In this document: positions 1 through 53,694 of the stretch, one piece after another
Layout: every line of letters begins with the position of its first letter
How positions within the stretch are numbered: the stretch's first letter is position 1
IMG/VR virus record: IMGVR_UViG_3300046514_000576
Coordinates: 1 to 53,694 of that record
DNA: 53,694 bases
Source of the DNA: a virus
Strand: one strand, 5' to 3'
Program-made: the position numbers and the translations under genes
Notes under the pieces: model-generated
The model's input: only the letters and a program-made list of their open reading frames with translations
What the model was told of the DNA's origin: nothing
Database searches by the model: none

Positions 1-495
1 GTCGACGAGCGGGCGATGCCGCTGATCCTCGCGTCGGTGGTCGCCGTGGTTGAGAAGCAGGGCATCGACAACGGCGTCGCGCAGCGATGGCTCTGCGACC
101 AGGTCGCGGCGATGTCGTTCGAAGGCTTGCGCGAGGTCGAGAAGCGCCGGGGTATCAAGCCCGGCAAGTTCGCCGCGAGGAACTTTGCCGGTCGGGCGCT
201 CGCGGGCGCGATGGTCGAACTGATCGTCGCCGAGTATTGCGCGGTCAACACGCCAGGGCCCGACAAGGGACTCGATGCGCTGCTCGCGCCGTGGAAACTC
301 AAGCCATCGAAGATCTACGCAGAGGTGCGGGAGAAGGTGCTGGCCGAGCACGCGGGGAAGAACGCTCCGAAAGCGGACGCGAAGCCCAACGCGAAGCCGC
401 TGCCCAAGAAGGGCAAGCCGACGGCGGCGACGAAGGGCGCGGGCGCCAAGAAGACGAAACGCAAGAACGCAGGGATCGACGGAGAGGTGACGTGA
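1..495 (+). CDS. Partial hypothetical protein, Lys/Ala/Pro-rich C-terminal tail
   Basis: The reading frame is open from base 1, so the gene probably begins outside the window; the first in-frame ATG is at 16. The visible part has a helical, Leu/Ala-rich region (about residues 1-115, with the segment EVEKRRGIKPGKF) and then a basic, low-complexity tail rich in Lys, Pro and Ala that could bind nucleic acid. I do not recognise the family. A C-terminal piece of a ParB-like phage protein is conceivable, but I see no decisive motif. The stop TGA (493-495) overlaps the next start (ATG 495), so the two genes are translationally coupled at the head of the rightward accessory operon. Confidence 0.6.
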   Translation, partial: VDERAMPLILASVVAVVEKQGIDNGVAQRWLCDQVAAMSFEGLREVEKRRGIKPGKFAARNFAGRALAGAMVELIVAEYCAVNTPGPDKGLDALLAPWKLKPSKIYAEVREKVLAEHAGKNAPKADAKPNAKPLPKKGKPTAATKGAGAKKTKRKNAGIDGEVT

Positions 496-2177
496 TGGAA
501 GCTGACAAGGTGAACGAGGTCGAGGTCGTCAAGTCGCTGTCGTGCAAGCTCACGGCTGCCGAGATCGCCGCGAAGTGGGAAACGTTCGGCAAGCTCACGC
601 GCGAGCAGGCCACGCTGAAGAACAACGCGAAGAGCGCCGCGAAGGAAGCGAAGGCGGCGATCGAACGCGTCGAAGAGCAGGCGTGGCAGACGCTCAACGT
701 GGCGCAGTCGGGTATTGAGTATCGCGATGTCAGCTGCATCGAGCGGATCGATATCCGCCGACGCGTGAAAGAGACCGTGCGCCTCGACACGCACGAGATC
801 GTGTACTCGACGCCCGTCGCGGCCGACGATCTGCGCGCCGCGCAGCAACAGCCGTTGCCCGGTACCGGGAGCGCGGCGCCGGCGGCGGGCGAGAAACCGA
901 AGCGCGGCAAGAAGGGCGCGAAGGATGCCGCAGCGACAGCCGCAGCCGGAACGCCTGGCGATGCGCCGACGTCCGCAACCGGCGCGCAGCCGACGGCCGC
1001 GCCCGACCCGCACGCCCCCGAGCCGTCGTACGTGGTGCTCCCACGCGCGGCGCTCGAGGGACTGGACCGCGACTCGCGCCAGCGTCTCGATGCGGAGCTG
1101 GTCGAGTGCGGCACCGGCGCCAACGCCGGCGTGCTCGTGTGGCAGTTCAGCGCAGATCGCGCTGTCGCGGGCCCGATCAATCGGCATGCGATCCCGCACG
1201 CCATGTTCGAACTGGCGGAAGAGCTGCGGCTCGCGATCGGGATCGTGCCCGCGCAGGACATCGACGACGAGCGCGCCGCGACCGCAGCAGCGGAGGCCGC
1301 CGAGGGTGCCGACGAACCGCCCGCGGACGATCTGCCGCCCGATGACGCGACCGATGCGGACCACGGCGACCCGCCCGACGACATCGATGACACCGGCGGC
1401 GAAGCTTCGATCGACGCGTCGACGGACGCCGGCGAGGACGCGCCGGTCGACAATGGGCTTCGCGTATTTGTGTCGTGGCCCGACTGGAACCGGGTCAAGC
1501 CGCCGGTACGACGCGCGTTGCTCGCGAAGATCGAGAAGGCCGGGCTCTCGAATCGATTCGACGGCACCGATGGACCCGAGCATGGGCTGAGGGTTTGGGG
1601 CTTTGCGGACGACGACGCGTGCAACGACCTGCTCGAAGCGATGTTGGCCGCGGGCCTCGCGCCTATCGCGCACAACGAGACCGAGATCCCGGAGGCCGAG
1701 GCCGCGCCGGTCGGTGACGACGGCCCGCCACCTGACGACGTCGACGAGCAGCCGGTTGCGGCGGCGCCGCCGACGTCGGCAACACCAGCACCGGCGATCG
1801 CAGCGGTACCGGCAACGTCGCCCGCGAGCGAGATGGTGCGGCTCGTGATCCCGGCGGCGAAGTGGAAGCGCATCACGAACGCGATCCAGCGCGCGCTGAT
1901 CGGGACGCTCAACCGACTCGAGCTGTATCCGAAGGACAGCGCCGACGGCCTCGCGACGATCGCCGTCGGACGCAACAACGCGAAGCTGCTGAGCGCGCTC
2001 GACTCCGCGAGGAGCCTCGGCGTCACGCTGGAACCCGAACCCGTGTCGGCCGCGGCCGCGGCGATGCAGCAGGCCCTCTCGACGCCCGGAGCAGCGCCCG
2101 AGCCAGCAGCGACACCGGCACCCAAGAAGCGCGGATCGCGCAAGAAGAAGGGCGACGGCGCCGAGGACGGGGCGTAG
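495..2177 (+). CDS. Large three-module phage protein with acidic linkers
   Basis: This 560-residue protein starts at ATG 495 with GGAGAGG at 481-487. The N-terminal 115 residues form a coiled coil followed by a segment (about 80-115) like one common in phage proteins of unknown role, with Val-Arg-Leu-Asp-Thr at about 95-99. Three similar 70-residue alpha/beta units follow at about 178-255, 321-392 and 447-515. Each opens with a hydrophobic strand (VVLPRAAL, RVFVSWPDW, VRLVIPAAKW) and has a second strand (VLVWQF, LRVWGF, LATIAV). They are joined by long Asp/Pro/Ala linkers that look disordered, and the C-terminus is basic. The function is unknown; a DNA- or partner-binding scaffold is possible. 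The longer upstream frame is not needed because this start is coupled to the preceding stop. Confidence 0.75.
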   Translation: MEADKVNEVEVVKSLSCKLTAAEIAAKWETFGKLTREQATLKNNAKSAAKEAKAAIERVEEQAWQTLNVAQSGIEYRDVSCIERIDIRRRVKETVRLDTHEIVYSTPVAADDLRAAQQQPLPGTGSAAPAAGEKPKRGKKGAKDAAATAAAGTPGDAPTSATGAQPTAAPDPHAPEPSYVVLPRAALEGLDRDSRQRLDAELVECGTGANAGVLVWQFSADRAVAGPINRHAIPHAMFELAEELRLAIGIVPAQDIDDERAATAAAEAAEGADEPPADDLPPDDATDADHGDPPDDIDDTGGEASIDASTDAGEDAPVDNGLRVFVSWPDWNRVKPPVRRALLAKIEKAGLSNRFDGTDGPEHGLRVWGFADDDACNDLLEAMLAAGLAPIAHNETEIPEAEAAPVGDDGPPPDDVDEQPVAAAPPTSATPAPAIAAVPATSPASEMVRLVIPAAKWKRITNAIQRALIGTLNRLELYPKDSADGLATIAVGRNNAKLLSALDSARSLGVTLEPEPVSAAAAAMQQALSTPGAAPEPAATPAPKKRGSRKKKGDGAEDGA

Positions 2178-2437
2178 TGGACGACATCGTCATGCCGCCG
2201 GGCCCGGAACACCGGGCCCGGCTCGAGATGGTCGCGCGCGAGGTCGGCGGCGCGATCAACACGGTGGTCGAGCGGCTCAACGTCAGCGACGCGGAGCTGA
2301 TCGACGTGCTCACCGGCGCCGCGGCGATGGTCGCGATCCAGCACGATCGGACGCCGGTCGCTCGCGCGGCGTTCCTCGAGTACTCGGGCGAGTCGTGGGA
2401 TCGGATGCTCGCAGCGATGGCGGTACCCCGTGGCTGA
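2177..2437 (+). CDS. Small hypothetical protein
   Basis: The start GTG at 2177 overlaps the preceding TAG stop; an internal ATG at 2192 is an alternative. The product has about 86 residues, is mostly helical and acidic, and has no recognisable catalytic motif. It lies in the tightly coupled rightward operon between the three-module protein and the Gp37/Gp68 family gene, which it overlaps by 8 bases. Confidence 0.6.
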   Translation: MDDIVMPPGPEHRARLEMVAREVGGAINTVVERLNVSDAELIDVLTGAAAMVAIQHDRTPVARAAFLEYSGESWDRMLAAMAVPRG

Positions 2438-3464
2438 CAACACTTCGATCGAGTGGACCGATGCGAGCTGGCCGGTGACCGCCGGGTGCAAGGAGATCTC
2501 GCCCGGCTGCGCAAATTGCTACGCCGCGAAGCTCACCGCAACGCGGCTGAAACACACGCCCAAGTATCGCGGCCTCGCGGTCATTGGCGCGAACGGGCAC
2601 CCGCACTTCACGGGCGAATCAAGGCTCGCGCGCGAGCATCTCGGTTGGCCGCTCCAGTGGCGCGAGCCACGCAAGATCTTCGTCGCCGATATGAGCGATC
2701 TCTTCTACGACGCGGTCACCGACGCAGAAATCATCGAAGTGTTCGACGTGATGCGGCAGTGCGAGCGCCATACGTTTCAACTGCTCACCAAGCGCGCAGC
2801 GCGCATGCGTGATCTCTGCGGACGGCTGCGGTTCGATGGCAGCGCCAACGATGGGAACGGGCGGACGTGGCTCTCGCCCGACGCGAACAACCATGACGGC
2901 GGGTGGCCGCTGATCCGGATGGACTGGCTGTGGTACGGCGTCTCGGTCGAAAACCGCGCGACTCTTCACCGCATCGACGAATTGCGCGCGATGCCATGCA
3001 AGACGCGCTTCCTGTCGTTCGAACCGCTGCTCGAGGATCTCGGTGTGATCGACCTGACCGGGATTCACCAGGTCATCGTCGGCGGCGAGAGTGGCGGCAA
3101 CGGATCGCGCCCGATGCACCCCGTGTGGGTTCGATCGATCCGCGATCAATGCATCGCGGCCGGCGTGGCGTTCTTCTTCAAACAATGGGGCCACTATGCG
3201 CCGTTCGTCGACCCGTCGCGATTCACGCACTGCGGCGCCGAAGATCGCGCGCACACGTGGCTCGACGCGAACGGCGATTCCGGTGCGTGCTGGATCGTCG
3301 ACGATGATGGTTCGTGGTCGAACTGGACCGGCGACCCGCCATCTGGCGGCGCGGATGGAACGGTCGCGGATTCGGTCGCGATCATGTCGCCGGTCGGCAA
3401 GAAGCGCGCGGGTCGCATCCTCGACGGCCGCACGTGGGATGAGTTCCCGGCGGTGCGGACGTGA
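2430..3464 (+). CDS. Phage Gp37/Gp68 family protein (DUF5131), three-Cys motif
   Basis: The 344-residue product starts at GTG 2430. The N-terminus (NTSIEWTD, then a Cys-x6-Cys-x2-Cys cluster in GCKEISPGCANCYAAK) is the hallmark of the phage Gp37/Gp68 family (DUF5131). Further family signatures are KIFVADMSDLF, FQLLTKRA, VSVENR, RFLSFEPLL, IVGGESG and FFFKQWG. The three cysteines are spaced like an iron-sulphur site and the family is thought to be related to radical SAM enzymes, but its reaction is not established. In other genomes the family often sits beside a three-Cys-motif partner gene (tcmP); none is recognisable here. Length and motif order look intact. Confidence 0.9.
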   Translation: MADNTSIEWTDASWPVTAGCKEISPGCANCYAAKLTATRLKHTPKYRGLAVIGANGHPHFTGESRLAREHLGWPLQWREPRKIFVADMSDLFYDAVTDAEIIEVFDVMRQCERHTFQLLTKRAARMRDLCGRLRFDGSANDGNGRTWLSPDANNHDGGWPLIRMDWLWYGVSVENRATLHRIDELRAMPCKTRFLSFEPLLEDLGVIDLTGIHQVIVGGESGGNGSRPMHPVWVRSIRDQCIAAGVAFFFKQWGHYAPFVDPSRFTHCGAEDRAHTWLDANGDSGACWIVDDDGSWSNWTGDPPSGGADGTVADSVAIMSPVGKKRAGRILDGRTWDEFPAVRT

Positions 3465-3907
3465 GAATGATCTGCCCCCACAGCATCGAAAAAGACCGCG
3501 TCTGCGCGGACTGCGCAGAATCGCAAGTCGCCTTCCTTCGCGAGCGCCGCGACGCGACCCACTCGCCGCACGATTACCGCCTCGATGCGATCCCGTTCAT
3601 CGGCACTCTCGGCAGGATCGAGACCGAGTTCACCGCCGCCGTCATCATTCGTGTCTGCCAATTCCGCGACGCATGGGGCCCCGTCGAGGCGCGCGAGGTC
3701 GGCGAGCTGATCCACGCGGAGACGCGCTGGGGCCAGCGGCATGCGTGGTGGACCGCGTCGATCGGCCGAATGATCGACGTTGACGCGCTGATCGAGAACG
3801 GGTTCGCCCGACTGATCGGCGATGAATTGCTCGAACGCCAGCGTCCGATCGAGCTGACGCCGCTGTGCTTCGAGAAGCTCGAACCGTACGCGCGGAGGTT
3901 GCCGTGA
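3461..3907 (+). CDS. Hypothetical protein with N-terminal Cys/His cluster
   Basis: The start GTG 3461 overlaps the preceding TGA. The 148-residue product opens with a probable zinc-binding cluster (MICPHSIEKDRVCADC), then a helical domain with several Trp and Arg residues. I do not recognise the family. The coupled position suggests co-expression with the neighbouring accessory genes. Confidence 0.65.
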   Translation: MRMICPHSIEKDRVCADCAESQVAFLRERRDATHSPHDYRLDAIPFIGTLGRIETEFTAAVIIRVCQFRDAWGPVEAREVGELIHAETRWGQRHAWWTASIGRMIDVDALIENGFARLIGDELLERQRPIELTPLCFEKLEPYARRLP

Positions 3908-4497
3908 GAATTGAGGAAGGACGCAAACGGCTCACGCCTGCGCAGATGGCCGCGCTCACCAGGGTCTTCGAGCACGGCGGTAGTGCCGTCGTCGGCCGCG
4001 GGATGACGTGCAAGGTAAATCGCATCACGGCGCGATCGCTCCGAGACCTCGGGCTCGTCACGACCGATGTAGCGAACGGTGGCGCACCAGACGGTCCGTT
4101 CTCGATCGCGCTCACCGAGTCGGGTCGCGAGCTGTTTCCCGTCGGTGCAGTCGTGAAGCCGCCCGATCTCGAGGTAGACGACCACACGAACTGGTGGGTC
4201 GCGTTCCCCGCCGAGGGCGACGAAGCGACGCCACTCGCATTCGGCCGCGATGAAGCCGAACTGGAGTCGAATCTGACCGCGCGGTTTCTCCGTGATGATC
4301 CCGAGGAAGGCGAGGCATCGGCGAGGGAGCGCGCGACGACCGACATCGTCTATGCGCGGTGCGCGATGCGAATCGCGTGGCGCAATGACTTCGAGCGCGC
4401 GGAAGACGAACCGCAGATCGAGTGGCTCGATGTGGATATGGTCGACGACGACGTCAGTTGCCCTGACGAGTCGATCGGAGACGCGAGCAAGCGATGA
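3904..4497 (+). CDS. Hypothetical protein, possible winged-helix N-terminus
   Basis: The start is GTG 3904, overlapping the previous stop; an in-frame ATG at 3865 would overlap the upstream gene further and is less likely. The product has about 197 residues. Residues 5-80 have a pattern compatible with a small winged-helix domain (LTPAQMAALTRVFEHGG, ITARSLRDLGLVT, IALTESGREL). The rest is acidic, with the segment TNWWVAFPAEGDEATPLAFG. The function is unknown; the winged-helix reading is by eye only. Confidence 0.6.
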   Translation: MRIEEGRKRLTPAQMAALTRVFEHGGSAVVGRGMTCKVNRITARSLRDLGLVTTDVANGGAPDGPFSIALTESGRELFPVGAVVKPPDLEVDDHTNWWVAFPAEGDEATPLAFGRDEAELESNLTARFLRDDPEEGEASARERATTDIVYARCAMRIAWRNDFERAEDEPQIEWLDVDMVDDDVSCPDESIGDASKR

Positions 4498-4859
4498 CGG
4501 CCGCCGCCCTCACATGCCCCGAGTGCGGCGCGCCGATGAAGCTGCTTCGCTCGACGAAGTACCCGAAGCATCCGTTCTTCTACGGGTGCTCGGCGTTCCC
4601 TGTTTGTCGCACGACGCACGGCGCACACGCGGACGGTCGACCGCTCGGCATTCCCGCAGACCGGCGCACGCGTGGCGCACGCATCGACGCACACGCGGCG
4701 TTCGATCCGTACTGGCGTGCACGCGGGTGGCGACGCGAGGGCGCGTACCACTGGCTCGCGACGCAGCTCGGGATCGAGCGCGCTCAGTGTCACATCGGGA
4801 TGATGGACGCGGAGACGTGCCGGCGCGTCGTCGAGCTGTGCACGGAGAAGCCGACGTGA
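4494..4859 (+). CDS. Zinc-finger protein (topoisomerase C4 / DUF3268-like)
   Basis: The 121-residue product starts at ATG 4494, overlapping the preceding TGA. The N-terminus CPECGAPMKLLRS, followed by FFYGCSAFPVCRTTHGAH, is the layout of the topoisomerase-type C4 zinc finger in DUF3268 phage proteins. The C-terminal half contains Trp-rich helices (YWRARGWRREGAYHWLATQLG) and a short helical end typical of the same family. It probably binds zinc; the role in the phage is unknown. Confidence 0.75.
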   Translation: MTAAALTCPECGAPMKLLRSTKYPKHPFFYGCSAFPVCRTTHGAHADGRPLGIPADRRTRGARIDAHAAFDPYWRARGWRREGAYHWLATQLGIERAQCHIGMMDAETCRRVVELCTEKPT

Positions 4860-5326
4860 CCGCAGCGCGCCCGCTCAAGCCTCGGTTCGTCGACGTCGCG
4901 CAGGCGGTGGCGGGATGCATCACGCTCGCGCAGCCGGCGAAAGACCCGCTCGCGCGAGTTCGACACATGGTCCGGTCGCTCACCGACGCGCAACGCGAGG
5001 TGCTGACGCTCATTGATGCGGCGAGAGGTTCGCGCGAATGCCGCATGTACTTCATCGTCGCGGGGGGCGCCGTGAAGATCGGCGTTGCGCGGAACCCGCG
5101 ATCACGCGTCGTTGAACTTCAGGTCGGCAACCACGAGAAACTGCGGCTCGTTCTGCATGTCGCGGGCAGCGTGGCACTTGAGGACGCGACGCATCTGGCA
5201 TTCGACGCGCACCGCCTTCGCGGCGAATGGTTCAGGCACACCGCAGAGCTGGACGCGTTCATCCGGTGCGCCGCACGCGTTGCCGGGAGACGCCATGGGC
5301 TCGCCACGGCAACGAGGATCCTGTGA
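4856..5326 (+). CDS. GIY-YIG-like (MUG113/T5orf172-type) protein
   Basis: The start is GTG 4856, coupled to the previous stop; the product is about 156 residues. After a helical N-terminus (1-60), residues 62-140 carry the pattern of the MUG113/T5orf172 branch of GIY-YIG nucleases: MYFIVAGGAVKIGVA (a YFI strand and a KIG strand), Arg in NPRSRVVELQ, the LVLHVAG strand, a Glu in ALEDATHLAF, and AHRLRGEWF. The family cleaves DNA or is catalytically degenerate; whether this copy is active cannot be told. It sits just before the integration module. Confidence 0.65.
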   Translation: MTAARPLKPRFVDVAQAVAGCITLAQPAKDPLARVRHMVRSLTDAQREVLTLIDAARGSRECRMYFIVAGGAVKIGVARNPRSRVVELQVGNHEKLRLVLHVAGSVALEDATHLAFDAHRLRGEWFRHTAELDAFIRCAARVAGRRHGLATATRIL

Positions 5327-5694
5327 CCGCAGCGCGCACCGTCGCCGAGCTGTTCGAATGCCTCGACGTCGAAGACGTCATGCGACTGCGCAAGTGTTCG
5401 CGCTCGAAAGCGTACGCACACATGCGCGCGGCGCTGGGCCGGGCCCCAGGCGAACGCGGTGAACTTCGCGTGTCGGTTCCAACGTGGCAGCGGTACATTG
5501 TCAATCTCGAGGAGCGTCGATGCCGCACGTCTTCAAACGCGGGTCCATCTATCACGGGTGGTTCTACGAGGACGGCGCGCGCGTCCAACGATCCACGCAC
5601 TGCACCGACAAGCGCGCCGCAGAGGCCGTCGTTGCTCGTTGGGAACGAGTTGCCGCGGATCCCGATTCCGGAGCCTCGGACGAAGCGACGATGA
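5323..5694 (+). CDS. xis: Putative excisionase / HTH DNA-binding protein
   Basis: The start GTG 5323 overlaps the preceding TGA. Residues 10-60 look like an Xis-type or MerR-like helix-turn-helix (LDVEDVMRLRKCSRSKAY, then a basic wing ending VPTWQRYIVNLEER). The frame stays open to 5694, so its last 57 codons overlap the start of the integrase gene (5520) in another frame. That tail is low-complexity, rich in Arg, Ser and Pro, and resembles read-through rather than a domain. Position immediately upstream of int supports a recombination-directionality role; the family assignment is by position and HTH pattern. Confidence 0.55.
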   Translation: MTAARTVAELFECLDVEDVMRLRKCSRSKAYAHMRAALGRAPGERGELRVSVPTWQRYIVNLEERRCRTSSNAGPSITGGSTRTARASNDPRTAPTSAPQRPSLLVGNELPRIPIPEPRTKRR

Positions 5695-6776
5695 GGGACG
5701 CGATCGCGCAGCTGATCACCGATCGGTCCACGCGCGCGGGCAACGGCGAGCGCAGCGAGCAGACGGTTGAGTTCTATCGGCGCAAGAGCGGCTATCTCGT
5801 GCGGCATTTCGGCGCCGAGTTTCGCATCGCGCGCCTCTCCGCACCCGAGGTCGACGCGTACGTTGCGTCACGTCGTACAGAAGGCGCGGCGGAGCACACG
5901 ATCGCGAAGGAGCTGACGACGCTCCGCGCTGCGCTGAAGCTCTGTCTGCGTGCGCAGCTCTGGCGCGGTTCGCTCGACGCGATCATGCCGGTGCGGTTCT
6001 CGCCGGCGTACCGTCCGCGCGAACGAAAGCTCACCGAGGCCGAGGTCGACGACCTGCTGCGCGAACTCGAACCCGACCGCGCGGCCCGCGTCGCGTACAT
6101 CGTTGGGACGGGCGCGCGGCTCGGTGAGTCCGACCGAGCGCAGCGGGGTGACGTCGTCGAGGCGCGCGACGGAACATGGTTCGCGTATCTGCGCGGGACG
6201 AAGACGGCCGCGAGTCGACGGACCGTCCCGATCATGCTGGCTGCGTGTCGACGATTCCTCGAGTTCTCGATCGCAGCGGGGGAGGGGAAGGACGGCGCGC
6301 TCTTCACCGGATGGGCGAATCCGGTGCGTGATCTTCATACCGCATGCGTCCGCGCGGAGATCGATCCGTGCTCACCGAATGACCTGCGCCGAACGTTCGG
6401 CACCTGGCACCGCGAGGCCGGGATCGCTCCACACGACGTCGGTGCGATCCTCGGGCACACGAGCGGCGCGATGGTCGAGAAGGTGTACGGTCGTCTCGGG
6501 CCCGAGGCGCTGGCGCTTCGTGTCGCGACGCAACTTGCTGTCGCACCGGTGCAGCAGACTCCGCGACATTCGGTGGACTCGGTGGACGGCGTGGACTCAA
6601 CGGAGCGGGATTTACCGGGGGATTCGTGCCGGCGGTCGGAATCGAACCGACGACCTTGGGATTATGATTCCCGAGCGCGACGACCCGTAACGTGCCACGC
6701 GCACAGGCGAAAGCGCGATGGCACCGCGGAGACTGTAGCGCCGGTGCAGCAGCGCGCGCGGCGGGGTGGACGATGA
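5520..6776 (+). CDS. int: Tyrosine site-specific integrase with attP inside its 3' end
   Basis: The start ATG 5520 gives the usual phage integrase N-terminus (MPHVFKRGSIYHGWFYEDG) and has GGAG about 9 bases upstream; 418 residues. It has a core-binding region (about 60-160) and a catalytic domain with box I Arg (GTGARLGE), the beta-hairpin Lys (RGTKTAASRR), box II NDLRRTF, ILGHTSG and the nucleophile in MVEKVYG (about Tyr323). The first box II position is Asn instead of His, which I believe also occurs in some other phage integrases. Codons about 370-385 read through the antisense of a tRNA-Met 3' half (6627-6673), so strand exchange would replace the last 30-odd codons with host sequence. 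The stop overlaps the next start (ATGA at 6773). Confidence 0.9.
   Translation: MPHVFKRGSIYHGWFYEDGARVQRSTHCTDKRAAEAVVARWERVAADPDSGASDEATMRDAIAQLITDRSTRAGNGERSEQTVEFYRRKSGYLVRHFGAEFRIARLSAPEVDAYVASRRTEGAAEHTIAKELTTLRAALKLCLRAQLWRGSLDAIMPVRFSPAYRPRERKLTEAEVDDLLRELEPDRAARVAYIVGTGARLGESDRAQRGDVVEARDGTWFAYLRGTKTAASRRTVPIMLAACRRFLEFSIAAGEGKDGALFTGWANPVRDLHTACVRAEIDPCSPNDLRRTFGTWHREAGIAPHDVGAILGHTSGAMVEKVYGRLGPEALALRVATQLAVAPVQQTPRHSVDSVDGVDSTERDLPGDSCRRSESNRRPWDYDSRARRPVTCHAHRRKRDGTAETVAPVQQRARRGGR
6627..6673 (-). other. attP: attP core: 3' half of tRNA-Met(CAU)
   Basis: Read on the minus strand this is the 3' part of a tRNA. The anticodon arm has loop ATCATAA (anticodon CAT), followed by variable loop AGGTC, T arm GTCGG-TTCGATT-CCGAC, acceptor strand CGCCGGC and discriminator A. 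No matching 5' acceptor (GCCGGCG) or D arm lies upstream, and the first anticodon-stem pair is a C-A mismatch, which marks the end of identity. Phages that integrate in tRNA genes carry such a 3' half to rebuild the gene. A 12-base direct repeat CCGGTGCAGCAG lies about 70 bases to each side (6546-6557 and 6741-6752), and three GTGGAC repeats lie at 6573-6598; these could be arm-type sites. If the window is integrated DNA this would be attL or attR instead. Confidence 0.8.
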
Positions 6777-7042
6777 ACCAGAACCAACGAGCTGACGTCG
6801 ACCACAAGACGAACCTCTACGTCGGCGGATTCGTCGGCGGTCTGACGCCGGAGGACAAGGCGCGAATCCTCAGCGGCGAGAAGATCGCCGACATGCTCGA
6901 GCTGATCGCCGCTCAATTCGATCGAGTCACAGCCGTGCATCTCGTGCGCGCGATCGTCGAACAGCTGCGCAGAGAGGCGCCGAATCAAGCCGCGCTCGCG
7001 CTCGCGGATCGATTCATGGCGCTTGGGCGAGGTGCACGGTGA
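6773..7042 (+). CDS. Small hypothetical protein downstream of integrase
   Basis: ATG 6773 overlaps the integrase stop. The 89-residue product is helical with a central IADMLELIAAQFDRVTAVHL segment and no known motif. Integration at the att core would separate it from the integrase promoter and put host DNA upstream, so its expression may differ between free phage and prophage; this is inference from position. Confidence 0.6.
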   Translation: MNQNQRADVDHKTNLYVGGFVGGLTPEDKARILSGEKIADMLELIAAQFDRVTAVHLVRAIVEQLRREAPNQAALALADRFMALGRGAR

Positions 7043-7083
7043 CCGCGTCGTTCAACCACACGCGCGAGGACTCGCTGTCGTGA
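7039..7083 (+). CDS. Possible 14-codon coupling ORF
   Basis: A 14-codon frame begins with GTG 7039, overlapping the preceding stop, and ends with TGA at 7081-7083, overlapping the next GTG (7080). It could simply carry ribosomes across the gap between two genes. It may equally be chance; nothing supports a functional peptide. Confidence 0.25.
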   Translation: MTASFNHTREDSLS

Positions 7084-7331
7084 CCGCCCCTCTCGTCCAC
7101 TCCACCCAGATCGCGATCGAGCGCAACGTGTGCGACGAGCACCCGACGGCGCCGTGTCGCCTCACGCTCGCGATGCTCGGTCTGCGGTTCTCATGTGACG
7201 CGGTCCTGTTCACGTTCACATGCTCGGTGTGCGGGGCCAAGATCGACGTGCCGTTTCACGAGATGCAGTTCGGCATCGCCCGCGTGCAGCGTGATCCGCC
7301 GCCGCGCCCGTCGTTGCGAGTGGTGAAATGA
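7080..7331 (+). CDS. Small protein with zinc-knuckle-like Cys pair
   Basis: The start GTG 7080 is coupled to the tiny frame before it. The 83-residue product contains NVCDEHPTAPCR and FTCSVCGAKIDVPFHE, Cys/His pairs consistent with one treble-clef zinc site. The C-terminus is basic. Unknown function; co-operonic with the following HTH gene. Confidence 0.55.
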   Translation: MTAPLVHSTQIAIERNVCDEHPTAPCRLTLAMLGLRFSCDAVLFTFTCSVCGAKIDVPFHEMQFGIARVQRDPPPRPSLRVVK

Positions 7332-7579
7332 ACCGCGGCCGCCCCCCCCAGCCGTACTCGCAGGCCGTGCGCGCGATTCGGCTGCTGCGAGCGCTGGAGT
7401 GCGCGCCGTGGACCGAGCCGCGCATCCGGGTCGAGGTGCTGACGGCGCGGTTCGGGGTCACCCACCGGTCGCTGCGTCGCGACGTGGCGGCCCTGGTGAG
7501 CGCGGGCGAGCCGATCGTGATGCGGGGCGGGTTCGTTTGGTACGGAGATGCCGCGACCTCTACCCCGCCTGTCGACTAG
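7328..7579 (+). CDS. Small helix-turn-helix protein (HTH_11/DeoR-like)
   Basis: The 83-residue protein starts at ATG 7328, overlapping the previous TGA. Residues 15-70 have the helix-turn-helix plus wing of HTH_11/DeoR-like regulators: AIRLLRALE, RVEVLTARFGVTHRSLRRDVAAL, then GEPIVMRGGFVWYG. It is the last rightward gene of the left block and the only clear small regulator-like protein there, so it may control integration genes; no target is evident. Its end overlaps by 20 bases the end of the oppositely oriented HNH gene. Confidence 0.7.
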   Translation: MNRGRPPQPYSQAVRAIRLLRALECAPWTEPRIRVEVLTARFGVTHRSLRRDVAALVSAGEPIVMRGGFVWYGDAATSTPPVD

Positions 7580-8000
7580 CCGCGTAGCGGCGTCTGCCCC
7601 TTGCCAGCACGCATGTTCGACATGCGCGGTGTCCGCGCCACAGATAGATGTTGTCTGGCGTATATTCATGACCGCGCGGGCAGTGCGTTACTCGCAATTG
7701 GAGTGCTGCGCGGCCTTCCCCGCGAAGCGTGTTTACACGCTGCGTGACTGGCTCAAGATGCTTCGGGTTCACGCACGACCGAACACGGCACAGGTGGTCA
7801 ATATGCAGTCCCGCGCCAATCGGCCCGACGTACGCCTCGTATGAGAAACGATGCGCCATCGCGTGTTTGTCAGCGCGCTTGTCACCGATCCGGAACGTGC
7901 CGTACCCGTCCCAATTGAGAAACGCGATCCACAGCCAGCATCCGGTGTTTGGCTCCGGGATGAACTTGCCCTCGAATCGCTCGAGTGTTTTGCTGTCCAT
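7560..8000 (-). CDS. HNH endonuclease with C-terminal zinc ribbon
   Basis: The start ATG 8000 has a strong GGAGGTGG just upstream (about 8006-8013), which beats an upstream in-frame start at 8030. The 146-residue product begins MDSKTLERFEGKFIPEPNTGCWLW, a common phage HNH N-terminus. The His-Asn-His core is in MAHRFSYEAYVG, HIDHLCRVRSCVNPKHLEPV. A zinc ribbon follows (THCPRGHEY and CRTCVLARG). Such genes are free-standing nucleases or packaging accessories. Here it stands alone, facing left, between the rightward block and the late-operon end, so it looks like an independently acquired unit. Confidence 0.85.
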   Translation of the reverse strand: MDSKTLERFEGKFIPEPNTGCWLWIAFLNWDGYGTFRIGDKRADKHAMAHRFSYEAYVGPIGAGLHIDHLCRVRSCVNPKHLEPVTQRVNTLRGEGRAALQLRVTHCPRGHEYTPDNIYLWRGHRACRTCVLARGRRRYAASRQAG

Positions 8001-8081
8001 GTCGTGCCCACCTCCATGGGCCGCGGCCATGACCCGGGACGCTGGAACGTCGCCGGGTCGCTTAGCCTGCGCGTCAATGTA

Positions 8082-8098
8082 GTGCTGGAGCTCTTCGG
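8082..8098 (+). promoter_or_regulatory. Shared intergenic element, copy A
   Basis: GTGCTGGAGCTCTTCGG matches the elements at 23132 and 45158 at nearly every position. All three lie in rare intergenic gaps. Read left, TTGCGC and TACATT flank its core with a 16-base gap, so it could also serve as a promoter for the HNH gene. Read right, no good -10 is seen. Orientation and role are undecided. Confidence 0.5.
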
Positions 8099-8119
8099 CG
8101 CAACGCGATTCGGCGCGTG

Positions 8120-8152
8120 CGTGACCGATCCGTGAGCGATGCGTGAGCGCCG
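8120..8152 (+). repeat. Three 11-base tandem repeats
   Basis: CGTGACCGATC, CGTGAGCGATG and CGTGAGCGCCG follow one another without gaps (8120-8130, 8131-8141, 8142-8152). Spacing of one helical turn suits cooperative protein binding beside element A. Confidence 0.5.
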
Positions 8153-8220
8153 AACTGGCGATCGGGCCGTTTCGCCGTGCTGGGCCTAAATCGCGACACG
8201 CGCCGAGGCGTCGAAACCGC

Positions 8221-8323
8221 GATTATTCCAAACTCGCACGACGCTCGAACGTCGCGAGATCACGGCGTTTGCGATGCGTCTTTAGAGCGAGGAACGCCCA
8301 AGCTGGGTGCAGATTATTCCAAA
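8221..8323 (+). repeat. Direct repeat of AT-rich 12-mer GATTATTCCAAA
   Basis: GATTATTCCAAA occurs exactly at 8221-8232 and 8312-8323, 91 bases apart, in a region without genes. Such an AT-rich exact repeat is unexpected in this GC-rich DNA and may be a protein-binding site. Confidence 0.5.
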
Positions 8324-8451
8324 GCTATGCGTGAGGGGATTGGAGCCGCGATCACGCGCCCGTTGCAGGCGCTGCGGCGAGGATGACTTCACCTTTTGCG
8401 CCCTACCGGGCTGGTGACGAAAGGGGAACCGATGGCGCGGGAGAAAGACGA

Positions 8452-8479
8452 ACGCCCCGAGCGGTGAGGCTCGGGGCGT
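8452..8479 (-). terminator. Intrinsic terminator of the leftward late operon (distal)
   Basis: An 11-base perfect stem (ACGCCCCGAGC at 8452-8462, GCTCGGGGCGT at 8469-8479) has a 6-base loop. On the minus strand it is followed by TCGTCTTTCTCC, a broken T tract. Confidence 0.75.
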
Positions 8480-8569
8480 CGTGCAGGTGTTTGGTCGAGA
8501 GGCCGGTTGCGCGGATGCCTGCGCCGAAGCGCGAGGCCCGAGTGTACGGCGCGCCGGAGAACGACGAAA

Positions 8570-8607
8570 GGCCCCAGTCTCGCCGCGACGTGCGGGAGAC
8601 CGGGGCC
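8570..8607 (-). terminator. Intrinsic terminator of the leftward late operon (proximal)
   Basis: GGCCCC-A-GTCTC (8570-8581) pairs with GAGAC-C-GGGGCC (8596-8607) with one mismatch. On the minus strand the hairpin runs into TTTCGTCGTTC. It lies about 90 bases after the last late gene and in tandem with the hairpin at 8452. Confidence 0.75.
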
Positions 8608-8700
8608 GGTGTTGGGGGGTGTCGGTGACAAGTCCGGGCGGAGATCGCCGCCACGCTGCCACCGGTCGTGCCGCGGTCCTGTGGCCGCCGCGGCGTCGGC

Positions 8701-9201
8701 CTAGCGTCTAGGTCCGGCTTCCCTATGGCGCGATGCCAGCGCCGTCCGTTGAGGGGATCGCCACGCATCGGGCAGCGGGACGCCCGCGCGACGCATTGCG
8801 CGTTCGGCGATCGCGATCGCGTACGCGGGCTGGTAGCCGATCAGATGGACACGACACACGCATCGCCCGCATCGGAACAGGTGCACCGCGCGCGTCCAGG
8901 TGCCGCACACGCGGAACCCCATCGCGATCGCACTGGCGGCCGTCGCTGGTGTGCCGTCGACCATGCGGTGCCGCCGATTGATCGGCGCGCCCCAGCCCCG
9001 CCCGTCGGCTCCGAGATGTGCCTCGAGAAACCCGAGCGTGAGTAGAAGCGCGGGCGGCACGTCGTAGCGCGCCGACGCTTCCGACGCCGCGGTAACGATC
9101 GCGTCGTGATGGCGTTCCATGCGACCGCGTTGCGGTTGCGGCACGCGCGGCACGACCGCGAGCAGCGCGGCGAGAAGGACCGGCACGAGATCGGAGATCA
9201 T
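8701..9201 (-). CDS. Putative secreted lytic transglycosylase-like protein
   Basis: The 166-residue product starts at ATG 9201 with a hydrophobic N-terminal segment (LVPVLLAALLAVVPRVP) that could be a signal peptide or membrane anchor. Residues 30-75 resemble the start of an SLT lysozyme-like fold: HHDAIVTAASEASARYDVPP, then ALLLTLGFLEAHLG with a candidate catalytic Glu. Four Cys follow. It is the last gene of the late operon, where lysis genes usually sit. The family call rests on pattern only. Confidence 0.5.
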   Translation of the reverse strand: MISDLVPVLLAALLAVVPRVPQPQRGRMERHHDAIVTAASEASARYDVPPALLLTLGFLEAHLGADGRGWGAPINRRHRMVDGTPATAASAIAMGFRVCGTWTRAVHLFRCGRCVCRVHLIGYQPAYAIAIAERAMRRAGVPLPDAWRSPQRTALASRHREAGPRR

Positions 9202-9449
9202 CGGCGGCCGCGGTGAAATGCTTGCGCGTCATCGATCGACGGGCGCGCAGCGAGCGGATCGCTCGCACTGCGGGCGCAGTGCAGGATGATCGACTCCCAC
9301 TCGGCCGCCGGGATGATCACCTCGCGCAACGGCACGCCCTCGAGCGTTGCGTCTGCGAACACCGCAACGCGAACGTCGCCGAGCGCGTTCGCCTGCGCGA
9401 AGATCACGCCATCGCGCCAGTGGAATTCCCCGGGCCTCAGATCTCGCAT
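9198..9449 (-). CDS. Small hypothetical protein in lysis region
   Basis: The start ATG 9449 has AAAGGA about 8 bases upstream and replaces a longer frame that would overlap the neighbour. The 83-residue product begins MRDLRPGEFHWRDGVIFAQ and has two beta-like segments (RVAVFADATLEG, REVIIPAAEW). No known motif. It overlaps the following gene by 4 bases. Confidence 0.6.
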   Translation of the reverse strand: MRDLRPGEFHWRDGVIFAQANALGDVRVAVFADATLEGVPLREVIIPAAEWESIILHCARSASDPLAARPSIDDAQAFHRGRR

Positions 9450-9673
9450 CGATTCGATCCTTTCGATGAAGCAGCGTCGGCCGCCTCCAACACTCGCAAC
9501 GCGGCGACCCATGCCGAAGCGATGGACTCACCTCGCGCGACGAACACCATCGAGCCGTCGGCCAGGACGCCGCGAACGACGCGCTCCTCACGTATCAACG
9601 CAAACCCGTGACGCATCCCGAGCGCGATCGCGCGCAGCTTCGGGCTGCACGCGATCGACGCCGCGGGGTGCAC
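9437..9673 (-). CDS. Small hypothetical protein
   Basis: The frame starts with GTG 9673, with an ATG at 9616 as a possible later start; up to 78 residues. It has two Val-rich strands (EERVVRGVLADGSMVFVA) and an Ala-rich helix. Its end overlaps the next gene start by 13 bases. No family recognised. Confidence 0.5.
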   Translation of the reverse strand: MHPAASIACSPKLRAIALGMRHGFALIREERVVRGVLADGSMVFVARGESIASAWVAALRVLEAADAASSKGSNRCEI

Positions 9674-9677
9674 TGGA

Positions 9678-10688
9678 TTACGCCGCGGCCGGCAGACCGA
9701 ACGCGTCGAAGACTTCGTCGCCGATCTCGCTCGCGATCGCGCGGCCCGCTGCGCACTCCCACTTGTTCGTGCGCTCGTCGTCGAGCGAGACCTGCCCGCT
9801 CGTCGGTTCGTTCTTCAGCGCTTCGATGATCACGCGCGAGCCGACCTTCGGATCTTTCCACGCACCATCGAGCCCGAGACCGATCCACACGCCGAGCCCC
9901 GCGGCCTTGCACTCGGCGACGTGCGGGTGGATCCAGTGCTCCGAGTCCATCCCCGCCTGCGCGATGACGTGGTCGACGCCCAGCTCGCGCGCTTCGGCGA
10001 TCGCCGCGGGGATGTCCATGCGAGCGGCGCCGCGGTTGGGCCACCAGTACATCCCGATCTTCGTCCATGGCTTCGCGACCGCGGGATCGAGCGGATGGTG
10101 ATCCCACGCGACGGGTTTGGTGACGTCGACGCCGTACAGCGTCGCGATCGCCGCGATGACGCCGGCGCCGGCGCGGTTCTCGACCCGGTCGCCGTACGCG
10201 CCGCGCGCTTTCGCGAGCGTTTCGAACTGCGCGACCGCGAGCGGGCCCGTGAAGCCTCCGAAGATCGCGAGCGCGCGCACGATGCGCAGACCGGTCCGGC
10301 ACGCGTCGTCCATCTCAAGCGCGTCCCAGAACTGGCACTCGTCGACGGCCGTCGCGCACTGGACGGTGTCCGCGATGCGTTTGCGATACGCCTGGAACGT
10401 CGGGCGCACGTTCGCGGCATCGACGCCGAGTTCGCCGTATTGCTGCACTGACCACACATGCATCGGGAGCGAGTGATCGGGCGACTCGCTCGGCGGCTTC
10501 GACAGGTCCGCGGGGTCGCCGTAGTCCTGCGGGTCCTGGTGGGCGCACAGACGGATCCACGCACGGTGTGGGGCGCCGGGGTGCGTCGGCTGGCCGGACG
10601 GGAGGCGCGTGGGCGCCCACCATCCCGCCTGGCGCATGCGGTTGCGGATCGACGCGCGCAGCGTCGCCTGCTCGGGGGTGTCGGTCAC
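9678..10688 (-). CDS. Hypothetical, possibly TIM-barrel glycosidase-like protein
   Basis: The start GTG 10688 overlaps the previous stop; 336 residues. The C-terminal half has alternating strands and helices like a barrel (KIGMYWWPNRG, LGVDHVIAQAGMDSEHW, GLGVWIGLGLDG, NEPTSGQVSLDDERTNKWE). The N-terminal half is rich in His, Trp and acidic residues (HVWSVQQYGELG, ECQFWDALEMDDACRTG). Size and position next to holin-like genes fit an endolysin or a cell-wall hydrolase, but no catalytic signature is certain. Confidence 0.5.
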   Translation of the reverse strand: MTDTPEQATLRASIRNRMRQAGWWAPTRLPSGQPTHPGAPHRAWIRLCAHQDPQDYGDPADLSKPPSESPDHSLPMHVWSVQQYGELGVDAANVRPTFQAYRKRIADTVQCATAVDECQFWDALEMDDACRTGLRIVRALAIFGGFTGPLAVAQFETLAKARGAYGDRVENRAGAGVIAAIATLYGVDVTKPVAWDHHPLDPAVAKPWTKIGMYWWPNRGAARMDIPAAIAEARELGVDHVIAQAGMDSEHWIHPHVAECKAAGLGVWIGLGLDGAWKDPKVGSRVIIEALKNEPTSGQVSLDDERTNKWECAAGRAIASEIGDEVFDAFGLPAAA

Positions 10689-10924
10689 AACGTCACCGGC
10701 GACGCTGCGTGCGCGAGCGCGAGCTTGTCCGCGGCCACCATGATGGGCAGATGGAGACCGCCCGCCATGATCCCGGAGAGCCGTTCCGCCTCGAGGCCCG
10801 CGAGCGGGTCGGTCCCGTGCAGCGCGCGCTCGATGGCATCGATCACGACGGGCGCCTCGGTGACGGCCGCCTTGCCGAGCGCGAAGATCAGCTCGAGGAC
10901 TTCGGGTGTGAGTACGACGTTCAT
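10685..10924 (-). CDS. Small hydrophobic helical protein
   Basis: The start ATG 10924 overlaps the upstream TGA. The 79-residue product has hydrophobic helices (LTPEVLELIFALGKAA, LHLPIMVAADKLALAHAA) without a clear transmembrane span. Similar short proteins sit beside holins; no family is recognised. Confidence 0.55.
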   Translation of the reverse strand: MNVVLTPEVLELIFALGKAAVTEAPVVIDAIERALHGTDPLAGLEAERLSGIMAGGLHLPIMVAADKLALAHAASPVTL

Positions 10925-11514
10925 CGCGCGCCTGCTTTCGGTGACGGCGACGGACTCGGCGACGAGCACGCCGGCACGATCGCCGCAACGAGATCACCCA
11001 CGAGCCCGGCGCCCGATATCAGCTCCGGTGAGACGGTGACGCCCGCCGCACGCATCGCAGCGAGCAAGTCGTCGAGCGCTTGTTTCAGCGAGCCCGCGAG
11101 CACGCCCATGATGCATTTGTCGCCCGCCGCATTAGTCGCCGCGTAGATCGCCGCCGCGTGTTCGAGCGACTGCAGTACCGCGAGCGCCGTGGACTCCGCG
11201 CGTGCGGCGCCCTCGAAGCGCTGGACCGCCGCAGCGACGTCGGTTGCGCGCGCTTGCTGGTACAGCGGCGAGAGGATGTTGTCGCTGAGCCGCAGGCCGT
11301 GCGCTGCAGTGTTGATCGCAATGTGCGCGTTCTGATCGAACGTGCGTTGTGGCGCGCCGCACCCGTGCGCCGCTGCGACCACGAGCAACGCCAGCGCGGC
11401 GACGAACACACCGAGCGCGAGGATCGCGAGACCACGCAGCCGCTGCGCCGGCGTCGGTCGCTGACCGATCGACCGCAGCCGCGGCGGCATCGTGTGGGAG
11501 TCGGAGAGTCTCAC
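10921..11514 (-). CDS. Membrane-anchored protein, possible spanin-like component
   Basis: The start GTG 11514 overlaps the upstream stop; 197 residues. A basic N-terminus precedes one strong membrane segment (LAILALGVFVAALALLVVAA) ending in a Cys (AHGCG) that might be a lipidation site. An Ala-rich helical periplasmic region and a Ser/Pro C-terminus follow. In the lysis block this topology would suit a spanin or lysis accessory; the assignment is from topology only. Confidence 0.5.
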   Translation of the reverse strand: MRLSDSHTMPPRLRSIGQRPTPAQRLRGLAILALGVFVAALALLVVAAAHGCGAPQRTFDQNAHIAINTAAHGLRLSDNILSPLYQQARATDVAAAVQRFEGAARAESTALAVLQSLEHAAAIYAATNAAGDKCIMGVLAGSLKQALDDLLAAMRAAGVTVSPELISGAGLVGDLVAAIVPACSSPSPSPSPKAGAR

Positions 11515-12104
11515 TTGCCGCTAGCTCCGGCGACAGCCGCCACCGCGACGGGCGTGGGTGCAGCCGCGCCGCCGTCGATCCCGCCGTTGACGATGTGATT
11601 CGCCAGCGCGTCGACGCTCGATTGCGACATGCCGTGCGCGAGAAGGTCCGCGACGCTGGCAGCGCCGATCGCCTTGAGCTGTTGCGCGGCGTCCGCCTTT
11701 GCGGCACTGAGCCCAACGCTCGCGCCCTTCGACGCGTTCGCGGCGAGGTCAGAGAGCGCCGACGCGGAGACCTGCCCGCCGATCGTCACGAGCGCGCTCA
11801 ACGCATTCGCGGCCGTGGCGGCAAGCGGGGACTTCGTGTGCGCTTTGATCAGCGCGGGGAGGTGTTTCGTGGAGTACGCGACGCCGAGTGCGATCGCAGC
11901 GAGCGCGAGTCGCAACACCGGATCGACGAACGCGAGGAGCAGCTGCGACCACGCGGGTGCAGCGGGCGCAGCATCGGCCGCGAACGCGAGTGCCGGGAGC
12001 AGCATCACGAACACGAACGGCTTCGCGAACGGCTTCCGAAAGAGCGTGCGCTCCATCAGTAGAAACAACGCGAGTACGAACAGAACCAGTAGCGTGAACA
12101 GCAT
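11511..12104 (-). CDS. Holin-like membrane protein (LLH-type, tentative)
   Basis: The start ATG 12104 has GAGGT 7 bases upstream. The 197-residue product has a first membrane segment (LFTLLVLFVLALFLLME), a second (FVFVMLLPALAFAADAA) and a third hydrophobic stretch near DPVLRLALAAIALGVAY. The helical C-terminal half (about 70-170) resembles the soluble part of phage LL-H-type holins. It lies upstream of the other lysis genes. Tentative. Confidence 0.5.
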   Translation of the reverse strand: MLFTLLVLFVLALFLLMERTLFRKPFAKPFVFVMLLPALAFAADAAPAAPAWSQLLLAFVDPVLRLALAAIALGVAYSTKHLPALIKAHTKSPLAATAANALSALVTIGGQVSASALSDLAANASKGASVGLSAAKADAAQQLKAIGAASVADLLAHGMSQSSVDALANHIVNGGIDGGAAAPTPVAVAAVAGASGK

Positions 12105-12112
12105 TGGTGACC

Positions 12113-12199
12113 TCAGTAGTTGTGGAGTGCGGCCAGCAGGAGAAACAGAAGCGCCCACGCCGCGACGTGTCGCAGCGCGAGTTTCAGGAGCGGTGGCAT
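12113..12199 (-). CDS. 28-residue membrane peptide gene
   Basis: An ATG at 12199, 5 bases after the preceding stop, opens a 28-codon frame ending 8 bases before the holin-like gene. The peptide is a short amphipathic start (MPPLLKLALRHV) followed by a membrane helix (AAWALLFLLLAALHNY). It fills a gap in a compact operon, which argues for a real gene; it could be a holin partner. Confidence 0.5.
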   Translation of the reverse strand: MPPLLKLALRHVAAWALLFLLLAALHNY

Positions 12200-12203
12200 C
12201 GGG

Positions 12204-12524
12204 CTATGGCTTCACCGCGCCAGGCGGAGGCGTGATGCGTACGGTGGGGCGGTCGAACTCGTGCGGCGTCGCGTGTGCGATCACCTCGCGCTGGTTCACC
12301 GCGAGGATGAAGTTGGCGATTGGGTGGCGCGCTGCGACGGCCGCGCTCTTCGCAATCTGCGCGAACTGATGCTCCGAGAGCGCGATCTGTCCCATCTCGG
12401 CATAGCGCCGTAGCGTCGCCTCGAACGCATCGGCGAGTTGCGTTTCAAGATCGGTCCCCACGGCGACGGGAACGCCCTGCGCGGCGAGCACGCCACTGAG
12501 TGTGCGTTTGGGTCCATCGGACAT
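12204..12524 (-). CDS. Hypothetical protein
   Basis: The start ATG 12524 is preceded by GGAGTGG. The 106-residue product is helical in the middle (DAFEATLRRYAEMGQIALSE) with a Pro-rich C-terminus. No family is recognised; it lies between the tail fibre and lysis genes. Confidence 0.6.
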   Translation of the reverse strand: MSDGPKRTLSGVLAAQGVPVAVGTDLETQLADAFEATLRRYAEMGQIALSEHQFAQIAKSAAVAARHPIANFILAVNQREVIAHATPHEFDRPTVRITPPPGAVKP

Positions 12525-12525
12525 G

Positions 12526-12717
12526 TCACCACTCCGAATCCGCGAGCCGCGTTTCACACTGTCGCGCGAGCGCCTGTGCGTCGTCGGCGCCACCGATCCA
12601 TCCGAGCGTGCGCAGCTCCGTCGCGACCTGTGCGGCCGACGGACGTGGATCAGCGAACGAGCGGATGCGATTCGCTGCGAGGGCGGCGCGAAACGCCTTG
12701 AAGAAGTCTTCGCACAC
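12526..12717 (-). CDS. Small hypothetical protein
   Basis: A 63-codon frame starts with GTG 12717, 10 bases after the preceding stop. The product has one helix (CEDFFKAFRAALAANRI) and a second at QALARQCETRLA. It fits the gap exactly, which supports it; no function can be given. Confidence 0.5.
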   Translation of the reverse strand: MCEDFFKAFRAALAANRIRSFADPRPSAAQVATELRTLGWIGGADDAQALARQCETRLADSEW

Positions 12718-12726
12718 GCGAACCGC

Positions 12727-13371
12727 TCACAGACTAGTGCGTCGCAACTCGGCCATCTCGGACACGAGCGCTTCGGTGCGCCGTTCGCACGCCTCGCGTG
12801 CCCGTTCGGACGCGATTCGTTCGCGTTTGCACTCCTCGATCTCCGCGCGGATCTGAGAGTGCGTGACCTCGTTTTCGGTGCGCGCGAGTTCGAGCGTCGA
12901 CTGCGCGGCCTCGACGTACCACTTGAACTGATCGCGCTCCTCTTGCACGTCGATCAGTTTGTGCTCGAGCCGTTCGATCGCAGAAATCAGCGTCGTCGCC
13001 TGCTGCGTTTCCGCGGCGATGTGTGCCGCGTCCGCTGCGATTGCCTGGTGACGTGACGACAGATCCGCGGCCGCGACTTCGGCATCGGCGTCGATACGCG
13101 CCTCCGCGAGCGCTGCGTCCGCTGCGAGCTTGGCCTTGCGCTCGTCGGACTCGATCTGCGCTTTGAGCTGTCGCTCTTCGGACTCCGCTTTGAGCCGCGC
13201 AATTTCCTTACGAGCGTCGTCGTCGCGTGACTTCGTCGCCCAGCGCCATGCCGCGGGTAGGGCCCGTCGCCCGAGTCGCCACGCACGCGGCAGGACCAGC
13301 GCGAGCGCGACGGCGTGTCCCGGGCCGAAGCCCAGGTGCGTGATGTCGAGGGCCAGGGACACAGCGTGCAT
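12727..13371 (-). CDS. Membrane-anchored long coiled-coil protein
   Basis: The start ATG 13371 gives 214 residues: a short hydrophobic N-terminus (GPGHAVALALVLPRAW), a basic stretch, then a continuous charged coiled coil from about residue 45 to the end (heptads rich in Ala, Glu, Arg). One N-terminal anchor plus a long coiled coil is the layout of inner-membrane spanins, but the length is large for one. It follows the tail-fibre genes and precedes the lysis block. Confidence 0.55.
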   Translation of the reverse strand: MHAVSLALDITHLGFGPGHAVALALVLPRAWRLGRRALPAAWRWATKSRDDDARKEIARLKAESEERQLKAQIESDERKAKLAADAALAEARIDADAEVAAADLSSRHQAIAADAAHIAAETQQATTLISAIERLEHKLIDVQEERDQFKWYVEAAQSTLELARTENEVTHSQIRAEIEECKRERIASERAREACERRTEALVSEMAELRRTSL

Positions 13372-13417
13372 TCGTGGTGACTCCGTCAGTGGCGGCGGTG
13401 GTACGCGAATCGAGCGG

Positions 13418-13807
13418 TCAGCTCGCTGGCGTCGACGTCGTGATCTCGGGTGCGTCGCTCGGCGCCGGCGCGGGCCCCACGACCGTCGGAAGCGGCGGCG
13501 GTGTCGCCTCGGGCGCCTCGGGAAAGTCGATCGGCGCGCCCGTGGACGCGTTCACGACGGTGCCGTACAGCGCGTGGTCCTCGTCGAGCACCACGCCGAC
13601 GCCGTCGCCATCGGCGCCGTACTTCGCCGCGATCGCTTTGAAGCGCGTCTGCGCCTTAACGCCGACGGCGTTCGCACCATCGATCGCAGCGTTCGCGAGT
13701 GCGATCTCCGCGCGCAGTTGCGCGATGCGGGCGTTGACGGCATCGACGCGTCCAGCGTGCTGCGCGAGCCGGAGCGTGTCTTCGAGCGAGCATTTGCGAT
13801 GAGCCAC
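13418..13807 (-). CDS. Hypothetical protein with Pro-rich tail
   Basis: The start GTG 13807 has GGAGA 5 bases upstream. The 129-residue product has a helical first half (SLEDTLRLAQHAGRVDAVNA), a central segment KYGADGDGVGVVLDEDHAL and a Pro/Ala/Thr-rich end. A small tail-fibre accessory is likely from position only. Confidence 0.6.
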   Translation of the reverse strand: MAHRKCSLEDTLRLAQHAGRVDAVNARIAQLRAEIALANAAIDGANAVGVKAQTRFKAIAAKYGADGDGVGVVLDEDHALYGTVVNASTGAPIDFPEAPEATPPPLPTVVGPAPAPSDAPEITTSTPAS

Positions 13808-13818
13808 GAGAGTCTCCT

Positions 13819-15528
13819 TTAGGGCACAAGCGCCAGAACGGCGCCCTGATAGCCATACGCGTGCGGAACGAGCGCGGCGCCGCCGTCGCTGAATCTCGTC
13901 TGCCGAATCCCGAGCAGGTACTGCAGCGGCTCGGTCGTCGCGTCCGTGATACCAGCGCGCACGACGCGGAACACGGCGTTGTTGCCGGCGATGCCCGCAC
14001 TCGACGCGACGAGCTGCGCGATCACGAGGGACTGCCCAGGCGCGCGCGTGAGGACGCCAAGCGGACCACATGTCCACTCTGCACTGCCGTCGATGACCTT
14101 TGCGCCGCGCCCGCTGCCGGGCCATGCAGGCGTGGTCGCGCCAGAAGTCCCGGCTTGCGAACATGACCACTGGTAGCCGCGAACCGGATCGATCACCGAC
14201 GCGCCCGCAACATACGCGTGCGACGGCTTCCATTGCGTGCCTGGATTACCGTCCGCGATACATACGAGCCGCGTTGCCGCCGGCGAGATCACAGGAACGT
14301 CGTACGTAGCCGATGCGCCGCTCAGAACGAGCGTATCGCCCGCGCGCCGCGGGCTCGAAAAATAGATCGCTGGGTCAGAGAGGATCGTCGCCGTGCCGAC
14401 ACGAACGCCGCGCGAGAACTGAGTGACGCGATCGCTGAGCGGCTGATCGAAACAGGCGAGCTGCATCGCCGGGACGGCATCGACGATGATGTCAACCGAA
14501 CCCTGCGCCAGATCCCGCTGCCAGCGCATCTCATGCTGCGCTGTCGACCCGCGCTCTCCGAACGTCGCCTCGTACGCCGTCATGTCTGGACCACTGCGTC
14601 CGAGCGAAGTCACGACCTGTTCAGGCCCCTCGGAGTTGATGCTCTCAACGGCGGACACGGTATCGCCGTATTTCGCGCCCGCGCCTTTGGGGTCGAGCGT
14701 TGCGCCGAGGCCGCCAAAGATCGCGCCTGGTCCTTCGAAGTGGATTGTCCCGTCTGACCCCTGCCCCGACTCGACGTACATCCCTACGTGCGCTGGCGAT
14801 GCAACCTGCGATTCGGAGCGCGCAGGGCCGAGTTTGTTCCCTTCGGTCATGCACATCACAGTGCCAGATCCAAGCTCGGAGAAATCGTGGATGCCGAATT
14901 CGGCGTTACTCACGAGCGATGCGCCGAGCACCAATCCTGCGTTCGCGTCGATCCCCTCCGCGCGAATGCCAGAGCCGCCGCTGCTCTCGCTGAACCTGCC
15001 GCCGCGCACGTTCCAGCCGTTGCAGTTACTCGGCGCCGGATCGTCATCCTGACCGTGCCACAGGACGCCATCGCCGACAGGGTTGGTGACACAGACATCC
15101 TCGATGACCGCACGCACGTATGAAACGACGCCGTGTTTCGCCGCGACAGTTCCGCGGCCGAACGCGCAGCCGATCGCGAAGTCCATGAGCTTTGCGCCGT
15201 TCGCGGTACCACGACCGCCGCTCGTGCCCCACGAATGCAGAATGATTGCCGACTCGACTCCTGGCGCCGGCACAATCCATGTCAGCGCGTCGACATCGAC
15301 ACCGCCACTGCCCATCACGACGAGCGGACGGAAGATCTCCCACGGCGCAGAGATGTAGATCCACCCGCCGATCCAGATACGCTGGGCGTTTGCGAACGCG
15401 GCGTCGTGAGCAGCCTGCAGTGCCGCGAGCGAATCGACCGGGCCGCCGGCAGCCCACGATTTCACCCATGCGTCCTGCGTGGCATAGACCGTCGCGCCGA
15501 AATCGCGAACGTCTACGAATGGGTTCAT
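13819..15528 (-). CDS. Tail spike: right-handed beta-helix, pectate-lyase-like
   Basis: The start ATG 15528 gives 569 residues. MNPFVDVRDFGA is the typical entry (VxDFGA) to phage pectate-lyase-like beta-helices. Short beta segments rich in Gly, Asn and Val follow to about residue 310 (for example NGWNVRGGRFSESSGGSGIRA). About residues 430-500 hold a small carbohydrate-binding-like unit with several Trp and two Cys (HAYVAGASVI, YQWSCSQAG, TTPAWPG, AEWTCG). Such spikes bind and often cut surface polysaccharide, so it probably sets host range. Catalytic residues cannot be named by eye. Confidence 0.75.
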   Translation of the reverse strand: MNPFVDVRDFGATVYATQDAWVKSWAAGGPVDSLAALQAAHDAAFANAQRIWIGGWIYISAPWEIFRPLVVMGSGGVDVDALTWIVPAPGVESAIILHSWGTSGGRGTANGAKLMDFAIGCAFGRGTVAAKHGVVSYVRAVIEDVCVTNPVGDGVLWHGQDDDPAPSNCNGWNVRGGRFSESSGGSGIRAEGIDANAGLVLGASLVSNAEFGIHDFSELGSGTVMCMTEGNKLGPARSESQVASPAHVGMYVESGQGSDGTIHFEGPGAIFGGLGATLDPKGAGAKYGDTVSAVESINSEGPEQVVTSLGRSGPDMTAYEATFGERGSTAQHEMRWQRDLAQGSVDIIVDAVPAMQLACFDQPLSDRVTQFSRGVRVGTATILSDPAIYFSSPRRAGDTLVLSGASATYDVPVISPAATRLVCIADGNPGTQWKPSHAYVAGASVIDPVRGYQWSCSQAGTSGATTPAWPGSGRGAKVIDGSAEWTCGPLGVLTRAPGQSLVIAQLVASSAGIAGNNAVFRVVRAGITDATTEPLQYLLGIRQTRFSDGGAALVPHAYGYQGAVLALVP

Positions 15529-15887
15529 GGGTTGTTCTTGGCTGCAGCTTCAGCAGCCGCGCGCTTCGCCCGCATCTCGAGCACCGCGGGCCAGCGCTTC
15601 ATCGTCGCGGTGATCGCCGCCCGGTATGCCGTCGCGGTCTCCTCGTCGATCTCCTCGCCGTACAACTTGAAGATCTGCTGCGGCAGTCTCGGCTCCGGCG
15701 GCGGCTCGCCCGGTGCGTTCTGATGCGTCCAGATCATCGTGACGTCGAATCCCATGTCGCCGAGCGGCGCGTGTCCTGGTTGCGACGGGTGCGTCTGATC
15801 GATCGAGAGCAGGATCGGCCCGTCGGCGGTGATCGACGGGTGCTCGATTGTGCGTGCTGGAGTCATCGTGTGCGGCTTGTCGGCCAT
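15525..15887 (-). CDS. Hypothetical tail-fibre-associated protein
   Basis: The start ATG 15887 follows the preceding stop by 10 bases; its own stop overlaps the spike start. The 120-residue product contains IEHPSITADGPILLS and an acidic, helical second half (LPQQIFKLYGEEIDEE, YRAAITATMKRWP). The position between a fibre and a spike suggests an assembly factor or adaptor; no family is certain. Confidence 0.6.
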   Translation of the reverse strand: MADKPHTMTPARTIEHPSITADGPILLSIDQTHPSQPGHAPLGDMGFDVTMIWTHQNAPGEPPPEPRLPQQIFKLYGEEIDEETATAYRAAITATMKRWPAVLEMRAKRAAAEAAAKNNP

Positions 15888-15897
15888 CGTCTTCTCC

Positions 15898-17625
15898 CTA
15901 CAGGGTGCGGATCAGCATCCACCGAAAGATGCACGTCGCGGTCGCGTTCACTGCATTGTTGGAGTTGTCGCGCGAGGTGAACGTGATCGACCCGTTCGCG
16001 ACGACAGCCGTCACCTTCATCGTGGTCGTGTCGGCGCTCTCCAAGTGCACAAAGCAGCTGTGCGACGTCGCCGACGTTGGCACCGAGTTCGTCACGACGA
16101 CGGAGCTTGCGCCCGCTGCGAATGCACTGCGCCCGGACGCTTTGTTGATCGTCGCCGCGCCTGGCGTGCCGCTCGAGTCCGTGAACGGTAGCTGGAGCGT
16201 CTGCGTGCCGCCGGCCTGAACATCACCATTGAAGATCGTGGGGCCGCTCGAGTTGATGTGCGTGAACAGCGACGCGGAACCGATGTTCGAGACGAAGCCG
16301 CCGATCACACGCAGGATCGTGTAGTAGTTGCCGTCCGAAGCCTCGGACTGAAAATAACTCTCGGCGCCGTTGTAGCTGGTCGCGAAGCCCGCGACCGCCG
16401 GTCCAACCGAGGAAACCGTCGGCGGCATGAACAGACTCGGAACGCCGCCTGTGCCCGCGCCGATCACGAATTTGTTCACCCCGTTGCTCTGGAACAGGTG
16501 CAGCCGGTGCGACGAGGTGCCGTCGTCAGCAACCGCATTCACGATCGCCGATGCCGCACCCTGTACCGTGAGCGATCCTGCGCTCGTGCTCCAAACGGAA
16601 GCCGCCGCGCCCGTGATTGTGAGTGCTGCGCTCGAGGTCACCGATGCAGCGCCGGTGCTCGCGAGCGATAGCGCGCCGGTCAGCTGCGACAGACCGCCTG
16701 TGACGGTCGTCGTCGATCCTGAGTGCCCAATGTTGATTGTGAGCGCGCGAACCGTGCCGATCAGAATGTTGCCGGGGATACCCGTGCCCTGCGGCGTCCC
16801 GACCTCGACGATGGCGTTGCCGGAGTTCGCATTGCCCGTTCCGCCCGTGCCGCCGTCGCCCGATTGCAGCGTCGCAGGACCACCGCCGCCCGGGTTCTTC
16901 GCACCGCTACCCGCGCCGCCGGTGCCGCCGATCGTGGCCCCGACACCGCCAGTGCCACCGTCGGACACGCCGCTCGATGCGCCGCCGGGGCCACCGGTCG
17001 TATGGACCTGGAAGCCCGTGCTGCTCGCCGCTGCCGCCGCCGCCGTCATCGTCAGCGCGCCGTCGCCGGTGATGCCGGTCGATGCGGCGATCGTGAGTCC
17101 CGCATCGAAGTCGGCGAGCCCCGTGAAGATCGATGTCTCGTCGACCTGGAGCCCGCCCTTGACCTCGGTGGTCTGCCCCGAGCGCGAGAGCAGGATCGTC
17201 CCGGTCGCGTCGAATACCGTCGTGCCGGTGCCCGTGATCGAAACGGCGCCGCTCGTGACGCTGAATGCACCGCTGCACACGGTGTCGTGCGCGACGGTGA
17301 GCGATCCCTGGACGGTCGCAATCTGCCCGCTGCGCGATAGCGACATCGCGCCCGTCGCATCGAGCGTCAGTGTCCCGGTCGCCGTGATCGAGACGACGCC
17401 CGGCGCCGTATACGCAGGATTGATCTGCGGCGTCGGATATGCCGTCGTCGGATCGAGCAGCCCGCCAGCACCCGGGTTCCCCGTCGGTGCGCCGCCCGGT
17501 GGCGTGGCAGGCCGGAACTCGGTGCCGTTGTGCACCAGCGTCTGCCCCGTGGTCGCGCCGGAGATCCGGATCGCATCGAGCACGATCGCGAGGCCCGCGA
17601 CCGATCGGATGGCTTGGAAGTTCAT
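15898..17625 (-). CDS. Large tail-fibre protein with Thr/Gly/Ala repeats
   Basis: The 575-residue product starts at ATG 17625. It consists of repeating short beta units (for example SITATGTLTLDATGAMSLS and SITGTGTTVFDATGTILLS). A glycine-rich, almost collagen-like stretch follows at about 205-265 (GGTGGVGATIGGTGGAGSG). A C-terminal globular part ends NNAVNATATCIFRWMLIRTL. This composition is typical of trimeric tail fibres. It follows baseplate genes and precedes the spike, so it likely links the spike to the baseplate or binds the host directly. Confidence 0.7.
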   Translation of the reverse strand: MNFQAIRSVAGLAIVLDAIRISGATTGQTLVHNGTEFRPATPPGGAPTGNPGAGGLLDPTTAYPTPQINPAYTAPGVVSITATGTLTLDATGAMSLSRSGQIATVQGSLTVAHDTVCSGAFSVTSGAVSITGTGTTVFDATGTILLSRSGQTTEVKGGLQVDETSIFTGLADFDAGLTIAASTGITGDGALTMTAAAAAASSTGFQVHTTGGPGGASSGVSDGGTGGVGATIGGTGGAGSGAKNPGGGGPATLQSGDGGTGGTGNANSGNAIVEVGTPQGTGIPGNILIGTVRALTINIGHSGSTTTVTGGLSQLTGALSLASTGAASVTSSAALTITGAAASVWSTSAGSLTVQGAASAIVNAVADDGTSSHRLHLFQSNGVNKFVIGAGTGGVPSLFMPPTVSSVGPAVAGFATSYNGAESYFQSEASDGNYYTILRVIGGFVSNIGSASLFTHINSSGPTIFNGDVQAGGTQTLQLPFTDSSGTPGAATINKASGRSAFAAGASSVVVTNSVPTSATSHSCFVHLESADTTTMKVTAVVANGSITFTSRDNSNNAVNATATCIFRWMLIRTL

Positions 17626-17631
17626 GGTTCC

Positions 17632-18834
17632 TTAGAAGATGAACTGATCGGTTGCGGTCACTTCGATGTAGACGCCGGTGTTGCCGCCCCAGATCTTTGC
17701 GAAGTTCATCACCACGTACAGACCGCTCGAGTCGCACGAGAACACCATCGAGCGAGCGCCGTTGCCGTCGCCCGGATCCGGCGTGACGGCCGTGTACATC
17801 GTCGTGGTGTTGCCGGTGTAGATCGGCCCCGAGCTGAGCGATGCGAACGCGCCACCGATCGTCATCGACGAACTCGGCTCGGGGTACGTATGGCCGCCCT
17901 GGTCGGCCGCGATCAGCACCTCGATGCGCGCCTTGCGAAACCGCCAGTCGATCGAGCTGTCGAGCACGATGACCGACGAACTCGCACCCGTGTGCTTCAC
18001 GAGCTGCGCGAGCTGGATCCTGCCGCCCCAGCGCGAGGCCATCGGGGCATCGCTCGTGACATTGTCGATCAGGGTGTCGGGCTTGCCGAGCGTGCCCGGC
18101 GTGGTGCCGAACAGCGTGCCTGGAACGAGACCCTGCACGCGGTTCTGCGCGATCCATCCGCGCTGCCAGATCTGCGTGATGTTCGACTGCAGATACGTCG
18201 TGCCACTCGTGTATCCGCTTGGCGTCGTCAGATTCGCCAGCGGGATGCACCAGGCGGTCGACGTGTCTGCCGGCATCGACGGCGGCGCGAGGTGCGCGCC
18301 CGTCGCGACCACGAACGTCACCTGCGGCACCGTTTCGAGCGTCACCGTTTGCGTCGACACCTGCTCGCTGATCAGGCTCTTGGTGCGCCGCGCCGCGGAG
18401 ACCGATGTACCTCGCTGCACGACCGCGTACAGCAGATCGGCGCGCGTCGTTCCGAGCACGTTCGTCGGCACGAGACCCGAGAGTCCAAATCCCGGCGAAT
18501 GCACCGAGAGCAGCTCCTGGACCGAGCCGGTCGAGATCGCGTCGTTCGCTTGCGACACCGCGAAGCGCGCCGGGTTGCAGAGAAGCTTTCCAGCGCTCCC
18601 GCCAGTCCCCGGTCGGATCAGCAGGCCCGGCACGAACGCAGAGCCGCCCGCCTGATACTCATCCATCAGCGGAGTGACGATCTTCGAGTAACTGCTCGGC
18701 GAGATCGGCGCCGGGAACGCGAACACGGCTTCGGCCGCGAGACTGTCGGCGCTTGCTGCCGCGTCCGCGAGCCGCTGCATGTCGAGATCGGTCGCCGGGT
18801 TGCCGGCCGTGATGATTTCGCGAGGTCCACTCAT
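17632..18834 (-). CDS. Hypothetical tail/baseplate protein
   Basis: ATG 18834 overlaps the preceding TGA; 400 residues. The N-terminus (GPREIITAGNPATDLDMQRLADAA) is common among structural phage proteins next to fibres. The middle holds a helix-rich region and the C-terminal 120 residues are Ser/Thr/Gly-rich beta strands ending YIEVTATDQFIF. Probably a baseplate-to-fibre connector; no named family. Confidence 0.6.
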   Translation of the reverse strand: MSGPREIITAGNPATDLDMQRLADAAASADSLAAEAVFAFPAPISPSSYSKIVTPLMDEYQAGGSAFVPGLLIRPGTGGSAGKLLCNPARFAVSQANDAISTGSVQELLSVHSPGFGLSGLVPTNVLGTTRADLLYAVVQRGTSVSAARRTKSLISEQVSTQTVTLETVPQVTFVVATGAHLAPPSMPADTSTAWCIPLANLTTPSGYTSGTTYLQSNITQIWQRGWIAQNRVQGLVPGTLFGTTPGTLGKPDTLIDNVTSDAPMASRWGGRIQLAQLVKHTGASSSVIVLDSSIDWRFRKARIEVLIAADQGGHTYPEPSSSMTIGGAFASLSSGPIYTGNTTTMYTAVTPDPGDGNGARSMVFSCDSSGLYVVMNFAKIWGGNTGVYIEVTATDQFIF

Positions 18835-19685
18835 AACGCAGCTCCCAGCAACGGATCGATGAACAGCATCCAGCGCACCCCGCACATCCGGCGCGACTCG
18901 ACATCGACGAGCACCTGGTCGGCGACCGTTCCGTCGGACAGCGCGAAAAAACGTTCGTCCGCGGCGCCCCACGCCGACGGCGTCGGCACCGCGCCCCAGA
19001 AGTCGATCAGCGCATCACTCGCGCCCGTCAGGTCGAGCCCCGCCGAGCTGAAGTACATGCAGCCGACGTCGTCGCCGCCCGGAATCGCGATCCAGAACTC
19101 GGGGACGCTGTTCGCATAGGTCCAGCGCGCGCCGACGGTGCGGTTGAGGCTCTCGGGGTAGTCGGCCCACAGGCGCTGCGTGGTGCTCTGCCAGAACGCG
19201 GTCCACGGACACCCGCTGTTCGGATCCGCGGGCGCGAAGAAGATCTCGTCGACCGCCGGCTCAGCGAGCTCGATCGGCGTCTGCGTGAACCGCTCCACGA
19301 TCGCGCGCACGGCGTTCTCGATCGCGTTCGGCGTGAGAATCAACGGCGTCGCGAGCAGACGCGCGCGGTAGTCGCCGTCGGACTCGCTCGGCGCGCGCGG
19401 ACGCTGCAGCAGGGCGCCCCATTCGTCGTCGAGCCAGCGTCCTTCCGCGAGCCGCGGGGAGGCGAGCTGCTCGACCGTCTGCCCAATATGCGCCCACGCG
19501 TGGTTGGCCTGCGCGCCATACGCCTGGAGCAATGCGTCGCGGATCGGCGCCACGTCCTCGCGCGCCCATCCGGGGAGCATCGCGAGCACGTCGTCGAGCG
19601 TCGGCGCCGGTCGGTCCGAATGATCGAGCACGAGTTCGTCGTCGCTCGGATCGAGCGTGAGCGAATCGTCGTCGGGGATGATCAC
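18831..19685 (-). CDS. Tail protein I / YmfQ-like baseplate protein
   Basis: The start ATG 19685 gives 284 residues. Residues 30-130 follow the pattern of the YmfQ/tail-protein I group: DVLAMLPGWAREDVAPIRDA, a helical middle, then EWGALLQRPRAPSESDGDYR and LLATPLILTPNAIENAVRAI. The gene lies directly after the gpJ region, where tail protein I is expected in myoviruses. It would sit at the baseplate wedge and connect fibres. Confidence 0.65.
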   Translation of the reverse strand: MIIPDDDSLTLDPSDDELVLDHSDRPAPTLDDVLAMLPGWAREDVAPIRDALLQAYGAQANHAWAHIGQTVEQLASPRLAEGRWLDDEWGALLQRPRAPSESDGDYRARLLATPLILTPNAIENAVRAIVERFTQTPIELAEPAVDEIFFAPADPNSGCPWTAFWQSTTQRLWADYPESLNRTVGARWTYANSVPEFWIAIPGGDDVGCMYFSSAGLDLTGASDALIDFWGAVPTPSAWGAADERFFALSDGTVADQVLVDVESRRMCGVRWMLFIDPLLGAAL

Positions 19686-20203
19686 GGGAGCGTCATCCCG
19701 CTACCGCTCAGAAGCACGTTGCCCTGCATGTCGACGCCGCCCATGACGACGTCGCCGGTTTGCGCGACACGCAGCCGCCCCGTCGACACGTTGAGTCCGA
19801 CGTACGCCGGCGCCGACTGCTCGGCGAAGCCGCTGACGATCGACGGGATGACCCCGCCCGTGGCAACGCGCACTTTCGCGAGGGCGCTGCACGGCTCGAG
19901 CGCGACGCCGAGCCAGATGGGCACCGTGAGCGATCCAACGTATTTGCGCGCGTCGTAGCCCTGGGCGGCGACGACATTGCCCATCACGACGACGACGACA
20001 TCGCCCGGCACGAGCGAGGTTTGGGAGACCACGACGACGGTCGTGTACGAGACGCGCGAATACGTGAGGTACGCGCGCGAGAGAAACCGAACGACAGAAT
20101 TGAGCCATTGCCACGCCGGCAGCCCGAATTTGTTCGCCGCGCGCCCGCCGAAATCGGCGTCGAGCACGTCCTGATCGAGCGTCGTCGTTTGGCTGATCGT
20201 CAC
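19682..20203 (-). CDS. Hypothetical baseplate-associated protein
   Basis: The start ATG 20203 overlaps the gpJ stop; 173 residues. The product is rich in Val beta strands (YTTVVVVSQTSLVPGDVVVV, KVRVATGGVIPSIV) and ends in short Gly-rich turns, fitting a small beta-barrel structural protein. Located between gpJ and gpI. Confidence 0.6.
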   Translation of the reverse strand: MTISQTTTLDQDVLDADFGGRAANKFGLPAWQWLNSVVRFLSRAYLTYSRVSYTTVVVVSQTSLVPGDVVVVVMGNVVAAQGYDARKYVGSLTVPIWLGVALEPCSALAKVRVATGGVIPSIVSGFAEQSAPAYVGLNVSTGRLRVAQTGDVVMGGVDMQGNVLLSGSGMTLP

Positions 20204-21390
20204 AGTGTCCTCGGTCCCGCGATGGCGATTTGGATCGACGCCGGCGTCACGACGTAGCGATTGAGCGCGACGACGGACCCGTACGCGGAATCCGCCGGGC
20301 GCTGGACGTTCGCGCTCGGTGCCGAGAGCGCGCAGTCCTGCGCTTCCGCGGATGCCGAGAGCATCGCGGCCTCGATGCGGTTCACGTAGTACTCGTCGGG
20401 CGCTGGTCGCTCACTCGTGAAATAGCGCGTGATCGCGGCGATCGCCGCCGTTTGCAGCGCCGTGGTGTTGTAGTTCGCGACCGGGCGCGCCATATAGAGC
20501 GTGCCCGTCACCGCGACGACGACGACGTTGTACTGCCGGATCAGTGCCGGAACACCGAAGCCGCGCACGTCCAGCAGCGCGGTCGAGATCGCGTTCGCGA
20601 GCGCCGCCGGCAACGCATAATTCGCATCGCCCGCGTACACGACGATCGTTCCGTCGAGCGGCTCGATGATGGTCGCGAATGCGACACCCGGCACGGCGAG
20701 CACCGCCGCGAGCACGGCGCGACGCACGCCGAGCACGCGCGTGTCGTTGATCGCGATCTGCTTCAATCGCGCGCGATACGTCTCGTCATCCTCGATCGGC
20801 GCGCCGCCACCAATCTGCTGTGACGTTGGCGGCGGACCGCTGAGCGGTGGCGTCGGCACGTACAGCGTCCACGACGTGTCGGGCAGCGGATCGAGGATCT
20901 TCGTGACCGCGCTGAGCGCGACGTTGCCCGAATACCCGGTCTGCACGGCTTGGATCGGGACCGCGACGCCCGTCGTGACGCCCGAACCGACGGCGACGTC
21001 GACGAGCGATTGAAACAGCACCGCAGGGGAATTGTTCGCGGGCGGCACTTGGAAGCGCGAGCCAGCAGGAATCACCGTGGCGCCCGTGTTCGTGCGCTGC
21101 AGGAAAGCATTGCCGACCGCCGCGACGTCGAGTTTGCGCGGCTGCGCGAACAGGTCGTTCCCGATCAGATCGAGTTCGTCGTCGACGGCACTCGAGAGGC
21201 GCGAGCCCGCGATGCGATCGGCAGTCGTGCGAGTCAGGCGCAGCAGCAGCCCCACCATCGCCGACAGCAACGTGTCGTTGCGCGAGCCTGGGTTCAGGTT
21301 GACGGCGCCGGTACCGCCGGGATCGAGCGCCGTGCGGTAGACGCCCTGGCCGGTCTGCACGAGTTCCGACGCCGTCGGTAGATCAGCCAT
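20200..21390 (-). CDS. Baseplate J / gp47 family protein
   Basis: The 396-residue product starts at ATG 21390. The order of segments matches baseplate J: N-terminal helices, LSSAVDDELDLIGNDLF, AFLQRTNTGATVIPAGSRF with an extended beta region, then DDETYRARL with a following helix, VLAAVLAVPGVAFATI, and a C-terminal part with TALLDVRGFGVPAL and ITRYFTSERPAPDEY. Baseplate J forms the wedge ring that joins the hub to peripheral parts. The gp25-like gene upstream overlaps it by 8 bases, as usual. Confidence 0.85.
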   Translation of the reverse strand: MADLPTASELVQTGQGVYRTALDPGGTGAVNLNPGSRNDTLLSAMVGLLLRLTRTTADRIAGSRLSSAVDDELDLIGNDLFAQPRKLDVAAVGNAFLQRTNTGATVIPAGSRFQVPPANNSPAVLFQSLVDVAVGSGVTTGVAVPIQAVQTGYSGNVALSAVTKILDPLPDTSWTLYVPTPPLSGPPPTSQQIGGGAPIEDDETYRARLKQIAINDTRVLGVRRAVLAAVLAVPGVAFATIIEPLDGTIVVYAGDANYALPAALANAISTALLDVRGFGVPALIRQYNVVVVAVTGTLYMARPVANYNTTALQTAAIAAITRYFTSERPAPDEYYVNRIEAAMLSASAEAQDCALSAPSANVQRPADSAYGSVVALNRYVVTPASIQIAIAGPRTL

Positions 21391-22051
21391 GGACGGTCAC
21401 CGGAAGGTTCGTGTTGAGCGCGCGCGGCGTGACGTTCGCGTTGACCGACCATTCGCCCGTCGTCGCGATCGTGATCGGGGCGTCGATCGACTTCACGCGC
21501 GGGTCCTTGCCAGACTCGCGCTTGATCTTTGCGGTCATCTCGCCGAGGTCCGTTCCGGGGCCGTTCACGTCGGAGTCGAGCCCCGCGCCACGCGTCGGGC
21601 GATGGATCAACTCGCCGGGCTCGGTGAGCCAGATAGCGACGAGATCTTCCTGGAGGCAGCGACGCCCGCGGATCGTCGGGATATCGCCCGACGCATCGAG
21701 CGCATCCGCGAGCCAGTCGATATCGACGCCGAACGCTTCCGCCTCGGGGTCATCGAGCGGGGCTTCGGCCGTCACTTGCGGCAGCGGCGATACGAACGAG
21801 ACGAGCACGGTCCCGGTGACGCTGGCGGCAGCGAGCACGTAGACCACGCGTTCGAGCAGCGCTTCGGACAGTGCGAGTTCCGCCGACGCAGTGCCGGTGG
21901 TCCACGCGCGTGTGACCGTGACGAGCGTTCCGACGCCATCCTGACGCGTGAGCGTGTACGTCGCCGCGGTCGCGATCCCGCCGAACGTTGCATCGAACGC
22001 CGTGGCGAGCCGGTATGGCGACCGCGCGTAGACCTGCACAAACGCCGTCAT
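21383..22051 (-). CDS. gp25/gpW-like baseplate wedge protein with extra N-terminal domain
   Basis: ATG 22051 gives 222 residues. The C-terminal 110 residues fit gp25/gpW: LQEDLVAIWLTEPGELIHRP, RGAGLDS, then KIKRESGKDPRVKSIDAPITI. The N-terminal 95 residues are an additional beta domain (FVQVYARSPYRLATAF, ATYTLTRQDGVGTLVTVTRA) not present in the usual short gp25. The gene precedes gpJ as in other contractile systems. It contributes to the sheath-initiating wedge. Confidence 0.75.
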   Translation of the reverse strand: MTAFVQVYARSPYRLATAFDATFGGIATAATYTLTRQDGVGTLVTVTRAWTTGTASAELALSEALLERVVYVLAAASVTGTVLVSFVSPLPQVTAEAPLDDPEAEAFGVDIDWLADALDASGDIPTIRGRRCLQEDLVAIWLTEPGELIHRPTRGAGLDSDVNGPGTDLGEMTAKIKRESGKDPRVKSIDAPITIATTGEWSVNANVTPRALNTNLPVTVHG

Positions 22052-22551
22052 GACGCCTCGGGGATCGGGACCACGAGGCCCGGATAGAGCTGGTCATCGC
22101 GGATGCCGAGTTCGTTCGCACGCGACGCGTCGCCCATCGTTTCACGCGCGATCGACTCGAGCGTGTCGCCGGGGCGGACTTCGTAAATTCGCATGGTGCG
22201 TCGGGTGCGTTTTCGGGCTTCGGCGCGGATCGTTCGGAGCTGGTCGGCGATGTCGTTGAGGTCGGAGAGCGTCTGCTGCTGCGCCTGCCACCAATGCACC
22301 AGGGCGTCGATGGCGCCACTCGGTACGGCCGCAGCGTCCGCGGTCGACTCGATCAGCGCGTATGCGTCGGCAACGACGTCCTGCGCGGCCTTCGCGGCGG
22401 AGATGACCCGCGCCGCGGCTTGCGGCACCTGGCCGACCTGCGCGCGCTCGAGCGAGGTCGCGAGATCCTGGAGCGTCGCGAGCGCTGCGTCGACGACGTC
22501 GATCGCCGCAACCAACGACGTGAACGTGTCGCGATCGCCCTCGAAGCTCAC
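22048..22551 (-). CDS. LysM-domain baseplate protein
   Basis: The start GTG 22551 overlaps the preceding stop; 167 residues. Residues 1-115 are helical (VDAALATLQDLATSLERAQ and others). The C-terminal 50 residues are a LysM domain (IYEVRPGDTLESIARETMG, then NELGIRDDQLYPGLVVPIP). In contractile phages a LysM protein lies near the hub and helps attach the spike or binds peptidoglycan. Confidence 0.75.
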   Translation of the reverse strand: MSFEGDRDTFTSLVAAIDVVDAALATLQDLATSLERAQVGQVPQAAARVISAAKAAQDVVADAYALIESTADAAAVPSGAIDALVHWWQAQQQTLSDLNDIADQLRTIRAEARKRTRRTMRIYEVRPGDTLESIARETMGDASRANELGIRDDQLYPGLVVPIPEAS

Positions 22552-23108
22552 GAGAGGTGCTCCGCGAGTGCCGCGCGATCAGCCGCGAGCGTCGCGCGGA
22601 TCTGCGCCGCGAGATCGGAGGTGTCCTGCCGCTGCTCGCGCGGCTGATCGACATACAGCGGCTCGGGACCCTCCGAGATCTCGAACGTCAGTTCGTACGT
22701 GATCTCGTACTGCGATTCCTCGCCGAACTTCGCGTCCGACATGATGCCGTGGCGCGTGTCCTCGGCCCACGTGATCTTCACGGGGTTGCAGCGCACTCGA
22801 ATTGCTTCGAGCAACTGCCGCATCGCGCGTGCGTGTGGAACGCCCGTCGCGCCGCCAGCCTGAACGTACAGGTGATCGCGAAACGCGCCCTTCACGACCA
22901 TCGGTCGGTGCGTCGCCTGGCGCACCTGATAGATCGGTTTCTTCTTGCCAGGGAGCCGCACCGTTTCCATTTCGACGGCGCCACCGGACTCGAAGCCCGC
23001 GAATGCGCGCGGCAGCGCGTGCGGGAGATCGGGGCCCGACAGCTCGACGCGCTGTGGATCGGTCGCGATGTCCTCTTCGATCACGAAAGAGCCGAGATCG
23101 TCAGACAT
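22548..23108 (-). CDS. Hypothetical baseplate/tail protein
   Basis: The start ATG 23108 lies 23 bases past the shared element B. The 186-residue product has beta-rich segments (SFVIEEDIATDPQRVELSG, MVVKGAFRDHLYVQAGGATG, YEITYELTFEISEG) and a helical end. It is in the position of a hub accessory preceding the LysM gene. No named family. Confidence 0.6.
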   Translation of the reverse strand: MSDDLGSFVIEEDIATDPQRVELSGPDLPHALPRAFAGFESGGAVEMETVRLPGKKKPIYQVRQATHRPMVVKGAFRDHLYVQAGGATGVPHARAMRQLLEAIRVRCNPVKITWAEDTRHGIMSDAKFGEESQYEITYELTFEISEGPEPLYVDQPREQRQDTSDLAAQIRATLAADRAALAEHLS

Positions 23109-23129
23109 GGCGCGGTGTTGCGGTGCGAA

Positions 23130-23158
23130 TTGTGCTGGAGCTCTTTGGTGATTACGCT
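23130..23158 (+). promoter_or_regulatory. Shared element B, promoter-like, before the lipoprotein gene
   Basis: GTGCTGGAGCTCTTTGG (23132-23148) is nearly identical to copy A at 8082. Around it TTGTGC (23130-23135) and TACGCT (23153-23158) are 17 bases apart, a plausible -35/-10. Transcription would begin a few bases before the ATG at 23168, so the mRNA would be almost leaderless. Confidence 0.5.
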
Positions 23159-23167
23159 GTTCGAACG

Positions 23168-23365
23168 ATGAAAACGCTACTGCTCGCGACGTTCGTTCTT
23201 GCGCTCACTTCACTCGCCGCCTGCGATTCCTCGGCGCCCGATCCGGACGCTGGCCTCGATGTCGCGGCGGTTGCCGACGGTAGCGATGCAGTGCCGATTG
23301 CACCCGCGTGCCAGTTCGGGACCGTCTGCATGGAATTCGGCGACGCCGGCGCGGGCTCGCAGTAG
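23168..23365 (+). CDS. Small lipoprotein gene inserted against the operon (moron-like)
   Basis: The only rightward gene inside the leftward late operon. The 65-residue product opens with a classical lipoprotein signal: MKTLLLATFVLALTSLAAC with lipobox LAAC, then Ser, Asp and Ala-rich sequence. Mature length is about 46 residues, short and acidic, with two further Cys. It ends one base before the next convergent gene and carries its own promoter-like element. Independent transcription and a surface-exposed lipoprotein are typical of phage morons that modify the lysogen, for example by blocking superinfection; that role is inference. Confidence 0.7.
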   Translation: MKTLLLATFVLALTSLAACDSSAPDPDAGLDVAAVADGSDAVPIAPACQFGTVCMEFGDAGAGSQ

Positions 23366-23366
23366 C

Positions 23367-23699
23367 TCAGAGGATCGCGCCCGCGATCGAATGGTGCGCC
23401 GCCGCGGGACCCGTGGGCGTCGTGCCGGCCGGTGACGACGTGTCGTACGTCTGAATCCCGCTCCACGCGTTCGGCCCCGTCGCTTCGAACACGATGTCTG
23501 CGACGGCGTTCGCCTGGATGTACGTCACGATGCCGCCGGCGATGCCAAAACACATCGCGCGCATCTTCGTGCGCAATGGAAACGGCGTCGTTTCGGCGGC
23601 AATGAACGCCGCGAGCGCCGAATCGGCTGCGAGCAGCGAATCGTAAATAGCTTTCGCCATCCCGGTGCTGCAATCGGAGGCTCCAACGATCATCGCCAT
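23367..23699 (-). CDS. Hypothetical tail protein
   Basis: The start ATG 23699 gives 110 residues with helical N-terminal (GMAKAIYDSLLAADSALAAF) and a Gly/Ala/Thr-rich end. It lies directly after the gpV-like spike gene, so it may associate with the tail tip. Its stop is one base from the convergent lipoprotein stop. Confidence 0.55.
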   Translation of the reverse strand: MAMIVGASDCSTGMAKAIYDSLLAADSALAAFIAAETTPFPLRTKMRAMCFGIAGGIVTYIQANAVADIVFEATGPNAWSGIQTYDTSSPAGTTPTGPAAAHHSIAGAIL

Positions 23700-23703
23700 C
23701 GCG

Positions 23704-24600
23704 TCACCCGCTCTTGAAGATCGTCGACGCGGCGGGCGTCGCCGGAACGTCGTCGTCGCTCACGCTCGACGCGGTCTCTGATCCGGTCAGTGGTCCGGGC
23801 GTCAGGACTGCCTCACCCGAGACGCTCAAGCCGCCGCCCCATGAAAAGATGCTGCCGACGTCGGTCACGAGCTTGTTCACCTGCGTCTTGAGGTCATTCG
23901 TCAGCGTGCGGTTCTTGTCCAGCGCGGTGCGCAGGTCGTCCCAATTCTGAAACGCGAACTTCGTGTTGGATGCCGTGTCTCCCGCCGACACGACCTGCCC
24001 CGACTTCGGAACCAGCGTGATGTCGCCATCGAGATTCACCGTGACGACCGATCCGCCCGCCGTGATCGTGACCTTTTTTCCGCTTCCGACGACGGTGATC
24101 GATACATTGCCCTTCGATGTCGTGACGACGATGTCTTTGTCGTCCGCCGTCGTCGCGATCTCGATGTCGTCCTTGCTCGACTCGAGGCGAAGCTTGCGCT
24201 GCGTGTAGAGGCCGTCCTTCGCGCTATCGCCGAATGCCCATGCGGGCACGCGATCGGCGTCGCCGCCCTCCCCGTGGATCATGATCGGAACGCCCGGCCC
24301 GTCGGTGTCGCGCCCTCGAAGGATCACGCACGTGTCGCCATCCTTCGGGATCGCGAACAGGATGCCGCCGGGGAAGTGCAGACGCGCCTGGCCGGGCATG
24401 TCCGTCAGCTCGTCAACGTACTGGACCCATGCGTCTTTCGTGTCCTGGCGGTCGACGAGGTCGCCGCCGTCCGCGTTGTGCGCCTTGGCGAGAAACACTT
24501 CGCCCATGTCGCGGATCCCCGCGATCGCACGAATCACCGCACCCGTCAGCATCTCGCGCAGCGCTGATGCGGCGGCGGCAGTGCGACGGATTGCGGACAT
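23704..24600 (-). CDS. Baseplate assembly protein V (tail spike tip)
   Basis: The 298-residue product starts at ATG 24600. Residues 40-125 look like the gpV OB-fold (QARLHFPGGILFAIPKDGDT, CVILRGRDTDGPGVPIMIHG). A triple-stranded beta-helix section follows with repeats (IEIATTADDKDIVVTTSKGN, VSITVVGSGKKVTITAGG). gpV pierces the outer membrane. The gene follows gpD as expected. Confidence 0.8.
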   Translation of the reverse strand: MSAIRRTAAAASALREMLTGAVIRAIAGIRDMGEVFLAKAHNADGGDLVDRQDTKDAWVQYVDELTDMPGQARLHFPGGILFAIPKDGDTCVILRGRDTDGPGVPIMIHGEGGDADRVPAWAFGDSAKDGLYTQRKLRLESSKDDIEIATTADDKDIVVTTSKGNVSITVVGSGKKVTITAGGSVVTVNLDGDITLVPKSGQVVSAGDTASNTKFAFQNWDDLRTALDKNRTLTNDLKTQVNKLVTDVGSIFSWGGGLSVSGEAVLTPGPLTGSETASSVSDDDVPATPAASTIFKSG

Positions 24601-25994
24601 CAGTTCTCGATCGTGATCAGGTTCAGGTAGTCGATCGTCGTCGTGCAGCGTCCATCGCTCGCGAACTCATGCGTGATCGTGCGCGCGTACCAGTGATCGG
24701 TCGGCGTGTTCGTCGACGCGCGGATCAGCGCGCGTGCCGCGTCCTCGGTCACGTCGAGTCGCTGCGTCAGCAGGTCGACGCGCGCCTGGTCGCTCGTGGT
24801 GTTGCGCAGCTCGGCGGAGAGGTCGGGGTCGACGTCGATCGAGAATCGATCGCCGTTCTCGATCGCGAGCCAGTCCTGGATCCAGATCGGGGTGATGATC
24901 TTGCCCTCGATCTCCTGGCGCGATCGCTCAGTGTAGATGCGCTGTGCGTAATCGCGGCACGCGTCGTTGGTGTGCGTACCGAACGGGGCCGTGAATACAT
25001 CGCGCTCGGTCGCGAGTGCGGCCTGCGCGTTCGCCGCGGCGCTCGAGCCCGACGAGCTGCCGCGCGACGACGATCGATGCGATGTGCTGCGCAGCGCCGT
25101 ACCGCCGACGTGCGCGCGGGGTCGCCGTAGCGAACGCAGGTCGCCGTCGGGCGGATAGACACCCTCGAGCCGCGTTCGCGTGATCGGGTCGTACGCCGTG
25201 ACCTTCACGCCCTTGCGGTTGCGCGCGAATTTCTTCTCCGTGTGCACCGAGAGCAGGTTCGCGGTGTCGCCACCGAACACGAACGATGCAACGGTCGGGC
25301 GGTTGTGCTCAAACGCGTCCGCGGGCGTGCGAACGACGATCTCGTTCAGGCGCACCGACACGAGCAGCGACATCAAACCGCAGATGTGCTCGACCGCTTG
25401 CCATGCCGTCGCGTCGGGCGGCAGTCGCACCGCGGACGACGATGCGCGCGATCCGACGCGCGTCGAGAGCTGGCGATCGGTGACGCCGGAAACGGTTTTC
25501 AGTGTGAGGCGCTTCGAGCCGTCGGGGTTGTTGAGGTTGTCGACCGCATCGAGGATGCGGTTGATTGCCGCCTCGATCGTGTCCGAGTACTTCGGCACCG
25601 CCGATGCGGGCAGTGGCTTGAAGTCGCGCAGCAGCGATGAGAGATCGCGCGGCGCGAGTTCGACGACCGGGCCCTTCTCATCGCGCGTCGTTTTCATCTC
25701 GTCGGTGAAGCCAACGAAGCGCAGGAACTCTTCCTGGTTCACGTCCGCGTCGACGGTGTCGACGGCGCCGAGGAACACCGACACGAAGATCCCGCCGACC
25801 TGACGCGGATCGAACGGCATCGCAGAACCGTGGATCGTGATCTCCGCGCTGCCCGCTTGGCTGTGCGAACGGCGCACGATCGAAACGCGCGTCGGAACGA
25901 TCCCGGTGTCGACTTCGTCGGTGCCCTCGAGCGTCGTCGAGAGGCCGACGAACGCCCGCGGGTAGAAAACGAGATCTGTCTCTGCGGCTGCCAT
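24600..25994 (-). CDS. gpD-like baseplate hub (late control D family)
   Basis: ATG 25994 gives 464 residues. The middle and C-terminal parts fit the gpD/gp27 hub: DEKGPVVELAPRDLSSLLRD, ITPIWIQDWLAIENGDRFSI and TPTDHWYARTITHEFASDGR. A Ser-rich, probably flexible insertion lies at about 305-325. The hub holds the gpV spike and starts tube growth. The order tape measure-gpD-gpV is as in other myoviruses. Confidence 0.75.
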   Translation of the reverse strand: MAAAETDLVFYPRAFVGLSTTLEGTDEVDTGIVPTRVSIVRRSHSQAGSAEITIHGSAMPFDPRQVGGIFVSVFLGAVDTVDADVNQEEFLRFVGFTDEMKTTRDEKGPVVELAPRDLSSLLRDFKPLPASAVPKYSDTIEAAINRILDAVDNLNNPDGSKRLTLKTVSGVTDRQLSTRVGSRASSSAVRLPPDATAWQAVEHICGLMSLLVSVRLNEIVVRTPADAFEHNRPTVASFVFGGDTANLLSVHTEKKFARNRKGVKVTAYDPITRTRLEGVYPPDGDLRSLRRPRAHVGGTALRSTSHRSSSRGSSSGSSAAANAQAALATERDVFTAPFGTHTNDACRDYAQRIYTERSRQEIEGKIITPIWIQDWLAIENGDRFSIDVDPDLSAELRNTTSDQARVDLLTQRLDVTEDAARALIRASTNTPTDHWYARTITHEFASDGRCTTTIDYLNLITIEN

Positions 25995-26000
25995 TGGTGG

Positions 26001-27944
26001 TTATCCACCGACCGGCAATGCTGCGTTGTGCGATGCGATCGGCTGCTGCAGCGCCTGCCGAATCGCGGTGCGCGTATCGATACGCACGCGGTCTGGGTCG
26101 CTCGCGTCGTTGATCGTCTGCTCGATTCGAACCGTCACGTGCATATTGCCGGCGGGCGTGTGGCGATTGCGAGTCGCTGCCGCCTCGGCGAGTTCCGCGG
26201 GCGTGCGCGCGTGCGCAAAGTTACGCATGTTGAACCCGGCGCCGCGGTCCTGTTCGTCCGGGTTCACCATCATGCGAAACGCTTCGGTCTCCGAAGACGT
26301 ATGAAACCCGAGCGCGCGGCCGATGCGCGATTCCGCCAAAAAGTCCCAGGCGCGCCGGATGAGCCCAACGACGTGCTCGATGCCGATCGCGGCGAACGAA
26401 AGTCCGGTGGCGGCGATATTGAGCGACGTCATGAATGCATCGATGGCGTTGCTTCCGAGCTGATCGAGAAACGGCTGCATCTGATCGTAGACGCGCCCGA
26501 ACATCACCCCGAGGCCGGCGCCCGTCTGCTTGATGCGCTCCCAGATATTCGACGCGCTCTGCATGTTCGAGTGAAACGCCTGGAACACGGCGACGCCCGT
26601 CGTGACGACGCCGGCGAGCACGCCGAGCCCGATCGCGAGAACGTACGGATTGCGCAAGAGCGGCGCGAGCCGCGCGCCCGCGCCCTCCGCGGCACCCGCA
26701 CCGCCCTCGGCAGCGCCCGTGCCCGCCGCGGCCGCCGACGACGTGCCGGTGCGCGCCCCGACGCCGAGCGACTCGACGCCCATCGGAGCGTATTGAATCC
26801 CGCTCGTGCGGGTGGCTTCGTGCTGGCGTTGCCCGAACGCGAGCAGTCGACCCGGCGCGCTGATGATCCCGCGCACGGCGCTGGGGTTCGAGAGCAGCGC
26901 CAGCGTCGCTCGGACCGCGAGCAGACTCGCCGCTATCTGTTGGACCCGGTGCACCGAGTCGTGAAAGAGCTGCCCGACGTTCACGTTCTGGAACCGCGTG
27001 AACAGCCGCTCGACGATCGATTCGACGCGCGTGAATGCGTTCGCGAGGCGGTCGCCGACCGTCGTCGCAATGCGCTCGATGCGCGCCTGATTGCGCTCGA
27101 ACAAACCGTTCCACCGCTCGAGCGTGCCCTTCACGCGTTCGAACAGCGGCGCCGTCCCGATGCGCAGCAGTGTCTTCGCGTGGTCCTTCGTCGTCGACGA
27201 GATCGCGGCCCACGAGTGACCGTACGCCGCGATCGCGGGACCGAACCCGCCGAGTGCGCGATTGATCGCGTCGAACCGCGCGCTCGCGGTCATCGCGTTG
27301 AACTCTTGCGATGTCTTGCCGATCAGCGAGTGCATGCGCGAGAACATCGCGACGTGCATGCCCGCGCGCCCCTCGAGCATCATCGACAGCTCGCGCCCGG
27401 CGGTCGCCGAATCGATGCGGAAGGTCTGCGAGACGGCCATGAACTGCGCCGCCAGCTCCTCGATCTGGCTCGCGCTCTTACCCGCCGCGGCGCCGCCGAG
27501 GATGCCGCCCTCGAAGACGTTCTGCAGATCGCGGAACTCGCCCGGCAGCGCGTTCGCATGCTCGCGCATCCGCGCGATGATGCCGTCCGACATCGTGAGC
27601 GCGCCGTTGAAGTCGCGCGCCATGCCGCCGGCCTGGAACATCCCCGCGATCGAGATGCGAGCGTCCTCCGCATCGGCGTTCAGCGTCCCGACGCCGTGTA
27701 CGATCGCCGCGAGCGCGCCGGCGCCGGCGATGCTCGCGAGTCCAACGCCAACGCGTGCGACGGTGCCGACGACGCGATCGAACCCGCCAGCGAGGAACCG
27801 CGAGACCGACGAGATCCGCCCGGCCAGGGCCGCGTGGATGTTGTCGAGTCGCTCGGCAGCGCTCGCCATCCGCTCCGTCGACGCTTTCGCGCTCGCGTCG
27901 TCGACCGTATACCGGGTGACTACGTTGTAGACGGTATCGGGCAT
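26001..27944 (-). CDS. Tail tape measure protein
   Basis: The 647-residue product starts at ATG 27944. It is dominated by long helices with a Gly/Ala-rich hydrophobic region near 60-85 and another at about 430-460 (NPYVLAIGLGVLAGVVTTGV). The C-terminus is Asp/Arg rich with a beta-like end (HVTVRIEQTINDASDPDRVR). Position directly after the frameshifted tail chaperones is diagnostic. At roughly 0.15 nm per residue this predicts a tail near 100 nm; that figure is general knowledge of tape measures, not measured here. Confidence 0.85.
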   Translation of the reverse strand: MPDTVYNVVTRYTVDDASAKASTERMASAAERLDNIHAALAGRISSVSRFLAGGFDRVVGTVARVGVGLASIAGAGALAAIVHGVGTLNADAEDARISIAGMFQAGGMARDFNGALTMSDGIIARMREHANALPGEFRDLQNVFEGGILGGAAAGKSASQIEELAAQFMAVSQTFRIDSATAGRELSMMLEGRAGMHVAMFSRMHSLIGKTSQEFNAMTASARFDAINRALGGFGPAIAAYGHSWAAISSTTKDHAKTLLRIGTAPLFERVKGTLERWNGLFERNQARIERIATTVGDRLANAFTRVESIVERLFTRFQNVNVGQLFHDSVHRVQQIAASLLAVRATLALLSNPSAVRGIISAPGRLLAFGQRQHEATRTSGIQYAPMGVESLGVGARTGTSSAAAAGTGAAEGGAGAAEGAGARLAPLLRNPYVLAIGLGVLAGVVTTGVAVFQAFHSNMQSASNIWERIKQTGAGLGVMFGRVYDQMQPFLDQLGSNAIDAFMTSLNIAATGLSFAAIGIEHVVGLIRRAWDFLAESRIGRALGFHTSSETEAFRMMVNPDEQDRGAGFNMRNFAHARTPAELAEAAATRNRHTPAGNMHVTVRIEQTINDASDPDRVRIDTRTAIRQALQQPIASHNAALPVGG

Positions 27945-27953
27945 TGGATTGGT

Positions 27954-28603
27954 TCAGTCGTCTTCGGTCACGAGGGGCGATTTGCCCTTCTGATTTTCCT
28001 CGCGCATCAGTGAGTCGATCTCTTCCGCCATCGCCGCGAGGTCACCGCGCGAAACGTTGAGCATCCCGTCGGGCCAGATCTGCTGGCGTCCGTAGCGTGC
28101 GAGGTACGCTAGGTCCCGTCGGAGACCAGCTGCGCTTTTCCCGAGAGCAGCGACTTGCTCTTGACGCCCATGCCGCACGCTGTCTCGACCTGGTGCACCG
28201 CTTCGCTGAAATCGGGCATTCGCTTGAACACGTCGAAGATCTGGCCGGGCGAGTCGGCGTCGAGCGGGTCGAACTTCACCGCGAGCCAGTCCTTCTCCTT
28301 CGTCGCATTCAGCGTCGCGTCGACGTCGACGTCTCCGGTCTCGACCATCTCGCCGGTGAGATTCCCCTCCGCGTCGCGAAGCGGCTTGCCGTCGTCGCCG
28401 AGTTTCAGCGTCTTCAGGGGAACGAGCGTGAGCGGTGCCGTGATCGCGACGATGGACTTCGCGAGCATGTGCAAGATGCGCGAGACGTCGTCGCCCTTGA
28501 TCGCCGCGACGGCGCGCTGGAGTAGCGCGCCCTCCTTGCTCGTCAGCTCGCGGAACTTGATCCCGAAGCCACTCGGGACGATCGCGCGGTAGTAGATCGC
28601 CAT
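27954..28603 (-). CDS. Tail assembly chaperone, -1 frameshift product (GT-like)
   Basis: The frame after 28136 has no start of its own; it continues the chaperone gene after a -1 shift at GGGAAAA (28142-28136). The fusion keeps 156 codons from the upstream frame and adds about 60 residues (SAAGLRRDLAYLARYGRQQI, then acidic helices ending LVTEDD). Lambda gpG/gpGT and many tailed phages make such a pair, which guides the tape measure. Only the composite start and end are given here; the join lies at 28136. Confidence 0.75.
28109..28603 (-). CDS. Tail assembly chaperone (G-like)
   Basis: The start ATG 28603 overlaps the stop of the tube gene; the in-frame stop TAG is at 28109-28111. The 164-residue product begins MAIYYRAIVPSGFGIKFREL and has helices around LLQRAVAAIKGDDVSRIL. 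It lies between tube and tape-measure genes, and its 3' end contains the frameshift heptamer. It is expected to coat the tape measure during tail assembly. Confidence 0.8.
   Translation of the reverse strand: MAIYYRAIVPSGFGIKFRELTSKEGALLQRAVAAIKGDDVSRILHMLAKSIVAITAPLTLVPLKTLKLGDDGKPLRDAEGNLTGEMVETGDVDVDATLNATKEKDWLAVKFDPLDADSPGQIFDVFKRMPDFSEAVHQVETACGMGVKSKSLLSGKAQLVSDGT
28136..28142 (-). promoter_or_regulatory. Programmed -1 frameshift slippery site
   Basis: On the minus strand the heptamer G GGA AAA sits in the correct frame (codons GGA-AAA). The -1 frame opens into the chaperone extension without a stop until 27954, while the zero frame stops 25 bases on. This matches the X-XXY-YYZ rule. 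Confidence 0.85.
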
Positions 28604-29064
28604 CAGAACGTGACCACCTTCTTGAACTTCGCGCGCCCCTCGATGCCATCCATGATGCGTTCGGTCGCGCCGCTCAGGTTCAGCGCGATGGGCTTCAATT
28701 CGCACTTCTGGAACGTGTATCCGTTCGCGTCCGGCCCGACACCGACCGTGCGGTTGAAGAGAATCACGATGATCGTGATTTCGTCGGTCGCGTCCATCGT
28801 GCGCGCGATGCGACGCGCCTCACGCGCGTCGAGCGCATCCGCGAGGAGCGAGTTCGTATGGAACGCGTCCATCTTGATCGTCCAGCCGCGTACCTGTTGA
28901 TCGGGATCGGTCGCGGTGCTGCCGATGAAGTCGTCGCCGTGCTCGACCACGATCGGGTCGAAGCTCGCGCTCTTGAGCGTGTCGGCACTGTCGAACGAGT
29001 TCACGCCGATCTTGATCACGATCTTCGCGTTCTCGGCGTTGAGGCGTAGCCCTGGTTCTGCCAT
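28603..29064 (-). CDS. Tail tube protein
   Basis: The start ATG 29064 has CAGGAG upstream. The 153-residue product has beta-rich sequence typical of XkdM-like tubes: LRLNAENAKIVIKIGVNSFD, SASFDPIVVEHGDDFIG, QQVRGWTIKMDAFHTN, ITIIVILFNRTVG. Size and position right after the sheath gene match. It polymerises inside the sheath to form the channel for DNA. Confidence 0.8.
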   Translation of the reverse strand: MAEPGLRLNAENAKIVIKIGVNSFDSADTLKSASFDPIVVEHGDDFIGSTATDPDQQVRGWTIKMDAFHTNSLLADALDAREARRIARTMDATDEITIIVILFNRTVGVGPDANGYTFQKCELKPIALNLSGATERIMDGIEGRAKFKKVVTF

Positions 29065-29153
29065 GTGAGTCTCCTGATGGAACGGTGAGCGCGCGTGCGG
29101 GTGCTACGCGGCGAATGAGCCGAGCTTTGGAAGCGGCGCGACGTGATGTCTGA

Positions 29154-30632
29154 TCAGCCCGAGACGCTGACCGCGTTGGGCGATCCGTTGATCAGCAGGA
29201 ACGTGCGCTCGCGCGGCGAGATCGTGTCGAATGCGACGCCCATCGTCCAATCGCCGAGGCCCATCGTCGTCGTGGTGTTCATCGAGATGTCGACGGACTC
29301 GGCGGCGATGTGACCCTTCTGGATCTCGCGATCGAGAAAGTTGTCGACGACGGCCTTCATCTCTTTGCCCTCGGTAATGACGTTCGGCCCATTGACGTAC
29401 GGATCGAGTCCGATGGTCAGCGAGATCGCTTCGTAGTCCGTGACCACTCGGCGCGTCGTGTATCGCTTCGTCGGATCGGGGTTCGTGTTCCGATCGTGCT
29501 GAAACGCCCAGCGCCCCTTCTTCGTCTTCATCAGGAGCTGGATCCCGAGCCGGAACGCGTCCTTTTTCACGACGTCGGACGCGTAGCTGAAGTTCCCGAC
29601 CACGCCCTGCAATGCCGTGTAGTAGTCGGTCGCCTTATCGTTGCGCCACGCGTGCGATTGCTGGATCTCGAGGTTGATGCGCGCCGACCCGATGAACGTC
29701 GAGAGCGGCGTCGTGCGCAGGATGCCCGCGTCGTCGAAGATCTGACCCCAGTGCCCGCAGAACAACATGCGGTCGTCGACGAATGCGCTCTGCTCGCTCT
29801 TCACCGTCGCCCAGTCGGCCGCGTCCGGGTTGCAGTCCGCGATCCCGATCCGGTCGCCCATCAGATCGACGTGCGCCTCGATGCCGGCGCCGATCGCCGC
29901 GCGGTGCGTGTTGCCGCAATCATCGACCGAGACGACGCGCACTTCGCCGTCCTGTTCGAACAGCGAGATCCCCTTGTCGCCGACGCCCGCGGTGCCGACG
30001 TAATCGGCAGTGCCGAGTGCCGCGCCGTTCGAGCCGCCCGACATCGACGTGGTGCCGTTCGCCGGCAGCACGGTCATCGCGCCGTCGAGCGTGAACGATC
30101 CGAGGAGCTTCGACTTCGAAACGTCCTCGGTGATCAGCGTGCCGGTCGGCGCGAGGATGTCGGCGATCGTTTCGGTCGTGGTCCCCGTCACCGGGTCCGT
30201 CAGCGTGATCACACAGTCCTTCGCGCTCGCGAGACCCGAGATCGCGGTACGCCACGTGATCGTGATCGAGATGCCGAGCACACCGAAGTACTTCGCGATG
30301 TAGTTCGCATTCCCGCCCGTGCCCGCGATGGTCGCCGTCGCTTTCACGGCGTCCGACGCGAGCGCGCGCACCATCTTGAGGGACAGGCGCTTGCGACCCT
30401 TGATCGCCAGATACCCGCTCGACGAGCGCGGCGAACCCGCGGGCTCGAAGTGGTCGTAGAAGTCCTGGGCGTTCTCGGGAGTGTAGAGTTGCTGCACCGG
30501 TCCCCACGCGAACTGCCCGACGAGCGCGTGGTAGCCCTGAGAGACGCCCTCGATGACGCTGGGAGGCGAAATCTCGACCGCAAAGATGCCCGCGAACGCC
30601 GCTTGATCCGGCGATCCGATGAACAGACCCAT
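29154..30632 (-). CDS. Contractile tail sheath protein
   Basis: The 492-residue product starts at ATG 30632. Sheath signatures include the N-terminal PPSVIEGVSQGYHALVGQF, FYDHF, and the C-terminal DREIQKGHIAAESVDISMNT and FDTISPRERTFLLI regions. The protein contracts around the tube to drive injection, so the phage is a myovirus. A 90-base gap after it, before the tube gene, holds no other gene. Confidence 0.85.
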   Translation of the reverse strand: MGLFIGSPDQAAFAGIFAVEISPPSVIEGVSQGYHALVGQFAWGPVQQLYTPENAQDFYDHFEPAGSPRSSSGYLAIKGRKRLSLKMVRALASDAVKATATIAGTGGNANYIAKYFGVLGISITITWRTAISGLASAKDCVITLTDPVTGTTTETIADILAPTGTLITEDVSKSKLLGSFTLDGAMTVLPANGTTSMSGGSNGAALGTADYVGTAGVGDKGISLFEQDGEVRVVSVDDCGNTHRAAIGAGIEAHVDLMGDRIGIADCNPDAADWATVKSEQSAFVDDRMLFCGHWGQIFDDAGILRTTPLSTFIGSARINLEIQQSHAWRNDKATDYYTALQGVVGNFSYASDVVKKDAFRLGIQLLMKTKKGRWAFQHDRNTNPDPTKRYTTRRVVTDYEAISLTIGLDPYVNGPNVITEGKEMKAVVDNFLDREIQKGHIAAESVDISMNTTTTMGLGDWTMGVAFDTISPRERTFLLINGSPNAVSVSG

Positions 30633-30642
30633 GGTGACTACC

Positions 30643-31257
30643 TCAGTGGTGGAGATCGGCGACTTGCGTGCCGTTCACATCGATCAGCAGGTGTTTCAGC
30701 AGCGTCACTTGCTCTTGCACGAGCAGGTGCACGAACGCGTCGCCGGTCCACGTCGCGCGCCATTCGCCCTCTTGGGCGTCAGCGGGCGAATCGTCGAATC
30801 GTGGCGACGGTTGAAATCGGAAGTCGGCTTTCGCGTTCGCGAGCCCCGGCACGATGAGCACGAGGCCACCCATGCGCGAGAGGTGCGGGAGGATCGTGAC
30901 GCCGAGCGTGTCCGCGGGGTGGCGATTCAACTGCGTCTCGGTGTCGAGCGCGAGCGCATCGCGAGACGCCTGGAAGGTCGCCCACGCATCGATCTGCATC
31001 CCGACGGTGACGACGCCGTAGCTGTACGTCGTGAGACCGAGCACGCCCGTCGTCGGCGTCGTGCTCCAAACGCGCGGCGGGTGATACTCGGCCTGCGGTT
31101 GCCCCGGCGACAGCACCGTCAGCGCCTCGGGTGGCAGTGGCGCGCCGGGCGTGGGCCACGACTGCGAGACCACGAGCGAAGGGTGCGAAGCCGCGAGTTG
31201 CGCGGACAGATACCCCGCAAGCGCCTCGCGCAGCGCCTGCTTCACGGCTTCACTCAC
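30643..31257 (-). CDS. Head-tail/tail-completion protein
   Basis: The start GTG 31257 overlaps the preceding stop; 204 residues. Between the gp10-like gene and the sheath, with beta-rich segments (GVVTVGMQIDAWATFQASRD, GGLVLIVPGLANAKADFRF). Position matches the tail terminator. No specific signature was seen. Confidence 0.6.
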   Translation of the reverse strand: MSEAVKQALREALAGYLSAQLAASHPSLVVSQSWPTPGAPLPPEALTVLSPGQPQAEYHPPRVWSTTPTTGVLGLTTYSYGVVTVGMQIDAWATFQASRDALALDTETQLNRHPADTLGVTILPHLSRMGGLVLIVPGLANAKADFRFQPSPRFDDSPADAQEGEWRATWTGDAFVHLLVQEQVTLLKHLLIDVNGTQVADLHH

Positions 31258-31835
31258 TCGCGCGCACCGCCGGCCATTCGCTTCTCAACGGTCGCTTTGA
31301 GGATCTCGCGCAGCTTCGGGAGCGAGTTGCGCATGAACCAGTGTGGCGGCGATCCGTGTTTGTAGATCTTCCAGCGGATCGCGTTCGCGATGTCGTTCAC
31401 GGCCTGCTCGAAGAGGTTCTGCCGCAGTGCCGAAAAGTCACGTCGAAGCTGCTGCGCGGCCGTGCGGACGGGACCGATCATCACGCGTCCCTGCTTCGGT
31501 GCCTTGAGATCGAAGAACGCGAGGTTCACCCGCACCCAATCGAGCAGCGGTTGCAGCGGCGGCATGTGGGGCCGCGCGCCGCCCTCGATCACGCCGGCGT
31601 GCGGTGCGTCGACGCGGATCTCGGCGCCGCCACCGGGCGTCTTCACCGTGTGCGCACTCGCGATCAGCGCGCCCGTGTAGCGATGCACCGAGGCCTTGAT
31701 CGCGGGAACGACGACCGCTTCGGTGCCGAGCATCGCGGCTTCGCGAACCGCGCTGTGAACGTCGTCCTGTCGCTTCGACTCCACCGACCGGAAGAGCTTC
31801 GCATAGCTCTTCGAGTCGATGGTGTATGTGGTCAT
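31254..31835 (-). CDS. HK97 gp10-like head-tail component (tentative)
   Basis: ATG 31835 replaces a much longer frame. The 193-residue product has a helical start (KSYAKLFRSVESKRQDDVHS), a central beta-rich part (GALIASAHTVKTPGGGAEIR) and HAGVIEGGARPHMPPLQPLL, the pattern of HK97 gp10-like neck proteins. The following gene is a likely tail-completion protein. Confidence 0.6.
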   Translation of the reverse strand: MTTYTIDSKSYAKLFRSVESKRQDDVHSAVREAAMLGTEAVVVPAIKASVHRYTGALIASAHTVKTPGGGAEIRVDAPHAGVIEGGARPHMPPLQPLLDWVRVNLAFFDLKAPKQGRVMIGPVRTAAQQLRRDFSALRQNLFEQAVNDIANAIRWKIYKHGSPPHWFMRNSLPKLREILKATVEKRMAGGARE

Positions 31836-31836
31836 G

Positions 31837-31992
31837 TCAGCGCTTGCGGGGCGGCGGAGGCGGGTCCGAGTCATCGTCCGGTACGACGACTCGAATCTCA
31901 GGAGCTGCGATCTCGTCGATGACGGTGACGATCTGCGGCGGATCGCCCTTGCGCTTCCGCTTCGATGTCTTGACCGTGAAAGCAATCCTCAC
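31837..31992 (-). CDS. Small basic/Pro-rich protein
   Basis: A 51-codon frame begins with GTG 31992 and ends 1 base before the gp10-like start. The peptide has a basic stretch (KTSKRKRKGDPPQIVTVIDE) and a Pro-rich end. It fills a gap in the operon. Either a real small gene or a chance frame. Confidence 0.45.
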   Translation of the reverse strand: MRIAFTVKTSKRKRKGDPPQIVTVIDEIAAPEIRVVVPDDDSDPPPPPRKR

Positions 31993-32038
31993 CCATCGAG
32001 GCTCTCACGTCGCGGCCGCAGCGCAAGCGAGCTTCGCG

Positions 32039-32767
32039 TCACGGCGTCTCTCGCGTGGGCCGCACGACGATGGAGTACCCGAACGCACGATCGTACTTCA
32101 GCGGACCGACGATCCCACACAGACGTGTTCCGTTGTCGCCGACCATCTGCACGCGCACGTCCTGGCCCGACGCTGGAACGGGATTCAGTTGCGGCGGAAC
32201 GAACCCGCCGGAGACCGCGGCGAAGGCCCACTGATCGAGCGCGTGGAACGCGCCGCCGGAGAATTGGAACGCCAACCCGAGCGGTTGAATCAGTACGTTC
32301 GCAGCGGTCAGAATCGCGGATGACCAGGTCGAGCCGCCGTTGGTGCTGTAACGGAAGGTCGCCACGCCAACGGCGCCCGGCGCGACGATCTGCGCAACGA
32401 CAGCGAAGCTGCCTGGCGCCACGCCATTCGCCGGATCAATCTGCATGCCGGCCGCGAACAAACCAGCACCGGCTACGGTCGGCGTGATCACCGTTTCAAC
32501 CGATCCGTATGCCGGCGTGATCCGGTCAATCCGGTAGTCACCCGCTTCGTACGTGCCGCCGGACGATGCGATCTCCCGAGCCGAGATCTGACGTACGCGC
32601 GGCGTCGGAATCAGCGCGACGCCGGCGGTCGTTGCGGTGCCGGCGCCCGGCGCACCGCCGCTCCATGTGCGGAGCAGGACGGTGACCAGGTAACGCCGCA
32701 ATCCAGTTGCCGCGAGGTCGGCGCGGGCGGAGTCGAAGTCCGCCAGCGCGTCGTCGCGATCCGTCAT
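32039..32767 (-). CDS. Hypothetical structural protein
   Basis: ATG 32767 gives 242 residues: a short helix and then mainly beta strands rich in Gly, Thr and Val (TAGVALIPTPRVRQIS, GAVGVATFRYSTNGGSTWSS, FAFQFSGG-like segments). This resembles a small capsid-decoration or neck protein, but I cannot name a family. It lies between connector genes. Confidence 0.55.
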   Translation of the reverse strand: MTDRDDALADFDSARADLAATGLRRYLVTVLLRTWSGGAPGAGTATTAGVALIPTPRVRQISAREIASSGGTYEAGDYRIDRITPAYGSVETVITPTVAGAGLFAAGMQIDPANGVAPGSFAVVAQIVAPGAVGVATFRYSTNGGSTWSSAILTAANVLIQPLGLAFQFSGGAFHALDQWAFAAVSGGFVPPQLNPVPASGQDVRVQMVGDNGTRLCGIVGPLKYDRAFGYSIVVRPTRETP

Positions 32768-32778
32768 CGATCAGCGGC

Positions 32779-33282
32779 CTAGTACGCGACGATTCGAACG
32801 GATTGGCCGCCGAGCGCCGCGGCCATGTGCGCGTTGACCTTCGTCTTGCCCGCGTTCCAGAGCGTCTGGAGCGTCGCGAGGTTCGACGCGACCGTCGTGA
32901 GCCACGTGTTCGTCGCGTCGGCGTTGTAGTGCGACGCGGTGTCGGCGATGTGGTTCGCGTAGTCCGCCTGGATCGCGTTCACGAGCGTTTCGGCCGTTGC
33001 GACATCCGTCGCGGCTACAAGCGCCGGGGCAGCCCACGCGGCCTTATGCGCAACGGTGTCTGCGATGTGCTCGAGATATCGCACCATCATTTCGTTCGCG
33101 GCCTTCACCGCTGCCGCCTGCGCCGCCGCGTCCGTCCCCGAGAGCGTCGCATGCGCGATCGGAGACTCATACGCGTCGACGTGCGGGTTGGTCGAAACGC
33201 GCGCGACGCGGTCCGCGTTGAATGCGGCCGACATCGTTGCGATGAAACCGATCAGATCGCCCTGGATTGCTCGTGCTGCCAT
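32779..33282 (-). CDS. Hypothetical helical protein with an internal repeat
   Basis: ATG 33282 gives 167 residues, nearly all helical. Two copies of a His-Ile-Ala-Asp-Thr unit (HIADTVAHKAAW and HIADTASHYNAD) about 35 residues apart imply an internal duplication. A His-rich structural or assembly role is possible. Confidence 0.6.
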   Translation of the reverse strand: MAARAIQGDLIGFIATMSAAFNADRVARVSTNPHVDAYESPIAHATLSGTDAAAQAAAVKAANEMMVRYLEHIADTVAHKAAWAAPALVAATDVATAETLVNAIQADYANHIADTASHYNADATNTWLTTVASNLATLQTLWNAGKTKVNAHMAAALGGQSVRIVAY

Positions 33283-33311
33283 CGTCGAATCTCCCGGTCC
33301 TCAGCGGACCA

Positions 33312-33722
33312 TCAACCGATCTTCATGTTGTTGCCGCCGGAACCGCCGAACAGGCCGGACATCCACGTCGGCGCGTCGTTGCTGGTGCTCGCCGCGTATG
33401 CGTCGTGACGGACGTTGACCCCGAACTTCGCGGCGAGCCGGCCGACGATTCGCCGCCCCTCGGCGCGGAGGCTCAACATCTCGCGGTACCCCGCGTAATG
33501 CAGATCCTCCGCTTGCGTGAATTTCTGACGCTTGCGCGATTGCTGGAGCGCGTTGTCGATGTCCGCGAGATCCGCGAGCATCGACAGCACGGTGTTCGTT
33601 GCATCGGTGTCGAGCGCGATCGCGGCGATCGCCTGCTCGAGCACCGTGTCGACCTGGAAAAACCGCGACGAGTAGCCCAGGTACGTCCGGATCGCATCGA
33701 TCTGTGGAGACGAGAGGGCCAC
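33312..33722 (-). CDS. Hypothetical head-completion-like protein
   Basis: The start GTG 33722 has AGGACG upstream. The 136-residue product is helical (DAIRTYLGYSSRFFQVDTVL, NALQQSRKRQKFTQAEDLHY) and ends in a Gly/Asn tail. Position two genes after the capsid matches a head-completion protein. Confidence 0.6.
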   Translation of the reverse strand: MALSSPQIDAIRTYLGYSSRFFQVDTVLEQAIAAIALDTDATNTVLSMLADLADIDNALQQSRKRQKFTQAEDLHYAGYREMLSLRAEGRRIVGRLAAKFGVNVRHDAYAASTSNDAPTWMSGLFGGSGGNNMKIG

Positions 33723-33762
33723 TGGTCACGTCCTTTGTTGGTTCGGTCGAGGCGACGCGCGC

Positions 33763-34080
33763 TTACTTCTCAGGCACTCCGTCGACGGGCGCGGACTTCG
33801 ATGCCTTGGGCTTCACTTCGGACGTCGGCGCCGCGGCCGGAGCCGCATCGGGCGCGACGATCTTCATGTGCGGTGCGAGCATCGCCATCGCGGACGGCAG
33901 CTTGTTCGTCCCGACGATCCGAGGACGCGTATAGACCTCGGGGACATCGGCGAAGCCGTTCGCCGCGACCTCGTAGTCTTTCTTGCGCTCGCCGATGCGC
34001 AGTTGGAAGCGCACCGGACCGCCGTACGTGTTCTGCATGCGGACCAGTTGCGTGAAGTCCGCGGGTTCAGCCTTGGCCAT
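33763..34080 (-). CDS. Hypothetical protein downstream of major capsid
   Basis: The start ATG 34080 with GGAGA upstream gives 105 residues. N-terminal beta segments (GGPVRFQLRIGERKKDYEV) are followed by an Ala/Pro/Lys-rich tail. It lies right behind a strong hairpin after the capsid gene. Confidence 0.6.
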   Translation of the reverse strand: MAKAEPADFTQLVRMQNTYGGPVRFQLRIGERKKDYEVAANGFADVPEVYTRPRIVGTNKLPSAMAMLAPHMKIVAPDAAPAAAPTSEVKPKASKSAPVDGVPEK

Positions 34081-34100
34081 GGAATCGTCTCCTGTGATCG

Positions 34101-34140
34101 CGGGCTGGCGCGTCGTTCAATGGAACAACGCGCCAGCCCG
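34101..34140 (-). terminator. Strong hairpin between capsid gene and downstream genes
   Basis: CGGGCTGGCGCGT (34101-34113) pairs perfectly with ACGCGCCAGCCCG (34128-34140), and three more pairs with one mismatch extend it, leaving a 6-base loop. No T tract follows on the minus strand. Partial termination or mRNA stabilisation would keep capsid mRNA high relative to later genes. Confidence 0.65.
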
Positions 34141-34176
34141 ACACGCTGACTGCTCGAAGCGCCGGCGCGCCCTCGG

Positions 34177-35214
34177 TTAGCTCAGGTCCGTCAGAACGCC
34201 GCAAGCGTTCGGACGACGAACCTGGAGCTGCACGTACACGAAGAGCGCGAAGTCGCGCACGTCGCCGTTGACGGCCAGCGGCTGGATGCGGGCGTTGATC
34301 CCGACCGGTCCGCTCATGCCCTGCTCTTCCTCGGTGCCGGCGATCTCGATCTCGCCGTTCGTGCCGCCAGCCATCTGCTGAGTCGCATCGGGCAGTGGGA
34401 TCACGGCGACCTCGCTCGTGTCGATGAACACCATCGAGCCCTGCGTGCAGTCCTTGTCCTCGATGACGGGGATGCCGTCGAAATCGAGAGCCTGGAATCC
34501 ACCATCGAGCGTGATCTTCGCCCCGCCGATGTTCACGTCCTGCATGAACCGGCGGTTCGTTCCGAGCAGATTGCCGTACTCCTCGAACTGCGCGGGGTGC
34601 GCGAGCACGAGCTTCGGCTTCTTTCCGCTGGCGAGGTAGATCGTCCGGCGCATGTCGCGCATGAGCTGGACGGACAGAGCGCGCGGGACGCTGCTGTTCG
34701 CGAGCACGTTCCCCGCCCACTGCGGGTATGTCGCCGACGCGATGCCGGCGTACGTGCTCGAAGCGACGATCGCCTCGCTGATCAATCCGGCGATCGTCTC
34801 GGGGGCGCTGCCGCCCGTGCCCGTGTAGATCTCGGAGTTCAGGATCGTCGCGATCCGCTCCGTCGATTCACCCACCATCTCTTCGAGCAGGTTCTCGAGT
34901 TCCTTCGGACCCCCGGCGTTCACCGCGGCCGCCATCGCGCGGCCCGTGAGACCGAACGCGTCGTGGTACGTCGCGTACTGAAGCACCGCGGGCACCTTTG
35001 TGTCGACGTTGAACGTCGACACCGTCGTGCCGTCCGCAATGGCGGCTCCGGTGGTCGTGCCGACGCGCGCGTCCCACGCGACGGACTTGCCGCGCATGCG
35101 CTTCTTCGGAAGCACTTGGAGTGCGACGCTCGCACGGTTGATCTGCGAGGCAATCTTGTCCTCGAAGATGAGATTCAGCGCACCGCTGATCGAAGCGTAA
35201 TCTGCTGCGGCCAT
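34177..35214 (-). CDS. Major capsid protein (HK97 fold)
   Basis: The 345-residue product starts at ATG 35214. Features seen are an N-arm, NVDTKVPAVLQYATYHDAFG, AAAVNAGGPKELENLLEEMV, MRRTIYLASGKKPKLVLAHP and GGAKITLDGGFQALDFDGIP with a C-terminal SGPVGINARIQPLAV stretch. The order scaffold-capsid is typical. No N-terminal delta domain is visible; the separate scaffold gene fits. Confidence 0.8.
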   Translation of the reverse strand: MAAADYASISGALNLIFEDKIASQINRASVALQVLPKKRMRGKSVAWDARVGTTTGAAIADGTTVSTFNVDTKVPAVLQYATYHDAFGLTGRAMAAAVNAGGPKELENLLEEMVGESTERIATILNSEIYTGTGGSAPETIAGLISEAIVASSTYAGIASATYPQWAGNVLANSSVPRALSVQLMRDMRRTIYLASGKKPKLVLAHPAQFEEYGNLLGTNRRFMQDVNIGGAKITLDGGFQALDFDGIPVIEDKDCTQGSMVFIDTSEVAVIPLPDATQQMAGGTNGEIEIAGTEEEQGMSGPVGINARIQPLAVNGDVRDFALFVYVQLQVRRPNACGVLTDLS

Positions 35215-35299
35215 TGTAGCCCTCGTAGTTGTTGTTCGGTCGGATCACGCACGAACGGCGGCGTGGGGCCGTGCATCGGCTTTCGCCGACGTGGAATCG

Positions 35300-36061
35300 C
35301 TATTCGAAGGTGGTTCCGCGGAGCGCATGCCGGAGCATTTCGCGACCCACGCGAACCTTCTCTGAACTCTTGTCTTCGCCCTGCTTGCCAGCGGGCGGCT
35401 TGCCGGGTTTGGTTCCGGCGCCGGCGGCACCGCGCGGCGGCGCGAATGACTTACCGTCCTCCGTCTGCAGCCATGCTTTGATTCCGGCGGCGAGATCGGT
35501 CTCGTCATCGCCATCGACGAACACGATCTTGCCCTCGTCGTTCGTCCGGATCCGCGCTTCCTCGGTGTGAAGCAGCGCGATCGCGGCCTTCAGTTTCGCG
35601 CCAGCGATTCCCGCCGAAGCCAGCGCCTCGCCGAGTTTCGAGCGCTCCGTGTCGCGGCGATTTTTCGCAGCAGCCTCTTCGTTCGCCTTCTTCTCCGTAT
35701 CGCGCTCCGCATTCATGCGCGCGAGTTGCTTCTGGAGCTTCCGAATCTCTTTGTCGTTCGATGGCGCGGCGGCTTGACCGCCGGCCGTTTGGCCAGCGGG
35801 CGTCTGCGTCGTCGTTCCCTGCTGCTCCGCTGGCTCGTCGTCGTCGTCGTCCTTCGGCTTCGGTGCGAGCGCCGCGAACTTCTCGGTCAGCGTCTTCTCG
35901 ATGCTTCCCAGAAACCGCTTCTCGCGCGCCGAAAACGCCTTGTTGAACTCGGCCTCGGTCATGAACTTCGGCGCAGCAGCGCCCTCGTTGTCATCGCCGG
36001 CGCCGTCATCCGGCTTGCCCTTCGGCGGTTGCTCTGGCCCTGGTTTCGCTTGCTCTCCCAT
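35300..36061 (-). CDS. Capsid scaffolding protein
   Basis: The start ATG 36061 has GAGAGG upstream. The 253-residue product is highly charged, with an acidic, Pro/Gly-rich N-terminus, a run of five Asp, a coiled-coil section (NDKEIRKLQKQLARMNAERD) and a C-terminal helical region SKLGEALASAGIAGAKLKAA. Composition and the place just before the capsid gene indicate a scaffold that leaves the head before packaging. Confidence 0.75.
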   Translation of the reverse strand: MGEQAKPGPEQPPKGKPDDGAGDDNEGAAAPKFMTEAEFNKAFSAREKRFLGSIEKTLTEKFAALAPKPKDDDDDEPAEQQGTTTQTPAGQTAGGQAAAPSNDKEIRKLQKQLARMNAERDTEKKANEEAAAKNRRDTERSKLGEALASAGIAGAKLKAAIALLHTEEARIRTNDEGKIVFVDGDDETDLAAGIKAWLQTEDGKSFAPPRGAAGAGTKPGKPPAGKQGEDKSSEKVRVGREMLRHALRGTTFE

Positions 36062-36167
36062 TGCGATCCTCTCGCGCTGTTGCGCGTGCGGCGGTTGAAT
36101 CCCGGTCCGCATCACCCGCCGTGGCGGATGCGTCCCGTGCGGCGCGACGTGCGCCGTGTGACTTTGG

Positions 36168-36443
36168 TTACGGGCCCGAGTCGTTACCGGGAAGCGGCTT
36201 CGGGTCGGTCGAATTCTCGCGTCCCGAGATGAACTCGAACTGCGCGATCTCGAGCAGCCCCACGATCTCGGCGATCGAGCAGCTCGACGAGCGGAAGCGG
36301 TACCACCACTCGCCATGTCCCGCGACGAGCGCGAACAGCGTCTCGATCTCGCCCGATTCCACCGCGCGACGCATCTCGTCGAGCGTCGCCAGCATCTTCT
36401 CGCGCTGCTCGGCCGGAACCGATCGGAGCGAGACGACATGCAT
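36168..36443 (-). CDS. Hypothetical protein
   Basis: ATG 36443 gives 91 residues with helices (EQREKMLATLDEMRRAVESG) and a Trp-Trp-Tyr segment (GHGEWWYRFRSSSCS). No family known; it lies in the head region. Confidence 0.6.
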   Translation of the reverse strand: MHVVSLRSVPAEQREKMLATLDEMRRAVESGEIETLFALVAGHGEWWYRFRSSSCSIAEIVGLLEIAQFEFISGRENSTDPKPLPGNDSGP

Positions 36444-36451
36444 GGCGAGGG

Positions 36452-36634
36452 CTACTTCCGAGCGAGGGCCCGCTCGAGCGCGGCTGGATCGTCCTGCAGC
36501 TGGTACGCGATTTCGTAGTCCTCGTCGCGAAGCACGCCCGCCGCACGTCGCTCGCGGATCACGCGCACGGCACCATCGACGTCGTTGCGCGCGATCGAGA
36601 ACATGTTCGGGGGTGTGGGTCTCGCGTCGGTCAC
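36452..36634 (-). CDS. Small hypothetical protein
   Basis: The start GTG 36634 overlaps the preceding stop; 60 residues, helical and charged (GAVRVIRERRAAGVLRDEDY). Nothing more can be said from the sequence. Confidence 0.5.
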   Translation of the reverse strand: MTDARPTPPNMFSIARNDVDGAVRVIRERRAAGVLRDEDYEIAYQLQDDPAALERALARK

Positions 36635-38628
36635 GGGAACGCAGCTTTCAGTGCGGTGACGATCCCCATCCGCGCCTGCATGGCCGATGCGCCCGCAAAC
36701 CGCTTCGGAAGCCGAAGGTTCGTCACGAAGTGGCGCACGTAATCGTCGGGAACGGGGATCACAGGACCATGGTAAGTCCGCATTGCGAGCGCCGCATCCT
36801 CGATCATGCGGATTGCCGCGGACGGCTTCACGCCGAGCTGTTGCTCGAGAATTCGCCGGGTTGCATCGATGTCGCGATCATATGACCGGTTCTCGTTCAC
36901 CCGGATCGTGCGGCCGACGAGCGAGCCGCGCGCGCCGAACTGATCACGCATGAGCCGGCGCGCCAACGTCTCGGTCGTGACTTCCTCGACCACCGCGCCA
37001 GCTCGCTCGTACGCAGACCACGCGAACGGCGAGTGGTTGTGGACCGTCTCATGCAGCAGCGTCTTGAAGCCGTTCTCCTGCTGCGACGTCGCCTTCCCGC
37101 TCACGAGCCCGAGATAGCGATCAAGGAACGCGACGGCGTTGCGGTGCACGTCCTCGCGCATCTGAAGATTGCCGTTCTGCGACGTGCGGCCGCGCGCACC
37201 CGAAACGCGTCGCGAATACGTACTGAAACTGTCGCTGCCGGTGCCGCGTCGCTGCTGGACGAGGCCCGTCGACTGCACGATCGCGTTGGCCTCGCGACGC
37301 ACCATGCGCTGCTCGGCGCTGGTTCGCGGATTCGCGAGCGCGGCACGCAGTCGAGTGAGACCCGTCGGTCGCTCCGGCGCTAGCGGCGCGGCCGCAGCCG
37401 TCGATCCCGCGGCGCGAGCGCCGCCACTCGCTCGCACTGGCGCGGTGCTCGCCGCCGGAGGAGTGACCGGCGGTGGCGATGGGGCGCGAACGACTTGCGG
37501 AGGCGCGGGTGTCGCGCCGGTTCTCGGCACGACGTGCCGCACGATGATCGGGCTTTGGACCCCAGTGTCGCGGAGGATGTCCGTCCAATCCGCGCGCCAG
37601 GCTCCGACGCGGCATCGACAGTTCGGATGCGCCGGCGCGCCGTCGATCCCGTCGGGGAACGGCTGACCGATCGGAACGACGACGCCGTTCAACCCGGCGC
37701 ACATCTGACAGACACGACCATCGATCGACGCATCCCAGCGCCGCTCGAGATCCGGGATCGATTCGCGGGCCTGCTGAAACCCCTCGTCGAGCTGCTCGTT
37801 GTACGCGTTCTGCGTTTCGGTCCGGACGATGCGGGTCGCCCAGTACCGGTACCGCGTGAACAGGCCCTCGGCGATGTGCTCCGTGACCGCACCCGGCTCG
37901 CCAGCGACGCCGCGCAGCGCGACGAGGCCTCGCGGACCGCCATGGCGCACCAGGCGGTTCGTCAGGTCGGTGACGGTCTCGCCCCGCAGGACACCGACCG
38001 CCAGTTCGCGATGGATGTCCTGGCCAACGTTCCCGGCGTAGCGCGCAGCGCTCGTCCGGATCCGCGGGATCAGCGTCCGCTCGCCCTGCACGATGATCCG
38101 GGCGACGTTCAGCGGCAACGCACGCGACGTGCCCTCGAAAACTTGTGAGAAGCGCGCGACCTCGTGCTGCAGGTGGTGCGCCGACAGATGCCCCGCACCG
38201 TTGATCAGCTTGCGGAGAGCTGCCTCCATCGTGGGCTGGAGCCGCGCGATCGCGCGGAATGCGCCTCGGAGATGCAGCAGCGTGTTGCGCCGCTGCTGCG
38301 CGGTATAGCGCAGATCGCCGTTCGGCACCGTGCGGAGCCACTCGCGAAGGCCGGCCGCGGTCTCGCGCTCGGCCTGCTGGAGCGCCGGCATCAGGGCGTG
38401 AAGCGCTGGTCCACTGAGGGCTGCAACTTCATGCGAGGTCCGCTCGAGATCGCGCGCGACGGACGCGAGCTGCGCCGCGCTCGGTCGGACCCGCGCGAAC
38501 GCGCCCGGCGGAACGACGTCGACAGGACGACGAAGGCCCGTCGCCGGATCGATCGTCGATGGAAACTGTCCGCCTCGCGGACTTGCGGGCTCGACTCGCG
38601 GCGCGCGCGAGCGCGCCCTGGAGACCAC
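36631..38628 (-). CDS. MuF-type minor head protein with C-terminal HExxH metalloprotease-like domain
   Basis: The start GTG 38628 gives 665 residues. Residues 1-350 carry a phage Mu gpF/SPP1 gp7-like head-morphogenesis domain, ending with Cys-x2-Cys and PAHPNCRCRVG (about 307-342), the zinc-like signature of this family. A Pro/Ala/Ser linker (about 365-420) follows. A separate C-terminal domain (about 420-665) holds HETVH (526-530) with Glu548/549 about 18 residues later, the gluzincin layout. Temperate phages are known to carry MuF proteins fused to C-terminal toxin domains that ride in the virion. Here the fused domain looks like a metallopeptidase; injection and activity are inference. Confidence 0.8.
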   Translation of the reverse strand: MVSRARSRAPRVEPASPRGGQFPSTIDPATGLRRPVDVVPPGAFARVRPSAAQLASVARDLERTSHEVAALSGPALHALMPALQQAERETAAGLREWLRTVPNGDLRYTAQQRRNTLLHLRGAFRAIARLQPTMEAALRKLINGAGHLSAHHLQHEVARFSQVFEGTSRALPLNVARIIVQGERTLIPRIRTSAARYAGNVGQDIHRELAVGVLRGETVTDLTNRLVRHGGPRGLVALRGVAGEPGAVTEHIAEGLFTRYRYWATRIVRTETQNAYNEQLDEGFQQARESIPDLERRWDASIDGRVCQMCAGLNGVVVPIGQPFPDGIDGAPAHPNCRCRVGAWRADWTDILRDTGVQSPIIVRHVVPRTGATPAPPQVVRAPSPPPVTPPAASTAPVRASGGARAAGSTAAAAPLAPERPTGLTRLRAALANPRTSAEQRMVRREANAIVQSTGLVQQRRGTGSDSFSTYSRRVSGARGRTSQNGNLQMREDVHRNAVAFLDRYLGLVSGKATSQQENGFKTLLHETVHNHSPFAWSAYERAGAVVEEVTTETLARRLMRDQFGARGSLVGRTIRVNENRSYDRDIDATRRILEQQLGVKPSAAIRMIEDAALAMRTYHGPVIPVPDDYVRHFVTNLRLPKRFAGASAMQARMGIVTALKAAFP

Positions 38629-38630
38629 GA

Positions 38631-39140
38631 TCAGGTCTCGGGACGAATCAGCACGATCAGCTCGCCGGCGATGCCGCTGTCACTTCGGTGGATGTACAGC
38701 GAGCCGGCCGCAGCGATCGTGCGCGTCGCCGTGTGCGCTGCATCCTGCACGACGCCCGTAGCCGCCGCCGAGAGTGCGTCGGACAGCGCGTTGCCACCGC
38801 CGGATGCCGCATCGCGAAGCGTGACGGTCTTTCCGCCGACCGCCGTCGAAACGATCAGGAGCGTGTGAAGCACACGGAACTTGAACGGCGCAAGTGTGCC
38901 GCCCGAATAGATCGAAACATCGTCTGCCGAGCCGCCGCCGCCCGCGGTGAACGGGACGCGAAGCGTCTGCAAAGCAGAAAGTCCCTGCGCATCGGCAGTC
39001 GCTTGATTCGCTGGCGTTACGACATTCGGCGCGAGCGCCGCGGGACTCGGATACGTGCTGCCAGATGCGAAGACTCCGCCCGCCGCGCCGCTCGGCGAAC
39101 CACCGGCACCGAGAACCTGCCCATCTTGGATGATTAGCAT
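38631..39140 (-). CDS. Hypothetical structural protein
   Basis: The start ATG 39140 has GAGGG upstream. The 169-residue product is rich in Gly, Ser, Ala and Thr, with beta segments (LIIQDGQVLGAGGSPSG, FRVLHTLLIVSTAVGGKTVT) and a C-terminal strand SLYIHRSDSGIAGELIVLI. A decoration or neck role is plausible from composition. Confidence 0.6.
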   Translation of the reverse strand: MLIIQDGQVLGAGGSPSGAAGGVFASGSTYPSPAALAPNVVTPANQATADAQGLSALQTLRVPFTAGGGGSADDVSIYSGGTLAPFKFRVLHTLLIVSTAVGGKTVTLRDAASGGGNALSDALSAAATGVVQDAAHTATRTIAAAGSLYIHRSDSGIAGELIVLIRPET

Positions 39141-39147
39141 ATTGCCC

Positions 39148-39504
39148 TCAGAGGTCCTTGCGCACAGCGCGCGCGTGGACATCGGCAGAGACGTGGTTCG
39201 TGGGCTTCGCGGTCAGACGCACGCGACCATGCGCATGGTCCTCGATCACCAGGATCGATTCTTTTCCGGCCGCGACCGGAATCGGCGACACGGCAACGGG
39301 ATCCCACGAAGAGGCGCCGGGCGACATTTCGTAGAGCGTCAGCCCATCGATCGCGTGCGCGCCGCCGTCTTCTTTCACCGCGATGATCAGCTTGTCAGCC
39401 TGCCCGACATCGACGCCGTTCGCGCCGAGCAGCTCGGATTCCACACCGGACGGCAGATCGATGGCCAACCCATCGAACGCCGCAAAAACGCTGAAGCTGC
39501 TCAT
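39148..39504 (-). CDS. Hypothetical beta-rich protein
   Basis: ATG 39504 overlaps the portal stop; 118 residues, mostly beta (FAAFDGLAIDLPSG, ESILVIEDHAHGRVRLTA). It lies between portal and head genes. No motif is recognised. Confidence 0.6.
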   Translation of the reverse strand: MSSFSVFAAFDGLAIDLPSGVESELLGANGVDVGQADKLIIAVKEDGGAHAIDGLTLYEMSPGASSWDPVAVSPIPVAAGKESILVIEDHAHGRVRLTAKPTNHVSADVHARAVRKDL

Positions 39505-41114
39505 ACGCTCGCCTGTCTCTTTGGTTGTTTTGGCTCGTCGCCGTCGTCAGCTTCGTCCGGCTCTTCGTGAACCTCGGACTCATCGCCGTCCGGTTCGTCG
39601 TCGGGATTCTCGGCGTACGGCGTCCCGGGTGTTGGCGGAAGATTCCCGGCGAACTCCTCTGCGCTGACGTTGCGCTCGAGTTCCTTCCGGATCGCCTCGA
39701 GCTGGTCGGGCGTCGCACTCGGGCCGAGGATGCGTCGCGCGTTCGCGAAGATTCGCAAGCGCTGAAATGTCTCGCTCGGAATCTTGAGCATGTCGACAAG
39801 CGTTGCGTTCTGAATGACCTCCGCGACGTCGGCGTTCTCGAACGATTCCATTCCGCTCGCCGACCACGTCGTCTCGGGATCACGACGACCGCGGCGTGCC
39901 AGATCGAAGACTTCCTTCGCGTGACGCCGAAGCAGCTCGCCGAGGTGCGCGAGAACGACCGCCGTCGCCGCCTTGTCCTGCGCTTTGCTCTTGCCGCTGC
40001 GACCGAGTGCCGCGCTGCTGTTGTTCGCCGCGAGCGCCATATGGTGCAGTACGCGGTGAATCTCGTCGCGCAGGCCGTCGAGATCGCGAAGCGCGGTGTC
40101 GTAGATCATCGCATCGGGCGATGTGTATCGGAGTTCGTCCTTGTTCCCGAACTGCACGATGCGTCCGATCCCGTAGACCTGCGTCTTCGCGCGATTCGGG
40201 TCCTGCGCGACCTCGCTTGGAATCTCGCCGGCGCTTCCCATCTCGGGAGCCAGATATGCACCGAGGATCGGGAAGAGGTGTCGATACTCGGACCATGATG
40301 TCGCGGAGCGCTTGTTCAAGTGTGAGCGCGCGAGACAATGGATCCGGTCCATCGCCCACAGGCCCAACGGCAGCTCGAGTCGTGCGAGCGGAACGGCACC
40401 GAAACTGTGCACTCCCGCGCCGGTCCGCGTGATGTCATCGTTCGCTTTGGGCTTCTTCCCATTCTCCCAGCGGACTTCGTAACGCTCCCAGTTGGTCCGC
40501 GTGTAGTAGGTGAAGCTCTCGACCGTCGTGCTGCGCGAGTCGCTCAGGCTCGCGCGCGGCGTCGTGCGCATGCAGAGAAGCGCCCACTCGAGCGTGCCGG
40601 ACGGGTCGCAGTCCCAGTCGAGCACGCACTCGGGTTCGATCGGGAACGCGAGCGCGCGAAGCTGATCGATCTCTTCCTCGTCGCTCTCCGACTCGATCAC
40701 GGCGCCATCGTCGCGCGGCGGAAGATCCACAAGCGTCCATGCGCGACGCACCTGCAACGCCGTGAGCGTCTGCTCTTGAAGTAAGTCGAGCAGCGTCATT
40801 CCCTTGCCGTCCGTCGACTTCGCGAACTCCTCGAAGAATGGGTCCGCCTTCGGCTCGCTGCGCATCGTCAACGGCTCTGCGCACAGCGCGGCGACGATGT
40901 AATCGATCACCGAGCCCGCGTAGTTCACGTACTCGGCGCGAGCCATTCGCTCCGCATAGACCTCGGGTTCTTCCGCGCCGTGCCGAGGGAAAAGGCGCGC
41001 CATCGTCGCTTTGTCACGCAGCAGCGACTCGCCGCCGCGGTACAGCGCGCGGCACTCCGCCCAGTACTGGGCTTGATAGTCCGGGTTCTTGGCGGTGAGC
41101 GAGGAGTACTTCAC
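39501..41114 (-). CDS. Portal protein
   Basis: The start GTG 41114 lies 4 bases after the terminase stop. The 537-residue product begins with KYSSLTAKNPDYQAQYWAEC and shows an N-terminal helical crown-like part, beta wing regions (LEWALLCMRTTPRAS, YYTRTNWERYEVRW) and a central helix region (DALRDLDGLRDEIHRVLHH-like). The acidic tail ends in QPKRQASV. Size and place between terminase and head genes identify the portal; DUF4055-like features are present. Confidence 0.8.
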   Translation of the reverse strand: MKYSSLTAKNPDYQAQYWAECRALYRGGESLLRDKATMARLFPRHGAEEPEVYAERMARAEYVNYAGSVIDYIVAALCAEPLTMRSEPKADPFFEEFAKSTDGKGMTLLDLLQEQTLTALQVRRAWTLVDLPPRDDGAVIESESDEEEIDQLRALAFPIEPECVLDWDCDPSGTLEWALLCMRTTPRASLSDSRSTTVESFTYYTRTNWERYEVRWENGKKPKANDDITRTGAGVHSFGAVPLARLELPLGLWAMDRIHCLARSHLNKRSATSWSEYRHLFPILGAYLAPEMGSAGEIPSEVAQDPNRAKTQVYGIGRIVQFGNKDELRYTSPDAMIYDTALRDLDGLRDEIHRVLHHMALAANNSSAALGRSGKSKAQDKAATAVVLAHLGELLRRHAKEVFDLARRGRRDPETTWSASGMESFENADVAEVIQNATLVDMLKIPSETFQRLRIFANARRILGPSATPDQLEAIRKELERNVSAEEFAGNLPPTPGTPYAENPDDEPDGDESEVHEEPDEADDGDEPKQPKRQASV

Positions 41115-41118
41115 GAGA

Positions 41119-42855
41119 TCAGCCGAACGGATTCAGGGTGTTTGGAACCACGCGGACGGTCGTCGTCGGTCGCGGCCCGGTGAGCACCCGCCAGCCGATC
41201 GCGGCGGCGAGGATCTCGTCGTCGTGTTCACCCGGCGCCGCTTCGACCTTCCCGCTGTCGGTCCGGATGAACGCGCGCGCTTCCTGGATGAACACGAGGT
41301 CCGATGTCTTGAAGTCACCGAGCTGCACCGCGTCGACAAGGTCGTCGATCATCGGGAGCCGGTTCGAGGGGCCCGTCCAGAACCCGAGATCCGCAGTATC
41401 GGTCTTCGATGGATCGAGTCGCCAGATCCGGGGGTAGTGCAGCTCCTCGTGCAGGACATGCAGCACTGTGTGGCCGTGGTTGTTCCGCTCGACGACGATC
41501 TCCGCGAGACCGTAGGCGCGCGCGAGCCGCTCACACCATCGAGCGAACTCCGACGCAGGAACCTTCGCGCGAAGCGTTGCGACGTGCGCGCGCGACTTCC
41601 GCTCGAGCACCGGAGCAACGAGCCAGTCGCCCGCACGTTTGCCGCTCGCCGTGTCGACGGCGAGCAGATAACTACAACCGGGCGACGGCGACGCCCAAAC
41701 ACGCAGGATCGAACCGTGTCCGCGGTTCAGCGTGCGCCACAGCTCGACGAGGTTCTCGCGGAACGGCTGCGCGGGACTTTCGAGCGCGGCCTCCTGCTCG
41801 AGCGCCGCGAACGTCAATGGCGGAACGGCCGTCTTCTCGAGTCGTCCGAGCGCCGGCGCGTCGAAGTAGGAGTGACCGCTGAGGAGGAACGCGCGAATCG
41901 GATCGTGCGGGTGCTCCTGGATCGTCTTGTCGAAACCGTTCAGCGCGCGTTTCGAGCGCCACCACGCGAGCTGCGCGGCGTCGAGCGGCTCGCCGTCGGT
42001 GACGGCCGACTCGATGACCTCGGTCTCTTCGGGATCGCGCGCAACCGCTTGCGTTGGGTCGACTCCCACGCGCGCGGTCTCATCGAGCCACCACGGGAGG
42101 AACGTCAGGCGAAACCCGTTCGCACCGGCGCGCGCGCCCGTCGCGTGCTCGTAGAACACGCCGCTCGCGCCGTTCGCGGTCGACTCTTCGACGTACTCGC
42201 CGCCCTGCTCGATCGGCGGAATCGCTGCCATGATCGCCGTGACGGTCTGCTCGCCGTACTTGAACGATGCGACCTCGGTGGCGTGCACGCGGTGGTAGGT
42301 GCCGCCGCGGCCCTGCTTCTCAGCGGCTTCCTGCGTGCCGCCGGCGTCGAACACCGTGATGCTCGACCCGTTTGAAAACTGCACCGTCGGACCGGCCCAG
42401 CGGTGGCCCGTGTCGACGCCGAGGCCTTTGATCATGAACCCGAGCTGCCGGATCACCTTGTGCGCCGGCTCGTTGTGCTTATGCGGTTGCGTGACCACCG
42501 CAACCGCGACGTCCGGTCGCAGAAGCGCGAACCACAGGTCGCGCGCGAGTTCGTAGGTCGTCTCCCCGAGCTGACGTCCCTTTACGACGACGTCGCGACC
42601 GGTTCGGCGTTCGAACACGCGGCGCTGCGCCCGGTTCCAACGCAGCGGGAGCACTTCGCCAGGCACGCGTGTCGTGATCTGCACGAGGTCCGCGCAGAAC
42701 CGCTCGAACGACTCATCGCGCTCGCCTGCTTCGAAGAGCGCAACAACTCGCTTCCATGCTGCCGGCGGCTCAATGGACGGCCGGCGGCGGATCGGCCCCA
42801 GCAGACGATCCAGCCGGCGCTCCTTCCGCTCCAGTGATTCGAGCAAGTCGAGCAT
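41119..42855 (-). CDS. terL: Large terminase subunit (ATPase-nuclease)
   Basis: ATG 42855 gives 578 residues. The Walker A-like segment VVVKGRQLGETT (about 89-100) is the variant typical of TerL. The following ATPase core contains VVTQPHKH, HRVHATEVASF (Walker B/catalytic Glu region, about 185-196) and EESTANGASG. The RNase H-like nuclease domain shows LLAVDTASGK (Asp near 400), IVVERNNHG and GEHDDEILAAAIG. It pumps DNA into the procapsid. Its start lies 86 bases inside the small-terminase gene. Confidence 0.85.
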   Translation of the reverse strand: MLDLLESLERKERRLDRLLGPIRRRPSIEPPAAWKRVVALFEAGERDESFERFCADLVQITTRVPGEVLPLRWNRAQRRVFERRTGRDVVVKGRQLGETTYELARDLWFALLRPDVAVAVVTQPHKHNEPAHKVIRQLGFMIKGLGVDTGHRWAGPTVQFSNGSSITVFDAGGTQEAAEKQGRGGTYHRVHATEVASFKYGEQTVTAIMAAIPPIEQGGEYVEESTANGASGVFYEHATGARAGANGFRLTFLPWWLDETARVGVDPTQAVARDPEETEVIESAVTDGEPLDAAQLAWWRSKRALNGFDKTIQEHPHDPIRAFLLSGHSYFDAPALGRLEKTAVPPLTFAALEQEAALESPAQPFRENLVELWRTLNRGHGSILRVWASPSPGCSYLLAVDTASGKRAGDWLVAPVLERKSRAHVATLRAKVPASEFARWCERLARAYGLAEIVVERNNHGHTVLHVLHEELHYPRIWRLDPSKTDTADLGFWTGPSNRLPMIDDLVDAVQLGDFKTSDLVFIQEARAFIRTDSGKVEAAPGEHDDEILAAAIGWRVLTGPRPTTTVRVVPNTLNPFG

Positions 42856-43216
42856 CGAGCATCTTTGATGTGAGTGCGACGTCCGCGAGGATCTTCAACG
42901 CGCCGGCGATCGAGTGGATCGCCGAGGGGTCCGCTGCGTTCGCGCTCTGACTGGCCTTCGTGAGAAACGCGATCTGACCCTTGATCGCGATCGCGAGGCC
43001 GTCAGCCCACTGTCCTTCAGCAGCGCGTATTTTTGAGGCGACGAGTTCCGACAAGATCCGATCGGAGAGCGACTTCGCGCGGTATCTCTCGATGGTCCGC
43101 ACCGACAGGGTGTGTCGCTTGGCGGCGGCCTCGTCACCGAGCAACGCGGCGTCGACCAGGATCTGCGCGATCGCATTCGGATCCGTCTTCGGACCCGGCT
43201 TGCGTCGCTCGGACAT
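42770..43216 (-). CDS. terS: Small terminase subunit-like DNA-binding protein
   Basis: The start ATG 43216 gives 148 residues. The N-terminal half has a helix-turn-helix pattern (AQILVDAALLGDEAAAKRHT, LSVRTIERYRAKSL), the middle helices could oligomerise, and a Pro-rich tail overlaps the start of terL by 86 bases. TerS proteins bind the packaging site and load TerL. Direct position and HTH support this; the sequence family was not confirmed. Confidence 0.65.
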   Translation of the reverse strand: MSERRKPGPKTDPNAIAQILVDAALLGDEAAAKRHTLSVRTIERYRAKSLSDRILSELVASKIRAAEGQWADGLAIAIKGQIAFLTKASQSANAADPSAIHSIAGALKILADVALTSKMLDARLARITGAEGAPAGSSAGADPPPAVH

Positions 43217-43219
43217 CGA

Positions 43220-43621
43220 TCAGCCCGTCTGGCGTGTCGCGAACAGCACCCGATGCACCGGGCAACCGTCGTCGACGAGCACCTTGCGCCGACCGTCGAC
43301 CACGCACGCGGCGCACGAGCATCCGCCGGCGCGGGCTTCGTCCGTGTCGAAGGCTGGCGGTAACGGCGACCGGCGTTCTCGGGCCGTGAAGCTCGAGTAG
43401 CTTTCGGCATCGACCAAGTACGACCATCGGCGGTCCGTCCACGCGAGTTTCGCACGGCGCACGCGGGGGAGCGTGGGATCGGCGAGTTGCCGCGCGAACC
43501 ATCCGCCCACGCGCCGTTGGATTTGGCGCAGCGGATCCGACGTCGCAGCGGCAATATCCTCGCACGTCAACTCACGCCGGATGACCCGCGGCGGCATGGG
43601 GAGGATCGCCGCGCAGGTCAT
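43220..43621 (-). CDS. Hypothetical protein with Cys cluster, first gene of late operon
   Basis: The start is uncertain: ATG 43621 is chosen, with GTG 43657 and ATG 43597 as alternatives, none with a clear ribosome site. The product, about 133 residues, has helices (REELTCEDIAAATS-like), a basic region (QIQRRVGGWFARQLA) and a Cys/His group (GGCSCAACV, DDGCPVH) that could bind zinc. As the first gene of the late operon it may be a packaging or regulatory factor. Confidence 0.55.
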   Translation of the reverse strand: MTCAAILPMPPRVIRRELTCEDIAAATSDPLRQIQRRVGGWFARQLADPTLPRVRRAKLAWTDRRWSYLVDAESYSSFTARERRSPLPPAFDTDEARAGGCSCAACVVDGRRKVLVDDGCPVHRVLFATRQTG

Positions 43622-43694
43622 GGGTTCGAGGTGTGTTGCCGCGCTCCGTGGTGACACGTGTGGCTGCGGCTTGCCGACACTTTGCGCCGTTAGG

Positions 43695-43708
43695 TTGACT
43701 CAAGTCAA
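43695..43708. promoter_or_regulatory. Palindrome with -35-like sequence before the late operon
   Basis: TTGACT-CA-AGTCAA is an inverted repeat with arms of 6. It lies about 75 bases upstream of the late-operon start and contains a -35-like hexamer on each strand. Promoter or operator is possible; no good -10 was found. Confidence 0.4.
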
Positions 43709-43734
43709 GCGTTGCGGTCCCGATCACACAACGA

Positions 43735-43766
43735 AACGGCCCGGAGACCGAAGCCTCCGAGCCGTT
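43735..43766 (-). terminator. Intrinsic terminator ending the right-hand leftward unit
   Basis: AACGGC-c-CGGAG (43735-43746) pairs with CTCCG-a-GCCGTT (43755-43766), loop of 8, one mismatch. On the minus strand it is followed by TTTCGTTGTG. It would stop transcripts that cross the pentamer arrays before they reach the terminase genes. Confidence 0.75.
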
Positions 43767-43770
43767 CCAC

Positions 43771-43915
43771 CTTGCCTTGCCCGGCCGTGCCGCGCCGGAC
43801 CTGGCCTAATCTCGCCCGACCCAGCCAATCCGATCCGAGCCACGCCCATCCTGACCATGCCGTGCCCGATCACGCCTCGCCCGACCTAGCCGTTCCTCGG
43901 CGCGCCGCACCAGTC
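43771..43915 (-). repeat. Pentamer array 1 (29 units)
   Basis: From 43771 every fifth base is C in all 29 units (for example CTTGC, CCGGC, CGTGC, CGCGC, CGGAC), and the base before it is C in 26 of 29. The three other bases vary freely. On the minus strand the pattern is GGNNN. The period of 5 is not compatible with coding. Confidence 0.85.
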
Positions 43916-43917
43916 GC

Positions 43918-43984
43918 GGACGCCGCGAGAATCGAACTCGCGTTCAGACCACCGCGCCCATCGATCGCGCCGAAACGCGATCCC
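43918..43984 (-). ncRNA. tRNA-like double hairpin between arrays 1 and 2
   Basis: On the minus strand a 7-base stem GATCGCG / CGCGATC with a 6-base loop TTTCGG (43963-43982) is followed by a perfect T-arm-like hairpin CGCGAG-TTCGATT-CTCGCG (43924-43942). No acceptor or D arm can be built around them, so it is not a complete tRNA. A degenerate tRNA or a tRNA mimic are both possible. It interrupts the pentamer phase. Confidence 0.5.
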
Positions 43985-44143
43985 CTACCCGACCACACCA
44001 TTACCTGCCCGGCCATCGCGTGCCGCGCCACACCATTGCTCGACGAGCCCATCCCGGCCGCGCCTCTCCTTGCCCGGTCCTGCCTTGCCCTGCCGCTCCG
44101 CACCGAACCACACCCTGGCGCGCCGAACCACACCCGGCCACCA
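43984..44143 (-). repeat. Pentamer array 2 (32 units)
   Basis: C occupies the first position in all 32 units from 43984 to 44143 (for example CCTAC, CCGAC, CACAC, CTCTC, CTTGC, CGCAC). The preceding base is mostly C. Phase differs from array 1 by three positions; the array ends at hairpin X. Confidence 0.85.
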
Positions 44144-44147
44144 TGGT

Positions 44148-44178
44148 GCTCGCGGTTTGAAGTCATCGCACCGCGAGC
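44148..44178 (-). ncRNA. Hairpin X between arrays 2 and 3
   Basis: GCTCGCGGT (44148-44156) pairs perfectly with ACCGCGAGC (44170-44178); loop TTGAAGTCATCGC (plus-strand reading). Aligned without gaps to hairpin Y 117 bases away, three base pairs change on both sides (compensatory) while most of the loop and the flank CCCTTGCC are kept. Confidence 0.75.
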
Positions 44179-44255
44179 CCTTGCCATGCCGTACCCGACC
44201 TAACCCCGCCGCGCCGCGCCTGACCAAACCAGACCGGACCGGACCGGACCCCGCC
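44176..44255 (-). repeat. Pentamer array 3 (16 perfect units)
   Basis: All 16 units from 44176 to 44255 end in CC (NNNCC; for example TTGCC, ATGCC, GTACC, CGACC, TAACC, GGACC three times). This is the purest array. Confidence 0.85.
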
Positions 44256-44264
44256 GCATTGAGC

Positions 44265-44295
44265 GCCCACGAGTTGAAACCATCGCATCGTGGGC
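44265..44295 (-). ncRNA. Hairpin Y between arrays 3 and 4
   Basis: GCCCACGA (44265-44272) pairs with TCGTGGGC (44288-44295); loop GTTGAAACCATCGCA. Same length and fold as hairpin X. Ten of 40 aligned positions differ, six of them as three compensated pairs. Confidence 0.75.
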
Positions 44296-44301
44296 CCTTG
44301 C

Positions 44302-44386
44302 CCTATCCTGCCGCACCGCGCCTTGCCCTGGCGCGCCTTGCCGGAACAAGCCACTGCCAACCCCGCCTGACCAATCCCCGCCCGAA
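44302..44386 (-). repeat. Pentamer array 4 (17 units)
   Basis: All 17 units from 44302 begin with C (for example CCTAT, CCTGC, CGCAC, CGCGC, CTTGC, CAAGC). It ends at the 3' end of the gene at 44390. Confidence 0.8.
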
Positions 44387-44389
44387 TCC

Positions 44390-45022
44390 CTACGCCGCTC
44401 GACTCAGTTCGAGCCGCTGAAACTTCGCGACGCTGAATCGCCCGAACGTCGGGCGGAAGTCGCCGACGCCGACGAGACGCCCCGCGTTTGTGAGCACGTC
44501 GCTCAAGTCGGCTTCCGCGATGTACTCGGGCGTGAGCACTTGAAGCTGAATCACGACGCTCCATCCCGCACGCATCGCCGGGCGCTCGCGCGTGACTGCG
44601 TTGCGCTGAATCACGACGCGACGACGATCGAGGTAGCCCCACTCTTTCGTTCCGAGGCTCGCGAGATCCGTGATCGCGACGACGCCAGCCTTGTACAGAT
44701 CAAACGCGCTCTTGCGTGGCGAGCGTGGATCCTGACGGAACTTCGCCGCCGTGAGAATCGACTGCCGCAGATATTCGCCGGGGATCGCGAGTTCGCCGTC
44801 GTCGTTGCGATAGACGTAGCTCTCGACGTTGTCGCTCTTCTTTGCCTTCGAGTTCTTCGCGGCTTTCGACTTCTCGGCGACCGCGTCGCACGACCATCGG
44901 TGAAACAGGAACGGCGCCACGCCGGTGATCTTCACTTCGACCACATACGGGATGCCGACTTCGATGTCCGGCGCAGCGTCGTTGCTGACGTTGTTGACCG
45001 GTTCAACCTTGCCCTTTGCCAT
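44390..45022 (-). CDS. Conserved phage protein, first gene of the array-bearing unit
   Basis: ATG 45022 has ACGGAG about 8 bases upstream; an in-frame GTG at 45052 is less likely. The 210-residue product opens IPYVVEVKITGVAPFLFHRW, has a Lys-rich insert, then LAIPGEYLRQSILTAAKFRQ, an Arg-rich middle and ends GRLVGVGDFRPTFGRFSVAK. I associate this order with a widespread phage family of unknown function. The Gly-rich GVGDFRPTFGRF end recalls RAMP/Cas7-type RNA-binding folds, but that is a resemblance seen by eye. The gene runs directly into the pentamer arrays, with a putative promoter and operator upstream. Confidence 0.65.
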   Translation of the reverse strand: MAKGKVEPVNNVSNDAAPDIEVGIPYVVEVKITGVAPFLFHRWSCDAVAEKSKAAKNSKAKKSDNVESYVYRNDDGELAIPGEYLRQSILTAAKFRQDPRSPRKSAFDLYKAGVVAITDLASLGTKEWGYLDRRRVVIQRNAVTRERPAMRAGWSVVIQLQVLTPEYIAEADLSDVLTNAGRLVGVGDFRPTFGRFSVAKFQRLELSRAA

Positions 45023-45049
45023 CTGAAACTCCGTCGCGTGCGGCAACTC

Positions 45050-45106
45050 CACTCACCCGCCCACGGCGTCGAGTACGAGTCGATGGTGCGCGCGAGCGGG
45101 TGAGTG
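45050..45106. promoter_or_regulatory. Inverted repeat in leader of the array-bearing unit
   Basis: CACTCACCCGC (45050-45060) and GCGGGTGAGTG (45096-45106) form an 11-base perfect inverted repeat with a 35-base loop, upstream of the ATG at 45022. A leader stem or regulator site. Confidence 0.55.
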
Positions 45107-45122
45107 CAATGGCCGCGGTGGT

Positions 45123-45139
45123 GTGATCTCGTACATCAC
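45123..45139. promoter_or_regulatory. Candidate operator
   Basis: GTGAT-CTCGTAC-ATCAC is a short inverted repeat placed just downstream of the putative -10 of the next promoter, where a repressor would block transcription. Confidence 0.45.
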
Positions 45140-45145
45140 GCAGCG

Positions 45146-45174
45146 AAGATTCACACGAAGAGCTCCAGTGTCAA
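45146..45174 (-). promoter_or_regulatory. Shared element C, putative promoter for the array-bearing unit
   Basis: On the minus strand TTGACA (45174-45169) and AATCTT (45151-45146) are 17 bases apart. The spacer contains CTGGAGCTCTTCG, the same core as elements A (8082) and B (23132). The -35 is consensus and the -10 weak. It follows the previous gene's stop directly. Confidence 0.55.
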
Positions 45175-45587
45175 CCGCGCGGCGGCGATTTCTCGATAGG
45201 CAGCACCGCGAGACACTCGCCCGTGTCGACGTCGACGATCGCGTACGCGCGTCCCATTTCGATCGCCGTGGCGTCCGCGAACGTCGGTTCCGTGCCTGTC
45301 ACAGTGAGCGACTCTCGGATGCGATGAACCGACCACGTGACGCCCATTGGTACGCGATCGGGCATTCCGTGGCGGATCAGCGCGAGCCGCTCGTCATCGA
45401 GATCCTGGTGAACCCACGCCATCAGCCCGCGAGCGTCGGCCGTCTCTCGGACGACCGGCGTCGTGCCGAACGTCTCGCGAATCCACCACCGGATGTACGC
45501 GAGCGACCCATACGGCGGGGCCGGGACCGTGATGATGAACGGCGGGAAGAACATGCCGGGGTACTTCGCGCCGAGAATAATGCTCAC
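45171..45587 (-). CDS. Hypothetical protein
   Basis: ATG 45587 overlaps the preceding stop; 138 residues. FPPFIITVPAPPYGSLAYIR at the N-terminus, aromatic residues in the middle, and YAIVDVDTGECLAVLP near the end. No family recognised. It ends at the shared promoter-like element. Confidence 0.6.
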   Translation of the reverse strand: MSIILGAKYPGMFFPPFIITVPAPPYGSLAYIRWWIRETFGTTPVVRETADARGLMAWVHQDLDDERLALIRHGMPDRVPMGVTWSVHRIRESLTVTGTEPTFADATAIEMGRAYAIVDVDTGECLAVLPIEKSPPRG

Positions 45588-45874
45588 GCGTACAGTCCCA
45601 GCACTTGCGCGCCTGCGTCGAGTCGCTTTTCGTAGTTTCGCAGCGCGCGGAGCATCGTCTCCCGGTCGAGCGTCCAGATCAACACACGCTTGCCGTACGG
45701 AACCTGCGCCGTCACTTCGTACATCCCTGGTTCGAGCTTGAACACCCGAGCGCCGTATATTCGCGATGCGCTGAAGTTCGAGCGCAGCCAGAGCGCAAAA
45801 TTCGGCTCCTCGACCGAGAATAGCGGCTCGATATCCGCGCCGCGCTCGAGGTCAACGGTCTCGCCGATGTTCAT
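45584..45874 (-). CDS. Small hypothetical protein
   Basis: ATG 45874 overlaps the preceding stop; 96 residues with beta-rich ARVFKLEPGMYEVTAQVPYG and a helical end (RETMLRALRNYEKRLDAGAQ). Unknown role. Confidence 0.6.
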   Translation of the reverse strand: MNIGETVDLERGADIEPLFSVEEPNFALWLRSNFSASRIYGARVFKLEPGMYEVTAQVPYGKRVLIWTLDRETMLRALRNYEKRLDAGAQVLGLYA

Positions 45875-46134
45875 CGAATGAGTGCGAGCCCGACGATGTC
45901 CGCGATGATGTCCCGCGAGATGCAGATGGGCCGCCCGGGCTCGATCGCTGATGTTGGCAATACCGGGACATCGTCGATCCGGTCGCAATCCTGATAGCCG
46001 CAGTCGAAGCAGCTAGACGCTTCGGGGACATCGTCGCGGTTCACGAGCACGACGGCCGGCGCGCTGCCCTCATCCTCAACGCTCGCGATCGCCGCGCGGA
46101 TCGCCATCAGGACCTTGTCTTCGATTTGATTCAT
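45871..46134 (-). CDS. Small Cys-containing hypothetical protein
   Basis: ATG 46134 overlaps the preceding stop; 87 residues. It has a helical N-terminus (DKVLMAIRAAIASVEDEG) and a Cys cluster (SCFDCGYQDCD) that could hold zinc or a cluster. Unknown function. Confidence 0.6.
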   Translation of the reverse strand: MNQIEDKVLMAIRAAIASVEDEGSAPAVVLVNRDDVPEASSCFDCGYQDCDRIDDVPVLPTSAIEPGRPICISRDIIADIVGLALIR

Positions 46135-46241
46135 TGTCGCAGCCACCACGCTACACCCGACACGATGACGCCGACGAGTGCGCCGACGCCGAGTCCCCAC
46201 TCGAAACCGTTCTGCCACACGATCCATTCGACGGCGGTCAT
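46131..46241 (-). CDS. 36-residue single-span membrane peptide
   Basis: ATG 46241 overlaps the previous stop and its TGA overlaps the next start, so it is embedded in the operon. The product begins TAVEWIVWQNGFEWG, then a membrane helix LGVGALVGVIVSGVAWWL. The double coupling supports a real gene. Confidence 0.6.
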   Translation of the reverse strand: MTAVEWIVWQNGFEWGLGVGALVGVIVSGVAWWLRQ

Positions 46242-46915
46242 TCGCGCCACGGCTTTCCGCGCGTCTTTTCGAAGAACTCCGCAAACGCCGCCTGCGCGTT
46301 CTCGACGGCCTTGCGCAGCCCATCGATCATCGTGCGTGCGCTTTCGTGCTGCTCGACGACGTGTCGCAATCGCGCGATCTCCGCGTCGAGTTCGCGGACA
46401 GCGTTCTGGCTGGCCTCGCGCTGCTTCTCGAGATACTCGCGAGCGAACTTCAGGTCGCGTTCCAACATCGCGATCGTATGTTCGCGTTCGCGGATGATCC
46501 GCGCTGCGTCGTTTGCTTCATGCCGACGGCGCTCGAGTTCGGCGACGGCTCCGTTGCGCTCGAGGGGTTCGAGTTTCTCGCGCGCCTCGTCGCGTTCCCG
46601 GTGCGCGGTCTCGAGACGCGCCATCCAATCTTCACTGAACCGATATCGCTCGGCGATCGCGAGGCGCTTGCACGCCACGCTGAGCGACTCCAGAGCACGG
46701 CCCTTCGCCGCGATCGCTTGTTCGAGTTCGCAGCGCAGGCTCTCGATTTGATCGACGGACGGAACGAGCGCCACCACAGCACCCGCGACCCTTTCGGCCG
46801 TGTCGTCGATTTGATCTTCGAGCTTTGCTCCGAACGAACCGTGGATCGCCGTGAATGAGACCTTCATCGCCTCTCGAATTGTTGCCAGCAACGACATGCT
46901 CGTGATGTTTGTCAT
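46238..46915 (-). CDS. Long coiled-coil protein
   Basis: ATG 46915 has a strong GGAGG 4 bases upstream. The 225-residue product is nearly all coiled coil (heptads rich in Glu, Arg, Ala, Leu), from about residue 25 to the end. No catalytic motif. A structural or scaffolding role in the accessory block is possible. Confidence 0.7.
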   Translation of the reverse strand: MTNITSMSLLATIREAMKVSFTAIHGSFGAKLEDQIDDTAERVAGAVVALVPSVDQIESLRCELEQAIAAKGRALESLSVACKRLAIAERYRFSEDWMARLETAHRERDEAREKLEPLERNGAVAELERRRHEANDAARIIREREHTIAMLERDLKFAREYLEKQREASQNAVRELDAEIARLRHVVEQHESARTMIDGLRKAVENAQAAFAEFFEKTRGKPWRE

Positions 46916-47760
46916 GTGCCTCCTCCGTTTCCGAACCAGCAGCGCTCCGCCTCCGCGAGCAGCTCGGTCCCGTGTCGTTTCGCTTCTTCGCGCCCCGCGC
47001 TCGGGTCCGCGAGCCACTGCGTCTGCGTCTCGCGATCGATGAACGTCCAGCCGACCGACTCCGCGAGCTTCTTGCGCTGCGCGACCGTGCAGCGGGTCGT
47101 GAGCCACTCCAGGACCGCGCTCCCGCGCTCCGTCGCGCTCGTGACGGGCGGCATCTGTGCGCGGTGATCACCGAGGCGAGCGATCGTCGCCAGGATCCAG
47201 AGCATCCGAAGCAGTCGCGTCTCGAACCTGCCGGCGGCGAGCAGCGCTCCGAGCTTCAGATCGGTGACCTGCGCGCGCGCCAGGTCCTCGTGCTCGTCGT
47301 TCACGTGGTCGGGTCGATCGGTCGCGCTGATCTTCGCGCCGCCGCCTTTGTTGCCGTCGCCGACGATTGGCGAGGGCTCTTTGGCGTGCGGGTGGATCGT
47401 GGGCCACCACTGCGCGAGGTTGTCGAGTTCGGCGAGCATTGCGCGGCGGCGAACGGTCGCGATTCCGCGCAGCTGCCCGCGGAACGCCCGATCGAGCGCA
47501 CGCAACGAGATCGCGACGATCCGGTCGCAGTCGGCGCATCGCTGCCACGCGCGGCGATTGTGCATCGCGAGAAGCGCGAGTTTCGTTTCCGCGCACCCCT
47601 CGCACGGATCGGGCGTCCAGCGGGTTCCACACGTCGAGCAGACGACCGGTCGGGTGCCGTGTCCGGCCTCACGCTGCGCGACCAGGCACTCGGGGCACTG
47701 CGCGAGCGGCGGCAGCGCCGTGTCGAGTGTTGCTCGGTCGACTGCGGTGATCAGACTCAT
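46912..47760 (-). CDS. Zinc-ribbon protein of unknown function
   Basis: ATG 47760 overlaps the preceding stop; 282 residues. The N-terminal 80 residues have four Cys-x2-Cys pairs (QCPECL, VCSTCG, PCEGCA, RCADCD), implying two zinc ribbons. The rest is helical with Trp-rich and charged segments (DNLAQWWPTIHPHAKEPSPI, LEWLTTRCTVAQRKKLAESV). A nucleic-acid-binding accessory protein is likely. Confidence 0.65.
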   Translation of the reverse strand: MSLITAVDRATLDTALPPLAQCPECLVAQREAGHGTRPVVCSTCGTRWTPDPCEGCAETKLALLAMHNRRAWQRCADCDRIVAISLRALDRAFRGQLRGIATVRRRAMLAELDNLAQWWPTIHPHAKEPSPIVGDGNKGGGAKISATDRPDHVNDEHEDLARAQVTDLKLGALLAAGRFETRLLRMLWILATIARLGDHRAQMPPVTSATERGSAVLEWLTTRCTVAQRKKLAESVGWTFIDRETQTQWLADPSAGREEAKRHGTELLAEAERCWFGNGGGT

Positions 47761-47927
47761 CGAATCGCCCCCATTGCCCGCTCGTCCACCGCATCGCGCT
47801 CGCCGCGCGCTCGGCGCTCGAGTCTCTCCTCGGCGGCCGTCACCAGCGCGCAGAGCAACGCCGCGAAACGGTCGTCGCTGTCGATCTGATCGGCCACGCG
47901 ATCCTCGCTTTCGGCCAGTGGGTTCAT
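47757..47927 (-). CDS. Small helical acidic protein
   Basis: ATG 47927 overlaps the preceding stop; 56 residues, helical (DRFAALLCALVTAAEERLER). It lies in the coupled chain, which supports a real gene. Function unknown. Confidence 0.55.
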   Translation of the reverse strand: MNPLAESEDRVADQIDSDDRFAALLCALVTAAEERLERRARGERDAVDERAMGAIR

Positions 47928-48046
47928 GCGCGCGGCCCGCCGATCTTCGACGCGGCCGCGAGCGCCATCAACGCGAGCACGAATAGCAGCAGCGTCCACG
48001 TCCACGCGACACCGCCGTGGCGATCGAGATAGTCCCAAACGGTCAC
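47924..48046 (-). CDS. Small single-span membrane protein
   Basis: The start GTG 48046 has GGAGGTGG upstream; 40 residues. A single membrane helix (WTWTLLLFVLALMALAAA) follows a short polar start VTVWDYLDRHGG. Double coupling supports it. Confidence 0.6.
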   Translation of the reverse strand: MTVWDYLDRHGGVAWTWTLLLFVLALMALAAASKIGGPRA

Positions 48047-49146
48047 TGTCCACCTCCCGCGGGTCGGTTGTGTTTCGCTCGCCAGTCGCTCGCGATCGCG
48101 CCGAGGGCGGCAGTCGGCAAAACCGGCTGCGCCGGCGTCTTGATCGGCGCGGGCCCCTTCGGTTGCGTGCGCACGGGCGGCATTCGGGGCGGCAGCCCCT
48201 TCGCCTTGCGCCGCAGCGCACACTTGCTCGCGATCTGCAGCGCGGCATCGAGTCCGCCGGCCGAGTAGTTCCCGCGATCGTCAGGGCGACCGAGCATCGC
48301 TTGGAGCGAGAGCTGGCCGCGGTACTCGCGCTCGAGATCGCCCGTCAGCACCATGTCGGCCAGGACCCCAAAATCCTCGAGCGTGCAGTTCTGTCGTTCG
48401 AGCTGCGCGAGCACGCCCGCGAACCCGTCCTCGGCGGTTCCGATCAGCCGCGTGTTGATCTTGCCGCCCGACCGACGCTTCACGATCGCCTGGACGTCCG
48501 GAAGCGAAAGAACCGAAAGACCGTCCGTCCGTCCGTCCGTCCCTCCGGGGTTTGGGGTCGTCACGGTCGGGGCCGTCACGCTGGCGGGTTGCGGCGTCAC
48601 TACCCCGTGACGGCCTTGCGTCACGTCGGGGCCGTCACGGGGCGTCACGGCGAGGCCGTCACGCGCGCGCTCCGGAAGGGACGGACGGACGGATGGAATC
48701 TCTAGCTTCTTGTCTGAATTCACCGGAGAAAAGGCATCAGAAGATTCCGGCGCGCGCGCGAGTGTCGTCACGGGGCCGTCACGAAAGGCCGTCACGAGGC
48801 CGTCACGGGGCGTCACGGCGAGGCCGTCACGAGGTAGTGACGGGGCCGTCACGCTGGCGGGTTGCGGCGTCACGGTGCGTGACGGCCTTTCTGTCGTCCG
48901 CGTGACGCCGGCAGTGCCCTTCGACCGACTCGGACGACGCTTCCGGATCTCCGCAGCATGAGCCTCGCGGTACCGCCTCGCCCGTTCGGCTGGCGTGAGG
49001 GCACGACTCGACGCTTGGTCATCGTCGGGAGGGGGTGCGTCGTCGTCCGGCGGCGGCCCCTCGGTCGCGAGAAAGCGCGCGAGCCGTTCGTCGCTCAACC
49101 GGAAGAGCAGCGCGGAAGCATCTCGAAGTAGGTCCTCGCGATTCAC
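48043..49146 (-). CDS. Putative replication-type protein with repeat-rich middle
   Basis: The start GTG 49146 overlaps the RNase H stop; 367 residues. The N-terminal 40 residues are helical and acidic, residues about 45-80 basic (AERARRYREAHAAEIRKRRP). Residues 80-205 form a low-complexity stretch with repeated Arg-Asp-Gly and Val-Thr-Pro units encoded by the CGTCAC cluster. The C-terminal domain (about 205-330) is helical (LPDVQAIVKRRSGGKINTRL, EDFGVLADMVLTGDLEREYR). An initiator with its origin inside, as in lambda O, is the model; no family was recognised. Confidence 0.5.
   Translation of the reverse strand: MNREDLLRDASALLFRLSDERLARFLATEGPPPDDDAPPPDDDQASSRALTPAERARRYREAHAAEIRKRRPSRSKGTAGVTRTTERPSRTVTPQPASVTAPSLPRDGLAVTPRDGLVTAFRDGPVTTLARAPESSDAFSPVNSDKKLEIPSVRPSLPERARDGLAVTPRDGPDVTQGRHGVVTPQPASVTAPTVTTPNPGGTDGRTDGLSVLSLPDVQAIVKRRSGGKINTRLIGTAEDGFAGVLAQLERQNCTLEDFGVLADMVLTGDLEREYRGQLSLQAMLGRPDDRGNYSAGGLDAALQIASKCALRRKAKGLPPRMPPVRTQPKGPAPIKTPAQPVLPTAALGAIASDWRAKHNRPAGGGQ
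48521..48908. other. Candidate replication origin: CGTCAC/GTGACG repeat cluster
   Basis: About 20 copies of CGTCAC (or GTGACG) lie within about 390 bases. Two longer blocks each occur twice. A (GTCC)n run at 48521-48544 and a (GGAC)n run at 48678-48692 form a long inverted repeat. Synonymous choice alone would not produce this. Such clusters recall iteron origins, but no AT-rich unwinding element stands out. Confidence 0.5.
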
Positions 49147-49919
49147 GCGGCCTTCCCTCGGTGCGCCGGCGCACCACGTTTTCGGCCGATCCCCGCGAGC
49201 TTGTCGGCCCGTTCGTTGTGCACGACGCCGCTGTGTCCCTTCACGTGGTGCAGGGTGCAGCGCTTCCACCACCCCAGCTCCTTGCGCACGGCAGCGACCG
49301 CCGCCTGCAGCGCGGGGTTTCGGCGAATCTCCCAGTCCTTGGTGACCGCGCCGATCGCGAACTCGCTGTCGGAATAGATCTCGAGCGGCTGCGTGCGATC
49401 GCCGTTGATCAGGTACGCGAGCACGAGGCCCCGCCAGATCGCACGGACCTCGGCGACGTTGTTCGAACCGGGCCCGATGAACACCGACGCCTCCGCCACA
49501 ACCTCGCCCCCGCGCACCATCACGACGCCGATCCCGGCGTCCTTGACCGCCGTCGTTCCGCTGCCATCGGTCCAGGCCTGCAGCGGCTTCGGTCGTTCGA
49601 ACCCTCCGATTTCCATCCGGTGGTTGGTCGGACTTTCGGCGGCACCATGCTTCGCCGACGGGGTCGCGGCGGGTGCGGAGCTGCCGATCGGCAATGCGTT
49701 CGCGATCGGATCGTGCGGGCACTTGATCGACAGCTCGCCGCAGAGCTGACAGCGCGGCAGCTCGAACGTGATCGGATAGCTCGCGTGCTCTTCGTAGCCG
49801 TGCGCACGATGGTGCGCCTGGCGCTCGAGGTCCTCGGACGTCAGCACCACGCGGTACTTGAAACCCGACGAACTCGTCAGCGTGAGCCACTCGAGCGGTG
49901 TGAAGGCCGGATCACCCAT
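49143..49919 (-). CDS. rnhA: Ribonuclease HI with N-terminal extension
   Basis: ATG 49919 gives 258 residues. The C-terminal 150 residues hold the RNase HI core: AWTDGSGTT (Asp), NNVAEVRAI (Glu), IYSDSEFAIGA (Asp) and VKGHSGVVHNERADKLA (His and Asp). All four catalytic acidic positions are present, so it should cleave RNA in RNA-DNA hybrids. The N-terminal 100 residues carry a Cys pair (RCQLCGELSIKCPHD) that could be a zinc site. Beside the putative initiator, it fits primer removal in replication. Confidence 0.85.
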   Translation of the reverse strand: MGDPAFTPLEWLTLTSSSGFKYRVVLTSEDLERQAHHRAHGYEEHASYPITFELPRCQLCGELSIKCPHDPIANALPIGSSAPAATPSAKHGAAESPTNHRMEIGGFERPKPLQAWTDGSGTTAVKDAGIGVVMVRGGEVVAEASVFIGPGSNNVAEVRAIWRGLVLAYLINGDRTQPLEIYSDSEFAIGAVTKDWEIRRNPALQAAVAAVRKELGWWKRCTLHHVKGHSGVVHNERADKLAGIGRKRGAPAHRGKAA

Positions 49920-49922
49920 CGC

Positions 49923-50873
49923 TCAGCCGGTCACCGCGATCAAGTCCGCCAGGGCCTCGCACCTCTTGAGACCGCCCAACCGCGCCACCACGATCGCGCA
50001 GCGCGAGAGCAGCTCGCCGGCGAGCCTCAGCTCCTCGGACGAGACGTCGGCAGCCGGCAGCGGCGAGGCCTTCGCGCTCGACGCCGACTTCGCTTTCGCC
50101 GTGCGTGAGATCGGGGGGGGCGTCGTGGCCGGACGCGTCGCTGCTTTCGGCTTGGCGGTCGCCGGGCCTCGGTGGCGCGCGTTCGACTCGCGCACATACA
50201 TCACGCTCCGGTGACGCGAGCACAGGTGCGCGAACTTGCTCGCCCCGCCGCTCCGCTCGTCCGAGCACTTTGCTTCGGTCCATTCACATCGCGGCATCTC
50301 GGGTTCCTCCTTCATGGCAACGCGCTTGGGCGTGCGTGGTTTCGTTGGTTCGTCTGAAACCGTTCCGACGTCGGAACGGTCGGTCGTCGGGGCGTCCGGC
50401 GCGTCGCTCGGCGCCGGCGTGATCGGGGACGGCGGTGCGACGGCTGCCGGTTTCTCGACCTCCATAGCGGTCGCAAAAGGGGAAGCGATCGGCGCCGGCG
50501 CCGCCGCGCCGATGCGCTCAGCGAGGTCCGCGTCGAGCGCTGCGGCCTGCTGACGCTGGCGCGCGATGATCGCGGCGGTACCGTCAGGGACATATGCGGC
50601 ACCGCGCGCACGCCGCGTCGCGGGCTTCGAGGCCAACATTTCGATGTCCCGCACCTCGTTGCCGACGCGTTTCGCGACACGAGCGCCATCCGCGCACTGC
50701 ACGCAGCGCACGAACGTCACCGTCGACTTGCCGCCGCCGCGATGCTCATGGACCGCGCGCTGCCGGAGAACGCACGCGCCGGCCATCAGGACGGCGGAAT
50801 ACGGCTCACAGCGGAATCGCTGGCGCGGCGACGCGAGTCGTTCGATCGGGATGATCGCGAGGTCGATGCTCAC
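49923..50873 (-). CDS. Hypothetical protein with central Ala/Pro linker
   Basis: The start GTG 50873 overlaps the preceding stop; 316 residues. Residues 20-75 contain Cys and basic residues (RFRCEPYSAVLMAG, TFVRCVQCADGARV). The middle (about 115-180) is Pro/Ala-rich and disordered, then a small Cys/His site (MPRCEWTEAKC, HLCSRHRSV) and a Leu-rich helical C-terminus. A zinc-containing nucleic-acid-associated protein is likely; no family. Confidence 0.55.
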   Translation of the reverse strand: MSIDLAIIPIERLASPRQRFRCEPYSAVLMAGACVLRQRAVHEHRGGGKSTVTFVRCVQCADGARVAKRVGNEVRDIEMLASKPATRRARGAAYVPDGTAAIIARQRQQAAALDADLAERIGAAAPAPIASPFATAMEVEKPAAVAPPSPITPAPSDAPDAPTTDRSDVGTVSDEPTKPRTPKRVAMKEEPEMPRCEWTEAKCSDERSGGASKFAHLCSRHRSVMYVRESNARHRGPATAKPKAATRPATTPPPISRTAKAKSASSAKASPLPAADVSSEELRLAGELLSRCAIVVARLGGLKRCEALADLIAVTG

Positions 50874-51148
50874 ACGAACCTCCCGCCGCGAAGGTCCTCG
50901 CGGTATGCCTGCCGGATCTGACGACTGCGGCGCTTCGCGCGTGCCGCGAGCGCCGAGGCCTCCGAGCGGCAGTCACGGCACGCGGGATCGTTCTTCTCGT
51001 CGACGGTGGTCGCCGGGTTCTTGTGGCACCACGAACACGGCTCGAGGTCCGCGAGCGCGACGACGATCGGCACGGCCGGCGCGGCCGCTCGAACGTTGGC
51101 GGCGGCCGCCAGCGACGCGAGCGCGCGATGCGTGAGCGTCGGGCTCAC
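50870..51148 (-). CDS. Small zinc-finger-like protein
   Basis: GTG 51148 overlaps the preceding stop; 92 residues. A CSWCHKNPATTVDEK and CRDCRSEA pair form a treble-clef-like four-Cys site. A basic helix follows (ARAKRRSRQIRQAYRED). Function unknown. Confidence 0.6.
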   Translation of the reverse strand: MSPTLTHRALASLAAAANVRAAAPAVPIVVALADLEPCSWCHKNPATTVDEKNDPACRDCRSEASALAARAKRRSRQIRQAYREDLRGGRFV

Positions 51149-51444
51149 TGCGCAACCCCGCGATCCAGCTCGGCGAGAAACAGCAGACAGCACACTGCGT
51201 GCGCGACATGCGGCAGGCCTGTCTCAACGTCGCAGCGTTCGCCCCGCGCATGCGCGCACAGGTGCCGCAATGCAGCGGCGAGGTATCGCCAACGCCAGCC
51301 GTCGACCTGTCTCCAGTTCTCCGGGGCGTACTTCGCGGCACCATACGTGAGCACCGCGACGACGTCGTCGAGCGCGACGAACGGGAGCAGGTCGTAGCGC
51401 AGTTTCTTGGCGTCGTACTTCACGCCTGTTGATGTGGTCGTCAC
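51145..51444 (-). CDS. dATP/dGTP diphosphohydrolase-like protein (DUF5664)
   Basis: GTG 51444 overlaps the preceding stop; 99 residues. The sequence KYDAKKLRYDLLPFVALDDV, TYGAAKYAPENW, WRYLAAALRHLCAHARGE and DVETGLPHVAHAVCCLLFL is the standard phage DUF5664 order. The family is related to all-alpha NTP pyrophosphatases (MazG-like) and is thought to act on dNTPs. It would adjust nucleotide pools during replication. Confidence 0.8.
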   Translation of the reverse strand: MTTTSTGVKYDAKKLRYDLLPFVALDDVVAVLTYGAAKYAPENWRQVDGWRWRYLAAALRHLCAHARGERCDVETGLPHVAHAVCCLLFLAELDRGVAQ

Positions 51445-51764
51445 TGTGGCCGCCCCCGCATCAGACGCATTGCCGGCAGCGCGTCGCCGAACGCAGCGAG
51501 CAGCGCGGAATCGGCGTTTCGATACCGCTGCTCTTCGAGTCCGCCGATCGGCTGCTCGAGACTCGTGCGCCCGAATCCCGACCAGGCGCCGCGCCACCCG
51601 CTCGGCTCGAGCGATGCCCAGATCACGACCGTGTGCGAATCGACGGCGATCGAGAAGGATTCGTGCGTCCGGCGACGGATCGCATCGCCGGCCACGCAGG
51701 TCACCGCGTGTGCCCCCCCAGTCAGGGTTCCGCACACCGCGCACGATCCGATTGGTTGAGTCAT
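51441..51764 (-). CDS. Small Cys-containing hypothetical protein
   Basis: ATG 51764 overlaps the preceding stop; 107 residues. An N-terminal CAVCGTLTGG and a further Cys in VTCVAG suggest a zinc site. The remainder has mixed strands (SHTVVIWASLEPSGW). Unknown role. Confidence 0.55.
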   Translation of the reverse strand: MTQPIGSCAVCGTLTGGAHAVTCVAGDAIRRRTHESFSIAVDSHTVVIWASLEPSGWRGAWSGFGRTSLEQPIGGLEEQRYRNADSALLAAFGDALPAMRLMRGRPQ

Positions 51765-52231
51765 CGCGATTCTCCATCCGGCACGATCGTTTCAATCACG
51801 GCGATCCCCGCACTCGCCGCGAATCCCCAGACCAGCATCGCCGCCGTGCTCGAGCGTTCGAACGGCCCCAGCACCACGAGCGCGCGTTCGCCGTCCTCCG
51901 GGAGCCGCGGGGTGCACAGATCCAGGATCCGGCGGCGATGCGAGTGCGCGAGGCGCTTTCGCCAGTCGGTCGCCGAGAGCGTCAGCTCCACAAGCGTCGG
52001 CGAAGTGCTCGCGCTGCCCCCCCCGATACGTTCCACGAATCGAAGCGCGCGCCCGTCGACGCCGGCGACGAACCGGCGCCACGCGCGCGTGCGATTCATT
52101 CGCCGGATCGCCACGACGCGCCCGTGTCGTTCGGCATCCGCGCGGGTCTCGACACCGGGACCGACCTGGTAGACGACCAGGCCGCCGTCACGGTGCTCAA
52201 CTGCCACGAATCGCTCAGCCGCGCTCAGCAT
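51761..52231 (-). CDS. Hypothetical protein
   Basis: ATG 52231 gives 156 residues. Beta strands VAVEHRDGGLVVYQVGPG, VVAIRRMNRTRAWRRFVAG and a helical stretch follow; the C-terminus has a hydrophobic stretch (AAMLVWGFAASAGIAVIETI). It overlaps the upstream gene by 7 bases. No family. Confidence 0.55.
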   Translation of the reverse strand: MLSAAERFVAVEHRDGGLVVYQVGPGVETRADAERHGRVVAIRRMNRTRAWRRFVAGVDGRALRFVERIGGGSASTSPTLVELTLSATDWRKRLAHSHRRRILDLCTPRLPEDGERALVVLGPFERSSTAAMLVWGFAASAGIAVIETIVPDGESR

Positions 52232-52530
52232 GGCGCCTGCGTTCCGGTGCTCTCGCGGTACCAGCGCCGATGGCGTTCGCGCTTCCGACATGCCGCGCAC
52301 AGGTCGCGATCCTCGGGGCGCGTGTCGCAATGGATCGCCGCCACGAGTGACCCGCACCGGCAGCGGAGCGACTGACGCAGAGCCCATTGCGCCGGCGTCA
52401 ACGACGCGGTGATCCGCAGGGCATCGGCAAACCGATGGCGACACCGTCCGCACCAGGTCTCCGTTGCGGCACGTGTGCTCGCGATCACTGTCGCGGGGGG
52501 GCTGGTGTTGCAGACGGCGCAGCGATTCAT
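52225..52530 (-). CDS. Zinc-ribbon-rich small protein
   Basis: ATG 52530 gives 101 residues. Four Cys pairs lie along it (RCAVCN, WCGRCR, RCRCG, LCAACR) with basic residues at the end (KRERHRRWYRE). Two zinc ribbons are likely, probably for nucleic-acid binding. Confidence 0.6.
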   Translation of the reverse strand: MNRCAVCNTSPPATVIASTRAATETWCGRCRHRFADALRITASLTPAQWALRQSLRCRCGSLVAAIHCDTRPEDRDLCAACRKRERHRRWYRESTGTQAPC

Positions 52531-52745
52531 CGACGCCCCCGCATCGCGCGCTTGCGCTCTTCGATCTGGAGGCAGATCAGCTCGAGCGCGATCGCGATTC
52601 GATCGATGTCGCCGAGGCAGCGCCCGATCTGCGACGACTCGACCGGATGCGTGTCCTGCGCGACCGCGCGCACACGATGCAGCTGCCGCTCGAGGGTCTC
52701 GAGCGACTGATCGCAATGCTCCGAGATCGACCGTCCGCTCGTCAT
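52527..52745 (-). CDS. Small hypothetical protein
   Basis: ATG 52745 overlaps the preceding stop; 72 residues, helical (ISEHCDQSLETLERQLHRVR). No motif. It is in the coupled chain. Confidence 0.55.
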   Translation of the reverse strand: MTSGRSISEHCDQSLETLERQLHRVRAVAQDTHPVESSQIGRCLGDIDRIAIALELICLQIEERKRAMRGRR

Positions 52746-53068
52746 GCGAAGCTCGCGATCTCGCGACGCCCACGCGCGGTGATCCGCAACGGCGCCGAGG
52801 GCGATCCGTCGACTCGCTCGAGAAGGCACTTGCCAATCAGTCCGACCGAGCCGTGCACCTTCGAGAAGACGCGCGCGACGTCGGGGTATTGGTCGCGATA
52901 GCCCGCGAGGCCGAACCACGCCGGGAAGCGTTTCCAGCACGCGACGGCGAGAGCTTCGATCGTCGCTTCGCCGATCTCGGCCGACACGATCAGGATCCCG
53001 CCCGAAGTCGTGAGCGCGCGCTGGTTCGTCGGCGTACATGACGCCCGAGCACGAGCGGCGGCTGTCAT
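52742..53068 (-). CDS. Hypothetical protein
   Basis: ATG 53068 overlaps the preceding stop; 108 residues. A segment WKRFPAWFGLAGYRDQYPDV, followed by HGSVGLIGKCLLERVDG, suggests a winged-helix-like small domain, but this is a weak impression. Confidence 0.5.
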   Translation of the reverse strand: MTAAARARASCTPTNQRALTTSGGILIVSAEIGEATIEALAVACWKRFPAWFGLAGYRDQYPDVARVFSKVHGSVGLIGKCLLERVDGSPSAPLRITARGRREIASFA

Positions 53069-53331
53069 CGGGCGACCTCGATCCGAGTCACCGCGATCGC
53101 GTCGCCGTTGCGACGTAGCCGCTCGAGCCCGCGTGCACTGAGCCGTGCGGCCCGCTCGGTGCCGCCGCGGTGAACGCCACGTTCCCAGCCGGTCGCGATC
53201 GAGAACGCTCGCGTGATCTCGCCCGCGTCGATCCACACCCAGCGCATCGTGCGAGCGACGACGCGCCCGATCCGGGGGGGGCGCCCGGGTTCGATGACGG
53301 TCACGCGTGAGATCGCCGTGGTCAGTTCCAC
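53065..53331 (-). CDS. Small hypothetical protein
   Basis: GTG 53331 overlaps the preceding stop; 88 residues. Beta strands (TAISRVTVIEPGRPPRIGRV) precede a basic helix. No family is recognised. Confidence 0.5.
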   Translation of the reverse strand: MELTTAISRVTVIEPGRPPRIGRVVARTMRWVWIDAGEITRAFSIATGWERGVHRGGTERAARLSARGLERLRRNGDAIAVTRIEVAR

Positions 53332-53504
53332 TGGCGCGAATTCCCTTCGCGGCGGCGCTTCATCTCGAGGACGGCGCGGAGCGCTTCGCGTGCGCGCTCA
53401 CGTGACGGCGGGCGCTGCTCAGGATCGAGACGCACCGCCCAGTCGAACGTGACGCTCGAGACGAACCACGCGAGCCCGCAGAGCTGAAGACGAAGCCATT
53501 TCAC
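53322..53504 (-). CDS. Small membrane protein
   Basis: A GTG at 53504 gives 60 residues starting VKWLRLQLCGLAWFVSSVTF, a short membrane helix, then a charged end. A longer frame up to 53663 reads Gly-Val repeats from the hexamer run and is not accepted. It follows the hairpin at 53532, so it starts a new transcription unit or escapes the terminator. Confidence 0.5.
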   Translation of the reverse strand: MKWLRLQLCGLAWFVSSVTFDWAVRLDPEQRPPSRERAREALRAVLEMKRRREGNSRQWN

Positions 53505-53531
53505 CGCCGCACCGACCTTCCGCGCTGAAAC

Positions 53532-53559
53532 GAAACGAGGCGCGCGCAGCGCGCCCGTT

Positions 53560-53561
<2 letters not shown>
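53532..53561 (-). terminator. Intrinsic terminator after the RG-tail gene
   Basis: GAAACG-a-GGCGCGC (53532-53545) pairs with GCGCGCC-CGTTTC (53549-53561) with a one-base bulge and a 3-base loop. On the minus strand the hairpin runs into GTTTCAGC, and it overlaps the stop of the incoming gene at 53560. Confidence 0.65.

Positions 53562-53694
<133 letters not shown>

Follow-up and report, generated by a model that had tools for sequence, protein, structure and literature searches.

Viral Interference Programmable Repeat (VIPR) systems, presented in a bioRxiv 2026 preprint, are used by phages to repress competing phages (PMC13142463). As the preprint describes them, they combine Vipr, a RAMP homolog of about 20 kDa, with vrRNAs of 9-16 YNNGG repeats that end in an invariable, structured 3' tail; double-stranded DNA is recognised through the NN dinucleotides, one target base being left out at each repeat (PMC13142463). 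An accessory gene, vap, is given there as typical of VIPR, though not universal, and some VIPR types have staggered arrays (PMC13142463). The characterised example is the type II VIPR of Escherichia phage SUSP1 (PMC13142463; PDB 36pp). VIPR represents a newly described RNA-guided DNA-recognition code, which is thought to be older than CRISPR.

The DNA analysed here, the window, is a virus record of 53,694 bases. A sequence-only reading had noticed a stretch of phased pentamers in the raw sequence by the repeat pattern alone and knew of no described phage element like it; VIPR was reported in 2026 (PMC13142463). Since its protein, repeat grammar, position and orientation, and in part also its hairpin tails, agree with the published systems, the region 43735-45022 is very probably a VIPR locus, consisting of vipr and downstream vrRNA arrays that would be coated by Vipr and direct repression through their NN dinucleotides.

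Phased pentamers directly downstream of a Vipr gene

The five-base period is real. Between positions 43771 and 44386, identity at lag 5 amounts to 0.475 in comparison to 0.27 for the whole window, identity at lags 10, 15 and 20 ranges from 0.43 to 0.45, and the windows of highest lag-5 identity in the entire 53.7 kb all fall inside this region. Scoring of phased CC segments returned four of them, at 43770-43911 (29 units, score 44.6), 43983-44139 (32 units, score 40.9), 44179-44255 (16 units, score 29.8) and 44296-44382 (18 units, score 21.0), all far above 12.1, the highest score obtained when the 2 kb around them were shuffled 200 times. The sequence-only reading had counted four arrays; its coordinates and unit counts agree with ours, whereas the number of blocks rises to five, as its 32-unit block is itself cut by a hairpin. 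It had also recognised the GG phase on the minus strand, in the form GGNNN, and had overlooked the pyrimidine that follows GG. On that strand, about 88 phased YNNGG (GGY-NN) pentamers occupy 43767-44382. GG is present in 77 of the 88 units and lacking in 11, C or T stands directly after GG in 77/88, and the remaining two positions, NN, are nearly uniform in base use across the 88 units. In the window we found pentamer arrays only and no CRISPR repeat-spacer array, there were no cas genes among the neighbouring genes tested, and searches for tRNAs, hammerheads and other known RNA families gave no hits.

A gap of 7 bp separates the start of the array from the stop codon of the gene upstream on the same (minus) strand, vipr (44390..45022), in keeping with published VIPR arrays, which adjoin vipr in a long intergenic region. 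The open reading frame is readable from a GTG at 45052, but translation more probably starts at the ATG at 45022, which yields a RAMP-family Vipr protein of 210 amino acids. A profile of the family matched the PDB entry 36pp, 'SUSP1 Vipr protein', with E=4.5e-42, and the window protein as a single sequence matched it with E=3.7e-10. The protein corresponds to phrog_4652 (PHROG 4652, function unknown), and no Pfam family was found for it. It is intact and retains every invariant residue of the family. An AlphaFold2 model of the protein (pLDDT 92.8) had its best Foldseek matches among CRISPR RAMPs, namely type VII Cas7, Csm3 and Cas7-11, with E about 1e-6 and TM about 0.5. With these class 1 proteins Vipr shares, besides the predicted fold, the binding of RNA by repeated small subunits that leave some positions non-paired. 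The identity in the fold alignments is about 11-16% however, VIPR pairing is noncontiguous and recurs every 5 nt of the guide, and the window, in contrast to class 1 CRISPR-Cas loci, contains neither CRISPR repeats nor a Cas operon.

Among phages, the window protein is approximately 28% identical to felixounavirus Vipr and 62% identical to Vipr of phage DSL-LC04 (OR003939). Both DSL-LC04 and the felixounavirus VpaE1 carry GGNNN arrays, which in DSL-LC04 lie on the gene strand as in the window; the arrays detected in DSL-LC04 are located upstream of vipr, however, and its other neighbouring genes differ. The annotation of the DSL-LC04 protein (L251:5001-5618) as a helix-turn-helix transcriptional regulator is likely wrong. 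The SUSP1 locus likewise is phage-encoded and has a Vipr homolog, GGY/NN repeat RNAs beside vipr on the same strand, and several vrRNAs with structured 3' tails. It differs from the window, where the arrays all lie directly 3' of vipr and beside packaging genes, and where no vap was recognised. The latter statement rests on comparison with other VIPR loci and on Pfam, PHROGs and NCBIfam, as the neighbours tested had neither a homolog in other VIPR loci nor a useful family match.

Guide blocks and hairpin tails

Hairpins divide the array into blocks of 17, 15, 18, 10 and 28 units, which we term vrRNAs a to e in the order of their putative transcription on the minus strand. Block a (44293..44382) comprises 17 GGYNN units and a GGGCC that opens its 3' tail, a hairpin at 44256..44292 with the loop TGCGATGGTTTCAAC (MFE -17.7 kcal/mol, z -2.2). 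Block b (44176..44255) has 15 GGYNN units followed by GGGCT, and its tail at 44140..44175 folds into a hairpin with the loop TGCGATGACTTCAAA (MFE -22.7 kcal/mol, z -4.5). The loop TGCGATGRYTTCAA is common to both tails. Their stems diverge by changes that compensate each other, GCCCACGA/TCGTGGGC versus GCTCGCGG/CCGCGAGC, so that a functional RNA structure is well supported. This motif was not found in any other VIPR locus compared, and the tail sequence of the window is unlike that of the felixounaviruses.

The other blocks end in hairpins unlike tails a and b. Block c (44045..44139; 18 GGYNN units) closes with the short hairpin GCTC-GTC-GAGC at 44038-44048, and block d (43980..44034) contains 10 GGYNN units plus GGGAT; the boundaries of both are placed by inference. 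The tail region of block d (43912..43979) combines a hairpin GATCGCG...CGCGATC with a second stem that includes a T-arm-like sequence, although the folding of these two stems is not better than that of shuffled sequences (z -0.7). Block e (43767..43911) is made up of 28 GGYNN units and GGTGG, as against the published range of 9-16 repeats, and by analogy with staggered arrays may hold two overlapping guides. It is followed by a strong hairpin and a T-rich stretch (43735..43766; MFE -30.6 kcal/mol, z -6.5), a probable intrinsic terminator closing the array transcript. Within tail d, the minus-strand sequence GCGAGTTCGATTCTCGC at 43925-43941 resembles a tRNA T-arm; ARAGORN and Rfam reported no tRNA there, and the element could be the remnant of an attachment site, with an integrase encoded at 5484-6776.

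Linkage of array and gene across viruses and the one-base-skip rule

The sequence-only reading had also proposed looking for NNNCC arrays elsewhere. Scanning virus contigs with the pattern (CCNNN)11CC revealed at least 120 stretches and, among the matches listed, nearly all were highly diverse arrays in which a purine precedes the next CC (G 67%, A 23%), i.e., YNNGG when read on the opposite strand. A comparable scan of cellular genomes mostly retrieved simple pentamer microsatellites, so that the diverse form is mainly a feature of viruses. Clustering of the open reading frames around the arrays brought up one family of approximately 200 amino acids in 53 loci, and profile searches identified Vipr homologs in 56 of 108 virus loci picked by the array pattern only, many of them on fragments. 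Arrays commonly start no more than 10 bp from the stop codon of the Vipr-family gene, which occupies the GG strand. In the converse test, for which a single Vipr protein served as query, all 11 virus loci found by the protein alone had GGNNN arrays on the gene strand. Among environmental viruses, the array pattern is predictive of the Vipr protein, and vice versa. Locus L004 represents the textbook form, with five blocks of 13-17 repeats, most of them followed by a near-identical tail.

To test the recognition code, targets were sought for the 396 arrays contained in 1.1 Mb of virus sequence at spacings of 0-3 skipped bases, a match being counted as strong if it reached 21/24 or more across 12 dinucleotides. 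Skips of 0, 1, 2 and 3 bases gave 2, 13, 3 and 0 strong matches, respectively, the 13 one-base-skip matches not all being independent, and reversed-order controls yielded at most one match at the 21/24 level. The best one-base-skip matches lie inside coding genes of other phages. In six related phages, a guide of locus L248 matches a gene situated directly upstream of vipr, reaching 25/30 along the whole guide in the four phages written out. In four other loci, a guide of L247 (L247:3698-3812) matches a phage helicase at its Walker A region, and a guide of L118 matches an HNH-like gene in L022. In all three cases the skipped base coincides with the wobble position of the codon. These data constitute an independent, small-scale reproduction of the one-base-skip rule on phages outside the worked examples of the original study. 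A readable code of this kind allows rivals of uncultivated phages to be predicted from sequence; here, the predictions point to helicase and HNH-endonuclease genes in other phages.

For the guides of the window itself, six exact eight-dinucleotide probes returned 5-25 matches each in the viral collection, a search in which imperfect targets would be missed. There were few of them, and extending them along the guide gave no more than chance agreement; those for guide a lay in unrelated genes. The matches were therefore judged to be chance, and no target was found for any guide of the window. Nor was a convincing self-target present within the window.

Proposed mechanism, alternative explanations and neighbouring genes

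By analogy with SUSP1, vipr would be expressed from the minus strand as a small RAMP protein, and the array downstream would be transcribed in the same direction and processed into about five vrRNAs of GGY-NN repeats, most with a 3' hairpin tail. Vipr subunits would assemble along the GGY-NN tract and coat it, the NN dinucleotides would pair with double-stranded DNA, leaving out one target base at each repeat, and once bound, the complex would repress transcription of competing phages or mobile elements, the presumed targets of this virus. Of the three roles suggested by the sequence-only reading, one, in which a protein covering 5 bases at a time coats a repetitive RNA, was essentially right, as the repeats match the vrRNAs bound by Vipr. 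Whether the locus represents a distinct variant of VIPR is more doubtful; we put forward only tentatively a type with vipr but without an accessory gene, a cassette of about five guides downstream, a fixed tail loop on covarying stems, a 28-unit or overlapping guide, and a position beside packaging rather than early genes.

That the locus is degenerate or silent, with vipr and arrays inherited and guides that lack targets or an array in decay, seems unlikely to us. The 11 units without GG would fit such decay, as would the exact-probe result for the guides and the lack of a recognised vap. Imperfect units are scattered in related loci too, however, vipr is intact down to its invariant residues, the stems of the tails carry compensatory changes, and retention of GG and the pyrimidine next to near-random NN positions requires selection. 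That TerS recognises the array as a packaging (pac) site, or as another kind of phased protein-binding DNA, has a very small probability. A small HTH-like gene and TerL do lie at a distance of about 0.5 kb, but in related loci the array follows vipr while the flanking genes differ, and its strand orientation, together with the hairpin tails, indicates an RNA. We also know of no pac site with a GGY-NN grammar, which counts against this reading. The packaging role advanced by the sequence-only reading thus found no support, as across virus loci the array tracks vipr and not the terminase; its suggestions of a replication or partition locus and its analogy with nucleosome-excluding DNA fared no better. 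The assembly error it had allowed for is unlikely, since many independent virus contigs share this architecture. Least probable of all is a pentanucleotide microsatellite such as GC-rich cellular genomes commonly contain. Bacterial genomes do frequently carry simple CCNNR pentamer repeats, yet there they are mostly near-identical, whereas here GGY is fixed and the two N positions are near uniform; unit diversity and linkage to vipr refute a simple microsatellite.

In addition to the VIPR locus, three features of the window were recorded. The gene at 43220-43657, directly after the arrays, appears by eye to encode a winged-helix-like small DNA-binding protein; it had no family match and is possibly an accessory protein or the terminase small subunit. 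At 48500-48890, about a dozen motifs of the CGTCACG/CGTGACG type occur in both orientations together with (CCGT)n runs; they are iteron-like and possibly mark a replication-origin region. The very end of the contig (53569-53691) carries approximately 20 copies of a hexamer, GACCCC and later GACCRC.

Follow-up and report, generated by a model that had tools for sequence, protein, structure and literature searches.

Diverging hairpin tails in a putative VIPR array of a phage contig

A viral contig with phage structural genes (IMG/VR record IMGVR_UViG_3300046514_000576, positions 1-53,694; we refer to this whole stretch of 53,694 nucleotides as the window) contains a pentamer array that adjoins a gene for a RAMP-like protein. 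We propose that this region is a phage VIPR array of vrRNAs and that two similar hairpins, Y and X, are the 3' handles of vrRNA1 and vrRNA2, respectively (probability about 0.9). The window fits VIPR in its gene, its array, its strand, the length of its units, and the position of its tails, so we consider it to be a VIPR locus. Our evidence is the homology and predicted fold of the gene product, the array itself, the linkage of such arrays to vipr on the sense strand, the position of the hairpins at the ends of runs, and covariation.

VIPR is a known kind of system, described in only one 2026 preprint in the literature that we searched; the window is a further example, with divergent, compensating tails. 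According to PMC13142463, VIPR is a phage-encoded, CRISPR-like system whose GGY/NN repeat RNAs find the DNA of rival viruses. A vrRNA consists of 9-16 YNNGG repeats and then a structured 3' tail. The NN dinucleotides recognize DNA with a one-base skip, and competing mobile elements are repressed. The preprint describes Vipr as an ancestral RAMP, and VIPR is proposed as an ancestor of CRISPR effectors. Types I-VII of VIPR are distinguished by the phylogeny of Vipr and by accessory genes. It also states that the loci "typically" include an accessory gene (vap), and that the tail is invariable within a system, which holds for the SUSP1 and P. fulva clades; in the former, the tail has a pseudoknot.

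The features of the locus, named according to the VIPR reading, are as follows. The guide regions and the last array were delimited with a parser.

44390-45052, minus strand: vipr gene (220 amino acids, phrog_4652), encoding a RAMP/Cas7-like, putative vrRNA-binding protein
44303-44382, minus strand: guide region of vrRNA1, with 16 pentamers in phase (GGYNN, four with one G) ahead of the junction pentamer
44265-44302, minus strand: vrRNA1 3' tail, the junction GGCAA-GGG and then hairpin Y
44265-44295, read as the minus strand: hairpin Y, 8-bp stem and 13-nt loop
44186-44255, minus strand: guide region of vrRNA2, with 14 perfect GGYNN pentamers ahead of the junction pentamer
44148-44185, minus strand: vrRNA2 3' tail, the junction GGCAA-GGG and then hairpin X
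44148-44178, read as the minus strand: hairpin X, 9-bp stem and 13-nt loop
44051-44139, minus strand: guide region of vrRNA3, with about 17 pentamers, of which some are degenerate
44038-44050, minus strand: possible vrRNA3 tail, the mini-hairpin GGGCTC-GTC-GAGC after GGGAT
43984-44034, minus strand: vrRNA4 guide region, about 10 pentamers
43963-43983, minus strand: possible vrRNA4 tail, the 7-bp hairpin GATCGCG-TTTCGG-CGCGATC
43918-43959, minus strand: minihelix resembling a tRNA acceptor and T-arm, GGGCGC ... GCGAG-TTCGATT-CTCGC ... GCGTCC, between arrays (from a T-arm scan)
43767-43911, minus strand: final array of 29 pentamers, which would make one or two vrRNAs
43735-43766, minus strand: probable terminator, a strong hairpin (-25 kcal/mol) that closes the array and is followed by TTTCGTT

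The protein encoded by 44390-45052 is related to the characterized system. Its family profile matches one sequence from the PDB, 36pp_D ("SUSP1 Vipr protein", E = 7.8e-13), and by BLASTP it is 28% identical to the Vipr of SUSP1 (KT454805 28474-29061, E = 5e-15). The AlphaFold model (pLDDT of 80) matches Csm3 and type VII Cas7 with Z scores of 10-11.8. Relatives of this protein are encoded by at least 315 IMG/VR contigs; they occur in many phages and bacterial genomes, including those of Phycisphaerales, Alicyclobacillus, Stenomitos, and Thermomonas. We did not recognize any conserved family of accessory (vap-like) neighbors that includes the window: the candidates were all either unrelated clusters or arrays translated in antisense. 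Among the aligned Vipr homologs, one has an Lsr2 DNA-binding domain at its N-terminus (Pfam PF23359, best E = 6.3e-15); from the length of its N-terminus, we assigned this homolog to locus L028. A fused accessory function is possible for this domain.

Directly downstream of vipr, the minus strand carries a chain of pentamers (44382-43767) that is interrupted by hairpins; the pentamers start with GG and are mostly GGYNN. The preliminary description of this DNA had noticed pentamer arrays, and they are real: on the minus strand, GG is followed by GG at a lag of 5 in 74 cases, versus a mean of 25.8 and a maximum of 47 in shuffled sequences. The units contain 17, 15, about 17, about 10, and 29 pentamers, and the last of these is probably more than one unit. 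Several pentamers in vrRNA1, vrRNA3, and vrRNA4 are imperfect. Because vrRNA1 comprises 16 pentamers, GGCAA-GGG, and Y, while vrRNA2 comprises 14 pentamers, GGCAA-GGG, and X, the spacing of 117 bases between X and Y, which was correctly reported in the preliminary description, corresponds to one vrRNA unit. We infer that the hairpins after vrRNA3 and vrRNA4 are tails as well; they are unlike X and Y, and weaker. Scans of the window for tandem and other repeats found no near-identical CRISPR direct repeats, the window proteins that we scanned had no matches to cas families, and the window has no DNA similarity to phage records.

Two other repeats in the window lie away from the array. At 48560-48880 there is a cluster of GTCACG/CGTGAC with palindromic spacing (17 of the 74 copies in the window lie within 600 bases), which might be iteron- or centromere-like. 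The right end of the contig carries the other repeat: at 53569-53691, ACCCCG occurs about 20 times and degrades into ACCGCG and ACCACG, which may be the reason that the assembly stops there.

Arrays of this type are linked to the gene: in a first set of vipr relatives from viral contigs, the same type of array adjoins the gene. In a second set of 79 further IMG/VR loci (a few of these contigs are also in the first set), 75 carry an array on the sense strand no more than 800 bp from vipr; the array is antisense in one locus and over 1.5 kb away in two. A search that ignored the gene, and required ten consecutive GGY pentamers, points the same way. Among the matches listed, 69 of 120 viral loci encode a Vipr homolog within the stretch of sequence examined around the array.

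Read as the minus strand, X is GCTCGCGGT-GCGATGACTTCAA-ACCGCGAGC, and Y is GCCCACGA-T-GCGATGGTTTCAA-C-TCGTGGGC. The ninth, innermost pair of the stem is T-A in X and is broken (T/C) in Y. The loop, GCGATG(A/G)(C/T)TTCAA, is conserved at 11 of 13 positions. As originally described, X and Y align without gaps over 40 bases with 10 differences, and six of these are accounted for by three stem pairs (pairs 3, 5, and 8) that changed on both sides. On the plus strand, these changes are T-A to C-G, G-C to A-T, and G-C to A-T. Counted from GGCAAGGG through the last base of the stem, 9 of 38 columns differ. In the register used to search the window for the 40-mers that are most similar to X, Y matches at 28/40 positions, followed by X's own reverse complement (26/40) and by the next best segment (25/40).

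The predicted folding energies are -18.2 kcal/mol for X and -14.3 kcal/mol for Y (z = -4.5 and -2.8, respectively, relative to dinucleotide shuffles). With the arms swapped, the fold is weakened or lost: the chimera of X's 5' arm with Y's 3' arm has an energy of -11.0 kcal/mol, and the reverse chimera has just -2.3 kcal/mol. When we shuffled the columns of the alignment and refolded it, three compensatory pairs arose in 1 of 1,000 trials. The paired changes fit selection that keeps the shape of the hairpin. With two sequences, such covariation is suggestive; it is the genomic context that makes the case for X and Y convincing. The preliminary description proposed selection on structure, acting either in RNA or in single-stranded DNA, and this reading is supported by the compensatory changes, the energies of the arm swaps, and the array context. 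These results also support naming the RNA strand, which is the minus strand, in the sense of vipr, with X and Y as 3' tails of vrRNAs. A pseudoknot between the loop and the 5' flank was considered and dropped, as it would have at most 3 bp, which is at chance level.

Further members of the family were found as a kind of element and not as a sequence. We searched about 350 loci with a covariance model of X and Y and found no convincing further copy, so the structure of this pair rests on two sequences. X and Y themselves score 69-71 bits, and the best scores elsewhere (21.1 bits in L105 and 20.8 bits in L130) led us to reject those two as members. Similarly, the loop pattern GGGC..TGCGATGNNTTCAA occurs in 89 stretches of viral contigs, and the best of these score 17-18 bits with the model, as expected by chance. 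Yet tails recur in a locus-specific form. By comparing the segments between runs, we found similar pairs of tails within 40 loci. In 16 of these loci, the RNAalifold structure has at least two compensatory changes (three of the 16 represent a single element seen in contigs that are nearly identical). The tail pair of L281 has five compensatory changes and that of L056 has four (each 0/1,000 shuffles); L305 has four (2/1,000) and L129 has three. The pair in L031 is weak, as its two changes were reached in 55 of 1,000 shuffles. L032 has four tails, spaced 114, 124, and 114 bases apart.

The preliminary description would be undermined by homologs that do not maintain their stems. The tails of the related arrays do keep their stems, with compensatory changes, and in one class they covary beyond every shuffle. 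This is a three-stem class (A4) that is common to L044, L280, L281, L285, L300, L305, L031, and L337. It is paired in 92.6% of cells, and its covariation score is 0.383, as compared to 0.169 for shuffled alignments (0/500) and 0.055-0.166 for slid controls. X and Y lie outside this class.

The junction before the tail recurs as well. X and Y are each preceded by GGCAA-GGG where a run ends. In 44 of 83 run ends, the final dinucleotide NN ahead of GGG is AA or AT, as compared to 15.7% inside runs; some of these run ends are from related loci, so they do not amount to 83 independent cases. The locus with the nearest Vipr to the window's, L011, carries a short hairpin that is unlike X or Y after GGTAT-GGGCCC. 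Since X and Y have no relatives and the hairpin of L011 is different, we conclude that the sequence of the tail is locus-specific, and that what recurs is the presence of a tail and the GGYAW-GGG junction.

Other kinds of separators occur in some related arrays. In L129 (minus strand) and L016, arrays are separated by a structured element of 84-85 bases, CATTTGTG..CCGCTGATCGGCG..CGCCGACATATG.., with compensatory changes between the copies and no Rfam match to the element at either locus; it could be an unrecognized ribozyme or a large tail. L016 also has, away from its array, a match to the twister-P5 ribozyme (3392-3468, minus strand; 40 bits, above the gathering score) and one Rfam match to a tRNA. 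In L117 (minus strand), about seven runs of 10-13 pentamers are joined by a constant GGCTAATGG with a three-base phase shift and no hairpin. These runs are possibly staggered vrRNAs.

Hairpins that resemble a tRNA T-arm (N5-TTCRANN-N5', some with an acceptor-like outer stem) are found inside vrRNA arrays. They include 43918-43959 in the window (minus strand), three minihelices around 4260-4600 in L056 (minus strand), and 6715-6755 in L029. Their density is 6 per 100 kb in sense arrays, 0 in antisense arrays, and 0.74 per 100 kb elsewhere, though 4 loci are too few to prove an enrichment. Neither ARAGORN nor Rfam calls a tRNA at the window's minihelix, and ARAGORN detects none in the rest of the window or in the other loci with T-arms. 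These hairpins could be processing sites for RNase P or tRNase Z, or remnants of tRNAs.

Could X and Y be signals for processing between vrRNAs, as a host nuclease site or a self-cleaving ribozyme, and be absent from the mature RNA? They do sit between arrays, a T-arm-like minihelix lies further along, and PMC13142463 reports arrays interspersed with hammerheads in some VIPR types. However, neither hairpin has a hammerhead core, and Rfam identified no known RNA family or ribozyme over the array region, whether at gathering scores or at E values up to 10, and no ribozyme in the arrays of 18 related loci at gathering scores. Also, the SUSP1 vrRNAs were sequenced, and the equivalent hairpin is retained as their tail (PMC13142463). 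We therefore consider this explanation unlikely. Terminators or attenuators between vrRNA genes are a poorer fit still: the stems are GC-rich and the last array does end in a terminator-like hairpin, but no run of T follows the stem of X or Y on either strand, a terminator scan omits both, and the conservation of the 13-nt loops goes against this role. We consider it very improbable.

The array also lies just upstream of terminase genes: the large subunit is at 41119-42855, and the preceding gene (42770-43216) is likely the small subunit, given its position and HTH-like start. This location is what one might expect of a packaging site (pac or cos) or a replication element that acts as DNA. But a DNA site needs no strand bias, and the arrays flank vipr strand-specifically (75 of 79 loci, with 1 antisense); furthermore, the loci are spread over many phages and bacterial genomes. 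We give this explanation almost no weight.

In the VIPR reading, the steps of transcription, processing, binding by Vipr, and targeting of the DNA of competing elements are inferred from PMC13142463. Transcription of the array would use the minus strand, probably jointly with vipr, to give several vrRNAs of roughly 110-120 nt each. The GGYNN run would be the guide, with NN pairing to the target DNA and one target base skipped between dinucleotides. Vipr would coat the run of pentamers. The 3' hairpin (Y for vrRNA1 and X for vrRNA2) would serve as the handle and would cap the ribonucleoprotein or hold it in position, a role comparable to that of the repeat handle of crRNAs. The tail pairs within a locus presumably descend from a common copy and were kept functional by compensatory change. 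We looked for targets of vrRNA1 and vrRNA2 with the 1-nt-skip rule, using exact patterns from the 3' half or the middle, and found 0, 0, 0, and 2 chance-like matches; matches between guides and targets within related loci were no better than for shuffled guides.

Relative to PMC13142463, the GGYAW-GGG junction before the tails, the locus-specific tails, and the T-arm-like separators are possibly new. We tentatively suggest, while leaning towards doubt, that the handle is not fixed in this clade: each locus would have its own, compensating handle, some arrays would be mixed, and T-arm-like minihelices could recruit the host's RNase P or tRNase Z, which would separate the vrRNAs by cleavage. If so, the GGYAW-GGG junction, rather than the sequence of the hairpin, would mark the end of the guide. 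The window's locus and its relatives form a distinct and widely distributed clade of Vipr with a natural series of vrRNA tails. The tail pairs within loci are natural compensatory mutants for studying how Vipr recognizes the handle, and the junction helps to define the end of the guide for target prediction.

The closest known system is the VIPR of Escherichia phage SUSP1. Both loci encode a Vipr of the RAMP family, with GGY/NN vrRNAs that adjoin vipr on the same strand, and both have units of about 100-120 nt in which the last pentamer and GGG lead into a structured 3' tail. In our reading, the SUSP1 array (KT454805) has a run, GGTAT-GGG, and a hairpin tail. The window has a Vipr/RAMP homolog, a GGY/NN array with variable NN that flanks it on the same strand, and a viral genome, and X and Y provide the structured 3' tail. 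In contrast to SUSP1, where vap sits between vipr and the array, the array in the window directly follows vipr. By our reading, the SUSP1 tail could form a GTAG/CTAC pseudoknot, while X and Y each have one long stem and a 13-nt loop. The window's Vipr is distant from that of SUSP1, and its tails are heterogeneous instead of invariable, with 9 of 38 positions differing between X and Y and more for the other tails. The RAMPs of class 1 CRISPR-Cas systems (Csm3, Cmr4, and type VII Cas7) share the predicted fold of the window's protein and an RNA scaffold with a structured handle, but they are only about 10% identical to it, and the window has gapped guide units of 5 nt, with no CRISPR repeats or cas genes seen. 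CRISPR direct repeats also place hairpin handles between variable guide segments, whereas the guides in the window are periodic GGYNN and the handles diverge within the array by compensatory change.
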